Shown: positions 1 through 64,000 of the stretch, piece by piece | Layout: the number at the start of each line of letters is the position of its first letter | Numbering within the stretch: position 1 is the stretch's first letter | DNA from: Rhizodiscina lignyota | Lineage: Eukaryota > Ascomycota > Dothideomycetes > Aulographales > Rhizodiscinaceae | Reading direction: 5' to 3' | Length of the DNA stretch: 64,000 bases | NCBI GenBank assembly: GCA_010015805.1 | Contig: ML978125.1 | Coordinates: 558,001 to 622,000 of the forward strand | Made by a program: the position numbers and the translations under genes | Notes under the pieces: generated by a model | What the model was told of the DNA's origin: nothing | The model's database searches: none | Seen by the model: the letters and a program-made list of their open reading frames with translations, nothing else

Positions 1-408
1 CCAGCGTTTTGGAGCCAGATAGGAAGATAATTGTTGTTAATTCCTTGCGACACGACCTTGGGGTAGCCGCCGTAAGGAGGGAAGACGTCTGTTACGTTCG
101 TATTGTGAGCAGCCTTTCCAGTCCAAAGATTGGCCCGTGAAGGGCAGCAGATGGCGACGGTGCAGAAATGCTTGAGGAAAAGAGTGCCCTCTTTGACGAG
201 ATGTTTCTGCAGGAGGGGCATGTACTCCAAAGAGTGCATATGCCTAGAACAATTAGTCTCAGTTCTTCGGAATCTAAATGCGGATGCTTAATTGGACTCA
301 CAGGTCTTGATCATCGGTTAGGATGAACAAGATATTGGGCTGCTTCGCAGCAATTGCTTGCTGGCCAGCGGCCCAGAGAAGAGCGAAGAGAACTGAGAGC
401 AACTTCAT
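1..408 (-). CDS. Secreted sulfatase (arylsulfatase family), 5' part only
   Basis: The N-terminal part of a type I sulfatase runs off the window edge. Exon 1 is 408-302, the intron 301-244 (58 nt, GT..AG), and exon 2 runs from 243 to base 1. The start is the ATG opening a hydrophobic signal peptide of about 20 residues (MKLLSVLFALLWAAGQQAIA). PNILFILTDDQD follows, the metal-binding Asp pair near residues 32-33. The CCPSR motif near residues 68-72 matches CxPSR, whose first Cys becomes the formylglycine nucleophile. Family knowledge: these enzymes hydrolyse sulfate esters with a bound divalent cation and are often secreted for sulfur scavenging. The substrate cannot be told from this fragment. 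An intact motif, signal peptide and intron suggest a working gene, but 3' integrity cannot be judged. Confidence 0.88.
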
Positions 409-1191
409 GACATCCGCTCTTCTCGGTTCTTAGAGAAATTGGTTAGTTGAGGAAGGAAATTCATATGTTCAGTAAGTATTTCACGTTTTGCGCTACTCCA
501 CAAATATAACCATAAAATCCGCTCGTCCCTCCAACTCTTCCAACCAGGCCGACAACGCCGTGAATCGCACCATGTCATCACAATTCTCCGCAAGTGGACG
601 GCACAAGGAATCAATTGTCCACTGGGGGTGTGAAGGCGCAAATGACGGCCTCTAACGGCGCGAGACGCGCTCAGATCAGCAGAAGACGCGGACCTCCCGA
701 CATCGCGAGACGCGTCTTGTTCCTGAGAATACGCAATCTGCACCATGGAACCACGGCACAGGAACCAGTCATAGCCTTCAAAGTTTCACATGCCGTGGAA
801 TCTAGAGCACGGAAACTTACCGGCTCAGTACAGGACTCGAAAATTTCAGCGTCGCTGCGCGCCAGGCCCCAGAGGTGCAGATGTTCGACAGCTATCCCCA
901 GAATCACGTCAATTCTGGCGAATCACGCCAGCGGCGCCCAGATCAATTCCAAAGGCGAACTCACGATGTGGAGACCGGTCAATATCAATGATATATGAGC
1001 TATGCAAACTATCTGATAGGGAAAATAGGCGGCAGTCTCGGCATGTTCCCAACAAACCAGCCAACTCCGAAGCACCTACCGCAACGAGACATGTCAACTT
1101 TGCTGAGGAGTCATTCCGGCGAGATGTCATATCAAAGTTCATTTGACGCTCTCCGTCTTCGCTTGAAAGCCTGGCGGGCACCCACACACAT
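409..1191. other. Intergenic, divergent promoters of sulfatase and MFS gene
   Basis: About 780 bp separate two divergently transcribed genes. The open frames here are short and have no recognisable domain, so I call no gene. The stretch must hold both promoters, but I recognise no specific operator. Confidence 0.5.
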
Positions 1192-3280
1192 ATGGCGGCT
1201 TCAGAAAATTCGTTATCGGCATCCCCAGTTGCTATAGTGAATCAAGACACTGCTGTCGAAGATACACCTCTGCTTGGACATGCAGAACCCCAGAAACGCG
1301 TTAGACGAAGCTCCTCTCTAGTTGGAAATACACAACATGGATATCACACTATTCCTGCGAGTACCCCCGAGGCACCTGTCGATGTTCCGCAGCATAGCGT
1401 TCGCGTTGTGATTGGTATCCTTTCGGTATTGCTCATAGGTAAGAGGTAGCTCAATGCCTCTCCTCTCCAGGCTGTGAGATTAATTCGCCAAGGCGTTTTC
1501 ATATCGCAGACGGATTTTACATTGTTGCTCGCTACTATTGGTGATATATCGTCTGAATTCAATGATTTGCAAAGCTCAGCTTGGCTCTTCTCCAGTTTTG
1601 GGTTGGCTACGTGTGTTGCTCAGCCTCTGGTATGTTCAACTCCTCGCGCCATGAATCCGCTAATATGTCGAAGTACGGGAAGCTGAGCGACATCTTTGGC
1701 CGCAAGACGATGCTCCAAGTCGCATATTTCCTCTTTGCTTTGGGCGGTCTGATATGGTATCCACAGACCCTCTTTTCATCCAATACTCAAGTATCTGACT
1801 CTTTTCATAGTGGAATCGGGAGATCGATGCCTGAAATCGTCGTCGGCCGAGTCATTCAAGGATCTGGAGGTGCCGGCATGGTTGCACTTGTATCGGTACT
1901 CATCACTGGCAAGCTAGTAATACCTCTCGCTCAAAGTAAAGATTCTAATAGTTACAGATCTTGTCCCCCTACGAGAAGTTGCTGCTTACCGAAGCTATGT
2001 TAATATCGTCTCAACTGTCGGTCGATCTTCAGGAGGACCCATTGGAGGCGCATTGGCTCAAACAATCGGTTGGAGGTGGGCTTTTCTCATACAAGCGCCC
2101 TTGACCGGAATTGCTATGGTTTTAGTTGCTTGGAGGCTCAACATTCAACCTAAAATGAAGAGCACTACCAAGGCCGATGAAGATCAGAGCATCGGAGCCA
2201 AACTGAAAAGAATTGATTTCGTTGGGGCAATATTCATGAGCACTACCATTCTCGCCGCCGCAATGATTCTTGACATGGGTGGTGATAAGGTCAGCTGGGC
2301 GTCACCGACGATTGGTATCCTCGCTGGGGCGACAGTCTTGAGTGGGATCATGTTCTACGTTACGGAGAAATATTGGGCAAAGGAACCGATATTTCCTCTA
2401 CACCTTCTTTCCCACAAACATTTGGTTTTGGACTATGTCCTACTGACAGTGCAAGTTTGTTCACAGATCGCGGTCAGTTCCCTCGCGTCTCCGAACACGA
2501 TATTCGCTAACTCAGTTTTAGCTCATGCTATACATTGCATTGTATTTTCAACTCACGAATAATGCGAGTGAGGCGGTGGCGGGCGCCTATATGGTGCCAT
2601 CAGTCATGGGCAACACTGTCGGCGGTCTTGTTACTGGATCTTATATTAAACGGTATGTGTTCCTGTAGGCTGCCAACGACCGAACTTTCTAATAAAGAAT
2701 CCCAGCACCGGTCGATACAAACTTCCGATCATCATCTCTGGCTTTTCTGCCATTCTATGTTTTACGCTCCTTCTCATCACTTGGCACGGCAACACGCCTG
2801 TTTGGCAGGCGTTCTTTGTCTTCTTCGGAGGGTTTGCAACAGGAATTGCCAATTCGGCCGTTTTCGTAGATTTGGCCGCAACGGTGGACGAGTCGGAAAT
2901 TGCAATTGCAAGCTCTGGGCTCTATCTCAGTACAAACATCGGAGCAGTGGGCGGTGTGAGTGTAGCAAGCGCCATCTTCGGAAACTCTCTCAAGACCAGG
3001 TTAGCGGATCTGCTCTCCAACTGGCCCGATGGACAAAAGGTAAGCTCCAAGCCCCTCGGATTCAAAAATGGTGTGACGGAGAGTTAACCGCTGTCGTCAG
3101 GTTGCCGAGAAGGCGGCTTCAAACATAGAGTATGTCCAAGGCCTCACGGGTCAACTCCACCGGCTTGTAATATCGGCATATGTCTTCGCCTTTCGACAGG
3201 CATTTGTATTTTCACTTTGTTGCGCAGTTTGTGCGCTCCTCCTTGGCTTGATACTGAAGGAGAAAAAGCTGCATCGTTGA
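1192..3280 (+). CDS. MFS transporter, DHA2-type, vacuolar amino-acid transporter (Vba/Fnx)-like
   Basis: Eight exons: 1192-1438, 1493-1629, 1674-1756, 1811-1908, 1958-2454, 2522-2652, 2706-3039, 3101-3280. Together they encode 568 residues, and all phases close. A soluble head of about 70 residues (acidic PLLG motif, Ser-rich) precedes the membrane part. MFS motif A, GKLSDIFGRK, lies after the second helix. GRVIQGSGGAGM, then D-LVPLRE and a GGPIGGALAQ segment, are typical of 14-helix DHA2 drug:H+ antiporters and the related vacuolar basic amino-acid exporters. Substrate assignment is inference. Intron 4 must use a GC donor (1909-1910), because the only nearby GT donors give the wrong frame or a 22-nt intron. 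It is divergent from the upstream sulfatase. Confidence 0.88.
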
Positions 3281-3980
3281 AATAGAGATCGAGAGAGATA
3301 TAGAGGATAAGGATTGAAACGAAACATTGGCTATGCAAAGTCATTATGCTGGATAATCGCTTTGTCCAACCAACGACACGCTCAACGGGGAAGCTGTCGT
3401 ATGAAGGAACTGGTTCTTCCTGAGCGTATGAGATCTACAACGAGGTCTCTTTTCCGCGACAGCGAGGAGAAAAGCAGCTTTGATAAGTTACTTCCTGACA
3501 GCCTCAAATGTAAACTCATCAATACGCGGAAGCTTCTTGGCGTTGAAGACAAATGTAATAGAGTGGGCTCTGTGGCAATTTCCGAACTCCAAAATTAAGT
3601 CTGATCAAAGTGCTGGGTGACAAAGGAACCTCCCTGATTCTTTACCGGGTCAAGAACTCTCACGTAAATGCCACGTTTGATACTCAAAAGTCGTAGGTAT
3701 ACCTAAACGGGACGTGACTTCCTTGGGGAAAAGACATCTTGATCGACGTCCAAGGTCGGGTCAATGCCGGTCCAACGTCTTCCACCCAAATTGCCTTTCC
3801 CCGTTCTGAGCAGCACGCCATCCGTCTCAGAAGTGACGTGTTGCAACTTCGCACATTATGGCTGCTACGTAGAATATATCGCCAAGGTAGGCCGAAGCAC
3901 TCCTTAGACTCCTCGTGTCTGTTTGAATTTGCTGTTTCAAATTGGATTTCCATTTCGTTGGGCCTGGTTGTACAAGATCT
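3281..3980. other. Intergenic between MFS transporter and monooxygenase
   Basis: About 700 bp between two plus-strand genes hold the MFS 3' UTR and the monooxygenase promoter. Open frames on both strands are short and have no recognisable domain. Confidence 0.5.
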
Positions 3981-5712
3981 ATGGGCCGCTCGCCAATCAG
4001 GTCGGTCGCTGTTATTGGCGCTGGAGCAGCTGGTAAGTTCGAATAGCTCTGTGTTATCTTTCACAGTGCTCTCATATTTTGTAGGTGCAGCAGCTGCAAC
4101 AGCACTGGCCTCCGAGAATGTTTTCGAGGTCATACGTGTGTTTGAACGTCGAGAGGTTCCTGGGGGAACATGGTACCGACTTGTTCATCTAACTTCTCTG
4201 AATATTTGGCCGACAAAATATTAGGATATACGATGCGGATCCTGGAACGATTGAGCTCCATCCTGGAAAACTCCCTCCCGAAGTTGATACCCCACTGAAG
4301 ATTCCGAAGACGGTGCCCCGAACCACTCCTCCGTCTTCACAGTATCGCTATGATAGAACTCCAATCTACGCAGAACTCACGTGCGTTGAGGCAAGAGTAA
4401 TAGGCCAATCCGAAAGATAGATCGCTTACGTGCCCACAGGACTAATGTTCCTGCTATTGCAATGTCATTTTCAGACGAGCCCTTCCCGTATGGTCCATTC
4501 GTACCGCATTGGATACCCAAACAATACATAGAAAGTTACTTTTCATTGCGGCGAACCGATTCCTTTCTTGTCTTAAACACAACAGTTGAGGATGTAACCA
4601 GTATCCCTGCAAAAGGCGACCCCCACGATAGATGGAGATTGACTCTGAGACGGCACGACTCGATAAGAGATGTAGACGTTTGGTGGGCCGAAGAGTTTGA
4701 TGCGGTAATCATCGCTAATGGTCACTATTCGGTGCCAATTGTAAGCGCTTTCCCGATCAATTCTTCCATTGGCCATCCTTTTGCCGTTGGCCGAGTATTC
4801 TGTCAGAGCTAACGTGTCGACACGTAAAAGATACCTGCAGTCAAAGGCTTGAATAACTACATTAATAAATTTCCCGGCATAGTCTCGCACTCCAAGTCCT
4901 ACCGGACTGTTGGCCAATTTGCCAACAAGCGGGTGATTGTAATTGGCAACTCCGCTTCTGGGCACGATATCACAACCCAGCTTGTGGAATCGGGGAAGCC
5001 CAAGCTGCCTGTCTATCAATCCCGGCGATCCAAGTCTAGATGGGATGGCGCAGGTCCTCCGCCAGGGATTGAATGGAAGCCAGTGATTGAGGAGTACAAC
5101 GCCGAGACAGGCGAGATTCTATTCGCTGATAATACTCGTCTAACTAACATCGACGCCGTCATCTACTGCACCGGCTATGGCCCGTCTTTTCCGTTCTGGA
5201 ACGTCGAAGCTAATGGTGGGCCACTGTACGATTATGCGAAAGGCCATCTGAGGGAGAATTACCAGCACACATTCTCCCGTGTATTCCCTCATAATCTGGG
5301 GATAATGGGCTTCCCACGCGTCCTCACATTTCGTTCGTTCGAATACCAAGCAATTGCCCTGGCGCGTCTGTTCGCAGGCCGGCATTCCAAGCCTCTACCG
5401 CCACTTTCTGAGCAGGAGGACTGGGAGAAACGAAGAGCTGAGCTTGTCCAAAGGGAGAGACGGAAATTCCATGACATTGAATGGGATGAAGGCGAGACGA
5501 TGGATTGGTTTCGGTTCCTCTTTGAGCTGAGCGGGTTACCTGTCCTCGAAGATCTGGGCCGGTGTCCACCAGTACTAGGAGATGCCACAAGATGGGCTAT
5601 TGATCATGTTCGGAAGTATCCAGAGCCTGGTAGAGAGGATGGAGAGGGCGACCTGGAGGAGGAAGGATGGGTCATCCTGGAACAGCGCAAGGATAGCTTG
5701 CACTTTATCTAG
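3981..5712 (+). CDS. Flavin-containing monooxygenase (FMO family)
   Basis: Five exons: 3981-4032, 4085-4172, 4225-4380, 4440-4740, 4831-5712; 492 residues with all phases closing. The FAD dinucleotide fold is VIGAGAAG at residues 11-18. The FMO signature FxGxxxHxxxY is present as FPGIVSHSKSY near residues 213-223. The NADPH-binding motif is VIGNSASG near 236-243. Family knowledge: class B flavoprotein monooxygenases use NADPH and O2 to oxygenate soft nucleophiles such as thiols or amines; yeast Fmo1 oxidises thiols. No signal peptide is seen. The ATG at 3981 is chosen because MGRSPIRSVAVIG leads straight into the FAD motif. The stop is 2 bp from an antisense tRNA-Phe-like copy, so the 3' UTR is largely tRNA-derived. 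Confidence 0.9.
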
Positions 5713-5714
5713 TA

Positions 5715-5795
5715 GATTGAACCGGTGCCTTTAGATTCCATGTGATGGCTGAAGTTTTGCTTCAGTCTAACGCGCTCCCAGCTGCGCCATTGCCC
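5715..5795 (-). pseudogene. Truncated inverted copy of tRNA-Phe gene
   Basis: Read on the minus strand, this matches the tRNA-Phe gene at 6226-6321 from its 5' end through the intron to the T loop. I count two single-base losses: one in the variable-loop region and one in the run of G at the 5' end. The last part of the T arm and the 3' acceptor strand are absent, so it cannot fold as a tRNA. The match continues about 9 nt into the 5' flank of the real gene (to 5804). Intron and flank are both included, so it was copied at DNA level and not from mature tRNA. Confidence 0.88.
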
Positions 5796-5834
5796 AATTT
5801 ACAGTTGCCCAATTTACAGTTGCCCAATTTATAG
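5790..5834. repeat. Three tandem 15-bp units at the edge of the tRNA copy
   Basis: The unit TTGCCCAATTTACAG occurs at 5790-5804, 5805-5819 and, with one change, 5820-5834. It is the junction of the tRNA 5' end with its flank, so it was amplified after or during the duplication. Confidence 0.9.
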
Positions 5835-6000
5835 ACAAAGGAACATCTCCTGTACCTCAGCTAAATTCCTTACCTCTTCTCGCGCCACAAGCACGCACCG
5901 CCACCGCTTAGTCAGACACTATTTCAAATTACGATACACGTACAGAGCTCTCACGTTTGAAACTGGAAATGAACATTACTCGAGTCACTCTGAAAATATG

Positions 6001-6029
6001 ATAGAATAGAGGATACCCCTCTATTCTAT
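6001..6029. repeat. Perfect 12-bp inverted repeat (hairpin)
   Basis: ATAGAATAGAGG at 6001-6012 and its complement at 6018-6029 flank a 5-nt loop. No T-run follows directly, so it is not obviously a terminator. It could be a cruciform centre in the tRNA inverted duplication. Confidence 0.8.
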
Positions 6030-6076
6030 AGTGATTTTTAGATTATTTTAATTAGTCTTTTGATATATTTTGTGCA

Positions 6077-6093
6077 GATATTTCAGAAATATC
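6077..6093. repeat. Perfect 8+1+8 palindrome
   Basis: GATATTTC-A-GAAATATC is perfectly symmetric. It lies at the boundary between the AT-rich core and a GC-rich segment. Function unknown. Confidence 0.7.
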
Positions 6094-6225
6094 AATCGGC
6101 GCAGTTTCTGAGCCTCGACGCCCCCGCTCGGGAGTCTCTGGGGCTGTTCACGCAACGAAAATTCACCGGCAACCAGTAAGCGCTAGCTACATAATCCAAT
6201 CAGGTTTTTCTCCCATCTGTAAATT

Positions 6226-6321
6226 GGGGCAATGGCGCAGCTGGGAGCGCGTTAGACTGAAGCAAAACTTCAGCCATCACATGGAATCTAAAGGTCACCG
6301 GTTCAATCCCGGTTTGCCCCA
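6226..6321 (+). tRNA. tRNA-Phe (GAA), intron-containing
   Basis: The acceptor stem GGGGCAA/TTGCCCC is perfect over 7 bp (6226-6232 with 6314-6320; discriminator A at 6321). The D stem is GCGC/GCGC, the anticodon stem TTAGA/TCTAA, and the T stem ACCGG/CCGGT around TTCAATC. The anticodon loop reads CTGAAG then A after removal of about 23 nt inserted 3' of position 37, the standard nuclear tRNA intron site. The anticodon GAA decodes Phe. A run of six T follows immediately. Confidence 0.93.
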
Positions 6322-6322
6322 A

Positions 6323-6328
6323 TTTTTT
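6323..6328 (+). terminator. RNA polymerase III terminator of tRNA-Phe
   Basis: Six consecutive T begin 2 nt after the acceptor stem, the usual Pol III stop. Confidence 0.85.
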
Positions 6329-8748
6329 GGCGTTTTCTTTTACTACTGCTTTCTTCTGTCTCTCCCCCTTTTTTTTAAACAAAATTTTATAGTCAACATG
6401 TAATCTTACAGAGTGCATAGGGAAGGAAGGTGCGACTGTGGGATGACTAATGCGTGATCTTTTGCAACTGCCAAACGTGGATTTCCGTGAAAGGCTCAAC
6501 ATTGAACTAATAAGTTGACATGTAATGCATACCACACATACCACACATGTAATGCATGCCCCAGATTGTACAAGCTTTTAAGGAATGACGATGTGATTCA
6601 CAACTGAACTATCTATCATACCGCTTGACGCCTCGCCTGATACGACATGCTCTTCACAGATTCATCTCATTTATTTCGCTTCGGGCTAGTTATACATCTC
6701 GGCGATCTATTAAAGCCCAATGCCTCTATTGTATTCGCATGGAAGGAGGCATTAAGCGTCATCCTTCTGAAGGCAACTAGCAACCAGTAACGGTTCACAC
6801 GCTCTCGACCTCCGGATCGAAGATATTTGAAAGTGGTAATGGTAATCGATGAACGCGCTGTCTTTAAATCAAATTATGAAAGTCATATGGCATTGGGTGC
6901 TCTCAATTTGTACTTGGCGCCCATGGCGCCAAGTTGCTGGAGAAGTTCTTCGATTATGCATTGGAGCTCTTTCATTAGTTCTCTTCTTCATCAAGACTCT
7001 CCATCGCTCACTCGATGGTCCCAGTTCCTGGCTGATACGGATCGTTTAGCTAAAGCCATCAGACTTGAGATCGACCGCGCGAGCAAATGACCAAGGTAGG
7101 CGCCATCCACTTTGACTATCCAGCTCGTCGATTTGTTGGCATCTCAAGTATCTGATTATGCTGGTTGCGTCACGCACATGCTTTCAGGGATACGGGATGT
7201 TTTGTGTTGCACAGCTGCAAGACATTGGTGAACTGGAAATATTTCCAGATCCATTTCTTCGTTTTGGGATCTTGCCATTCGAGTCTACAGCCGAGTCTGA
7301 AGGCGTCTTCCCAGTCAAGGAATGGCCCCGCGTCCAGCAGAGGTGCAATATGCACAGGCTGCCTTTCGCCCTTCGGCGCGATATGGGATCGTGACGAGGG
7401 GCCAGGGATGCAAGTTTGCGTAGCACCTGTAAGCGCATAATAACTGACGGATCGAATGGCCAAAATACCAAGCCACAACATGAAGGCCGTTTCCGCACCC
7501 ACACTTCGAGATTGAGGTGTACGAGGTTGGTAATATGGTTGAGGTCCATGGACGAAAGAGTCTTGTTGTATGAATAAGTTTTCTTCGTGCACACAGACGA
7601 GAGCATGAATGAAAGCTTAGTTCGAGATGACTTGGAGTGTGGTTGTTATACATGAACAGATTCAACAAATATACTTCGTATTTAGAGAAGAGCGCGTACA
7701 TCATAGCGGCGGGATGTGTCGCCGCTACGCAACTATTCCTTTGTGGTCCACCAAGGGGGCTAATCCGATGAGTTGAAGAGGCCAACCTTCCTGCAAGCGC
7801 GAAGTAGATTTTCGGATTTTTCTTATTCCTTCGAGGTCACGGAGGACGCACTATGCAGTGGAAGCGCAGCAGGGCCAGTTGGAGCTCGATGCAGCCGCTG
7901 GAGAGAATCGAGTTCCAATTCGCTGCAGCAAGCTATTCGCTTGTTCGAGAGCAGATTTCGATGCTACTCCTGGAGGAGACGCTGGAAGAGGTGTGTACTA
8001 TGTGTTGTCTCAAGACCCAGGCGAAGTGAGCAACCGAGGAAGCGATGAAGTGCCAGGACACCAATCTAGGACAAAAAGTTAAGTTATAATGCTCTTGGCG
8101 CGGTCAGAGACCGGTCAGGGATTGGGTTGATTCTCCATGAAAGAATAGAGGTACTCAGATAGAGTGTCTGCTTGTACCTATTTCCGAGGAGGTTTGTTCT
8201 CCTTAATATTTCCTGAAACCATATTTTCAGGGCCTGCCGGGTCGCGTATCCTGTGTATCTGGAATCGATATCTCAGACGGAGAGGGATTCGCTCATCATG
8301 GAATGGAATGCTGAAAACGATAGCTGCGTGGCATGTTTGTGATCGTTCAGTGTTTCTGCCTCTACAGCGTCCCAAGAGTGAACGCATCGGCATTGAAATG
8401 AGGAATATCCGGTCGTGGCGGGCTATGAGAATGGAAAAGGAGGCAGTTAGGCAAGGCTATCATATCATCTGAATATCTGATCCCTTTTGAATCGATGCAG
8501 ATACCAATTTCAATAAATGACATGGAAGCCCACAGTATCGCCTAACCGTACAAGTCCCAGGAAAGATATGGTACAGCTTATGGTGCGGTGAAAGTTGAAG
8601 CAGGTACGAAAGGTCTCGCCGCACCTGCCTCGACGATCACAAAACCACTAGCGCGCCAAGACCAACAACGCCTCCACGCCCGCCCTCCCTCGGCCTCCAA
8701 TTGATATCAGAACGCCAAAAAGGAATGCAAATTCGAAGCAAAAAGAAA
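6329..8748. other. Gene-poor stretch, no supportable gene
   Basis: About 2.4 kb between the two tRNA genes. Several open frames of 60-156 codons overlap on both strands without a recognised domain or a splice model that closes. The least implausible is a minus-strand segment around 7170-7592 that ends in a basic, aromatic-rich stretch (LEWQDPKTKKWIWKYFQF), but I find no coherent start or flanking exons. A perfect 8+3+8 inverted repeat (TTGGCGCC / GGCGCCAA) lies at 6914-6932. Confidence 0.4.
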
Positions 8749-8836
8749 TGGACGAATGGGGGATCGAACCCCAGACCTCCCGCAAGTTGGATCACGGTTA
8801 TGCGAAGCGGGCGCTCTACCACTGAGCTATACGCCC
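8749..8836 (-). tRNA. tRNA-Ala (CGC), intron-containing
   Basis: On the minus strand the gene starts GGGCGTATAGCTCAGTGG (A box) and has T stem TGGGG/CCCCA around TTCGATC (B box). The anticodon stem CCCGC/GCGGG closes a 7-nt loop TTCGCA+T once about 16 nt 3' of position 37 are removed, giving anticodon CGC. The acceptor contains the G3:U70 wobble pair, the alanine identity element; position 6:67 looks mismatched. Five T follow downstream on the minus strand (complement of 8740-8744). Confidence 0.93.
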
Positions 8837-9148
8837 TGAGGGTGAAAATTCAGCTGGTCTAGGGGTCAAGGATTTTGATATACTAAACCGCTTATAGAAG
8901 CTGATTGCAACCCTTGCTTCCCCGGATAAATAATAATCCGCTCCGAAAGGACCGTGCTCCTTAAGTTTTCAGAGGCCATCAAAGCTACGAACTTTCACGT
9001 AGACAGCACCAGGCTACGATAAACACGGCTTCGTCCTCTTCCTCGCTAGTTCCCAGCGATATCACACCCTCCTCTACCAAAGGCTGCTTTGCTGGGCCTA
9101 TCTCGATTCTATCTATCCTGAAAAAGTGCGTCGCAGCATTCATTCAAG
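8837..9148. other. BRR2 promoter / 5' UTR region
   Basis: About 310 bp between the tRNA-Ala 5' end and the BRR2 start. It must hold the BRR2 promoter and the upstream flank of the divergent tRNA. Nothing else is recognised. Confidence 0.5.
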
Positions 9149-12100
9149 ATGGCGGACGGCAAGAAGGAAAACAACTTGGCCCAGTTCAAGTACTCGGCCA
9201 TGTCAAACCTGGTTCTCCAGGCAGACAGAAGATTTATCACACGCCGAGGCGACGAGAACACTGGCGATCCGGAATCACTGGCTGGGCGCATCAACATACG
9301 CGACATGGGTTCACGCATCACACGCGACGAGGCCCCTGTGCAAAAGAAGAAGCCCAAAGGCCCTTCAGATATCGAGAGGGGGAGCATAAGAGAAGGTGAA
9401 GACGTCCTGGAGCGGGAGCAGAAGAAGAGGAAGCGTGGCGAACCTGCCCAGTTGCGCGGAGCGGGCATTCTATCAAATCAGGACCTTCTGATTGAGGACT
9501 TGAGATATCGCCCACGGACACCTGCGACACGCGCGACGTATGACCTGATAACTACCATCGTAGGGAGGAATCTTGGTGATGTACCGAATCACGTCACGAG
9601 GAGCGCGGCAGATGCAGTTTTGGAGTTCCTCAAGGATGAGTCGCTGAAGGACTTCGATAAGAAGAAGGAAGTGGACGAGATTCTAGGGACAACACTGGGC
9701 TCGAAAGAGTTCAACGAGTTGGTCAACCTGGGAAAGAAGATCACAGACTACGATGCGCAAGACGAGGACGAGAACATGGAAGACGGCGATGGTGCCGACG
9801 GAGCTGACCTCGATGAGCGACAAGGTGTGGCAGTCGTCTTTGATGAAGAGGATGAGGATGAAGAAGGTGCTGGCCAAACATACGAAGTCCGCGACGAGGA
9901 TGACACATCAGACGAAGAGGCAGAAGGTGGGGGTGAAGATGGCGAACCCACAGATGCAGCTGCAGAAGCAGGAGCCGAGGAGGATGGAGTGGACAAGGAT
10001 GAAGAGATGGTCATTGACGGAATGGGCACCGCGGAATCAAGCAAGGAGTCTGCAGAGAAATATATCCCAGCGCATGAAATCGACGCGTACTGGTTACAGC
10101 GTCAAATTGGTCAGATTTATGACGATCCACACACGCAACAGGAGAAGACGCGGGAAGCGCTCCAAATTCTGTCGGGCGTTGGAGAAGATGGTGAAAATAA
10201 GCCTCTCCGTGAGATTGAGAACGACCTCATGGAGCTTTTCGATTACGAGCAGCACGAGTTGGTCTCCAAATTAGTGCTGAACCGAGACAAGGTTGTTTGG
10301 GTCACCCGATGGCGCCAGGCTGCTGAAGATCGCGATGCTAGAAAAGCGATCGAGGGCGAAATGATAACCGAAGGGCATCGAAACATTCTCACCGAACTCC
10401 GATCACGAGAAGATCCAAGCACCATTGAAGACAGTGCTGGACCGAAAAAGATGAAGCTCGACCTCATGGACATTGATATGTCATCGCGCGCTAATGGTAA
10501 TGGGCAGCCTGCGGACGGTGCAAGAGACGGTGGCCTTGTGGGTGGTTTGCAACCAAAGCGATTGATCAATTTGGAGAATCTGGTATTCGATCAGGGCAAT
10601 CACCTCATGACGAATCCCAACGTGAAACTCCCTCAAGGATCAATTAAGCGAACGTTCAAAGGGTACGAAGAGATTCATGTACCTGCTCCAAAGTCGAAGC
10701 GTGGACCAAACGAACAACCAGACATGCCTACTAGTGCTTTGCCGGAATGGGCTCGCATCGGGTTTGGCTCATCTGCAAAGCTGAACCGTATTCAGACTCG
10801 ATGCTATCCTTCTGCTTTTGGAGACGATGGCAACATGCTTATCTGTGCGCCCACTGGCTCTGGTAAGACCAACGTCGCAATGCTTACCATGCTCCGCGAA
10901 ATCGGAAAACACCGAAATCCCGAGACTGGCGAAATCGCCTTGGATGACTTTAAAATCATTTATATCGCTCCTCTCAAGGCTTTGGTACAAGAGCAGGTGG
11001 GCAATTTTGGCAAGAGATTGAAACCATACGGAATTACCGTGTCAGAACTCACTGGAGACCGGCAACTCACAAAGCAGCAAATCGCGGATACTCAGATCAT
11101 CGTCACAACACCCGAGAAATGGGATGTTATCACACGGAAAGCCACGGACACAAGCTATACCAACCTCGTGCGGCTTATTTGTATCGATGAAATCCATCTT
11201 CTTCACGACGACCGTGGACCAGTACTCGAGAGTATTGTGAGCAGGACAATTCGACGAATGGAGCAGACGGGAGATCCAGTTCGTCTGATCGGACTGAGTG
11301 CTACGCTACCAAACTACCGCGACGTGGCGAGCTTCCTCCGTGTTGATCCAATCAAAGGCTTATTCCATTTTGATGGTTCCTTCAGGCCGTGCCCGTTGAA
11401 GCAAGAATTCATCGGCGTAACGGATAAAAAGGCGATCAAGCAGCTCAAGACGATGAACGACGTGTGCTACACGAAAGTGCTTGAACAGGTTGGACAAAAC
11501 CGTAATCAGATGCTCATCTTCGTCCACTCAAGAAAAGAGACTGCAAAGACTGCAAAGTACATTCGAGACAAGGCGCTTGAATTGGAGACTATCGGCCAGA
11601 TTCTGCGCAGTGATGCAGCAAGTCGGGAGATTCTTCGACAAGAAGCGGAAACAGTGACAAACACTGATCTCAAAGATCTCATGCCGTACGGCTTTGGCAT
11701 CCATCACGCTGGAATGAGTCGTGCTGATCGAACTTCGGTCGAAGACTTGTTTGCCGATGGGCAGCTCCAGGTGCTTGTCTGTACAGCTACCCTTGCTTGG
11801 GGTGTAAACCTTCCCGCGCATACCGTGATCATCAAGGGGACGCAGATCTACTCTCCCGAAAAAGGTAGCTGGGTAGAGCTAAGCCCACAAGACGTGTTGC
11901 AGATGCTTGGCCGAGCAGGTCGACCACAGTATGACACCTTCGGAGAGGGTATCATCATCACAACACAGACTGAGATGCAGTATTATCTCTCTCTACTAAA
12001 TCAGCAGCTCCCGATCGAGAGTCAGTTCATGAGCAAACTCGCCGACAACCTCAATGCCGAAATTGTGCTTGGTAGCATACGCAACCGAGACGAAGGTGTC

Positions 12101-15100
12101 GAATGGCTCGGCTATACCTACCTCTTTGTTCGCATGCTTCGTTCACCCGGACTTTATAGCGTCGGTGCTGATTATGAAGATGACGATGCTTTGGAGCAGA
12201 AACGTGTAGACCTCATTCACTCGGCTGCTTCTGTCTTGGAAAAGTGCAATCTGATCAAATACGACAAACGAACAGGACGGCTGCAATCCACTGAGCTTGG
12301 CAGAATCGCCTCCCACTACTACATCTCCCACAACTCGATGCTGACATACAATTTGCACATTTCGCCTTCGATCACCACCATTGAACTCTTCCGCGTCTTC
12401 TCATTGAGCGAAGAGTTCAAATATATCCCAGTCCGACAAGACGAGAAGTTGGAGCTCGCAAAGCTTCTAGGACGCGTACCTGTACCGGTTAAGGAGAGCA
12501 TCGAAGAACCTCACGCAAAGATCAACGTCCTGCTCCAGGCATACATTTCTCGCCTCAAACTCGACGGCTTGGCTTTGATGGCAGACCTGGTATACGTAAC
12601 TCAATCCGCCGGCAGAATCTTACGCGCGATTTTTGAGATTGCGCTGAAGAAGGGCTGGGCTTCTGTTGCCAAACTTGCCCTCGACTTGTGTAAGATGGCA
12701 GAGAAGAGGATGTGGCCAACAATGTCACCACTTCGCCAATTCCCAAGTTGCCCTCGAGACATCGTGCAAAAGTGCGAGCGTATCGATGTGGCATGGTCGA
12801 GCTATTTTGACCTCGATCCTCCTCGCATGGGCGAACTGCTAGGCATGCCAAAACAAGGCAAAACTGTGTGTGCATTGGTCGAGAAATTCCCAAGACTCTC
12901 CATCGAAGCTCAAGTACTCCCAATGACACGAACAACTCTTCGTGTCGAGCTCACGATCACGCCTAGCTTTGAATGGGACGATTCGATCCACGGCGCTGCA
13001 GAGATGTTTTGGATTATGGTTGAAGACACCGATGGCGAGGAGATCCTCTACCATGACCAGTTCCTTCTCCGGAAGCACTACGCACAAAGCGAGATGAATG
13101 AACATCTTGTCGAGTTCACAGTCCCGATCTCTGAGCCAATGCCGCCCAACTACTTCCTTTCTCTAATTTCGGACAGGTGGATGCACTCTGAGGCCAGGAT
13201 ACCTCTGTCCTTCCGAAAGATCGTTCTGCCAAGCAAATTCCCGGCGTATACTCCGGTACTGGACCTCCAACCTCTTCCTGTCTCTTCTCTGAAGCGACCC
13301 GATTTCCGGGCACTATATGAGGACTTTGATCAATTTAACAAGGTACAAACGCAGGTCTTCAATTCCTTGTTCACGACCAATGACAACGTCTTCGTTGGCG
13401 CTGCTACGGGCATGGGCAAGACGGTGTGCGCCGAATTTGCCATTCTTCATGCATGGTCTAGCAGTGACGCCAAGAAAATTGTCTACATCGCACCATTCCA
13501 AGAACTCGTTGATATTCGACTTAAAGATTGGCAAAAACGACTGGCTCGAGTAGCTGGTGGCAAGAACATTGTGAAACTCACCGAAGATATGAATATAGAC
13601 TTGAAGCTGCTCGGGGAAAACGACCTGATCTTAGCCACTCCAACGCAATGGGATGTGCTATCTCGAAAGTGGCGAACAAGAAGAAACGTTCAAGCGGTAG
13701 AGCTCTTTATTGCGGACGATCTTCACATGCTTGGAGGGCAGGGGGGCTACATCTACGAGGCCATCGTCACACGCATGCAACTTATGGCAAAGCAACTGGA
13801 GTTAAACTTGCGCATTGTGGGCCTGGGCGTGTCCGTGAGCAACCCTCGAGATCTTGGCGAATGGATTGGAGCGACAAGACACAACATCTTCAACTTCAGC
13901 CCTCACATACGCTCAGTCCCGCTCGAATTACACATCCAATCTTTCTCGATCCCGCATTTCCCTTCACTCATGCTGGCAATGGCCAAGCCGACATACCAGG
14001 CTATTTTGCAGCACTCTCCTGACAAACCCGCAATGGTCTTCGTTCCAAACAGAAAGCAAGTCCGTGCAACGGCTGCAGATCTTCTGGCTGCTTGTGTCGC
14101 GGACGATGATGAGGATCGCTTCTTGAACGCGCCAGTTGACGATATTTCTGCCATTCTGGAGAAGATTGGTGAACGTTCGCTTGCAGAGTCGCTCTCTCAC
14201 GGCATCGGCTATTTCCATGAAGGCTTGAGCAGCTTTGACAAGCGCGCAGTCGAGCATCTCTTCAAGGTTGGCGCCATCCAGGTTATGCTCGTGTCACGGG
14301 ACTGCTGCTGGCAGATCGATAGTACAGCATACCTAGTCATTGTCATGGGTACACAGTTCTTCGACGGTCGCGAGCATCGATACATTGATTATCCTATCAG
14401 CGAAATGTTGCAGATGTTCGGTAAAGCTGGCAGAGTTGGAGAAGACAAGACCTGCAAAGCTGTCCTCATGGTTCCGGCCGTCAAGCGCGACTACTACCAG
14501 AAGTTCTTGAAGGAAGCCTTGCCCATGGAAAGCCAGCTGCAATCGTTCTTGCACGATGCCTTTGTTACAGAGATCAGTTCGAAACAGATTGAATCCATGC
14601 AGGAAGCTATGGACTGGGTCACTTACACTTACTTCTACCGACGAGTACTAGCGAACCCGAGTTACTACATGTTCCCAGATGCCTCGCATGAAGGTCTCAG
14701 CACGCACCTCTCGGAGATAGTCGAGTCAACCTTGACCGATTTGGCGGAAGCAAAAATAATTGAGCAGGACGAAGAGGAAGACGCCGTACTGCCTACGAAT
14801 CCAGGCATGGTTGCGTCTTACTACAACATCAGCTTCGTCACGATGCAGACGTTTCTCCTCTCTCTGAACGACAAAACAAGGCTGAGGGCCTTCCTGGAGA
14901 TTGTCACATCTGCTGCCGAGTTCGAGAGCCTCCCAATACGACGACACGAAGATCATGTTCTCCGACGGGTATACGATCGTCTGCCGATCAAGATGTCTTC
15001 CGATCCCGTCTTCGAGTCTCCGCATTTCAAGGCCTTTGTGCTTCTGCAAGCGCATTTCTCAAGGATGCAGCTACCGGTGGATCTGGCCAAGGACCAAGAG

Positions 15101-15829
15101 ATCGTTCTGAAAAAGATCTTGAATCTACTGGGCGCATGCGTCGACGTCCTCTCTTCTGAAGGTCACCTCAACGTTATGAAGGTGATGGAGATGTCGCAAA
15201 TGGTCGTACAAGCCATGTGGGATACCGAGAGTCCCCTCAAGCAGATACCGCACTTCGACGATCAGCTGGTCAGGATTGCGAGAAAGGCCGGAATCCATGA
15301 CGTTCTCGAATTCATGGAGGCCATGGACCCCGATGAGAATCCCGACAAAGACAAGCTCGTCGAGAAACTTGGCCTGAACGACGCGCAACTCCGAGATGGC
15401 GCGAGGTTCATTAACAAGTACTACCCGAGCGTCGAGTTGGCTATGGAAGTCGAAGAGCCCGACAACGTCGTCACTGGCATTCCAAATATACTCAACGTGA
15501 CCATCGAGCGGAACCTGGATGAGGACGAAGAGCTAGTGACTGAAGTGCATGCGCCGTTCTTCCCGGCTGAGAAGACGGAAGGCTGGTGGCTTGTTGTGGG
15601 AGATGAAGAGACGCATACATTGTACGCAATCAAGAAGGTCACTGTGGGCAGGACTACAAAGGTGAAGCTTGAATATACGTTGCACAGGCCTGGCGAGCAT
15701 GAGTTGACGCTTTATTTCGTGAGCGATTGCTATTTCGGGCTTGATCAGGCACCGACATTCAAGGTTACTGCGGCGGAGGCTATGGAGCAGGATGAGGGTG
15801 AGGAAGAAGAAGAAAGCGATGAGGAGTAG
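9149..15829 (+). CDS. brr2: U5 snRNP RNA helicase Brr2
   Basis: One uninterrupted exon of 2226 residues, the usual Brr2 length. The N-terminus (MSNLVLQADRRFITRR, then DPESLAGRINIRDMGSR) is diagnostic, followed by an acidic linker around residues 200-300. The first helicase cassette has motif I APTGSGKT near 567-574, DEIH near 680, SAT near 715 and QMLGRAGRPQYD near 917-928, then a Sec63-type module. The second cassette has GMGKT near 1420 but DDLH instead of DExH near 1523 and a divergent motif III, matching the known inactive C-terminal cassette; a second Sec63 module and acidic tail follow. Brr2 unwinds U4/U6 during spliceosome activation, in the nucleus. The ATG sits in a good context (CAAGATGGCG). 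It converges on the copper transporter 184 bp downstream. Confidence 0.97.
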   Translation: MADGKKENNLAQFKYSAMSNLVLQADRRFITRRGDENTGDPESLAGRINIRDMGSRITRDEAPVQKKKPKGPSDIERGSIREGEDVLEREQKKRKRGEPAQLRGAGILSNQDLLIEDLRYRPRTPATRATYDLITTIVGRNLGDVPNHVTRSAADAVLEFLKDESLKDFDKKKEVDEILGTTLGSKEFNELVNLGKKITDYDAQDEDENMEDGDGADGADLDERQGVAVVFDEEDEDEEGAGQTYEVRDEDDTSDEEAEGGGEDGEPTDAAAEAGAEEDGVDKDEEMVIDGMGTAESSKESAEKYIPAHEIDAYWLQRQIGQIYDDPHTQQEKTREALQILSGVGEDGENKPLREIENDLMELFDYEQHELVSKLVLNRDKVVWVTRWRQAAEDRDARKAIEGEMITEGHRNILTELRSREDPSTIEDSAGPKKMKLDLMDIDMSSRANGNGQPADGARDGGLVGGLQPKRLINLENLVFDQGNHLMTNPNVKLPQGSIKRTFKGYEEIHVPAPKSKRGPNEQPDMPTSALPEWARIGFGSSAKLNRIQTRCYPSAFGDDGNMLICAPTGSGKTNVAMLTMLREIGKHRNPETGEIALDDFKIIYIAPLKALVQEQVGNFGKRLKPYGITVSELTGDRQLTKQQIADTQIIVTTPEKWDVITRKATDTSYTNLVRLICIDEIHLLHDDRGPVLESIVSRTIRRMEQTGDPVRLIGLSATLPNYRDVASFLRVDPIKGLFHFDGSFRPCPLKQEFIGVTDKKAIKQLKTMNDVCYTKVLEQVGQNRNQMLIFVHSRKETAKTAKYIRDKALELETIGQILRSDAASREILRQEAETVTNTDLKDLMPYGFGIHHAGMSRADRTSVEDLFADGQLQVLVCTATLAWGVNLPAHTVIIKGTQIYSPEKGSWVELSPQDVLQMLGRAGRPQYDTFGEGIIITTQTEMQYYLSLLNQQLPIESQFMSKLADNLNAEIVLGSIRNRDEGVEWLGYTYLFVRMLRSPGLYSVGADYEDDDALEQKRVDLIHSAASVLEKCNLIKYDKRTGRLQSTELGRIASHYYISHNSMLTYNLHISPSITTIELFRVFSLSEEFKYIPVRQDEKLELAKLLGRVPVPVKESIEEPHAKINVLLQAYISRLKLDGLALMADLVYVTQSAGRILRAIFEIALKKGWASVAKLALDLCKMAEKRMWPTMSPLRQFPSCPRDIVQKCERIDVAWSSYFDLDPPRMGELLGMPKQGKTVCALVEKFPRLSIEAQVLPMTRTTLRVELTITPSFEWDDSIHGAAEMFWIMVEDTDGEEILYHDQFLLRKHYAQSEMNEHLVEFTVPISEPMPPNYFLSLISDRWMHSEARIPLSFRKIVLPSKFPAYTPVLDLQPLPVSSLKRPDFRALYEDFDQFNKVQTQVFNSLFTTNDNVFVGAATGMGKTVCAEFAILHAWSSSDAKKIVYIAPFQELVDIRLKDWQKRLARVAGGKNIVKLTEDMNIDLKLLGENDLILATPTQWDVLSRKWRTRRNVQAVELFIADDLHMLGGQGGYIYEAIVTRMQLMAKQLELNLRIVGLGVSVSNPRDLGEWIGATRHNIFNFSPHIRSVPLELHIQSFSIPHFPSLMLAMAKPTYQAILQHSPDKPAMVFVPNRKQVRATAADLLAACVADDDEDRFLNAPVDDISAILEKIGERSLAESLSHGIGYFHEGLSSFDKRAVEHLFKVGAIQVMLVSRDCCWQIDSTAYLVIVMGTQFFDGREHRYIDYPISEMLQMFGKAGRVGEDKTCKAVLMVPAVKRDYYQKFLKEALPMESQLQSFLHDAFVTEISSKQIESMQEAMDWVTYTYFYRRVLANPSYYMFPDASHEGLSTHLSEIVESTLTDLAEAKIIEQDEEEDAVLPTNPGMVASYYNISFVTMQTFLLSLNDKTRLRAFLEIVTSAAEFESLPIRRHEDHVLRRVYDRLPIKMSSDPVFESPHFKAFVLLQAHFSRMQLPVDLAKDQEIVLKKILNLLGACVDVLSSEGHLNVMKVMEMSQMVVQAMWDTESPLKQIPHFDDQLVRIARKAGIHDVLEFMEAMDPDENPDKDKLVEKLGLNDAQLRDGARFINKYYPSVELAMEVEEPDNVVTGIPNILNVTIERNLDEDEELVTEVHAPFFPAEKTEGWWLVVGDEETHTLYAIKKVTVGRTTKVKLEYTLHRPGEHELTLYFVSDCYFGLDQAPTFKVTAAEAMEQDEGEEEEESDEE

Positions 15830-16013
15830 ATCGCAACTGGAATGGAGAGGGAGAGAATATATCCACGTTTGCACGAGGAACGGCGCAAAAGTTCACTTCT
15901 GAAGATAAATGGGTATATTCGTGCTTGATACTGTACTCTAGGCCTCGCGACGCTTGATCGCGAGCAAATGCCCAAATATGATGCTTCACACTTGCAATCA
16001 ACTCCTGATGCAC

Positions 16014-16787
16014 TTAGTGACATGCCACTGTCTTCGCCGCAGATCCGCCCCCAAATGCTAGATATCCGATGAACGCACCAACCGCAACCGCGAGCATAAC
16101 CCAGCCGTTGTATGTCATAAACAGGAGCCTGTTCCCGCATCAGTTGCCACCTCTAACACCGGATTGTGGTAACTTACATGATGAAGAACGAGTAGAAGAC
16201 CTGCACGGCATACAGCACCGCCTTGATGATCTTGCTCCGTTGCTCCACTTCCGTTGCACTCCTCCCTGGCCATAGTAATGAGCTCGATTCGCCATCTGGA
16301 TCTCCTTTGGAGAGTAATTGACTCAGCATGCGTGACTTGTGCATAAAACCAATACATGTGAAATCCCAAGCGCCTGGCACCCCTCTGCACAGTTGTTCTA
16401 GGACCCATTCCCTCGGTGGCCTCCTAACGGCCCTCCGCACCCTCCTGAAAGAAATTGTTTGTGAGACTTACTCGGCAATGTCTCGATCCTCCGCGCCGTC
16501 GACGCTTCGTATCGTCTTGAGATCTCGCGGACGAGCTCGTACCCTGCGGTGAGGAGGATGACGCCGATGAGGGCACCGATAAGGGAGCCGGTGCCGGAGA
16601 CGTGCCAGCTGCGGAAGACGATACAGAGGTCTTGCGTGTCCCAGGTGAAGAGCATCTACAGAAAGACTAGCTGTTAGCCTCCAGAAGGAGCGGAGGGGCC
16701 AGAGGGGACCTATCGTACATTCATGTTGCACCGGTGACCCATGTTGCCGTGGTCCATGCCGCCATGATCCATATCGCCGTGATCCAT
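16014..16787 (-). CDS. Ctr-family copper transporter
   Basis: Exon 1 is 16787-16719, exon 2 16655-16472, exon 3 ends at 16178, exon 4 16128-16014. Exon 3 begins at 16304 (167-nt intron with a TGCTGAG branch-like site) or 16373 (98-nt intron); both keep frame. The N-terminus is Met/His-rich (MDHGDMDHGGMDHGNMGH), the extracellular Cu(I)-capture segment. TM1 follows MLFTWDTQDLCIVFRSW. TM2 carries the MxxxM copper-channel motif as MLLFM, TM3 the GxxxG motif as GAFIG, and the C-terminus ends ACH, a likely metal-handling Cys-His pair. Family: homotrimeric high-affinity Cu(I) importers of plasma or vacuolar membrane; which membrane is unclear. It is convergent with BRR2. A 16-bp palindrome lies about 165 bp upstream. 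Confidence 0.92.
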
Positions 16788-16949
16788 TGCGTGTGAGAGT
16801 GAAGCGAGTGTAAGGTCAGGGCAATTCTGTGCAAAGAAAGGTGTGAGAGACTGAAGGAGTGAACGGTATCTTATGGTTGTCGTGGGGGTCTCTGGTGATA
16901 CACTTTGAGTCGCGTGTCCCTCAGCCAATCAGAGGAAAGCAGCAGGGGT

Positions 16950-16965
16950 TATCAACGCGTTGATA
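16950..16965. promoter_or_regulatory. 16-bp perfect palindrome upstream of copper transporter
   Basis: TATCAACGCGTTGATA is self-complementary over all 16 bases and lies 163-178 bp upstream of the Ctr start codon. A CCAAT box (CAGCCAATCAGAGG, about 16922-16935) lies between it and the gene. The symmetry suits a dimeric regulator; the centre ACGCGT also equals an MCB core. Function is inference. Confidence 0.5.
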
Positions 16966-17084
16966 TGAGCAAGTATGATCACGCAGGACAAAGACTTTAC
17001 AAATAATGCAAGATGCTGAAGGCATGGTTTTCATTGTATTAAAGCTATGTACGAAGGACAAGTGCGATGCTTTTCCGTAACCTA

Positions 17085-18334
17085 TTAGCTGTGGAGCGCT
17101 GAATATCCCGCCATTGCCAAGCTGCGAGCGCCAGTAGCATCAGATGAGCCAGACCAATAGAAAAGACCCGCTAATCCATTCTCCCTCACGTACTTCGCCT
17201 TCATTAGCACCGTCTCTGGATTGTCGTATGACACGAACCCTCCGTCTCCTCCAACGCAGTATGCTGCCACGGCCTTACTATCCACTTGCTCTTTCGTGCC
17301 GGGGCGTGGAAGGTCTTTGTAATCAAATGTTCCTTCATTTCCACCACTACCTGTGTACTTATCTCCAGCTTTCGTTGCGCCGAGAAATGACCGACCGTAG
17401 ATTGGAACACCGAGAAGCAGCTTGTTTGCCGCAACACCTTTTGAACGGAAGTAGGTGACGGCTGTCTGGCACGACAGGCCCTGCGTAGGGTCATTGAGGT
17501 GTGCAGGATCGTAGAGCTGAGACTGATAACCAGCCGTTGGAGTCCATGAACCGGAGAAGTCGTAAGTCATGATGTTCATTAGGTCCAGACTCTGTGCTGC
17601 CGCTGCCAGGTTGATGTTCTGGAGCGCCCAAGCGCCGTTTGAGAACGCCGCAGACATGATGTAGAGTTTTGCAGGGAGTACGCTTCGCAGAGCTTGTAAG
17701 AGTAACACGAAGTTGGCACCCTCTTGTGGAGTGGAGGGATACTCCCAGTCAACTAGAGGAATTTAGTACAATATTGAAAATGCGCCCATGTGGTGTGAAC
17801 TCACGATCAATGCCGTTGAACTTGTGACTATCAATGAGGTGCTTAGCTGTGTTCACAAAAGTCTGCCTCGATGCTGGTGTGCTTGCAGCTGCAGCGAAGT
17901 TTGCGCTTCCAGAGCCTCCTCCAAAGGAGAGGATGATTTTCAGGTGGAAATGCTTTGAATCGCGAAGATTGGTGAGTGTGGAAAGGCAAGTTTTGTTAGC
18001 TGGGACTGCTTTGCCATTGGCATCGAGTTCTGGGTCGAGCTGGACAGTACCGTTCGAATTGACACTTCAATCGGTCAGAGACACCCATCACGCGTTGAAG
18101 AGCATTTTGGACTTACATTGCGAAGGCGTAGAAGACGTGAGAGATGACATCACAATTGACATTGGTAGGAAATTGGCCGTTGCAGTTTGGATAGAAGAGA
18201 TACATGCCATTAGCGAACATTGAGATTGGCTTCAAAGCTGGCTGTGCTGCAGCTTTCTTGCCCCCATGGAGAAGACTTTGGAAGCCATGGAGGAGCGCAC
18301 TTGGACGGTGGGGTCCGTAAGGTACGCCTGTCAT
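17085..18334 (-). CDS. GH18 chitinase
   Basis: Three exons: 18334-18117, 18064-17805, 17752-17085; 381 residues, phases closing. The β3 motif appears as ILSFGGGSG. The catalytic DxxDxDxE motif is rebuilt across intron 2 as NGIDLDWEYP, with Glu as the acid. MTYDFSG (β6) and the terminal YWSGSSD (β8 Trp) are also present. Family: retaining endo-chitinases using the substrate N-acetyl group. I see no signal peptide: the first residues (MTGVPYGPHRPSALLHG) are not hydrophobic and the 5' sequence gives no upstream exon, so it is either cytosolic or unconventionally secreted, or a small 5' exon was missed. It lies 297 bp upstream, on the same strand, of the copper transporter and is divergent from YTH1. 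Confidence 0.92.
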
Positions 18335-19229
18335 AGGATTGTGCTATATGAATTTTGGCTTGCTGAAATTTGGAATTGTGCTTTTGTATAGCCTTGATCT
18401 TGAGAGTCGCTTAGGAGAAGAGGAACTGACAAATGGAATCAAGGAGAAAAACGGTTCGAAACGAGGAGAAGAGAGGAATTACCAAGTTCTGAAAGGGAAA
18501 TGACTTCAACGAGTGGAATGTGGAAAGAAGGAGATGGCTGTGTCTGTATCATGAGACTTCGGGTAACCCGATGGGAGCTTCCTGATATATGGCCCTCCTT
18601 CAAGCCTGCCTTCCGTCCCGCTCATCGGTTGGGCCGGGCAGTCAAGCGAGAGGAGCTGGGTTCGACATGCCCTTTGGGTGCAGAACAACACGATAAGTGG
18701 AAGACGGCGGAGTGATGATCAGAGGGGAGGTGCTGTCGGTTAGTTCCGTATGAATGCGCCTTCGATGGCGATCGCTGGATGATATGCAGGCCGAGCATGA
18801 TTTGGTAGGCCTTGACTCGCTCGTGCATGTCGTTTCCCCTCCTTGGGGTCCAAAACACGTGCATAATGAGAGATATATTCGATGGCTGAGACATCCTGAC
18901 ACCCTGACTTTGTCGCTCGACGCCAGGCGTGGAAGGGATCAGAGCACAACCCTAACCCTGGCTGCCCGTGACCAAAACGGTGTTATGTAGCGTGACGGAG
19001 CTTCCATCGGAATCTTCTCGCAGCATCTGCGACGCATCTCTGAAATCAAAAGGCACACATTCAACCTTCCAAGCCCTGCATCCGATAAGCTACACACGCC
19101 CGACATTTCAGAGATCGGCAACGCGCAGCAGTTCTGCCCCCCGCCAAGCTTCATCTTGACTCGAATCGCAACTCAAATCGCGACTCAAAAGTGAGGCGCG
19201 AGGGATCGAGGTCGATCGGGAACGGCGCC
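18335..19229. other. Divergent promoter region of chitinase and YTH1
   Basis: About 900 bp without a supportable gene. It contains a telobox-like AACCCTAACCCT (listed separately). Short open frames on both strands are not credible. Confidence 0.5.
18948..18959 (+). promoter_or_regulatory. Telobox-like element AACCCTAACCCT
   Basis: Two telomere-type units lie 271-282 bp upstream of the YTH1 start. In many ascomycetes AACCCTAA is a binding site for Tbf1/Rap1-type Myb factors in promoters of gene-expression genes. That it acts here is inference. Confidence 0.35.
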
Positions 19230-20039
19230 ATGGCTGCAGAGCTTCAGAATCCCACTCCAGTACCGGAGGCGCCCCGAGAAACGCCAGCTTCTGGCTACAG
19301 TTTCAGTTTCGATGAATTCCTGAAGAGAGAGTACCGATATGGCTTGGATCCAAACCGCCCAGTCTGCAAAGCATACCTTCAAGGCCATTGTCCGTTGGGC
19401 AATTCTTGTCCAGACAAGCACAATGCGGCGGGCAATACGTTCCAAAGGTCCGATTACTATCAGTCCCGTTACAAGATGAAGAGTGACTTACATCCCTCTA
19501 GTACCTTGGTATGCAAGCATTGGCTGAGAGGCCTGTGCAAGAAAGGCGAAGCCTGCGAGTTTCTCCACGAATACAATCTACGACGAATGCCAGAATGCAA
19601 CTACTGGTCACGATTCGGCACATGTTCAAACGGCGACGACTGCCTCTACCTTCACCCAGATCCAGAGTCGAAGCGCGCTCCGTGCCCACACTACGAGCGC
19701 GGCTTCTGCCCTCTCGGCCCACATTGCGCGAACAGACACGTCAAGAGGGACAACATCTGCCCGTTCTACATGGCTGGCTTCTGTCCGGATGGCAAGGCGT
19801 GCAAGGCTGGCGCGCATCCTCGATTCCCAGAGGACCTGAAAAAGCCGGAGGTCAAGATCATCAAGTCCAAGGAGCAGTTGGAGCAAGAGCGGCTGGAGAA
19901 GGAGGCAGCGAGAGAACGAGAGGAGGAGCAAGAGCGCGAGAGAGGCGACAGCATGGGAGGACAGCAGAGATTCGGAAAGGGTGGCTGGCAGAAGCAGAGA
20001 GGCGGTCGACAGAAGAGACAGCGGAGAGGTAACTTCTAA
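19230..20039 (+). CDS. yth1: mRNA 3'-end processing zinc-finger protein Yth1 (CPSF30)
   Basis: Five CCCH zinc fingers follow one another: CKAYLQGHC..H, CKHWLRGLC..H, CNYWSRFGTC..H, CPHYERGFC..H and CPFYMAGFC..H, after a YSFSFDEFLKREYRYGLDP lead. A charged C-terminal tail rich in Arg/Glu then Gly/Arg ends the protein. Yth1 is the RNA-binding subunit of the cleavage and polyadenylation factor that recognises the poly(A) signal, in the nucleus. The ATG at 19230 is used; an upstream in-frame GTG at 19191 is not needed. The reading frame is open throughout (269 residues), but 19448-19501 is a probable 54-nt intron whose removal gives the usual spacing between fingers 1 and 2 (251 residues). Confidence 0.95.
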   Translation: MAAELQNPTPVPEAPRETPASGYSFSFDEFLKREYRYGLDPNRPVCKAYLQGHCPLGNSCPDKHNAAGNTFQRSDYYQSRYKMKSDLHPSSTLVCKHWLRGLCKKGEACEFLHEYNLRRMPECNYWSRFGTCSNGDDCLYLHPDPESKRAPCPHYERGFCPLGPHCANRHVKRDNICPFYMAGFCPDGKACKAGAHPRFPEDLKKPEVKIIKSKEQLEQERLEKEAAREREEEQERERGDSMGGQQRFGKGGWQKQRGGRQKRQRRGNF

Positions 20040-22124
20040 AGGCACTTGCATTTTTGGTGATAATACATTCTTCAGCAGGGCGTCGGTTCGGTATACCCAA
20101 AGAGCGCGTTAAGACCTCCAACGATCTCACGTCATAACAGTTTCGATTCGTCAGTGCCCTTTTGCAGGCATACATTACAAGATTTCGGGAGAGGAGTTTA
20201 AAAGTCCGGGATTATGTATAACGGGAATGCATTTGAGGACGAGCCGAACGAAGATGGAAACAATTTGCGGACTGCCGATTGTGCTTTCCACCAACAACAA
20301 AGTTTGTGCTCCAACATTGAGCAATGTTTCGAGACCCAGCGAGGGTGAAGACGACGGGATGCGGTATCCGCTAAACAGCTCAAAATGCATGTGGTCAGGG
20401 TGTCAACATTTGCTTTCTTCGAGCGCCTTTCTTTCATATGTCGTCCATGACAACGATTGTACTATACCGCTCAGATTAGCTACAGTTGCGCAACGGCTCG
20501 CCTAGACCTGTGGTTCCCCGCTTCAACGATGTGAGCAAACCCGGGACCTAGCGTCGAGCCGTTTCGCGCCTGTAATATAAAATGCAAGGCAAAGTCAGCC
20601 AAAGCTGAGCATCACCAAGGAAGTTTTCATCATTGTCCGAAGACTCAGAGTGCACACGTACGTCGTCCCCCGAAGGGAACGACTGGATCACTTGCTATCT
20701 AGAACAAAGACCGATGATGAGACCCTCGACGCTGGCAAGCACCTGGCATCTGGGGCTGATCGATGAATGCTTTGAAGAATGCGAAGCACCCTATCACCAA
20801 GCGATGAGGCTGCCTTTGAACAATGGAGGCTGGATCAGCCGGTCGATGAAATCTAACAAGGCATCAGGGGTATAGGACATGATGGAGCAAATATCGAATG
20901 GTTATTGACGTATCACCGCATATTGCGAGCAGACACACGAAAGAGGGCAGGTTTTAGGATGAACAACGAACGGGGAGTGAGCATCATGCTGTATTTAAGC
21001 AGACTCATGAGCAGCAATGAATCAAATTCGTTGAATGGGCAACGAGCTCTTGGGAATTAGAAGGATTGGTTCAAGTCTACCGTTGATCATGTCCGCGAAG
21101 GAGTCGTGATTGCTATCATTTCGACCCCGCCGCGTACAACAGTTTGATAAAAGAAGCAAGAGAGATATTGCTAGTGGTGAAGGAGCTCTTCATATTGCCA
21201 TACCCTTTAACAAGGCCACATAAGTGCTCTGTAGAGGTGTGCAGTACAGAGCTGCAGTGCAATCTATCTCATCACATGGAAACGACTGAGCTAGAAAAGC
21301 AAACGTTGAGATGAGGCTGAAGTCTTTGGGAAAGGGTGTACTATTGAGGAGGTTGATTAAAAATCGCTGCGGTGTAATGAGACATGCAAGGAAATTCACT
21401 AGAGAATGTAGTGTCGTCTCAATGTGAAGATGTTGTGATTACGAGGCGTCATCTCAGCTGGAATGTACGAGCGCCATGAAGAAGAAACCATGAAGATCGC
21501 AGCTTTTAATCTCTCGTAGGTCAAACGGATGCTCGAACTGCTCCTCAATGACTAGGTAATTACAAGTTTGGTCTCCGTTCAATGGCCTGTCATCTATCAA
21601 TGGCTGTAATCGATATGGACGGAGTTGGCATCTAAGTAGCTTATTACAAGCGCCATAAGTAATTGCGCCATCACCTCAGCGAGTGATGATCACGGGCAGC
21701 CGCTTATCGTTGCATTGCATAGAATTTTCGTGGAGATACCAAAGACAGTAATATTCCATGCTCTTCTGCCTCTAGTCGCATACCGCCAGCCGCCGCTGTA
21801 GAAGAAATTGTGCCGTGTATCCATCAGGGCGACAACGGAGCGATGCCGTTTGTCGCTGCGCCTCCCCGCAAAAAAGCCTTTGTAATCGCGCCAAAAGCCG
21901 GCGGCGCAGGTGGCGCTCGCGTCATGGGGACGTGCAGAGCTGACTTTTAACGTCTTCCTTCCCGCCGCACCAGCTTAAGAGCGCCTTTCGTCATTCTCGA
22001 CACGCTGAGAATGGTTGATACAACTTGATACTTGCGAGTTGTCGCTATAAGCAATTAATCCAGTGCCCTCGTCGTATTCCTTCATAGACATTGGGGCGCT
22101 TTGCGCGCTTATCAATTCGCCATC
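20040..22124. other. Intergenic, no supportable gene
   Basis: About 2.1 kb between two plus-strand genes. Open frames stay under 100 codons, overlap on both strands and have no recognised domain. The last 250 bp before the zinc transporter are GC-rich and presumably promoter. Confidence 0.45.
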
Positions 22125-23822
22125 ATGGGCCTTTCAAAGTCAACAAGAATACAGATCCTTCTAGGAATCGACGCAGTCTTCTTCCTCCTCGAACTGGTCG
22201 TCGGCTATGCAGTCCACTCCCTCGCCCTCGTCGCAGACTCCTTCCACATGCTCAACGATGTCCTCTCACTATGCGTCGGACTGTGGGCTGTCAAGGTCGC
22301 GGGCCAAAAGACGAATTCAAAGATGTACACATACGGCTGGCAGCGAGCGGAGACACTGGGAGCGCTCATCAATGGCGTGTTCCTGGTAGCTCTGTGTCTA
22401 TCAATCTTTCTCGAGGCCATTCAGAGGTTTGTCGAGCCCCAGGAGGTCTCGTACCCGAAACTGGTCCTCATCGTTGGTTGCTTTGGTCTGTTATCGAATA
22501 TCCTGGGACTCTTCCTATTTCACGATCACGGCCACGATCATGGACATTCTCATGAACATGCGGACGAGCTAGGTTCAGCGGAAGAAGGTCATACACACTT
22601 CAGCTACGACGATAGCGAACATGCGACTGTCGCGGACGAGACAGGAAACATTGAAGACGTACTACCTCAGAATCGGATAGCAAACTTTGCAACGACCAAA
22701 CCCAGAGCTGTTGAATGGGATGAAAGTGCTAATGGCCGCACCAGCGAAGAAGCAAGAGAGGCAAGAACAACGAGCCCCCACACCCCTCGGAGAAATCGAC
22801 GTAAACATAGCCAGAGTGGCTCGAGGTCTCGCGGATACTCTGGTCTGGAAGATATTTATGTGCACCCTGCATCATTCCGCAAGGATATCATTGCAGCGAG
22901 CAGGCTGGATGACGTTCACTCTGTGTCAGGCACAGATACCGACCCTGACGAGGCTGTGGCGGATGAGGATAATGGTCCAACCGAAGAATCGCCTCTGCTA
23001 AAGAAGTCGAAGAGCAGAGAGTCGGGTGGCCGTAAACACCATAGACATTCCTCGCAAGCCAATGGCAGCGCTTCGCTGCATAAAGACCACCATCATGCCC
23101 AACCGCAAGACGCTGAAGCCAAGGGTGCCCATTCGCACGGCGACCTCAATATGCGCGGCGTATTCCTCCATGTCATGGGTGATGCGCTGGGCAATATTGG
23201 TGTCATCGCATCTGCTCTGTTCATCTGGCTTACACCCTTCCCGTGGCGCTTCTACACCGACCCTGGTATCTCATTGATCATTACCGTCATTATACTCTGC
23301 TCTGCGATTCCTCTTTGCAAAGCAGCTTCTCGGATTCTTCTTCAAGCTGTTCCAGCTGGTATCAGCATAGACGATATCAAAGACGATATCAACGAGTTAC
23401 CTGGTATCATCAGCTGCCATCATTTGCACGTGTGGCAGCTCAGCGACACCAAGCTTGTTGCGAGCCTCCACGTGCAGGTCGGCTTCGACTTTAAAGGCGA
23501 GGGCTCTGCGAGATACATGAAGCTCGCCAGATCGATCCGCCGATGCCTACACGAGTATGGCATTCATTCATCCACCATTCAACCCGAATTTTGCCTAGAT
23601 CCAGAGCATCCTTATCCACCAGCGTCCGATGTCGACAGCTGTAGCGATCATGGTCCAAATTGCGATGGAAACCACCCTGGAGGTAGCAAAGATGGCAGCA
23701 AAGGTGGTAGCAAGACTGGAAGTTTAAGACATGAGCCAGACGCCTGTCTGCTGGAATGTGGGGATGAGTGTGGCGCTGAGAGGCAATGTTGTCCAGTTAG
23801 AGGCGACGGAGCCGGCGAATGA
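22125..23822 (+). CDS. Zinc transporter of the CDF family (Zrc1/Cot1-like)
   Basis: A single exon of 565 residues, starting at the ATG that opens MGLSKSTRIQILLGID. Six transmembrane helices are predicted by eye. The two intramembrane zinc sites are HMLND (His41, Asp45) in helix 2 and HVMGD (about His349, Asp353) in helix 5. A long His-rich cytosolic loop (HDHGHDHGHSHEH and later HH stretches) sits between helices 4 and 5, and the C-terminal cation-efflux domain follows. Family: H+/Zn2+ antiporters that load the vacuole, giving zinc and cobalt tolerance. The tail ends with Gly/Ser-Lys repeats and a Cys-rich segment (DACLLECGDECG..CCP), also seen in some fungal homologues. Confidence 0.95.
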   Translation: MGLSKSTRIQILLGIDAVFFLLELVVGYAVHSLALVADSFHMLNDVLSLCVGLWAVKVAGQKTNSKMYTYGWQRAETLGALINGVFLVALCLSIFLEAIQRFVEPQEVSYPKLVLIVGCFGLLSNILGLFLFHDHGHDHGHSHEHADELGSAEEGHTHFSYDDSEHATVADETGNIEDVLPQNRIANFATTKPRAVEWDESANGRTSEEAREARTTSPHTPRRNRRKHSQSGSRSRGYSGLEDIYVHPASFRKDIIAASRLDDVHSVSGTDTDPDEAVADEDNGPTEESPLLKKSKSRESGGRKHHRHSSQANGSASLHKDHHHAQPQDAEAKGAHSHGDLNMRGVFLHVMGDALGNIGVIASALFIWLTPFPWRFYTDPGISLIITVIILCSAIPLCKAASRILLQAVPAGISIDDIKDDINELPGIISCHHLHVWQLSDTKLVASLHVQVGFDFKGEGSARYMKLARSIRRCLHEYGIHSSTIQPEFCLDPEHPYPPASDVDSCSDHGPNCDGNHPGGSKDGSKGGSKTGSLRHEPDACLLECGDECGAERQCCPVRGDGAGE

Positions 23823-24825
23823 AGACTTTTTATTTGTGTTTCCTTTTCTTCTTCTCTTTACACCTCTTTGTCGCAGAAATGCTTTAATAGTGCTTCTTCT
23901 GCATCGCTTGGCGTTATAGGCTCGCAAGATGGCCACAATGAGCTCGATGGAGGAGCTCTCATGTATAGTACCCTTTCAGCAAATGCATGCCTTTCGAAGT
24001 AAATGCGGATCCTCGCTCGTCAAAGCTTAGACGAAGTAAATCCTGTTTTGACGAATCATGCGAAGCTTACGTACTTGTACTATGTCTTTGCTCAACGTAC
24101 TATATCATTAGGTTAGTAACAAACTCTTCGGCTCAAACGACCTCTCCATCGATTAGGAATTTCCTGTTCTTGAAATACGGCCCTCTTTGAGATAAGTTAG
24201 CGATGTGTAGTAATACTCGTTCTGAACACTTTCTCCCTTAAAGGGTATGTATGACCTTAAGCATTGACCAGATCCTCCGCCTACCCTCCGCCCTGGTGGT
24301 GTCTTTCCTCCGCTGACGCCCTTCAATCTTCACCGGAGCCAGCAAGAACAACCTGTTTCTACAAGAGTAGCCACTAGGAAGATTCTGTTTAGACTCCCTT
24401 ATCTGTCAGCCTTCACTCCGGACGTAATCTTCACTCGGAGACCCCAAGACCACGGTGTCTCCGGCAAGGCGTCTGTCGCACTTTCGTGCGTATTCCGTTG
24501 GCTATCGCTATCTTCCTTGTCTGGGCAGTGTTGCGAAACTGGCATGCCTGATATCACGTAAATGGAGATAATATCTCCATAGTGCTTACCCGCCGTCGCA
24601 ACAGTTCAGCCGCTTCCAGTGGGCCTGAATCCTAAGCCGAAGAGCTGTAGGACGTGCAAAGAGCGGAGGTCGATCAACGCGTACGATGTCTCGCAGTGCG
24701 CCTTAGTAATCACGGTGTTTCTCATATATTTTCCCTTTCTCTGCATTTAAACAGCTAGAAACCGCGTTCATTTACTTGTCTATTCTCACATCTCCCGGTT
24801 GTTGCGCGTCGAATTTCATCTCGCC
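23823..24825. other. Intergenic with two short inverted repeats
   Basis: About 1 kb with no supportable gene. It holds the zinc transporter 3' UTR and the dehydrogenase promoter. A 7-bp-arm hairpin (CGGAGAC / GTCTCCG) lies near 24435-24462, and a near-perfect palindrome at 24562-24580 is listed separately. Confidence 0.45.
24562..24580. promoter_or_regulatory. 9+1+9 perfect inverted repeat upstream of dehydrogenase
   Basis: ATGGAGATA-A-TATCTCCAT lies about 245 bp upstream of the dehydrogenase start. It could be a dimeric factor site or an RNA hairpin if transcribed; no known consensus is recognised. Confidence 0.35.
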
Positions 24826-26025
24826 ATGGCAGAAGCATCGAACAAAGAGCATCTGCTCATGGTGAGCCCCGTCCCACTGGGCCCGCCAGTAATGGGAATG
24901 TTCGCAAAGAGATTCCCAGATATGAAGGTCGACGTCTACGTTCCAGAGGGGAGATCACCAATACCACCGGAGAAGTACAAAGACGCAACCATCGTAGCGA
25001 CGTACGGAGACTACATCCCGAAGCCAAGCGACGCGCCGCATTTAGAGCTCCTCCACCTCTTCTCAGCGGGATCAGATCAGATGAAAGACCATGCGGTGTA
25101 CACGGAGTCAGAGATCCCAATTACGTGCACGTAGGTTTCCGGCCCTTGGTGTGGCGAGGAATGAGGGACTACCGGGGCTTGGAAGATAACGGGTTCCAGG
25201 TCTGGAGTACATGGACCGCAGATCTCAGAGCTTGTTTTCATGACTGCTTTGACGCTGAACCATGGGTTTGGCGAGCACTACGACAATCAGAAGAAGAAGC
25301 TCTGGCCGGACAGGCACTTTTCGGAGCAGCCTTTCAGGACGCGAGATCTGTGTGGGCAGAGGTTGGGTATATTGGGTTATGGTAGCATCGGCAGGCAGGG
25401 TTCGTTGATTATGCAATGGGCCGCAATAATTGGAACATACTGAAACTGACTCTCTGCAGTTGCAAGAGTTGGAAAGGCCATGGGAATGGACGTGATAGCA
25501 TACACTCATTCTGCAAAAGACACGCCCGAGAAGCGAAAAGACCAAGGCTACTGGGTCCCTGGAACTGGAGATCCAGATGGCTCTTTTCCGTCTGCGTGGT
25601 ATCATGGAGCGGACAAAGCCAGTCTGCACGAGTTCCTCAAGCAAGACATCGACTTCCTGGTCATCTCTGTTCCCCTCACAAACGACACGAATGCCCTCCT
25701 CGGCGCCGAGGAGTTCGACATCCTCTCCAGGAAACAAGCGCTCATCTCCAACATCGCGCGCGGTAGCGTCATCGACCAGCCCGCCTTAGCAGACGCTCTA
25801 AAGGCAGGCAAGCTGCGCGGCGCCTGCCTCGACGTGACGGAGCCAGAGCCGCTGCCGGCGGACGATCCGCTGTGGGATGCGCCAAATCTGGTGGTCACAC
25901 CGCATGTCGCGGGTAACTCGACGAATTATATCCGGAGAGCATTTGAGCTGTTCATGGCGATTGTTGAGCGGAAGATGAAGGGGGAGAGGATGTACAATGT
26001 TGTGGATCGGAAGAGGGGGTATTGA
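24826..26025 (+). CDS. D-isomer-specific 2-hydroxyacid dehydrogenase
   Basis: Three exons: 24826-25130, 25200-25399, 25460-26025; 356 residues. The junctions restore SGVHGPQISE, the family's substrate-loop region, and the Rossmann motif LGILGYGSIGRQVARVGKAM, whose GxGxxG spans intron 2. The catalytic Arg lies in NIARGSVID, a Glu in TEPEPLP, and the catalytic His in VVTPHVAG. Family: NAD(P)-dependent reduction of 2-keto acids such as glyoxylate or hydroxypyruvate. The exact substrate is unknown. Intron 2 has a GTTCGT donor and a textbook CTGAC branch site. The gene is convergent with the receptor-like gene at 27165. Confidence 0.92.
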
Positions 26026-27164
26026 TGTGGTGGAGCTGCGAATTTGTGTCTTGCTCCAGGTTGAGCAACGTTGGAAGGCGTTTTGAGTAACGTTATACCA
26101 TGTGTAGCGCACAGACGTCTAGGCTTAGAGTATTCAACCAGCGTCGATAGATAGAAAGGACGTGTGTTACCGCGTGTCGGCCCGCCTCCTGCTGTACCAC
26201 TGCAGCTTCGACTTCGACCTCTTGTCGTGAAAGCTCCACCTCGCTTGATGCACATCAATGCTGCATCACGAACAATGCTTCATCACTGTACTAACTAGTC
26301 CCCAAAGCCAATATCGTATACTCCCTTGCATATATTTACACGAGATAGATTGAGCAAGGCTGCCATTACTCGTGCGCGTTGTGGGGTGCATGCAAGATCC
26401 GCTGTGGCGGGTCACTAGGTTCAAAAGAATAGACAAGCCTCGTGGCACATGCATGTAATCGCCCAAATCTAATCTCGATGTCTGATGGGGCCGAGATCTC
26501 TAGAGGGCCGAGATGGAGGCTATTGTGTCCCGAAGAAATCGCTTACTGGGCGTTGACAATGACGAGAGCAGAGTCATGGCTTGAAGAGTACATTTGACTG
26601 GAAGTTTCCCTTTGCAATATACAACCCTGGGCTTCTGTCCTCCGTTACTCTACAGCTCGGCTTTATGTACAATACATTGACTGCATAATGCATGGGACAC
26701 ACACAGTATGGTACAGCCCTTGCGGGCGCGCCCTTGTATAGATCTCCCTTGTATGTACCTCCCCACCCTTCCCCAACTCAAAGGAGGGTCTGTAGTAGGC
26801 AACTCAAATCATAAGCCGACTGTCAAAGGAGCGACATAGAAGCCGCCAAACCGTCAGGCCACCACCACTTGGTGTGACCATCATCACTTTTCCGCGCCCG
26901 GCCGCACCGTGGCATGCCGTGGAAAAGGATAAAACTCCGTCGCTATGATCGCAGAAGAAATAGGCGCATAGCGTACAAATTCCGTCCCGTTAGCAAATGT
27001 TTCGCAAATTCTCCTCGACCGGCGTGAGTAAAGCGAGTGGCGATGAATCGAAGTGTTGGGTATAAGTAAGATTTTTAAATCCGTAAATGTTACGTCGTTA
27101 CTCGTCGCGCCGACCGAGTCTCCTCATTATGAAATTCGTTCCGCATCCATTACATCCGTCTCTT
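26026..27164. other. Intergenic between convergent genes
   Basis: About 1.1 kb containing both 3' ends. No open frame longer than about 110 codons and none with recognisable similarity. Confidence 0.5.
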
Positions 27165-29184
27165 TCATATCCGATTCCGGTCTGATGTCTCGAACTCGTC
27201 GTCGCTTTCCTCGTTTGGCGGGTGTAAGCCCAATCCACCACGAGCATATGTGGACGTTGGATCCCATTCTCGTATTCTGGACTGCCGACTCTCTCGTGTA
27301 GATCGACTGTCCCGTATCATCTGCGATGGGGTTCGAGGGCTGGAAAAGCTCATGGTTGGGCTCACATAGTCTCTGTCTCTTTCCATGGATGCAGTCGTCC
27401 CGCTTCTCGATAACGGTGGAGTTGAATAGTCTCTGTGGGTGTTGGTGACCGACACACTTCTTGATAAGGAAATGTCCTTGCCGAAGTCGGGGCTCTTGCC
27501 GAAGTAGTCAATGCTCTTGCCGGTGTATGAGGCAGATGTGACGGCCGTCTCTGTTGGACTGATGACCGCTGTTTCGGGGGTGTTGATAGTCAGAGGGTCA
27601 CGAGATCCGACGCGCATCAGCTCGAATGTGCGCTGATCGCCTGAGAATCGTTTTGCATCGAGCGAGACGAACTCGCGGTTGGGGAAGAACTTTGCGCGGA
27701 ACCACTCCACCCATCCAGTAAACATGGTCCAGCGAGCGAGTAGGACGAAAACTTGAACTCCCGCAAGCTAAAGAAGTCAGCACAAAGCTTCTCCGATGTA
27801 AGAACCAGAGATCGACTTACACCAAGGAGGAAGAGAATGGCAACGACAGTGGCTTGATTCACCAGCGCATCTTGGCCCAGATTAAGACACTTCTCTGTCG
27901 CCTTGCCGTCCTCAAACAAGCAGAGTATCCATGGCATGACATGGGTAATGTCATGCCTTTGAGTGACCTCGACAATGACGCTGTCCATGTAAATGAAGAC
28001 AATGGCGAAGAAGACGACGTCCGCAAGAATGAAGACGACAATCAACATGCTACGCCATTGCAACCAGACGACTTTGCGAACGCGGCGATAGACAGCCTTG
28101 GCAGAGTGCGTCCGCAGACTCGAAGTATACGATGGGAGGGCAGAGCTGCCGTTCGTTTCCGTCTTCTCATCGCTCCACATGTTCTTCAGGTACACATTGA
28201 TGCAATAAATGAAGCTATGAGATGTAAGCAGTCGTCGACTGGAGGCGGTTAAGAAGGCTTACGTTGCGCCCTGAATCATCGCTGACAGACCAGCAATTGC
28301 TAGCAGTGGAGCCCAGAAGACCCTGATTGAATTCTTCGAGTTTACGTGGCATGTGTCGCCGAATCGGAAGGAGAAGCCGGTGAAGATGACCGTGAGGGTG
28401 AAAAGGAGTGCGACAACGCCCCAGCCACCGGCTTGAGCGAAGTAGAAGAACTTTTGCCCAGGAATAATGTCCCAGCAGATTTGAAGATGCATTGAAAGCG
28501 CGCGGACGAAGACTGTCGCAATTAGCTGCGCGCTCGGAAGTATGTGCAATGTTGTTCCTTACTCCACACCGTAATAGCAAGGCCACCAGAAATTAGGAGC
28601 GCTCCCGACCAAGCGCATGTCAGGTTGGAGTACATGTCATTCGGTGTGATTTCATTGAAACACTGAGGCGGCTGTACCCCAAGTGGGACGATAAAGCCCA
28701 GCTGTCTTGCGTTAGCATATGCTGTGAATCACGTAGCGTCCAGGAGACTTACCCCTTCGACAATGATGGCAAGAATCAAACATATACTGAGATAGTGTCT
28801 GCGTGTCTTGTCCGCAGGAAGTACAGCGAATGTTATAAGAAGAAATAGACAAAAGAAAAGGCCCAGGGCGTTGAGAGATTCTCCGACACGATACCATGTC
28901 TTGAAGCCTACGCAGAATGTCAATTGATTTTTTCCTTCAACGAAACTGTTGATTCCCTTACTCTTAGGGTAGATGAAATCCGTGGATGGACATGGCAGAC
29001 AGCAGATGAGATCTTGTTCTATCTGAGGTAATGGTGCGCATAGACGGCCAACAACGACTAGAGTCAAGTTAGCGTTTCCCTTCCATTAGATATATTGGTC
29101 TGACATACGTCCGCCAGTCGTAGGAAATCTAGCATTGTCGAGAAATGGTGCTGGACAAGCACCCGAGAGAGAAGAATTTGCCAT
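27165..29184 (-). CDS. Seven-transmembrane G-protein-coupled-receptor-like protein
   Basis: Six exons: 29184-29109, 29057-28753, 28701-28563, 28512-28263, 28214-27821, 27767-27165; 588 residues, all phases closing. A short Cys-rich N-terminus (ICCLPCPSTDFIYP) precedes helix 1 (ESLNALGLFFCLFLLITFAV). Further hydrophobic helices follow around residues 120-135, 155-175, 195-220, 235-255, 300-325 and 375-395. The C-terminal tail of about 190 residues is hydrophilic, Ser/Thr-rich and likely a phosphorylated cytosolic tail. The architecture matches fungal receptors distantly related to the secretin/cAMP-receptor/frizzled group. Ligand and G-protein are unknown; the GPCR call rests on topology and overall look, not a catalytic motif. 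The start at 29184 is chosen because only this frame (MANSSLSGACPAPFLDN) joins exon 2 in phase. Confidence 0.8.
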
Positions 29185-32100
29185 GATAGTCGAAGACTGT
29201 CGTCTTCACAGGGTCGCTGTCGTCCAAAGGTTACGTTCTTGATATCACCACATGGATGAGCGGCAGTAAGGCCTTCAGGCCTCGGTGAATCGTGACTGTA
29301 TGTTATACAGCGCAAAGAGTAACCCTATTCCAGGAGAAGGATCGTCCGGATGGTCGCGTAGGCCGAATTGAGAACCAATTGGAAAGCAAACGTCGATATT
29401 TGGTAAAGACTGGCGACAGGTATGCGACTCCTTAATGCAAGCAATGAAACTCGGATCGAGTAACGTGGAAACGTGAGTTCGGCAGCTGCACGAGATGCTT
29501 TGAAACCGTTATGAGGCGTACGGTGGATCGTCGAGCGGTCGATAGACGATTGCGGGTGTGGCGCGGTGACAGATGGTCGGAAAAAGAGAGACTGCGCAAC
29601 GATGTTATGTTCGTCGATATGTATACGGATGACGTCCAGAGAATTGGAGGCGGAGAGGAATGGCAAATGTCGAGACGAATCGAAAATCTGGAGAACGCGA
29701 ACAGGAGAAAAAGGGAAATAGGTGCCAGCAAGTAGTTTAAAGGTACCTACAGCGGGTGAGGAAAGCTCGGCCGCAGGGGAGCAGCGGCGTACGCGATGGG
29801 AGATGTGGTTGGGTAGAGAGCATTTGGGATGAGTGCGCGCGCGACTGAGCATCAAGCCAGTACATCCCTGCATCCGCCTTCTGCATCCCTGCGCCTCTCG
29901 ACGAGAGACTCCACACACTCAGGAGAGGCACGAGAGCTAACGCTGATTGCTCCGTACCTCCTCAGTAGTCGAGTGACGAGGGTCCATGGCCGGGTCATCC
30001 ATACAGCTTCTTATGTGCTCTCGGTCCAGGCTCTGAGCCCAGCGTTTTGAATACGTACTGCCATGCCGTGACGCCTATTGCAACTTGCCAAATGGAGATC
30101 CCAGAAGAGCTTCTACCACTCAAAGGCGGTTGCGAGGAGTACGGCTGTACCTACTGCGCTGCTCCAGCATCAGTTCAGCTGGATCGACGGTCACGCTGTA
30201 GGCATGCGGCCGCATCGTCGGTAGCGAGTGTGGCACAGTGAAGCACCAGATCTCGTGCGACTATGAGCGCATGAAAAAAGGTGCGAATTCTGCAAGGACG
30301 CTTCGGAGAAGACGCAGAGAAAAGGGCGCTAAATATCGGGCTGATCCGCGAGTGGGCGATGGAAGGATGGAAGACGCCCAGATCGGGCATATCCAGTCGA
30401 TTTTTCCACAGTACAGCTCACTGGGCATGTGGCTGAGCGAGGCAGTGCAGTCAACAACATGTAGTTGAAAAATGCCCCTGTGGCTAGTGAGCTCATTGTG
30501 CGTGATGAATTGCCGTGGAGATCCGGTGCTCTGCATGCTGTACTATTTTCAAAGCGAGCTGCGAATTGCGCTGAACTCGCGTGGTGGAGAGAATGATGGT
30601 GGGCAAGGGCTGTCTTGGCCGTCCGAAGCGCCGCACTGTCATATTGCGATCCACTTTTCAGCCAATCATAGTGGAGAACGCGCTTGGGACCTCTCCAGCT
30701 CCTAAACCCAGCATCTCTGTCTGCATCCGGCTCGTCATCGTGATGCTAGTGCCATGGCTCATGGCGCGTAGGTGTCCCTACGAGCAATGAAACTTCCAGT
30801 CTCCATCTGGACTTTCAACCCCAGCAGCCATCACTGCTTCACGATATGTGCGTGGAAGAGTTTGCAGTTCGCATCACCTAATCGCCGTTCAATGGGCCCA
30901 CATCCACCTCTTGCCGAGAACACACCTCCTAGCGGCCGAGGGAGACGTTTCAGCGCTGGTTAAAAATCGCTATGACAGGCCGTCAAAGGGCATGGGGGCC
31001 AGGTAGCCCGTCCCAGCCAACGTCCACTCGCTTCCCCACAGTTGCTGGGGTGGCCTAGCCTGAGGCATGAATCCAAAAGCCCGTTTGCTTGTCATTGCTG
31101 ATGCATGAAGAGCTCTGACATGGCTTGTTCAGGTGGAAGCTTCTATCCGTCGGATTCCTAGGACGTCTAGATCGGCAGAGAGGAGCTCGCTTAGAGAGAG
31201 CAAAGACGCCGAAGATTGCCCATCAAAAGCATATCAAGGTTGTAAGTGTTTCACCATGACGGATTGAGGCTTCACGAGAGGTTGGCGTATGCGTTCGGAT
31301 GCAACTCCACCCCTTCGCTCACGCACTGCGGGTCGGTTGAGGAGCTTACCTACCTCTGAAGCATGTGAGGTGATAACTCTCGTCGTTTCGTCATAGCAGG
31401 CGAGGACACAAGCATCACGAGGTCCAGAGGAGAGTTTCACCATTCTAGCTCGCTGTTTGGCCAGCGCGTTGCCGCCGCCTCCACGAGTCCACGCGTTGCA
31501 ATCGCACACCTTCCATTCTGGATGGCAGTGGAAGACAGCAGCCCACCAGCGGCAAACCGTTGCTTTTCGCAAAATTCGCAATCTCAAACTCGAGCCGCTT
31601 TCAATAGTTTCTCTCGTACAGTCAGAATTGGCAAAATGAAGAACTGTCCAGTGATATATCGCTAGCTCCCGCGCCGTCCAAGTCCGTTTTCCGTCATCTC
31701 GAGCTCAATTTCCTTTCTCTTCTCAGCAGACAGGGGCTGCGCTTCAACGAATACCACATGGTGATTTACCGCCTATCGCATTTTTTTCCTTGATTGCCGC
31801 AGTTGACGTCAAGCATAACTTCCAAATATTGCGCACTTTCTTTTGAAGCATCAAATTATGGTTGTTGCAATGCGCGGAGCTCGCCACCTCCTTGCGACCC
31901 ACCTTTCCACACTGTTGATGCAACCGTCAACGGCACGAGCACACCGCACGGCATGCAACAGCACTAGCTGGGTAAATACCCACCGAAGCACGCCAGCGCT
32001 TCTTCTAGAAGTCCTCCCCGCCATCGCACTGCACTCTCTGGAGTCTCTGCTCCGCGCTATCGCAAAGGGACGGGGGGCACAGAGATAGCGTGCTTTTATG

Positions 32101-34883
32101 GGACGCCTCTTTTCGGGATGTGCCAGGATATGCTTTGACCTCGAACCGCGCCCCCATGTCCATCAACCTTCACGTACGGACCAGCGGCACGGTAGGGAAG
32201 ATGTAGCGGAGTGGATACTCAGGTACCACGTTGTCCTTCCCTGTAAGCTGGCCCGGCAAAGCTGTCAACGGCACTTAGTGCTTACGTTGGGAGCGGGTGG
32301 GAACGGTGCGCGTGGAAAGTCCCCTCTTCGTCTCTCTTCTTACAACTTCACGCGCCTCCTCACCATGTCGTGCATGACTGGGGATAGCGAAGCGAGCACG
32401 GACAGCCTCTGCGCTGCTGCAGGTACCGTACAAAGTTCCGGTCTCCCCAAAGTGTGACGGTTTGATCTTCGTCTCTTTTTCCTTGAAGTCATCACCACGC
32501 CGTACTTATCAATGCACTGGCGTTCCCAATGTGGCTTTCCTTCCCACCTTCTTGTTTCATGACGCCGGGAATGGACTCAATGTCATTGCGCAAGAACATC
32601 TTCACTGCCGCGTGCGGCAGTGACGCATCGGAGTAGAGTCCAGAAGCAGCAATGTGCTCGCGATATCACCATTCAATGACGATACCTCATACCGGGCATT
32701 GCTAATGATCCTCTTAAAGCCACTTCCTCGAATGTCAAATCTTAATGCAGATTGTAAAGCATGGTCAATATGTATCAACCTTGATTCCTTGCTTTTCTGC
32801 GAGAGCGCCATTCGTCTTTGCACAGTATGACTGCATTATATGGGAATGCTCACCGCCATCTCACTTCGAATGCTTCCCGCCCATATTACAGCCCTATCTA
32901 TGCCCTTGTTACAACATGATGTGAAGTCGAAGGGATCAGATACGGTAAATGAAAGCTTATGTTCGAGCGCCGACGGCTACTCTCCAGCCGAGAAGGGTTT
33001 TCGCACATCTGAAACTACCGCAGCCCATACTGTGCAAGCCCTCTCTATCACTTCGACTAAAGAGGTGGTCACGAATATCAACCACGTCCGGCAGTGACCG
33101 ACTTCGTCCGTGCCCACTATCTCCCGCCTTGCCAGAGGACTCCACGAGCATCAAACGTCGACTCCCCACTCTCCCCGAACCGACCGAGGCGAGTGGCGAC
33201 TCTACCCATCACACTATCATTGTGAAGCGGGAAGGCCCTCCATCACGGAGTCTAGTCGCGCGCAGACCACATCGACTTGCCCTGTACCCACGCCTCCCAC
33301 CTCGCCAAAAGACCATCACGAACATCAAACACTTATCCCCACTCCTCCTGCCCAAGCCGAGGCGACCTGGGACTCCAGCCACCTCTTTTTGCCATGTGTC
33401 GGAAAGCTGAGACCCTGAAGGCTTCACGGACGTTGACTAAGAGGACGTCTTTCCCACTCTTCATGCCACTGACTCGTTCCCGCGCGACTGTCTTTTGAGA
33501 AAAAAGAAATGCTCGACGTCCAGATCGACGCCCACCTTCCTTGGGCAGTAGTAGAGCCGCTGGATGTAGTACATACTGGATACAGCCAGCGCGCCGTAAC
33601 GCGGAGGACTGACTCGGTGCCAAATATACACACTACGGGTAGTGGTCCCTGGAAGGGGCACGAGAGCCGAGAACTGGGAGGTCATGTAGGAGCGCTTGAC
33701 TCGATCGCTCATCATCATTACAGATCGACCTGAATGGTGCTGCCATGGGAACAGCAAGAGAGTTTACTGTGACGATCGACACAGATTGATGAGAGGACAT
33801 AGTAGCATAGCACAAAACTCTTCTTATGTATTTCGTGAGGGATATGCCGCACTCATTCAACCATCTCGAGCTTCGATCAGTCCCATCTTTTGCCTCAATA
33901 GCGACTCTGTCCAGTAGGAGCATCTCTGTCCAATCTTTCTCAGGGCTTCATTTAATGCCAATCAAGAAACATGGCCATACCACTATCGAGCAATTCATCC
34001 ATCACCTATTCGGGGTCTATCACTAGTACCTTCAGAGCGCAGTCACAAACGTGCGGATAGAATCGCATTCAAGATTTAGCTTTAGTGCGAAGTGATATCC
34101 ACTCGCATCATTGAGTAAGGTAGGTGTTGTATGTAAACATTACCTCTAATCGCTTTATCAAACAATCACCACAGCATGCCTCTCGGGCAGCTCCGCCTTC
34201 CTCCTCCATTCAAGTTTGTACACCCGGTACAAGAATCCCCCCCAATTATCCACAACCGAAATGCAAGTAGTCCCATCCGGAAAGACAAACGAAAAGCAAA
34301 AAAAACCACGCTCAACAAATTGACCCGACCGAGCAGTATGCGGAAAAGCAAAATCCCGAGACTCCCAGATGTGCAGCACTGCAGCAAAAACATGAAGGTA
34401 TCTGGTACAAACAAAGCAAAGCAAAACAAATGAAAGTCGTCGTTCGTCTGAAAAGACCCCGCCCGCGCTTAACCATGTGACCTGCGGGAAATGCGAATTA
34501 GAAAACAACTCCTCGACGATGCTTGGTATTTCCTGGTTTTCGAAAAATGCATAAGGAAAGGTTCGTTGCGTGTTTTGTAGAAAAGGTTTGTACGGTCTGT
34601 ACAGGGTTGATATGGAACTCTCACGGAGAGGTTGATAGAGGTGTATGTAGTTCGACGTCGATTGTTGTTCGAGAAGCATATATCGACGATGGGCCTGCCG
34701 TTCTGGGACATGGTATGTCTCTTGTCCGCATCGGCGTAGCGATGGCTAGTCGAGCTAGTACGAGCTGGAGACTGTGGATATTGTTGGACTCCCTGCTCGT
34801 GGACGTCCAGAGAACTGGCAGAGAGATGTATGAAGACGAAGACCGGGTCTGCAAGATCAAGCTGCACTATGGAGTACAGCCGA
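29185..34883. other. Long gene-poor region (5.7 kb)
   Basis: No open frame or multi-exon model here is convincing on either strand. The longest frames (197 codons at 29325-29918 minus; 184 at 34469-35023 minus; 153 at 32949-33410 plus) are low-complexity, Arg/Ser/Pro-rich or antisense shadows. It holds the receptor's promoter (right of 29184) and the 3' flank of the Sel1-repeat gene. Base composition is not strongly AT-rich and I see no terminal repeats of a mobile element. A degenerate internal repeat near 33070-33390 is listed separately. Non-coding transcripts cannot be excluded. Confidence 0.4.
33070..33390. repeat. Degenerate three-copy repeat
   Basis: A segment of roughly 50-80 bp recurs imperfectly, best seen as CACGAATATCAACCACG near 33071, CACGAGCATCAAACG near 33147 and CACGAACATCAAACAC near 33316. 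The last two copies share longer flanks (CTTGCCAGAGGAC / CTCGCCAAAAGAC upstream; GACC/AAGCCGAGGCGA downstream) and, translated, a shared EHQT..TP pattern. Irregular spacing (about 77 and 170 bp) suggests an eroded duplication. Confidence 0.45.
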
Positions 34884-37276
34884 TCAAGGCGGCGGCCCAT
34901 TAGCGAAGCTCTTCTTCCTCCCAAACACTTTCCTCGTCCTGCTCTTGTCTCTCTTTCCCTTCCCCTTCTCCCTTCCGTCTTTCGTCGACGGCCTCGACCT
35001 CCTCCCCTCATTCGAGCTCGCATCGTCCATGTACTTGTCCTTGTAAATCCTGATTCCCAGTTAGCACTTCAACCCTACACTCCAAACAAAAGCAGAAAGG
35101 TGCAAGCATACCAACTATTCCCCGCCATACTCATCCCCCTCCTCTCCGCCTCCCTATACAAGCCCGCTGCGCGCTTCAAATCCTTCCGACACCCCACTCC
35201 TTCCGCATAGCAAAACGCCGCCTCGGTCAGCGCATCCGCATCGCCCCAATTGCCCGCGACCTCGAAGCAGCGCAGTCCCAGCGCGCGGTCCTGCCGCACC
35301 CCCCATCCGTTCATGTAGCTCATGCCCAGCTCGTACACGCTCAGCGCGAACTGCGCCTTGTGCGTCTTGCGGTCTGATAGCACGGTGGGGTTTGCTTGGC
35401 CTCCGCTGCGCTTGATCAAGTCTTCGTCGTCCGCGCATTCGAGCTGCGCCGAGTCGACGGCGCGCTGGAGCCAGCGCACGCCTTCGGCTTGTGAGGCGCG
35501 CATGCCCCAGCCGTGACGGCAGGCGAGCGCGTACAGCAACATGGCAGTAGCGTGGCCGGCTTTCGCGGCGATACGGAGATGGTAGGTGGATTCTTGGAGG
35601 GAGCCGGCTTCGTGGAGTTCGATGCCTTTTTGGAGGTGCTGCTCGGGCGTTAGTTCTTGGGCGGTGGGCTCCAGCTGGGTAGGTCTGAGTTGCGCTTTGA
35701 TGGTACTGGCGTCGGAAGAGGTCGTGATTGATGCGTTGCTGGGTGCGATGGAGCGGATCGTTTTGGTCTTGTCGGGGGTGGCGGAGGGAGTTGTGGAGGG
35801 AGTGGAGTGGGTTTGCTTGTGGAGAACGCGGCGCTGGCGGGGGGAGCCGGTGCTGTCGGATGCTTGGTGGATTTGGCGAGGCTCTTCGAAGGAGACGCTT
35901 GTCTGGATGGGGAGGAATGGCGGCGAGTCTTCTACGTTAGGAGTGTGAAGACGGCGGTTATCTGGTGAAGGCGAGCGGCTGAGGGAGATGCGACTATTCT
36001 CGAACGAGTCGGACCATTCGAACTGCTTGAGAATGAAGTCTCCAGGCGCAATCGATTCCCTATTCATAGCTCTTCCGCGAGGCAACGCATATTTAGTGTA
36101 TGTATATGCTTCCACTTGGGCAGGGTTTACATCCGAGTCGCCTGTGAAAGAATCCTCGCTGGCTATGGTGAGGGGAGTCTTGGGCATCTCGTTTGACATG
36201 GGAGTCAATGGGCTGTCACCGGTATTTTGCCTTGAAGGCACGTCCAATGACGGGCGCGTGCTAGTGCTGTCCATGGTACCTTGGCGGTACGAAATGCTGG
36301 TTTCGTTGGTGCCTCTATGATCCAGAGAAGGCCGGCTCGTTGAACTCATTGGTCGTGAGAAGTTGAAAGACGGTCGCGGCGCACTGGTCCAGGAGCTTGC
36401 TGAAGCAGCGGATGGTGATCGAGGTAAGGGTACTGCGTAAGGGATGGCCGGAGAATGCGATCTCGAATAACTAGAGTTTGTCGATGGTTTTCGGGGAGGC
36501 AGAGAGTCTAATGATCCGGCCATGGAGAAAGGCTCGACGTCATCTGAGCTGTCGTAGACTGATCGGATGCTGGGAGAATGCTTGAGAGCATTCATCTGCA
36601 TGGGTGACCTGGGAGGCCTAAGACTCTGGTTTGGAGACGTCACAGAGTCAATTGACAATGAGTCGAAATTTGCAGGTGGCGATATTGCCATTCCTTCCAG
36701 GCGCGAACTGGGTGTCGTTGGAGTCGGGTTGACGATGCGAGTCTCGATTGGCTCTGGCGACACAGCTCTTGGAATATCAAAGTAACTCATAGGCTGCCTC
36801 GTCAACTGTGGCGGCTCGGTCTCCTCTTCTCCAATGCCAGATAAGACAGGCTTGTGGTTCTGCTTGGGAAATGAACCATCATCATTATTGCCTTCGATAG
36901 TCGGATACTGTGACCTTGGGCGAATATCAAGTGGCGACTCATTCAGCTTTCCAGTATTTGGCGTATCATCGGCAGGCGACTCAACCGCGCTGGACGTTTC
37001 AGACGATGTCGACCTGAAGTACCCAGGCCTCTTCGCAAACTCATTTTGGATAGTGAGGGGAGGCAGCCTGCTTATCCTTCGTCCATTCTGCTGCTCTTCC
37101 TCAAACTTCCTCGCCAGCAGGCGACTCTGAAGAGCAAAGGCATCAAGGGGCGACAGCGCAGGCGGAATGTCGCCAGTCTTTGGCGGTGCGAGGTCGCCAG
37201 GTGATTGCGTGGGTATTCGATGCTCGTTGAAGGATGTGCCGGTGAGGTCGAGGTTTCTCGGTCGCTCGAGGACCAT
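34884..37276 (-). CDS. Sel1-repeat protein, Nif1/Dsf2-like
   Basis: Two exons: 37276-35112 and 35049-34884; 776 residues. The first 520 residues are disordered, Ser/Pro/Thr-rich with many SP/TP sites. The last 250 form Sel1-like (TPR-type) repeats: LQKGIELHEAGSLQESTYHL, A..GHATAMLLYALACRHGWG, ELGMSYMNGWG, EAAFCYAEGVGCRKD. The intron junction restores NSWIYKDKYM, a segment I recall as characteristic of this fungal family, followed by a basic tail. Family members include S. pombe Nif1 (a mitosis-control factor acting on the Nim1 kinase) and budding-yeast Dsf2. Orthology is inference; the Skt5-type chitin-synthase activators also have Sel1 repeats but a different context. Confidence 0.85.
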
Positions 37277-38563
37277 TGTGACGTCGATGGTGGTGAGATC
37301 GTGAAGAAGGGTAATTAGGGCAAAGAGTGTGGTTCAGCGACCGACGGCGTTCTCGAGACGTCGCTGCTTCCGCGGTCGTACTCGTTAGGCGTCGGTCGCG
37401 GGTCGGTCGAGTGCGCTGAGTGTATGGCGTGGTTGTGGTGAAGGAGAGTGCTGGAGGTGAAGAGGTGCTTCTTCGCGGACCCTGCAGGACGCTGACATGG
37501 ACGCTTGCAGCGCGTGGGAGAGGCTGAGCTTGTCTTCGTCCAGTGGCGAGAGCGGGTCGTTGGGCTGTCAGACGTTTAAGCTGCGAAGACGGGGAAGGGA
37601 GTGGGCAGACGACAGGGGCGTGTTTCGACTGCTGCGCTGAAGATAGATGCTGGCAGCGGCGCAGCGCGAGCGATTGACAGGCGGCGGATTAAGGATGTCG
37701 GTGAGTGGAAGATTTGAGAGCGTCCGCTGTCGTCGCGGTGGAGGCTCGGGGAAGTGCAGTGTCTTTCGTCAGTCAGTTGGCAGGACTCAGGAGGTGCTTG
37801 CTTGTTGCGTGCTGCCTTTCGCCTTCCTCGTCACGGGCAGCGCAGCGCGGCCCCTGTTCCTTCCAGAACAAAGCGTCGCCCAGTTTCACAGCAGGGAAAT
37901 TGGCCGGCCGCCCAATCACCGCATTCACGCAAGCAGAGCCAGCTCGCATTTGACGGGCGAGATGAGGAAATGGGCCATGTGAGCGACTTCATCTGCGCTG
38001 CTCGCCCTCTCTGCCACTCTCTGCGCGCTCTTTCCCTCGGTGCCTCGCCCTAACTTCTTTCGGCTCGGGGGCGATTTTAGCGCGGCTGCCCCAGACCGAG
38101 TGGTGCCTTCCACGCGCAGATAAAAATATGCGCCACTGTCGTCGCCGGGAAGGTGCTGCAGGCGCTGTTCCTGCATCCAGACCCCGACGATCACCCTCGC
38201 CGCTCTGCACTTCGTGAGATCCACCACGCTCACGTCAAAGGCCCGCCGGAAATGCGGATGCGGAGCGTGGAACATACTGCATTACAGTATCTGAGTGAAG
38301 AGCATTCCTTCGCCGCCCAATCCCACGTTCTAGGCCAGCTCTAAACATAGCCACCAACAGAAGTCGTCACTGTGCTTTGCTACCCGCCGCCGCTCACGCA
38401 TAAGCATGAAGCGATACATGAGATGGTCCTCGCCGATCTGCAGATGCAGAGATAAACCTACATAACCGCCAGGATCTACTATCAGAAAATCTTCCGGCCC
38501 CTCCCGCCGCTTCCGCTCCGCCCTTCTCGGACGATGCGCTCAGAAGTCTTGCCAATTGATCGC
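37277..38563. other. Long upstream region of the Sel1-repeat gene
   Basis: About 1.3 kb between the Sel1-repeat start (minus) and the 3' end of the DUF1776 gene (minus). GC-rich with short overlapping frames; no gene supported. The length suggests an extended promoter or 5' leader, as often seen for cell-cycle regulators. Confidence 0.45.
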
Positions 38564-40027
38564 TCAACTGATCGTCGTGCTCCGCTCAACCTTCTCCCAA
38601 GCCGCCACACTGTCCTCCATCCGCGCCTGCGCCACCTCATCCAGGGACACTCGCCGCATCCCGAGAATCCATCCGACCAGGCCACCCGGAACGAAGCGCC
38701 CAACCAAATCGTAGATAAGGCTGCCCCGGCCCACTCGTACCACCTGTTGTGGATACCGCTGCGTCAAGTTGTCGAACACGGCGTGATGCAACTCGCGCAG
38801 TGAGCTTCCTTTCGGCGAGCTGCCACTCTCGGTGAAAATGCCATTGTTCATGCCGATGCGTCCTTGCGAGAGGAAGTTCTGCGCGTAGAGGTTGCGCGCG
38901 GAGAGTGGCCACATTAGAGTTGCGCTGCTGGATAGAGGCAGCATGTGTGTTCTTTCGCCGATGGTGCTGCAGTCGAATGAGCCGAGACGGAGCTGCGTTA
39001 CTGGTATGCCGAGTGTTCCAAGCTCCCGTTGTAATGTGTGTGTGAACCCTTCCAATGCTCCAACGACGGCGGTCTCCACGCCATGGAATGCAGGCCTGAG
39101 TGATGGGACGATACTCGGTGTGAGGACGAGGACGCGAGCCTTGTGCGCACAGACTGTAGGGAGAAAGGCTTGCGTCGTCGCCACAGTGCCTACCACCTTC
39201 GCGGTCAGTGCATCGGACCAGAGCTCTGCTGATACCGTCTCAATCGGTCCTGACGGGTAAACGAGATCCGGGACGAGTACAAGTCCCGTGAATTGTAAAT
39301 GACGACTCGTGCCGTCGCCGTGCGGTGTGGCCAACAGCTGATTGAACCGCTCAATCGCAAGCTGCGACGTCAAAGGCTGCATATAACCAGTTAGCACGAT
39401 TTGGTGCTCTCTTGCCTTCAAATCATTCTCCTTACCTCAACGAGTTCCAAATTCAACGGCCTGACATCCCCTCGCGCCAACTCATCCACCTCCTGCTCCT
39501 CCTCTACACTGTGCACCACCACGTACACAATGAACCCGCGCTTCTCCAAATCCATCGCCAAAGACTTCGTGACTGCTGCACTCGCCGGCCCCGCTACAAC
39601 CACAACCTCCTTCCGCGCTCCATTCCCCGCCCTCTTCGCCCGCCTACTCCTCCTCCTAACATTCCTCTGGTAATACACCAGCACCGCGCCCGTGCCAAAG
39701 AACGCGACAATAGCAGCTGTGAGGGCGCGATTACGCGATATCCATACTCCTAAACGCTCGAAAAGCGTGGTAGGCACGGGGAGAGGTGGTGCTTGGGGCT
39801 TGGGACGCGCGGACTCGGGCAGCCAGGGCGAGTTGGAGAGGGTGGAGCGGATTTTCGAGGCGAGGAGGTCGATTTGGCGGTCTGTTGCTTCGGCTGCCTC
39901 AGTGGAGAATTTGCGGATGTCTTTGGAGACGGAAGAGAGCTGTGGAAGGTGAGCTTAGACTCGTACGAGAGTTGGAGGGGGGAAAGCTACTGACGAGGTC
40001 GAGGAAGTGCTGGTCGTCGCTGGTCAT
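38564..40027 (-). CDS. DUF1776 family protein (SDR-like, membrane-anchored)
   Basis: Three exons: 40027-39995 (only 11 codons), 39939-39436, 39376-38564; 449 residues, all in phase 0. The tiny first exon gives MTSDDQHFLDL, joined through a GTCAGT donor to SSVSKDIRKF, matching the family's N-terminus. A hydrophobic segment (ALTAAIVAFFGTGAVLVYY, about residues 85-103) anchors it, followed by a basic patch. Then a Rossmann-like region starts (EVVVVAGPASAAVTKSLAMDLEKRGFIVYVVV) with degenerate short-chain dehydrogenase features. Budding-yeast Pbr1 is a member; biochemical function is not established. It is divergent from ORC3 over 283 bp. Confidence 0.88.
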
Positions 40028-40310
40028 TGTGATGGTTACTGTGTATGATTAAAGTAATGGAATTGGCAAGAAAAGGGGAATATGAAGAAGAAACGGAGAA
40101 AAGGGTCGCCAATATGTTATTGATATACAGGCCCAGTCCCGATCACGATAATGATAAAGAATGGGATGATGCTGAGTGATGGGGCAGCCCTGTGTCCAAA
40201 AAAACGTGGCGTGACGCGCTAGGATCAAGCCGTTCCTTTTCGGGAGCTTGCATTTCCTTTCCAACGCGCCGTCATCTCCACACTACGCCCTTTTCGAGCA
40301 AATCTCCAAG
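40028..40310. promoter_or_regulatory. Bidirectional promoter of DUF1776 gene and ORC3 with two MCB-like sites
   Basis: The sequence ACGCGC occurs at 40214-40219 and 40264-40269, 97 and 47 bp upstream of the ORC3 start. ACGCGN is the core bound by MBF (Swi6/Mbp1-type) factors that drive G1/S genes. Replication-origin genes are plausible targets. Regulation is inferred from motif and gene function only. Confidence 0.45.
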
Positions 40311-42618
40311 ATGGACCACGAAAAATGCTTCGTCTTCGAGCCAGAAGACGAACATCCAACGAAGAAGCGGAGAATTGGATCTGATGATTGGATAAATACG
40401 TGGAAGCTGAGAAAAGAGCTCTACGAACAGTTTTGGGCGCATCAACGCTCGAAAATTGAGGTACATAGGTTTTGTCCTTGTATGTTTATAGCCACTGACA
40501 TGTGCGTAGAGCGTTCTTAACAGAGCAAATGAAGAAACTGTCACCAAAGTCTTGGGTTTCATCACGAGCTCCAAGGCTCCAGAATCATCGAAACTCCCAG
40601 CTGGCCTAATCTCAGCTGGACCCAACATTGCTTCTCATGGCGCATTATTCCGCCAGATAGCGACCAAATTGGGAGCTGCTGATGCCACTATCTTTGTGGC
40701 TTTGACCTCGAGCGAGTGTTCGAATCTCAAGTCTCTCTTGAAGAGCTTGATTGTTAAAGGGACGACTCTGGGCGACGACGAAGAAGATGACGCTCAAACA
40801 CCCCATCGAAAAGGACCAAAGCTACTCAACTATGACTTGCAACTCCTTCATGACCATGTCAAGCAGAACGCAATCGAGACTGTTGTGATAACTTTCCAGG
40901 ACACAGAAGCCTTCGACGGTCATGTACTGTCCGAGACTATCGAGCTCTTCGGACTGTGGCGTAACAGAATCCCATTCGTGATACTTTTCGGCATCGCTAC
41001 ATCTACAGACGCTTTTCAAGACCGGCTTTCACGCTCGGCACTGCGGTGTCTCCAGGGAAAAGAGTTCGATGTCGTCCAGACGGACGATCTGTTCGAACAA
41101 GTCTTTCTAACCACCATTGACGGCAACGAGAGGCACTTGTGGATTGGACCAGAACTCATGAGTACGTTTCTAAATCGGCAAAAGGATCACGCCCAGAACG
41201 TCACCGAGTTCATCGATGCCTTGAAAGTATGTTAACCTCACCGAACATCTCCACATTGCGCTGATCATGGCAGTATGCACACATGTGCCATTTCTTCGCC
41301 AATTCTGTAAGCATATTGATGTCCACCGAGGCACATGGCAAAGTGGAGATTTCTCGCCATCTCTGCTACACCTTGCGACACCTGCCCTCTTTCGAAGTGT
41401 GCGTATCTTCCTCTTTAAATGCGAACAATACTTTCAGAGAATCTAGGGGCTTTTTGGTACCTCGACCCGACAGACCTCCCCTCAGTATGCGGCATTATTT
41501 GTTTGATGATGTTGCGCTCGAACGGCTGCTCAACGACACCATGGTCTACAGAGACACCCATTCATTTCCCGACATGGTACGCGCGTTGCGAATGATACGT
41601 GTCATACTCTCGAAGATGCCGAGATACGCTCACCACAAACTGTCGGCCCTGTACACAATGATGATTGGCGGAAATCTCTTGGACTCCCCCATGGTCAAAG
41701 AGATGATTGCGTTCCTGAAGCGAGCACCGTCGAACGTGCTTCTCGAAATACTAAACGATACCATCGGTTTGCTTGTGCTGCATCAAGTCGAAGATGCCTA
41801 CTATTTCGAGACCCGTGACGAGCTTCAAAAGCTCATCAACGACGCTAAAGCCACCGATGCTCCTTTACGCAGCGCGTTTGATGAGCGGAACGAAACTCTA
41901 AGGACTACCGTTATAGCGAAGAAAGTGGAGCTCAGCAAGCAGAAAGCCACGCTATCGAAGAACGACGAGGCATACTCTCAGATTCTGCAACGCTTTACTG
42001 CACGCTTGGACGAGTGGTTGGTTATGACCCTATTCTATCCCGACGAGCTCATGTTCGCAGAGGTCTTCATCTACGACATCAAGTCTCCGTATCGAGCTGC
42101 GTTCTCTCCCAAGACGCGCTTCGCTGTCGAACGCGCCTTGAGCTCACCGCGTGACTACCTCGAGTATGAGTATGACTGCTACGACCTTTCGGAAGAAGAA
42201 TGCGAGAAACGTGAGGTATACCTTTCTACCTCTCTGCAGAATAGCTCATAGCTTATCACCCGCTTACTAAACTGCAAAACAGGCTGCAAAAGAGGCTGCA
42301 GAAGAGGCTCGAGACGCTGCGCTATCAGCTGCAGCGCCCGCAACGGCGATTATGTACCAGCTCTATCTCGAGTCGGGCGCTTTGATGAACGCGAGCGATC
42401 TGTACTCTGCGTATCATGCGATCCTGGAGGAGAAGACGGATGATGAGGAGCTGATCAAGTAGGTCTTTCACAAGTGGGTACAATTTGGAGCGATGGACTG
42501 ACATGGTTTTAGGGCTTTGTTCCAGCGCTCACTGGCAGAGCTGAAGTACATGGGATTCATCAAGGACACGAAGAAGAAGGTGGATCATGTTGCTAAAGCT
42601 GCGTGGAGTGGTCTTTGA
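40311..42618 (+). CDS. orc3: Origin recognition complex subunit 3 (Orc3)
   Basis: Exons: 40311-40460, 40510-41226, 41274-42215 (with a probable 39-nt intron at 41399-41437), 42283-42458, 42513-42618. The product is about 710 residues with the small intron removed. Recognisable parts are the Orc3 N-terminus (CFVFEPEDE..KKRRIG..W..LRKELYEQFW), the AAA+-like core (LPAGLISAGPNIASHGALFRQIA; VVITFQDTEAFDGHVLSE; PFVILFGIATSTDAFQDRL) and the winged-helix end (LYSAYHAILEE..ALFQRSLAELKYMGFIKDTKKK..W.GL). As in other Orc3 proteins the Walker residues are not conserved. It acts within ORC to mark replication origins, in the nucleus. Two MCB-like sites lie just upstream. Confidence 0.93.
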
Positions 42619-42893
42619 GTTGCTAGGTGGGTAAGATGGCCACCTCTTCTGCCTGAGGGCCAAAAAGGTGAATGACGAAATGAAAGACTGTGAGAAACCT
42701 CTAGGAGGAGGTATTGAGTGGAGCAATTTGGTGTCGAAACGGAAATGGCCGCCGTACAAGGAGCACTGGTATACGAAGTGACGTTGAAAGCCTCGGCGAA
42801 TACTGCCTGCTCCACAAAGACTCAAGCTCTAATGAGAGCGCGGAGTATACATACTTTGTTTATGACGATAGCAAACTTATCCAGTATACATAA

Positions 42894-43160
42894 TTAGCTC
42901 ATATCTCCCCTGTTGCTTGTGCCTTCCACTCTGTTTCCGTCTCTCGCTTGACCTCCAGATCTGGAACCTGAACGGCCTGATCTCGCATAGCTCTCTGGGA
43001 CTCTCTCGTTCGCTGCTCTTGGCCCTGGAGAACCCAATATGAAGCCTACGACCAGATCTATGTAGATGACAATACATGCGACGGGGAGCAGGATGCGCAA
43101 AAGAGAGCCAAGAGGTACAAGAGATACAAGGCATTCAAGGCACCAAAGGCATTCAAACAT
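42894..43160 (-). CDS. Possible small membrane protein (weak candidate)
   Basis: An 88-codon frame from an ATG at 43160: a Cys/Leu-rich start (MFECLWCLECLVSLVPLG), one strong hydrophobic helix (LLRILLPVACIVIYIDLVVGF), then a hydrophilic Arg/Gly/Ser tail. I recognise no family. Codon use is not decisive, and a plus-strand frame of 135 codons overlaps it. An upstream exon on the same strand (43392-43200) could join through a GTATCA..TTTAG intron, which is speculative. It may be chance. Confidence 0.25.
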   Translation of the reverse strand: MFECLWCLECLVSLVPLGSLLRILLPVACIVIYIDLVVGFILGSPGPRAANERVPESYARSGRSGSRSGGQARDGNRVEGTSNRGDMS

Positions 43161-43870
43161 TGTCAAAACTAAATCGAGCTCTGATTATCAGTGGAGCTAT
43201 GATACCAGAAGCTGAACCTAAGTTTATATCTTTGTCGCAAGCTGACGCGATCCGCTTCAGTCTGCATTTGGTGATTTGCCTTGGCTGGGCAGCGTTTTGG
43301 AGAATCGGAGAGCACTGGGCAAGCATCAGCATGGCAAACATCATGGCTCGCATAGAGGGCGGTAGAAAGGCAAATAAATGCTCAATTGTCAAACGGCCAC
43401 AATTTCAGCAAATGAGGATATCCTTCAACTCTCTGCTCCCTGTGCGGAGAGGAAATTACACCTTGCATCCCCATGAATTCTGAGCCTTGGCATCATTGAT
43501 ATAATTGCAGTATAGAAGATTACCCATTATAGGGGTTGAATTTAATAGATAAGGTATACTTCTATCAAATACAGAAATTCTAGGTAGGTGATATTCACCA
43601 AAGAAATATCACTTGCCATCTCCTTTGCGCAAGACGATTTGACATGCTGCGTCCGTCTCTGAGAGTGATTTGATCGATCATCGCGGCCATCAGTCTACGG
43701 GTCCAGACTCATCAATGTTACTTATTCAACGTCCAGTATCGATTTAAAATGGCAGATACCGCGATCATGGTTATGAAAATCGTACATGTTTGGTAGCATC
43801 CGCAATCTGAGGACCTTGACCTTGTCCATCGTTCGGAAGGCGAGCCAATCAGGAGCATTTCTTTGACGAC

Positions 43871-43925
43871 ACTCCACTTCACTTCACTTCACTTTACTTC
43901 ACTTCAATTCACTTCACTTCACTTC
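43871..43925 (+). repeat. ACTTC pentanucleotide microsatellite, 11 units
   Basis: Eleven tandem 5-bp units, eight exact ACTTC and three with one change (units at 43871, 43891 and 43906). Not a multiple of three, and no gene spans it. Confidence 0.93.
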
Positions 43926-45169
43926 ACACATAGAATGGACTTTGAGCCCCCTTACTATCTACAAATGATATTCCCATATAACAGCTCAACTAACCGCTAT
44001 ATCCTTGACTATATTAAAAATCAAGTCGCTCAACTGTGGCTCCTTTAGTGATGGTGGTAATGAACTTTAGCAGCTTCACGCACGCACCACTTCACGATAT
44101 CAAGGTTGACTTCAGGCCGTCCAAGTGCTCGAAACGCCATCCTAAACATGATCATGATGAAAGAATTTGTATAGATTACCTTTCGCCCAGGTGATAGTGC
44201 ACGTGGTTCGCAAATATGCCCTGGTCCCCGTGGCCACTCCGATCACCGGCGACTCGGGAGCCATTCACATACTCCAAACTCGTATCATAGTTCCCAAAGC
44301 GGCATGTGTCCCTTGCATTTAGCGCCGGATCGCTCCGAGATCGACGCTAACTGTGCCTCCAGTTTCCAGTTTAAGGTTGCAGCAGCCCAACGCACGGGCC
44401 ATATCGTGATATCAACATTCGATTTTTACTTCGAGTATCATCCCCCCAAGCCAAAAGATGCTGAGAGAAGTTGAATTGAATATCTCCTATGTCTCCTCTT
44501 TACCGGTCGATAGGAATCAGCGCTCGTTGATTGCAGTTCGTGTGCTGATGACTCCTCTTTGCCCGTTGATTTCCGAGACATTTAGTGTCAACCACTAGGG
44601 TAACACCTCGACAGGTGGCAGAAGACACTCATTGGCCCAGCCACCCGAATATCAAAGCATGTCATCCTGGTGCCATTGACGCCACCGCTTTGTAATCAGC
44701 CGCTAGGACCAGGTCCTCAAGGTATAAATATTTCTCAACTTCCTTCGCTCTTCCTCTTCTTTTTCTTCAGCACCCTCACATCAGCTGTTTGGTCAACGTC
44801 GCCGTTTGGGCGTTAATGAACAAGCCGCCCAAGGTACCTTTCCCTCAGGGTCTGTGTGAGAACCTCGATGTGAGCGAGTCCTCTTATCGAGGCCATTTCC
44901 TGGCTCGTGATGCAATGGGACGCTGTTGCATCGCGGTTCGGGGATGGCTCTCGAGCTCCCTTGAGCGCAGCCAGTATGTGCTACTGCTTCCGGCCATGGT
45001 TGGCATGGGCCAACATGGAGTCGCAGTTTCCTAAACGGCTGGCTTGCGACTCATTGGAGTTAGTTTAGTTGCATGTCTTCTCTTCGCTGTCCAATGTGGT
45101 CTTCTCCCACGTTGTGATGGAACACTTTGCCCCCGACGGGGGGCAGGTCAATCTTTGGAAACCCCCTTT

Positions 45170-45189
45170 TGAAAAATTCAAATTTTTCA
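45170..45189. repeat. 9+2+9 perfect inverted repeat
   Basis: TGAAAAATT and its complement AATTTTTCA flank CA. It is followed by a run of eight T, so on the plus strand it resembles a hairpin-plus-T-tract. No gene ends here that I can support. Confidence 0.6.
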
Positions 45190-45718
45190 CCCTTTTTTTT
45201 CATTGCTTCTTTCGCCTTGCGCGGGAGGATGAGGAAGAAAAATGGGACTTGATCAGGACAGTCTTCGACTTGCGCCAAATTTCACTTACTCTGAAATGAT
45301 ATGTACTCTATGGCTTACTTACTCGAGCAGAGTTGCTGATGATGGTTGTTCTGTGAGGCAAGTTGAGCGACGTTCCTTGGCTGGACGTTTTGCCTTCCGT
45401 CCTAACCGGATTTGGAGAATGCGACATCTTGAACTACTCGGCATGGTGCAAGTAAGCCTTTTCACAAAGGAGATAAATCTTCTCAGTATTCTGCAATATA
45501 TGTATAATCGAGAATTAGGTCCTGGTTGCGAGAAACGCTGTTGGCTGCTGCGCCGAATTTCACAAGTGTCCCGGGGTCGTCTCTGCAAGTTGCGGCAGCC
45601 TTCTCATTCGGGTCTAGCTACAGCGTGCCAACGCCAACATTGCCTTAGTGGCAGGAGAAGTGCATAATATATTCAGTAAATGCATGTTTCCAATGTACAA
45701 GGATGCTTTTGTTTCCCT

Positions 45719-48700
45719 CTATGCATACATATCCTCATCGTCACCAGCCGCATCGCCAAATGCCCCCGAACCATGGCCATCTACACTCTTCCCTTTCCCT
45801 TTCCCCTTGACAGCACTGCCATTACTCTTCAAGTAGTCCGTCTTGATAACGTACTCGTCCTCCTCATCGTCCTTCTCCTCGTCCACGACGCCATCGGTGC
45901 CCGTCGACCCAGTACTGGGCACGCGATACACGCGCTCCGGACTCTCGCTCGCCTGTGAGCCCGGGCCAAATCGGCCTTTGCCTTTCCCAGCTACATGTGC
46001 GACACCGCTTCCTCCACCGCTTCCCCCACCGCCGCGACCTCGGCTGATACTGCGCGCCTTGATGCGATCCTTCGCTTGTTTCATCCATGACCCTCTTCTC
46101 TCCTTGTCAGCGGCCTGAAGACTGGGGACCACCAGATTCTCCTTCCCACCCGAGCCTGCATTCAGCACTAACGCTTCATTGTTCGCGCTGTCACCAGCAA
46201 CCTCATCCTTCTTATCCTTCGCACCAACCGTCGCGCCCTCAAACGCGCGCCTCACGCGCTCGTAGTGCCACAGCTCATCCTTGCTAACGCTCGGCACGAG
46301 CTCTCTCTTCGCGTTCTCGAAGTCCTCTTCCACAACTACAACCTCCGTGTCCTCGTCGCCTGCTAGGTGGTCGAAGAAATACGCTATTGAAATCGGGTCG
46401 GAGTCGGGAGGTAGTGTTTTGTTGTGCTCTGCGACTTTGGCGTCGACGTTTCTTGCTTGCCGTGTGATGGCTTTGAGCATGGCGTCTGAGCAGAGAGCGT
46501 AGAGGTCGGCGCCGGTGTAGGTGAACGGTAGTGTTGATGCCACTCGGTTGAGGGAGAGCGAGGGGTGGAGGGTGAATCTGGTTTAAGTTGTCAGTTCCCG
46601 TTCCCAAACGCCTGAATGAAAGGTGCACATACTTCCTAGTCAGCGCCTCCAAAACCTTCAACTGCCCCTCATGCGTATCGTTAACTCCCAGGTAAAGCAT
46701 CTTATCGAACCTACCCGGTCGCAGCAACGCCTGGTCAAGCAAGTCCGGCCGATTCGTTGCACCAATGACAAAGACGCCTTGCCCACCACCCGCACCACCA
46801 TCTTCTCCTCCGCCGCTCATGCCGTCCAACTCGGCGAGCAGTTGCGACACAATGCGGTCCATCACGCCGCCACTGTCACCCTGGTTGCCACGTTTCGGCG
46901 CAACAGAGTCAAGTTCGTCAAAGAAGACTACACAAGGACGTGCATCGCGTGCGCGCTGGAAGACTCGTCTGACGTTGGCTTCAGATTCACCGATGTACAT
47001 ATTCAGCAGTTCTGGTCCTTTGACGGAGAAGAAATTGAGGCTGAACTCGGTCGCGATGGCTTTCGCGAGCAACGTCTTGCCAGTACCGGGTGGACCGTAG
47101 AACAGTATGCCAGAGCGCTTCTTCATGCCCTTCGCGAAGAGCTCAGGCCGTGAGAGAGGCAGCTGAATGGTCTCGATGACGGCGGATTTAACGTGTGACA
47201 GACCGCCCACATCGCTCCATTGCACATTCGGGATCTTCGGTGCGCCAATTGAATCCGCGAAGTTCTTGCGTGCGGCGTCGACTGCGGTCGTAAGGTCGGC
47301 AGATGTGAGTGTGAGGTTTGTTGAGTGTCCGGCTAGAGTAAGGTCTTTCAGCGTTACTTCCGCCAATGGCAGTCCGGTATCGATATCAGACTTCCCAGAT
47401 GTGAGCGCCTTGTTGGCACTCGCAGTGATCTTGTCGAGCCTACTTTGTCTAGCAATCAAGGCGCGATCAACAACATCAACCAGATCCCCGGCCACTAGCG
47501 CAGCTGTCTTGACGGCAACCGATGACAGTGCAACGTCTGGCGCAAGACGGATACCAGCATCTTCGACAACGCCACGAAGTATGCCTTCTCGCTCACTCTC
47601 GTCTGGCGCTGTCATTTCCAACTCATGCGTAAAGAGACTACGAATGCCCTCAGGCACCTTCTCAATCTCCGTGGTAGTTGCGATCAGGACTCTCGAGTCG
47701 CCCAGTATTTCCCTGAGTGCGGTAACCATCCTCTCAGCGTCCAACTTCTCAACATGCTTAATCAACAGCGCAGTAAACTCTTTCCCACAACTCAAAGCGC
47801 GTTCCGCTCGAGCTTTTAGGAATGCTTCCGTTTTAGTGTCGCCTCCTTCTGTCAGGATATCAAAAGCGTCAATAGAGAAGGTATGTAATCCAAGGTCTTC
47901 ACACGCTTGCATCGCTGTGGTTGCTTTGCCAATATTACGTTGAGTTGAGGTGAGTAATATAGCAACTGGCGGTAGGCCAAGATGAATGGCACGAGGAGAC
48001 ATCGCAGCAGAGATGAGCTCTCTCAAACGGCGTCGAAGGCTAGAGATATATGGTGTCGGCAGATCTGTAGAGACAATCCCACCCCCAGGTCCTCTGGCTT
48101 GCGATCCAGCAGGCTTTCGTAAGCCAAGATAATATTGCCAAGTATTGCTGACGGTGGGAGGGATCTTTGCCTTTTCGCCTCCGGCCTGAACCATTTTCGT
48201 GTTCGAAGCATCAACAAAAGTGACGCCACCCCAGATGTCTTCCTCTTCCGCCTCAATCTTGTTGGACGATACGATGTCTCCCACTTTGAACCAACCCACT
48301 CCACTAGCCGCAACGGTCTTCCCAGAGTCGGCTCCACACTGCGCGTTGCTTTTCACTTTTGAGATCAGTTCCTCATTGGTCATGTCGTCCGCATTACCTC
48401 CTTCGAAGACCGCTTTGCCAAGTGACTCGTCAACCGCAATACCCACGAGATCTCCTTTCTTCACAACACGTCGTTTCCGCTCGAAGAAATCTTTCAAGCC
48501 GGCGAAGAGACTAGGTTGGACCAAACGGTCAGACGACAGTGGAGTTGCTATTTTTACTAAGGTAACCTCTTTCGCTAATGGTGGTAAGGTTGAGGACGGG
48601 ACTTTGCCTTTTGAGCCTGCATGTGGAACGGAGCCGTCTTTGGTATTTGTCAGTGCCGAAATCTTAAGATGCGTAGGTGAACCAAGGTTTGCCAAAAGCA

Positions 48701-50322
48701 GAGGTGGAAGATGGACCAAGGAAGTAGGTGGAAGCAGATTGCTACCACCTAAAAATGACAGAGGTCTTTCGTCGGTCTTGTGCACGATATATTTGTTGTC
48801 CTTCTTTGACATGAACTCTGGCAGACCAAATATCTTCGCTACGCGCCATTCTTGCAGTTCATCTTCTTCGTTTGTGAAGGAGGCAAGGTGCCAATGGCCA
48901 AAGCCATCTCGCGATGACTCTGTAGTGGATTCAATTCTGACCCAGTCGCCCGAGAAGCATCCCAACTTGACGAGTGCAGCTGTGTCAACGAAAATTCGCG
49001 CTTCGTCGTCATCGTCTGTTCCAGGTTTCGGATATAGAAGTTCATCTGGGATATGGTCAAGCAGGCCATATGCTTTGAAAGTCTTACTCTTCACTCCGCC
49101 TCCTCGAACTGTGGATGTTGAGAATGTCGAGTAGATTGAGCCTGGAGTAGCTATACCGTTTGGAAATGGCTGGCCAGGCCTGGGTGTGGCGGATGCTTGC
49201 GACATCATCCCAGAAGTGTGAGAAGGTAACGATGGCGCTGATAACGATATAATGTCCTCTGAATCGTCTGAGAGATCATCCGCATCGGTCTCAGATGCCT
49301 CTGTTTCACTGAAGGTCGAGGCTTCATCAAGCGGTGTAGATGACTGCGTCTGTATTTCCTCGGTTGCAGAGTAGAACTGCTCATTCGAAGTATCTTCATC
49401 CTCCTCCGCAATGCCGTTGGTCAGTGATGGCCCTCGTTTATGCCCAACGGGCTTTGTGATAATCTCTGCATCTTTGCTCTTTCCTTGCAAGATCACAACT
49501 CGCGTGCTGGGGAGAACTATGCCTTGCGAAACGGGTTCACAGATTGTAATCTTTGCCGGAGGTGGAGGCACATGTGTGATGGGGTGAGCTGGAAGTGGAA
49601 GAGGTAGCAAATCTCCTGAGTGGACGAGACGAGGAGCGCTGAGAGCACCACGAACAGCGTCGCGCCACTTCCGCTGCCTCAGAATATTTTGGCTCGCATC
49701 GCTCAGTTCCGTAGCATTAGCCTTTTTGTCATTCTTGATACCAAATCCACCACCAAATTTGTTGTGCACGTCCTCTAGCTTCCTCAAAGCTTCTGTGTCC
49801 AGCTTCACATATATCGTCTCGAGGCCAAGTGGTACAACTTCAGATATGCGGATCTCAATTGGCGTGTCTTTCTTCTGCAAGGGTTTGTTTGGAGATAGGT
49901 TCCGCAACGTGGTTGCGAAGGACTGGAGGGCGAGCGAATTCGCAGAGAATTGGAGGGACGAATGCGGCCGTTGGATCAGGGTATCGTTTTTGGTAGCGGA
50001 TCGCACCGGTAGGATCGTCCACTGCGTGGAGTCGACGGACATGGCAGTGAGAGGCATCCATGGTGTAATAGCGACATAGTAGACGCGATTCGCGCTGTCA
50101 TCCGATGGTGCTATAAAATATCAGCATCTTCAACGAACTTCCATGCTACGAGTGCTTACTCCTGAGTCCCGGGAACAGGTCTGCGAAAAGGTCTTCAGAC
50201 AGTATCCCAACGTCCTGCTTCATCCGCTCATCAAGCAGCAAGTGAGCAGATATCGAGGGCCTATTCAAACGTCTCCGTCTGCGTCGCTTCCGGTGCATGG
50301 GAACTGCGCTTCGATTCTCCAT
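45719..50322 (-). CDS. pex6: Peroxisomal AAA ATPase Pex6
   Basis: Three exons: 50322-50160, 50110-46633, 46577-45719; 1499 residues, phases closing. The first exon supplies the family's N-terminus: HRKRRRRRRLNRPSISAHLL then LSEDLFADLFP, joined to VYYVAITPWMP. An N-terminal domain with an acidic Ser-rich insertion precedes a degenerate D1 ATPase (Walker A position reads RNIGKATTA). The active D2 has GPPGTGKT near residue 1060, DELD near 1119, and ATNRPDLLD..LLRPGRFDK. The C-terminal tail (Gly/Arg/Lys-rich, about 150 residues) is longer than in yeast. Pex6 with Pex1 extracts ubiquitinated Pex5 from the peroxisomal membrane; D1 inactive and D2 active is the known pattern. It is divergent from the lipase gene. 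Confidence 0.96.
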
Positions 50323-51183
50323 CGCGCTTCCGCAACTTGTGACGGGCTAACAAAGCACGACAGACATAGAGCAAGGACGATAATTATGCTGCGAGGGCCG
50401 TCTACAGATATCTCGAAGGCTGGTGTCGGCGATTTCTCAAAGCTTGCGAAAAATAGCCGACAGGAGCCTGACTCGACGGGCCGAGGTTCAGATGAAGGAG
50501 TGGGTTTGCAGGGCGACGAAGACAACTAATCGCGAACCTCATATTCCGAAGCGAACTCTCCAGCATACAACACCAGGAACGAACGCAGTGGCAAAGCGGG
50601 AGTCGTTCAGACACCGCCCGTCGCCGGGGCTTGGGGTTGAATTGAGCGGATGCGGAGAAGCTCAAGGCACGCGCGCACGATTCAGGGACCAGTTCCACGT
50701 GAAAGGGCCTTATCCGAACGTCACGTCTGTATTTCGCCGACAATTGCACAGATTCGGCGCATTTAATGGACTTTTAGTCCCTTACGCATCTCGTCCAATC
50801 GCTGCATGCACGCCACCACCTCGACGGTTCGATATGTACAAAGAGAGAGGAGCGCTCCCGTCCCACCCAACTCTGTCACGGCCGAGCCGCTTGTCAAGCC
50901 TTACTTAGACCGGCAGGGGAAACCCGGGTTGACGCAATGCCGCAGATCCGCAGGTTTGGACCTTCAACACTGTGGCTGATGGCGATGGTGTATGAAGGGG
51001 CAAATTCCATCTTCCCATCTTCCCATCTCCCTTCTCACTTGTCTCCATGGAAAACATCCACTAAGTTATGCATATCTTGCATCACTCCATGATAATCCTT
51101 AGCAATCACAGACCGCCGCTCTCTCAGTCCTCTCCGCGTTTCTTATCGTCGTATTTCCTCGCTACTTGGCACCGGAGCTTACA
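50323..51183. other. Divergent promoter region of PEX6 and the lipase gene
   Basis: About 860 bp. A 161-codon plus-strand frame and a 115-codon minus-strand frame overlap one another without domains, so no gene is called. An in-frame stop just upstream of 50322 confirms that PEX6 does not start farther out. Confidence 0.5.
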
Positions 51184-53589
51184 ATGACAGCAATTGAGAC
51201 TGTCAAGAGCACTACCAAAGACATTAAAGCGAAGATCAAGTCGAAGGCCGAACCTGCGATCGAATTCGCACATCAAGCTGAGAAACTGGCACAATACACA
51301 CCCTCACAAGAAACCGAAGCCACTGGATCCACACAAGCGGTCGAGGCAAAGTTCATAACGGGCCAGGATCCGGTCGTCGTTACCGCGAATGGCGGTCGAT
51401 TACCGGCTGTGCCTCTCGAGGAGGCTGTGAAGCTGAATCAGTTGAAGGATATTTTGGAGGATAGGGACCCGAACGAGAGCCTTCCGACTCAGAATGGCAC
51501 AAGAGAAGCGAAGGATGGCACAATACACGGAACAACGATACACGGTGCCAGGCCAAGTGTGGGTTCAGGAGATGATGGCCGGTCTGGCCAGAGCACTGAG
51601 CCAGAAGCGCCTCTGAGAGAAGCATTACCTCCAAGCAGGACGAATCCACTCTTCCCTCCCTTACCAATGTACGGACCTCCTACTTCGTTGAGAGATCTGC
51701 AATCTTGGACGTTCCGGTTATCATCGTCGATATTGTCCCTCTGCTTTCTGGGTGTCATTGTTCTTGGAGCAATGTTCACGTGCGTTCCACAAATGATCAA
51801 GATACTCTTCGCGTATGTTAGGTTGCAGGACCCGGATTCTGGAAGATCGTTCTACGACGAGGAAGTGCGGAGAGCAAAATTGCGAAAAGAAGCTGAGACG
51901 GAATGGAAGCGACGGAAAGACAGTCAGGAGCCAATACGTCGCAGTTCCGGCCAATCTCAAGAAGGAGATGAGGAGAGCAGTGTACATGGCACTACGACAC
52001 CCCAAGGTACTTCCATCAAGGAGCGCTACGTTCCCACCGAAGGCGGACCAGATCCGCTTGTCTGCGACGTGGGATACTATGCTCGCGTTGAGGGGCTCGA
52101 CTCAGAGACGTTCCTTGTTCAGACTGAAGACGGCTTCATTATCGAATTATGGCATCTCTACAATCCACTCACATATACTCCAAAACCCGAGTCCGATCGC
52201 CAGCCTCATGAACCTGACCTCTTTCCTGCCCATTTAGATGAGACGATCAGGGAGAGAGGTGAAGGCTACGCTCAGCATTATCCACAAGGCAAGAAGAAAT
52301 ATCCCGTCTTACTTCTCCATGGTCTTCTGCAGAGCTCGGGGGCGTTTTGTTGCACTGGCTCTAATAGCTTGGCATTCTACCTCGCGAAGTCAGGTTACGA
52401 TGTCTGGCTCGGCAACAACCGCTGTGGCTTCCATCCTCGACACAACCTGCTGAAATACAGCGACCCGCGCATGTGGGCATGGAACATTCGTCAGATGGGC
52501 GTGATGGATCTCCCAGCTCTAGTCTCGAGAGTCTTGACAGAAACAGGCTTCAGCAGATGCGCGCTTGTTGCGCATAGTCAAGGAACGACGCAGACAATGG
52601 TCGCGCTTGCGAAAGAGCAGAGACCTGAATTTGGCAGAAGACTAAGCTGTGTCTGTTTGCTTGCACCTGCAGCATACGCAGGGCCATTAATCGGCAAGAT
52701 GTATTTCAAGTTCATGCGCGTAATTTCTCCGGCGCTGTTTCGCTTGATATTCGGCATTCACGCATTCATACCCTTTATGATGACGATGCATTCTCTGCTA
52801 CCACCAAGGTTGTACGGTTTCATGGGCTACCGTGTGTTCAGTTTCCTATTCAATTGGTCTGACGATCGGTGGGAGCGCAAGCTGCGCAATCGCAGCTTCA
52901 TGTTCGCTCCTGTGTACGTGAGTGCGGAGAGCATGCGATGGTGGCTCGGACGAGAATGCTTTGCAAGGCAAAAGTGTATATTGGCTACGAAGAGGGAGGT
53001 GCGAATGGAGGATGAAGAGGATATGAAAGAGGATAGCGAAGAGGATAGGGAGGATAAGAAGGAGGATGAGAAGGATCAGCAGAGGCAGGCTAGTGATGCG
53101 TCACAGCATAGATACTATGAGGAAGGAAGAAGTCATCCAAGCGAACGGAGCGATCCGACAGAGGAAAGGGCAGATACACCTGAAAGCAGCGGTGCTAATG
53201 CCAACGGAGAAGCTCCAGCGACCAATGGTGACAATACATCATCAAAGCCAACTGAGGAGCAACAGAAAAAACTCGAGTCCGACCGTGGTCGATTCGCATG
53301 GTACGACTCGAACGCGCCGCCGATGGCTTTTTGGGTTGCCGGATCCGATGATCTTGTCGATGGTCGCCGGCTGTTGAAGAGGTTTGAAAGAGGAAGAGAA
53401 CCGTATGTCAATGTTGTGCATTCCAAGATAATAGAGGGATACGAACACCTGGACGTTATTTGGGCTATAGACATGATAGACACTGTTGGACGAGAGGTTG
53501 CAGAGGTCATTTGGAAAACCGCTGCAGAGGATGCCAAGGCGGTTTGTCGGACGCCGATATTGGATAGAGCGGAATACACAGCACTTTGA
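51184..53589 (+). CDS. Steryl-ester hydrolase / acid-lipase-type (Yeh1/Tgl1-like)
   Basis: One exon of 801 residues starting at ATG 51184 (an upstream in-frame TTG is not used). A hydrophilic N-terminus precedes a transmembrane anchor (SSILSLCFLGVIVLGAMF, about residues 180-198). The α/β-hydrolase follows: GYYARVEGLDSETFLVQTEDGF lead, the lid and oxyanion region LLLHGLLQSSGAF, the nucleophile elbow AHSQG with Ser near 465, LGNNRCGFHPRH, then Asp in VAGSDDLVDG and His in EGYEHLDV. Family: membrane-anchored hydrolases releasing sterol from steryl esters, at lipid droplets (Yeh1) or plasma membrane (Yeh2). A long acidic, repetitive Glu/Asp/Lys insertion (about residues 600-700) separates the serine and the Asp/His. 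It is divergent from PEX6. Confidence 0.92.
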   Translation: MTAIETVKSTTKDIKAKIKSKAEPAIEFAHQAEKLAQYTPSQETEATGSTQAVEAKFITGQDPVVVTANGGRLPAVPLEEAVKLNQLKDILEDRDPNESLPTQNGTREAKDGTIHGTTIHGARPSVGSGDDGRSGQSTEPEAPLREALPPSRTNPLFPPLPMYGPPTSLRDLQSWTFRLSSSILSLCFLGVIVLGAMFTCVPQMIKILFAYVRLQDPDSGRSFYDEEVRRAKLRKEAETEWKRRKDSQEPIRRSSGQSQEGDEESSVHGTTTPQGTSIKERYVPTEGGPDPLVCDVGYYARVEGLDSETFLVQTEDGFIIELWHLYNPLTYTPKPESDRQPHEPDLFPAHLDETIRERGEGYAQHYPQGKKKYPVLLLHGLLQSSGAFCCTGSNSLAFYLAKSGYDVWLGNNRCGFHPRHNLLKYSDPRMWAWNIRQMGVMDLPALVSRVLTETGFSRCALVAHSQGTTQTMVALAKEQRPEFGRRLSCVCLLAPAAYAGPLIGKMYFKFMRVISPALFRLIFGIHAFIPFMMTMHSLLPPRLYGFMGYRVFSFLFNWSDDRWERKLRNRSFMFAPVYVSAESMRWWLGRECFARQKCILATKREVRMEDEEDMKEDSEEDREDKKEDEKDQQRQASDASQHRYYEEGRSHPSERSDPTEERADTPESSGANANGEAPATNGDNTSSKPTEEQQKKLESDRGRFAWYDSNAPPMAFWVAGSDDLVDGRRLLKRFERGREPYVNVVHSKIIEGYEHLDVIWAIDMIDTVGREVAEVIWKTAAEDAKAVCRTPILDRAEYTAL

Positions 53590-53736
53590 GGCTCGTCAAT
53601 GTCTAGAACTGAATCAGATTACTGCGTCTTCTAGATCGATGCTTACTTATCTAGAGTCACGCCGCGTTTAGCCGCCCTATTTACGCGCGGATCATTGTAC
53701 GTAACGACTTTGCGCGAATACTTTCAACCCAAGTCA

Positions 53737-54033
53737 TTATCGAGCGTTATTATTCGACCAACTATCCTTGCCATCTAGGCGAAGGATTCCAACCACTGGG
53801 CGGTTGCGTAGTTGTTCTATTGGACAATTTTCAACTGAGAGCTGTATCTTGCATATGCTATCATGCAACTCTACGTAGACCGAAGACGCCAGTCTCTGGC
53901 CAAGCACGTAGCTTAGGTTTCCGTTCTCATACAAGTATACGAGCTGCCGGTTTGAGTGCAACGAGGCTGCACCTTCAATCCAAATTTTACTTGTGCATGA
54001 TTGCATTGGCTTGAACAGACTACAGGACGGCAT
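53737..54033 (-). CDS. Possible small protein of unknown function (weak candidate)
   Basis: A 98-codon frame from ATG 54033 with even residue composition, including LVYLYENGNLSYVLGQRL and VVGILRLDGKDSW, which looks more protein-like than most chance frames. No family is recognised, there is no signal peptide, and no intron is needed. It lies antisense to the 5' flank of the small gene at 54067. The 34-bp gap between the two starts would leave almost no promoter, which argues against it. Confidence 0.25.
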   Translation of the reverse strand: MPSCSLFKPMQSCTSKIWIEGAASLHSNRQLVYLYENGNLSYVLGQRLASSVYVELHDSICKIQLSVENCPIEQLRNRPVVGILRLDGKDSWSNNNAR

Positions 54034-54066
54034 TTCGATTCGCAACTTCAGCGCGCATACTTCGGA

Positions 54067-54344
54067 ATGGCAGGAACTACTGAGAAGATTCAGCCTTGGA
54101 AGGCGTTCCCTCCATCAACGAAATCAGAGGGCAATGGCTACAAGTACCCCGAAGTAAAGAAAGGCGACATGATGATCTCCGACAGTCGCAGCGCTGGTGA
54201 GCCCATCCCGGAGGATAAGCCGGCTCGTGTTCTGAGTGCAACAAATAGAGCAGAGGTGAGTAATTCAGAACTGATGGTCGCAGGTAAAGGCTAAACAATG
54301 GCATACAGACTCAGTTCCGGCCTGCTTGGGAGCCTGAGCAATGA
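54067..54344 (+). CDS. Small hypothetical protein, 74 residues, two exons
   Basis: Exon 1 is 54067-54255 and exon 2 54309-54344; the 53-nt intron has GTGAGT and a TACAG acceptor. The product starts MAGTTEKIQPWKAFPPSTKS and ends TQFRPAWEPEQ. It is hydrophilic, without signal peptide, helix anchor or known motif. Support for reality: the frame is evenly composed, the donor is perfect, splicing closes the frame on a short terminal exon with a Trp/Pro-rich end, and the ATG has an acceptable context. It is convergent with the CmcJ/NvfI-type gene, whose stop is 60 bp away. Function unknown. Confidence 0.6.
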
Positions 54345-54404
54345 TAAATTTCAAGAGACGTTCCGAAACTGAACACAATCCTTACCATATATTTCTACGA
54401 TTGA

Positions 54405-55442
54405 TTACCATGCTACAACGGCACGCATCTCGATGCTTTCTCGATGGAAGTCGTTACAAGAGGGTGGCTTTGTCATGAGGTCAAATGCCGCGTGCGGAGT
54501 ACCTGCACTCGTTTAGTTCACTGTTGATATTAGAAGTCTGTAACAGAATTATAATACCGGGTGTTGCGCCTTGAGAAGAACGGCTGTCCACGTTTTTAAA
54601 GATGAGCATTTCCGAGGGCAGCTGCCCAGGTAAATAATACCATTCCTGGCTTCGGTTGAAGAACACCTGAAGAATCTCGAGACTGTCGCCGGTTTCTTCT
54701 ACAACGTCTGCAGCCATGGTGTCCGTATCGAAATCTACAGATGATGCATCACATACAGCTAAAGGCCAGTCGTACAGAGGGCCTCGGATCGGATGCCATA
54801 CACTGTACTCCAAAGTCAGTCTGCGTCAAAGGGAGAATGGGAAACAACGTACTTGACATATTGCCATCTACGGCCCATTATTATCTCCGCGCGGCTTCCC
54901 AGTTCTCCTCGAATGATATCCTGTGCGGACTCGAGGCTATAATCTAATTCAATCCTTTAGTTTCGAGGATATAATACTGTACGTCGTAGAGACAGCATAC
55001 CTAAATGCGCACGAATCGTAGGTTGTACATACTCATAAGCCTCTCCAGTTGCAATCGGAAACGAGTTATGCCTCTTACGTTGTTGCACATTGATGATCTG
55101 AACGAAAGATGCTCTTAGGACTTTTTTCAAACAAGCCTCAACTTCTGGAAAATGTATGGCTTTGACGAGGCCTGGGTCTCCATAGTCCTCGTACTTCATG
55201 GCACTGGACATATTACAAAACTGGAATCCGCATTTTTCATAGGACAAATTGTGACACCGCATATTCCGGATCTTGACATGGTGATGTTCATTTTCAACAT
55301 TCGTCGCTGGAAAGTCACCTCCGGTGTCATATCGTATGGTGTAAGGCTTTACGGAATCGTATAATGGGAGGCGCGCGAGGAAGTGAATAGTTGCGTCGAC
55401 ATTCTCTTCAGCCTTATCGAGGCTGAATGCCACTTCGTCCAT
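54405..55442 (-). CDS. CmcJ/NvfI-family oxygenase (AsaB-like)
   Basis: Four exons: 55442-55001, 54943-54858, 54807-54558, 54502-54405; 291 residues. Family marks are TIHFLARLPLYDSVKPYTIRYD at the N-terminus, FPIATGEAYEYVQPT, the HxD pair AHLD (His146, Asp148; Asp split by intron 1), VWHPIRGPLYDWPLAVCD, TPHAAF (His263) and the end HRESIEMRAVVAW. Family knowledge: NvfI is an Fe(II)/2-oxoglutarate-dependent enzyme; others (CmcJ, AsaB) act in secondary metabolism. The HxD..H arrangement fits the iron triad. The short intron 2 (50 nt) needs donor GTCAAG, which keeps normal family spacing. The substrate is unknown and no backbone synthase lies nearby. It is divergent from the kinase gene. Confidence 0.88.
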
Positions 55443-56013
55443 GCTGGGGAAAATTATTTCGTGTTAATGAGAAGGCGAGGCTGTAGTCCTCCCTGCATTT
55501 TGACAGCTCATGCATGTAAAGGTAGACCTTCAGCGAGCTACAGCGCCTCCGCTTAGGAATCCAATCCTGAACGATCTCCTTATCGGTTTAAGAGCGAGGC
55601 TGATTTCCATCACGCGATTCTGCAATCCTGGGATGATTCGATCAACATATTGCAGTCGGGCGTAAATGTCGTGGGGGGCTCAATGGCCACGTAGCTCCTG
55701 AGCTACGGCAAGCTACCACTCACACTTGCAGCTGTCACCTCTTCGCGGACGAACAATTCAAGGGTGTGCTTCTGCAGAGTTAACCACCTGACGCAACTAT
55801 GCACCCCGCCGAAAGCTCTATATGCATGTCAAGAGAGTGTTTCGGGCTGGGAGGATGATGCCCGCCGCGGAAATCCCTTACGCTAGCGTGTGCTGTAAGG
55901 GCACTTCTGTTGCGAAACAAGACAACATTACCAGTTATCTGGATACCCGCAAGTATGGTCTTTTCTCGAAAGTCAACCTAGATCTTGTTTCGCTATGATT
56001 TGCTTGGAAGAGC
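55443..56013. other. Divergent promoter of oxygenase and kinase genes
   Basis: About 570 bp with no supportable gene. It is shared by two divergent starts, so co-regulation is possible. Confidence 0.5.
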
Positions 56014-58699
56014 ATGTCTTGGTCACTACCAACTCCGCCGACATCACCCACGTCACAATCGAAAGGCTGGGCCGGGCCCGCGTGCTCAAGGCTTCGGAGG
56101 GACCTCGAGGCAGAACTTGTTCCAGATGACCCAGACGTGCCTGAACATAAGAGGTTCTTTCCAAAGAGTAGAGTAAAAGCACTCTTCACTCAAGACAGCA
56201 TCGAGGCTGTTTTGCGTTGCGCTTGTCCCGACTGCCAGGAACAGCAGCATCTTGTTGGGCGCAGGCATGCTTCAAGTACTACCGATACCATCCTGGGATA
56301 CCCAAATCGGAGCAGTTATGGGAATACTGGGGCGGTAAATATATTCGCCGCGCTGGTCTACATCGAGTATCCAGCTCTGATCAATTGCTTCCTCGAACGC
56401 CAGATTGGCGATTGGCAATTGGCCGAAGCCCCTGATGAATTCAGCACTGAGAGAGTTCAAAATATCTTTGGCCCTGCGGTAGTTGCTAGGTTCCCTCGAC
56501 TGGCAAGAAAGTTCAACTGGGCAAAGCATAAATTTGCCGTTCCCCACCTCCGCGATGGCGAATACAGAGTCTTCTCGAGTGGCACCATCCTCCCGTTTGT
56601 GAACGAGACTTTGCTCGGGCGACGCATCGAAACTGGCGAGATCGTAAGCGAAGGCAGCTACGGCAAAGTCTATGCCTTCGAGGTGCAAGAAGAATATGGG
56701 AGTTTCGCGGTAAGCGCGGTTAAGAGAGATATCTTGGTTCTTGTACTGACTGTGACAGGACTTCCCCGGAATTAGACGCTTTGCAAGGAAAGAACTTCAT
56801 GCAAACACTCCATATAAGCGCTTCAAAGCGGAGCGCGATAATTTAGTTGCGGTCAAGAAGCTGCAAGATGATCACCTGGTTAAGATTGTGATGGCTTACA
56901 GGCACGGAGATGTCTTCAATTTCATCTTTCCCTTGGCAAAGACAAACCTCCACCGCTACCTGCGAGATCCAGAATATCGTCCATATCTGGGTGCGAGATC
57001 CTTTATAGATCATCCGCTGTGGCAGCAGCTACTTGGCCTTGCGCAGGGTCTATACAAAGTGCAGCACTTCGAGGAGGACTCCTCAGCACATGAACATTCT
57101 AGGTTCGGATACCATTTCGATTTGAAGCCGTCAAATATCTTAGTGGAAGAATCAGAGCGTCTTGTCATCACCGACTTTGGCCAGGCAGTGTTCAAGCTGG
57201 CAAAGGATTCGACGACTTCAAGAGTGGTAGGGATGGGTGGCACAGAAGCATATGCCCCCCCTGAGCTCGACGACATTGAAAAGGGGCTGAACAGAAAATA
57301 TGACATCTGGTCTCTGGGTTGCATCTTCATCGAAGTTTTAACATTCGTAACAAGAGGCAGGATTGGTCTACTCGAACTTGATCGAAATCGGATTTCCATC
57401 GCTCCAGGGACCAACAACACCGATGATGGCTTTTTTCAGCGTAATGTTTTCTCGCACTCCTATGAACTCAAACCAACGATCATCGAACACATCAAATCGC
57501 TTGCATCGGTGCTTCGTAGCGAATCAGAACGTGCGTTCTTTGCCAAGATCCAAGAGTTGATCCTACAAATGCTGGAAGTGGACCGTAACTCGCGTTTGAG
57601 TTCCAAGGATGCCTGCATTCGTCTGCTCGATATTCTCAATGACTCTCGGTCAAGAGAGGGCGTTGTTATGTCAGATACACCTCAAGTGCGTTCGGTGTCC
57701 GACTGTCCAGGCATAGAGGTCGGCAGAGAGCTGGTGGAGCGGCTTCAATCAGTCTCGTTCAAAGTTGATCGGTGCTGGGAGTCAGGCCCTGTGAGAATTA
57801 CCCAAGACGATTTCCAACTGCGGATACAGAACCTCAAAGGCGACAACAAGGAAGGCACGCCTCTTGGTAGCCGCGATTGCCTGAGGCTGGTGCCTGACTA
57901 TGCGCTGCGGAGGCCCGATTTTACTTCCTCTTCAGACACTTCTTTGTCTCTCGTGCCGAAGGACCCGAAAAGCGGAGATCACAAGAAGTGCAAGTTTGAT
58001 TTTGGTCACAATTTCACTGCTTCCGCAGCGCTCCAGGAAGTTTTCTTGGGCCAAGAAGTAATGCAAATGGCAAAGATTAAAGCCGCGGTACTCGTCATCC
58101 GTCAGAAGAAATCCGTTGTGAAAGGGTTCAACCGATGGCGCAGTTCCAGTAAGAGTAGCATCGAGCTGAATGACCTTGGGAAAGCATCATCAGTTCAGTT
58201 GTGGAGGGAAAGCCATCACAGAGACGTGACAATTCCGATGCAGTCACGCAGGAGACAGTCGCCACGATCGATTAGGCCAGGGCCGCCAACCAGGAGAATT
58301 GTCGTCTTCTTCGATAATTCCATCCTTATTCTCCGAGTCGCGAAGAACGTTCGAATTGACAAGACACCACTATTTTCCAGCCCCACCGACTCTCAATGCA
58401 CGCTTGTTCTGGTTCCAACTGACACGACTGCGGATCCCTCATTTTCAGCTTCGCTTCTACGGAAGCCCTCGGGAGAGCCCGCGCCTTCCTTTACGCTGAT
58501 GAAGGACGACTTTGAATCAGAGGAAGCAGAAAATGAAGTGGAGTGTAGCTCATTAACCTTACATTTCGACTCGCCAGTAGAAGCACAGTCGTTTTTCGGA
58601 AGGTATATGGCAGTCAAGCAGGAATGGGTGCAAGAGTCGAAGAAGATCAAAGCGCTCCAGAGCCGTGTTGCTTCTGATTTCGATTTCGTACGTAAATAA
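56014..58699 (+). CDS. Protein kinase with unknown N- and C-terminal regions
   Basis: Two exons: 56014-56709 and 56759-58699; 878 residues. An N-terminal region of about 200 residues (MSWSLPTPPTSP.. with CPDCQEQQHL) precedes the kinase. The kinase has Gly loop EGSYGKVY near 212-219, FARKEL with the likely ATP Lys, the catalytic loop FDLKPSNIL (Asp near 353, preceded by His-Phe instead of His-Arg), DFG near 371-373 and GTEAYAPPEL. An IWSLGCIFIEVLTF helix follows. The C-terminal 300 residues have no domain I recognise, but a β-rich end (RIVVFFDNSILIL..LTLHFDSPVEAQSFFGRY) could be PH-like. Such kinases occur widely in Pezizomycotina in accessory, heterokaryon-incompatibility-like settings (family knowledge). 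Arg loss in HRD suggests little dependence on activation-loop phosphorylation. Its stop is 14 bp from the facing CorA-like gene. Confidence 0.88.
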
Positions 58700-58713
58700 T
58701 CGCAAATATCGTA

Positions 58714-60579
58714 TTACGAATGACTAGATCCGTACGAGTATCTTCCTTTGAGCGTGAATCTATCTTCGGTATCACCACCTCCCCGCCCTCCGTTACGCCT
58801 GATGTACCAGAAGTATATAAGCAATGTGGCAAGCAGGAGAGTGCCAGTCAAAAAGAAGAAGACCCAAAACTCTCCTGCGAAGTGAATCGAGAAACCTTTG
58901 CCCTCTGAGTGAACGGAGATGTAGTCCATACCCATCAAAGACTGCGGTAGTTGTTAGCTCATGAGAGAAACTCTGCCGTTAAAGCACGGGGGAGGCAACT
59001 GACTGCCGCAAATGATGCCGGCAAGTAGACCAAGGTGAGGAAAGTGATCCATTTCATTATGTCCGTATCGCGGGCAGCTTTACGTGTAAGATCTAGCATT
59101 ATCACATTCTCATCCCTCGACAAAGTTGATATATCTGTCATAACGTGGCTGTTGTGTTGGAGACTAGCAAGGCACCGGAAGTCCAATATGGTTCGTGTCT
59201 TGATCTCAAGTCAGTACGGTGATGTGCCAGATCTCGACGGGGACATACAAGAGCAATTGTGCCATCGAGCCTCTTCAGTAGGCGGTCTACTCTCTTGACT
59301 TGTACACCTGCTTCTCCAGACAAAGAGAGCAGATAGTTCAAATCTGCCGGACCATCGGAACCATCACCTGTCGGTAGATGCGTAAATTGTCTTTGAAGTT
59401 CCTGAAGAACTTGACAATCTAACTCGAGCGCATGCGCAAGCTGCTCACATTTATCCTGGAGCACTTGGATACCTTGAGTGTCTGCAATCCCAATATTGGC
59501 GGCGGGAAGGATGGGGTCTCCTTTCTCGTCCATTTGCGTGAGTTGCGCCTTTGCTTTCTGGCGGAGGTTAACTAAACGCAAAGACACCAGAGCTTCGTCT
59601 ACTTGCCATTTTGAAATATCTCTTCTCGAGGTCGCTAATGTACCATCGCCAGTTTTCCATGCTACATGAAAGAATCATCTCGTGCAATGCTTGAGGGGAT
59701 ATCTGGCCTCCATGTTCACGCATGCACGTGAGTCGCCGTCGAAATGTCACAGAAGGATTCAAGATAATGAATGTATCTCCGGAGGAACTGCTGCTCTTGT
59801 GGTACACGCCCATTTTCCTGATGGACCATGGGTCGACGTCGACGCCATCCTCTTCCTTCCGGCCATGTTCCTCAACCTGTTTCGCAAGATAACATGCTTC
59901 TAGCAGCTGTCAGAACCTGTTCGATTCGGTAGCATCGGGGATGACAGTTGAACTGGTATACCATGGACGGAATGCTTGCCATCATTCCTAAGATAGATTC
60001 CGCCCGCAGAATCATCCTCAAAACCTGTTCGCTGTCCGAAACTCCGGAGAATCTCAACAAATGGAGGAAATACATTGAACGCTGTCAGTAATTTCCTGGT
60101 ACTGCTTTCATTAATAACCAAGCGGCCCCACGAGCTTTGCTGTGGAATAAGACTGAAAGTGCGTCAGTCATCATTCGATTCAGTCCCCGACGGTACTTGC
60201 ATCAAACGAAGACACTTGTTGTCAACATCCAAGCTCTACAGTAGCATGCTCTTAGCAGGTTTATCATAGCATCTGGAAGAGGGTTCATTACACGGAGATG
60301 GTCTTCCAGCGTCGACTCTCTTTCTATTATCCTTTCAGATACTATTTTATATTAGTCGATTGAGAGAAGTTATGCCAGCGAAGATGATGGTTTACCTGAC
60401 GACGCAAAATCGATGATTTTGATATTGATCTTCTCGGACTGGGGCACAAAAAGCCTCTTCGAGTCATGACTCAACTGCTGACGGTACGACGAGAAGTTGT
60501 ACTCATGGCCATTGAAGCCCGACTCGCTGAGATTCTCCGGATAACGCTCCCATCCCTCGAGACTCGACTTGCTAAGCAT
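58714..60579 (-). CDS. CorA-like membrane protein (fungal Mg2+ transporter-like), frame break or 31-nt intron
   Basis: Exons: 60579-60396, 60341-60292, 60235-60197, 60139-59962, 59899-59249, 59204-59004, 58941-58714, about 499 residues. Family marks are SSWGRLVINESSTRKLL..FNVFPPFVEIL, DPWSIRKMGVYHKS, ENWRWYISDLE, a coiled coil (DTQGIQVLQDKCEQLAHALE) and the membrane end TDIMKWITFLTLVYLPASFAA plus a second helix (FWVFFFLTGTLLLATLLIYFW). The fifth exon is 1 base out of phase. Either a 31-nt intron (59602-59572) is removed, or one base is gained around 59601-59605. The GMN motif of true CorA is replaced by MGMDY, as common in this fungal group, so Mg2+ transport is not assured. It is divergent from the permease and convergent with the kinase. 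Confidence 0.8.
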
Positions 60580-61219
60580 TTCAAATGCCAAACATGTCGT
60601 ATGGGGCCTGTATTGGGCTTGACATTGATATCAGCAGGTAGTGTGGCGCTTCACGATCGCTTAAGGAAGCGTCTTTAGGGCTCTTCTTCCGTTTCGCACG
60701 GCGCAGCATTCAGGTGATCCTCAGGCATTCCGGAGTACGGCAAAGGTGGACGTTTCGCCCAGAGGTGTGCTGGTTGGCCCCGCTCGAGATGTCCAATAGG
60801 AGGTCTTTGGGATGCATCTTCTGACTTGTTTACAGCCTCGTCGTGCATTGTTCTTTCATGGAATGCCCTCTGGCAAGCCCCAAGATTCTCCGGCGATCCT
60901 TTCCGTAGAGGTAATCAGCCAACAGCCTCGTCGCTGTCACCACGCCCGACTACCTGCATCTCTAGCTGCAAGAACCCCACACTCGCCGACCAGGATAATG
61001 GCCAACGAAGACCTTCAGTGGAATACTCGCGAGGCAGATTTTCGAGGCAAGGCTGGATGTCTTTGCCTCGTTGCCTAAGTGTCTGCGGGCTCACCATGGA
61101 AGGGCACGAATACTTGGACTTGATCGTTTGACTGGTAACACAAAATGCGGGCCAGTGCCGGCTCTCTGGGCCAGCCGCCAGCGGTCACTTGAAGTTTGTT
61201 GGATCCGTATTTTCTCACG
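60580..61219. other. Divergent promoter of CorA-like gene and permease
   Basis: About 640 bp; short overlapping frames only. It must carry both promoters. No recognised site. Confidence 0.5.
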
Positions 61220-63390
61220 ATGGAGGTGCCCCAAAACAATACCGGAACGGGCCGCTCCACGAACCCACCCTTTACCGATGTCAGTGGCGGCGCTGGCAGC
61301 CAGAGCTGGAATACAGCCATCTCCGGTCCCGGTACTCAGGGGTCAAAATCGTCTTCTCAGAAACCATTACGACCTTACGTTGAACCACTGACCGGTAGTA
61401 CTCCTACTCAGTCAGGAGACGATGACTTCTCCAAAGAGCTTTTTCCGCCAGACCATGTCACCGAAGTCACAGCGTTCACCGAGAGCACCGTCGTTCCTCG
61501 AAGAAATCTCGGATTTCTTCAAACGACCTCGTTGATGCTGAATGGATCCCTCGGCGGCGGCTTCTTTTTCACTACGCCAGGCTTTGTCCTTGCACTAGTC
61601 CCGAGCAAGAGGATTTGCATAGTGCTTTGGATTGTTGGTGGGATTTACACATATTTGGGGTACTTATTTGCCAGAGTTCCTGGAAAAGCCGAAGCTGATT
61701 CTATTCAGAGCAACAATCTTTGCGGAATATGGAACGGCACTTCCATACAATGGAGGTGCTTTGGTATATGTAGGCTTACCCCCAGCTTCTGAACTCACGA
61801 CCCTGACAACTTTCAGTTTGACGAAGTATTCCACCGGCCGAGAATGCTAGCGACAGTCATCTTTTCAGTTTGGTGGATATTGTTTGCGACCACCGAAGGC
61901 AACTGCAAGGGCATTGCGCAGACGATCTTATCGTTGGCCAACGGCCAGTCCTCTTTCGAACCTTCACTCGGACTGCTCAATTTCACGGCAGTTGTGATTC
62001 AAACTGTTGTATGCCTAATACTGTTCTTTGCGCGCCGCCTGGTTTTCGCATTCAACACTATCATTGCGTTGTTCAAGATCATATTAATGGTCTTTATTTT
62101 CGTAGCGGGAATGGTGCATGCGAGTCGCGGCTCGAATTCCGGGTTTAAAGACTTCAACAAGGAGTATCCGGGATACAGCAATTCGCAAGCACTCACTGCT
62201 ATGGTCTATATCATTCTGTGTTACCAGGGCTGGGATAACGCGAACTATGTAAGAGAGCATCCGATCAGCCAATGTGCGATTACGCTAAGATTACCAAGGT
62301 CACCGGCGAGGTTCACAGGACCAAGCAGACATTGAAATGGGCTAGAATCACAAGTATATCTATCATCGGTGTCTTGAACACGCTAGCGACCTTAGCTTTT
62401 GTAAGATTTCTCATTAAAAGCAATTTGCTAGGGGAGTCGGCTGACATCATATGCAGTATAGCGTTGCGGACTTTGCAACGGTCACAAATGCGGACGGACA
62501 AGCTAATTCTGCACTCCAGTGGGCACAGATCGTATGTATCCTTCTGTTTGAGCTCACGATCAGGGTGCTTAATGTTCAGTCAGGTCTTCGGGTCTTCCAG
62601 GGGAATGAATATAGCGACAGGCATAGCTAGTTTTGGTACACTGGTATTTATCACGTACACAACAGCAAAAGGTATGATACTACATATACAACCATTTCAG
62701 CCGCTAACCGGGATCTAGTCAAACAAGCTATTGCCTGGCAACGCATCATCCCATTCTCCAACTTCTTCGGCCGACAGGATCCATATTTCGACAGTCCTGG
62801 CGGTGGCCTCTTTCTCCATTGGATCATTAGCGTGATTGCCATTTTGGCCCTTGGTGACATGGGTTCAGAGTCGAGACTCTTCTTTAGCGGTATCTACTCA
62901 TGGGGCTATCAAGTTATGTTTGGTGAGTTTTAATGCATCCCGAGAATAATTGCTGGTGGCATAATTGACTGGTGCAGTGTTCTTGGGTATTGGTCTCCTG
63001 CGATTGGAATACCGCATGCGCCTGTACGACGACAACTGGAGGCCGTCATATCTGAAGAACAAATTCGTACTGATATTTGTTGCGGCCATATTCGTCGGCA
63101 TCAACATAGTGATTTTGGTAATCACAGCACTTCCGAATGACCCAGGACAAGTTGCCTGCTTCTATTGGCCGGTCGCTATTGCGGGTACCGTAGTTTTCAG
63201 CGTCATGTATTGGGGCATTCTTCGCGTGTTTCAGCCAGACAATTCCAAGCACAGGAAGGCTCTGGCGTCCCGAGTCGGCTTCGAGGTTAATGTGTACGAG
63301 TTGGGAGATGAAGTGCCAGACGACATGAGGTTCGCAATGTATGAGGCCGGACTAGATGGTTCCAAACGCAGAGTACAGTACAAGGTATGA
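61220..63390 (+). CDS. Amino-acid permease of the APC superfamily (LAT/Mup1-like)
   Basis: Eight exons: 61220-61659, 61709-61769, 61817-62248, 62299-62400, 62457-62531, 62584-62671, 62719-62922, 62978-63390; 604 residues, all phases closing. A hydrophilic N-terminus of about 95 residues precedes twelve hydrophobic helices. The first helix has GGGFFFTTPG, the place of the APC substrate-binding Gly-rich break. FAEYGTALPYNGGALVY, GWDNANYV and VTGEVHRTKQTLKWA match the eukaryotic LAT/high-affinity methionine permease branch. Substrate specificity is inference. The ATG at 61220 opens MEVPQNNTGTG; no upstream extension is needed. The 3' end could instead splice from GTATGA at 63387 to an AG near 63444, replacing the last Val and stop with a tail of about 25 residues; I prefer the simple stop. 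Confidence 0.88.
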
Positions 63391-64000
63391 TATTACAGAT
63401 CTCAGAGCATCCTCGAAGTTCTACAGCTAAGCACCTTTCTAGGTCTCTGGTCCGATTTCGCGGTGCCTTTCTATCATTCAAAGCGTCAAGAACTCTCTCC
63501 TCAGGTTCTTGGCTTATTAATAGCGTTCTGCCTTTAGTGTTAGCTGCAGAGTACATCAGGAATAAGGCTGAGTACATACTCAAAAATCTGAATATATTGC
63601 TGATCGCGGGATAATATTTGAACTGGTTTCTTGTTCCTCTTTACTGCACAAGTACCTGTTGGCCTTGTTGGCACAGTGTACTCGGCTTAAATCGGTCTAT
63701 CTCTCCAAGCCAGCGAGGGGATGCCTCTCCACAAGGACAATCTGACTGAAGCACCGTTCTAAAGGTGCCAGCATTGCACCTCTGTTGATGTATGGTCAAA
63801 ACAAAGCCGTGCACTTGTAGCCGAAGCCGCAGCATTTTTCAGCGCAGTGCCCACGATATAAGGCAAACAAGTACGGTATTCGGGGGTGAATTGGATGCTT
63901 CAAAGGGCATCGCCCAACATTTCTGCTCTGGAAAACCTTCATTCCAGGCCACGGATAGATGCTTCCGCATTCATTAGATGCTGCCACAGTCAGAATGTTG
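63391..64000. other. 3' flank of permease to window end
   Basis: About 610 bp. Only short overlapping frames up to 98 codons with no domain. No start of another gene can be supported before the window ends. Confidence 0.45.

Follow-up and report, generated by a model that had tools for sequence, protein, structure and literature searches.

The window analyzed here, a 64,000-nucleotide stretch of the Rhizodiscina lignyota genome, contains an intact nuclear tRNA-Phe gene, a truncated copy of that gene on the opposite strand and, directly before the copy, an FMO-like flavin monooxygenase gene (Table 1).

Table 1. Coordinates of the features at the tRNA-Phe locus, as positions of the window
Feature	Position	Strand	Basis
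FMO-like flavin monooxygenase, 5 exons, 492-aa model	3981..5712	+	Splice model made by eye, Pfam, PDB
FMO exons	3981-4032, 4085-4172, 4225-4380, 4440-4740, 4831-5712	+	
TAG at left edge, repeated at right edge (5832-5834)	5713..5715	.	
Truncated tRNA-Phe pseudogene copy (leader, exon 1, intron, exon 2 to T-loop position 60)	5715..5807	-	BLAST, gapped alignment
Tandem array, 15-bp unit TTGCCCAATTTACAG, 2.8 copies, 100% matches	5790..5831	+	
Spacer between aligned arms, 406 bp	5808..6213	.	
Source arm (leader and tRNA-Phe through position 60)	6214..6308	+	BLAST, gapped alignment
Intact tRNA-Phe, GAA at 6259-6261, 23-nt intron after position 37	6226..6321	+	Rfam, positional parse

The intact gene scores 57.8 bits against the Rfam tRNA model (RF00005) and combines a cloverleaf, a GAA anticodon and an intron after position 37 with a Pol III T-run (T6, 6323-6328) 3' of the tRNA. 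Its identity as tRNA-Phe, named in the original prediction, was borne out by a parse by position, in which GAA occupies positions 34 to 36 and the intron measures 23 nt. ARAGORN labels the same gene Ala in one mode and Pro in another, a disagreement that we put down to misplacement of the intron by the program. CTTCAG in the intron is complementary to CTGAAG in the anticodon loop and forms a hairpin with it in the computed fold. Against shuffled sequences, the tRNA alone scored z = -2.56, and -3.96 when its flanks were included. Across the 33.4-Mb genome, a 29-nt pattern from exon 1, allowing up to 3 mismatches, occurs in two places, which are the source and the copy. A gapped anticodon-arm pattern found 3 places (2 in its reversed control), and a looser version found 13, the source and copy included (reversed control, 11). 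ARAGORN found no further tRNA-Phe among the 16 loci taken from these two gapped patterns (L033-L048); it called a tRNA at two of the 16, both holding the known gene. The gene may be the only tRNA-Phe gene of the genome, as judged by patterns that could miss a divergent one in an assembly that is perhaps incomplete.

That an inverted duplication of this gene is present in the sequence was upheld by both self-BLAST of the window (low-complexity filter on) and gapped alignment. The minus-strand copy at 5715-5807 aligns to 6214-6308 on the plus strand at 96.8% identity over 95 columns. Identical bases fill 92 of these columns, and the rest comprise one mismatch at 6216, on the outer edge of the alignment, and two single-base losses in the copy, exactly the number that the original prediction had given as approximate. 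One loss shortens GGGG to GGG in the acceptor stem and the other removes the T of AAGGTCACC; from 6217 to 6308 there are zero substitutions. Because the arm pair has an E value of 1.5e-36 and is the sole non-self pair in the window at E <= 1e-3, a chance match is far excluded. The arms had been placed at 5715-5804 and 6221-6312; the edge at 5715 holds, while the copy in fact ends at 5807 and the source arm runs from about 6217 to 6308. The gap between the aligned arm ends is 406 bp, and that between the ungapped 73-nt arms is 421 bp, which agrees with the 420-bp spacer first described. Likewise, the roughly 9 nt of 5' flank said to lie inside the repeat correspond to the leader at 6217-6225.

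The copy retains the 9 nt of 5' leader and the whole intron and, as had been proposed, is truncated in the T arm, where the alignment stops at T-loop position 60. Missing from it are the T arm's 3' half and the 3' strand of the acceptor stem; at 97% identity to its source, it is a tRNA pseudogene. Box B positions 61-62 read T-A in the copy where the source has C61-C62, and no Pol III terminator is nearby, the next T4 on the copy strand lying at 4829-4826, 886 bp on. RNA of the copy alone folds about as shuffled sequences do (z = -0.67, with 47 of 200 shuffles as good). ARAGORN called no tRNA at the copy, and a search of 5000-9500 with Rfam returned no match there up to an E value of 1. Given the broken box B and the 886 bp before any T4 run, a Pol III antisense transcript running from the copy into FMO was judged unlikely. 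RIP was rejected on the absence of substitutions between the arms over 6217-6308; a single C-to-T difference at 5832, in the third array unit, may simply be native flank. From its sequence, the copy would appear to be an inert relic that yields no tRNA, makes a poor Pol III gene and leaves the FMO protein unaltered, and nothing in the analysis suggested a function for it.

The original prediction did not mention the tandem array that forms the leader/acceptor end of the copy. The 15-bp unit of this array corresponds, in reverse complement, to the leader and the first acceptor bases minus one G, and this loss is common to all units. As every unit carries it, the G was presumably lost before or with the expansion of the array. 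When the array end is set at 5831, the insert measures 116 bp with TAG on both sides. The pair of TAGs at the edges is a possible, weak sign of a 3-bp target duplication or of microhomology; junction microhomology of the inverted copy amounts to just 1-3 bp and could be chance.

Between the arms, the spacer has no second copy in the genome, with the query 5836-6213 matching itself and its own hairpin on the other strand (E = 0.49). A mobile-element identity for the spacer was rejected, as this query matched nothing else in the genome. The hairpin, at 6001-6029, has a perfect 12-bp stem and a 5-nt loop; all other perfect hairpins in the window are shorter, and the fold of 5990-6045 has a z-score of -7.1. 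Stems of at least 12 bp also arose in 13 of 300 Markov-simulated windows, so this hairpin stands out only mildly. It recurs nowhere else in the genome at 0-1 mismatch; at 2 mismatches, two further places were found, and the reversed control gave one match per strand. Hairpins with a stem of at least 8 bp number 18 in the window, two of them between the arms, compared with 8 to 15 in five simulations.

The FMO model, whose splice sites were drawn by eye on GT-AG borders, matches Pfam PF00743 (82.5 bits) and, over residues 5-423, PDB entry 2gv8 (E = 2.8e-45). Its stop codon is the TAG at 5710-5712, followed by a second TAG at 5713-5715, and the copy, starting at 5715, begins 2 bp beyond the stop, exactly as first described. 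By BLAST, residues 27-455 match the C10 paralogue at 36% identity. This paralogue aligns to FMO residue 471, after which 27 residues remain in the paralogue versus 21 in FMO. We considered and rejected a shortening of FMO by the copy: the stop precedes the copy, and the protein ends about where its paralogue does, so the enzyme is not visibly shortened. Elsewhere in the window, an uninterrupted 2226-aa ORF with BRR2-type splicing helicase domains lies at 9149-15829, and a 1257-aa ORF with domains of PEX6, a peroxisomal AAA ATPase, lies at 46284-50057.

An Rfam tRNA survey, in which 63 of 934 candidates were scored, placed tRNAs at a minimum of 27 sites in the genome. An inverted partial copy within 1.5 kb was found at one of the 27, the tRNA-Phe locus alone; a nearby inverted tRNA copy is not a common outcome in this genome. 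Two other places, L009 and L017, match each other as neighboring tRNA genes, and L025 has an 18-nt match (E = 7e-4). The flanks of about 5 kb searched at five of the 27 places held no copies. ARAGORN marked introns at 15 of the 27 places found (L006-L032, a lower-bound set). At a distance of 2.4 kb from tRNA-Phe, the minus strand carries an intron-containing tRNA-Cys gene (GCA; 8749-8836), and a second tRNA-Cys gene lies on contig C8. L009 and L017 are adjacent Met-CAT and Ile-GAT genes by ARAGORN (600025-600173 of contig C12, 908 kb long), a pair that looks mitochondrial in style and may perhaps be part of a piece of mitochondrial DNA in the contig.

How did the copy arise? We consider it likely that a template switch produced a local inverted duplication with slippage, leaving a head-to-head tRNA pseudogene that is inert, all of these taken together. 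Replication or repair near the tRNA-Phe gene would have switched template onto the opposite strand, and about 90 bp of the gene would have been synthesized in inverted orientation just past the FMO stop codon. Slippage during that event or at a later time could have multiplied the 15-bp end, with a head-to-head pair of tRNA gene and inert pseudogene as the outcome. Both the switch and this order of events are inferred from the anatomy of the locus. The locality, the inversion, the intron, the one truncated end and the one slipped end would all fit a template switch; of its expected traits, the local and inverted placement and the 15-bp array are observed, and the junction microhomology is a mere 1-3 bp. 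Weighing on the other side are the short microhomology, the presence of such a copy at just one of the 27 tRNA places, and an empty site with joined flanks that has itself to be reconstructed; moreover, since all array units share the lost G, the account would require two or more steps or else an error-prone one.

The original prediction of a recent DNA-level duplication survives in its second part, which the intron, the leader, the local placement and the one-sided truncation strongly favor. Recency is only weakly bounded: with zero substitutions in 90 aligned bases (6217-6308), the 95% upper limit on divergence is about 3.3% per site (3.2% for 93 sites), in a comparison within one genome to a source that is a constrained gene. 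In all, this small inverted duplication is most likely an ordinary copying accident of DNA replication or repair.

Published yeast systems offer partial parallels to a template switch at such a site. In the fission yeast assay described in PMC6358216, which was built on direct repeats, a head-on tRNA gene raises recombination 1.5-fold when there is no replication-restart barrier and 2.3-fold when there is one, a rise that the authors read as template switching; a co-directional tRNA gene had little effect in the absence of the barrier. Our locus resembles the inverted duplications left by template switching under perturbed replication, for which tRNA genes are one trigger (PMC6358216), in being short, local, slipped at one end and beside a tRNA gene. 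It differs in that the switch would be read here from anatomy alone, with minimal microhomology, whereas the published assay measured direct repeats. For inverted repeats in budding yeast, as reported in PMC10164571, widening the spacer from 12 to 200 bp cuts rearrangement about 20-fold in the wild type, while in a mutant with long single-stranded regions spacer size is without effect.

Because intron and leader are both in the copy, the source was either gene DNA or a primary transcript. The copy could then be RNA mediated, made by T-loop cleavage of an unspliced pre-tRNA, reverse transcription and insertion, a course that we consider improbable. It would account for both limits of the copy: the start, 9 nt before the tRNA, is close to the usual position of Pol III start sites, and the end falls in the T loop, where cleavage into tRNA fragments is known to occur. 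The TAG seen at each edge might represent a target duplication of 3 bp. However, random landing within 510 bp of the source in a 33.4-Mb genome has a probability of about 3e-5, which would put a cDNA by chance so near its own gene only very rarely. Moreover, the junctions show no 3' tail and no target duplication longer than TAG, and the 15-bp array is left without explanation. tRNA-derived SINEs and retroposed tRNA pseudogenes are a known class of tRNA-derived sequence, and the copy resembles such SINEs in being a tRNA-derived piece with a leader. Unlike them, it lies beside its own source and has no family of copies: source and copy were the only places found (<=3 mismatches in 29 nt, 33.4 Mb), and the edges carry just TAG and no tail.

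A regulatory role for the arrangement has a slim chance. On this account, the FMO 3' UTR would be antisense to pre-tRNA-Phe and would pair with the pre-tRNA, or fold within read-through RNA, giving double-stranded RNA for RNAi or affecting FMO 3'-end formation. The arms are computed to pair at -178 kcal/mol, with 68 nt uninterrupted, and a 641-nt read-through RNA (5700-6340) folds as one long hairpin (z = -19, 20 shuffles). Double-stranded RNA would be possible because the genome encodes RdRP domains (5 matches at 3 places) and Piwi (Argonaute) domains (7 matches at 4 places). However, any inverted duplication of this sort would pair as strongly, so the pairing does not point to selection; stop codons interrupt the matched frame of some Piwi pieces (introns or decay may be the cause), and pre-tRNA is short-lived and structured. 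An effect of the copy on FMO 3'-end formation or through double-stranded RNA would be speculative. The stronger form, in which the FMO 3' UTR is a long antisense of seemingly the only tRNA-Phe gene and an RNA duplex couples FMO expression to pre-tRNA-Phe processing (or RNAi), strikes us as very improbable. An assembly or library artefact in the form of a fold-back chimera is hardly credible, as such chimeras are expected to be exact, whereas these arms differ by two indels, carry a 2.8-unit array at one end and flank a 406-bp spacer that occurs just once in the genome.

Genuine though it is, the tRNA pseudogene left by the template switch favored here is ordinary, and arrangements of its kind are known already. 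Head-to-head pairs of tRNA genes and pseudogenes occur in eukaryotic genomes, as described by Bermudez-Santana et al. 2010 (PMC2888827), and ours is a homogeneous pair in the terms given there: adjacent and antiparallel, with 5' ends facing, less than 1000 nt apart and of the same isotype. It shares with the pairs described in that source (PMC2888827) the isotype, the opposite strands (<- ->), the spacing below 1000 nt and the one broken member. It differs from them in that the broken copy stops short within the T loop, has an array of 15-bp units at its other end and abuts coding sequence. That survey, as described, counted tRNAscan-SE detections, whereas the copy here went undetected by ARAGORN and Rfam.

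The main value of the locus is as a clean example: a small inverted duplication that adjoins a tRNA gene and still has its tandem-repeat end. The copy can mislead tRNA annotation and small-RNA mapping. If the two arms were transcribed together, they would form a long, near-perfect hairpin, which could be the seed of a new small-RNA locus.
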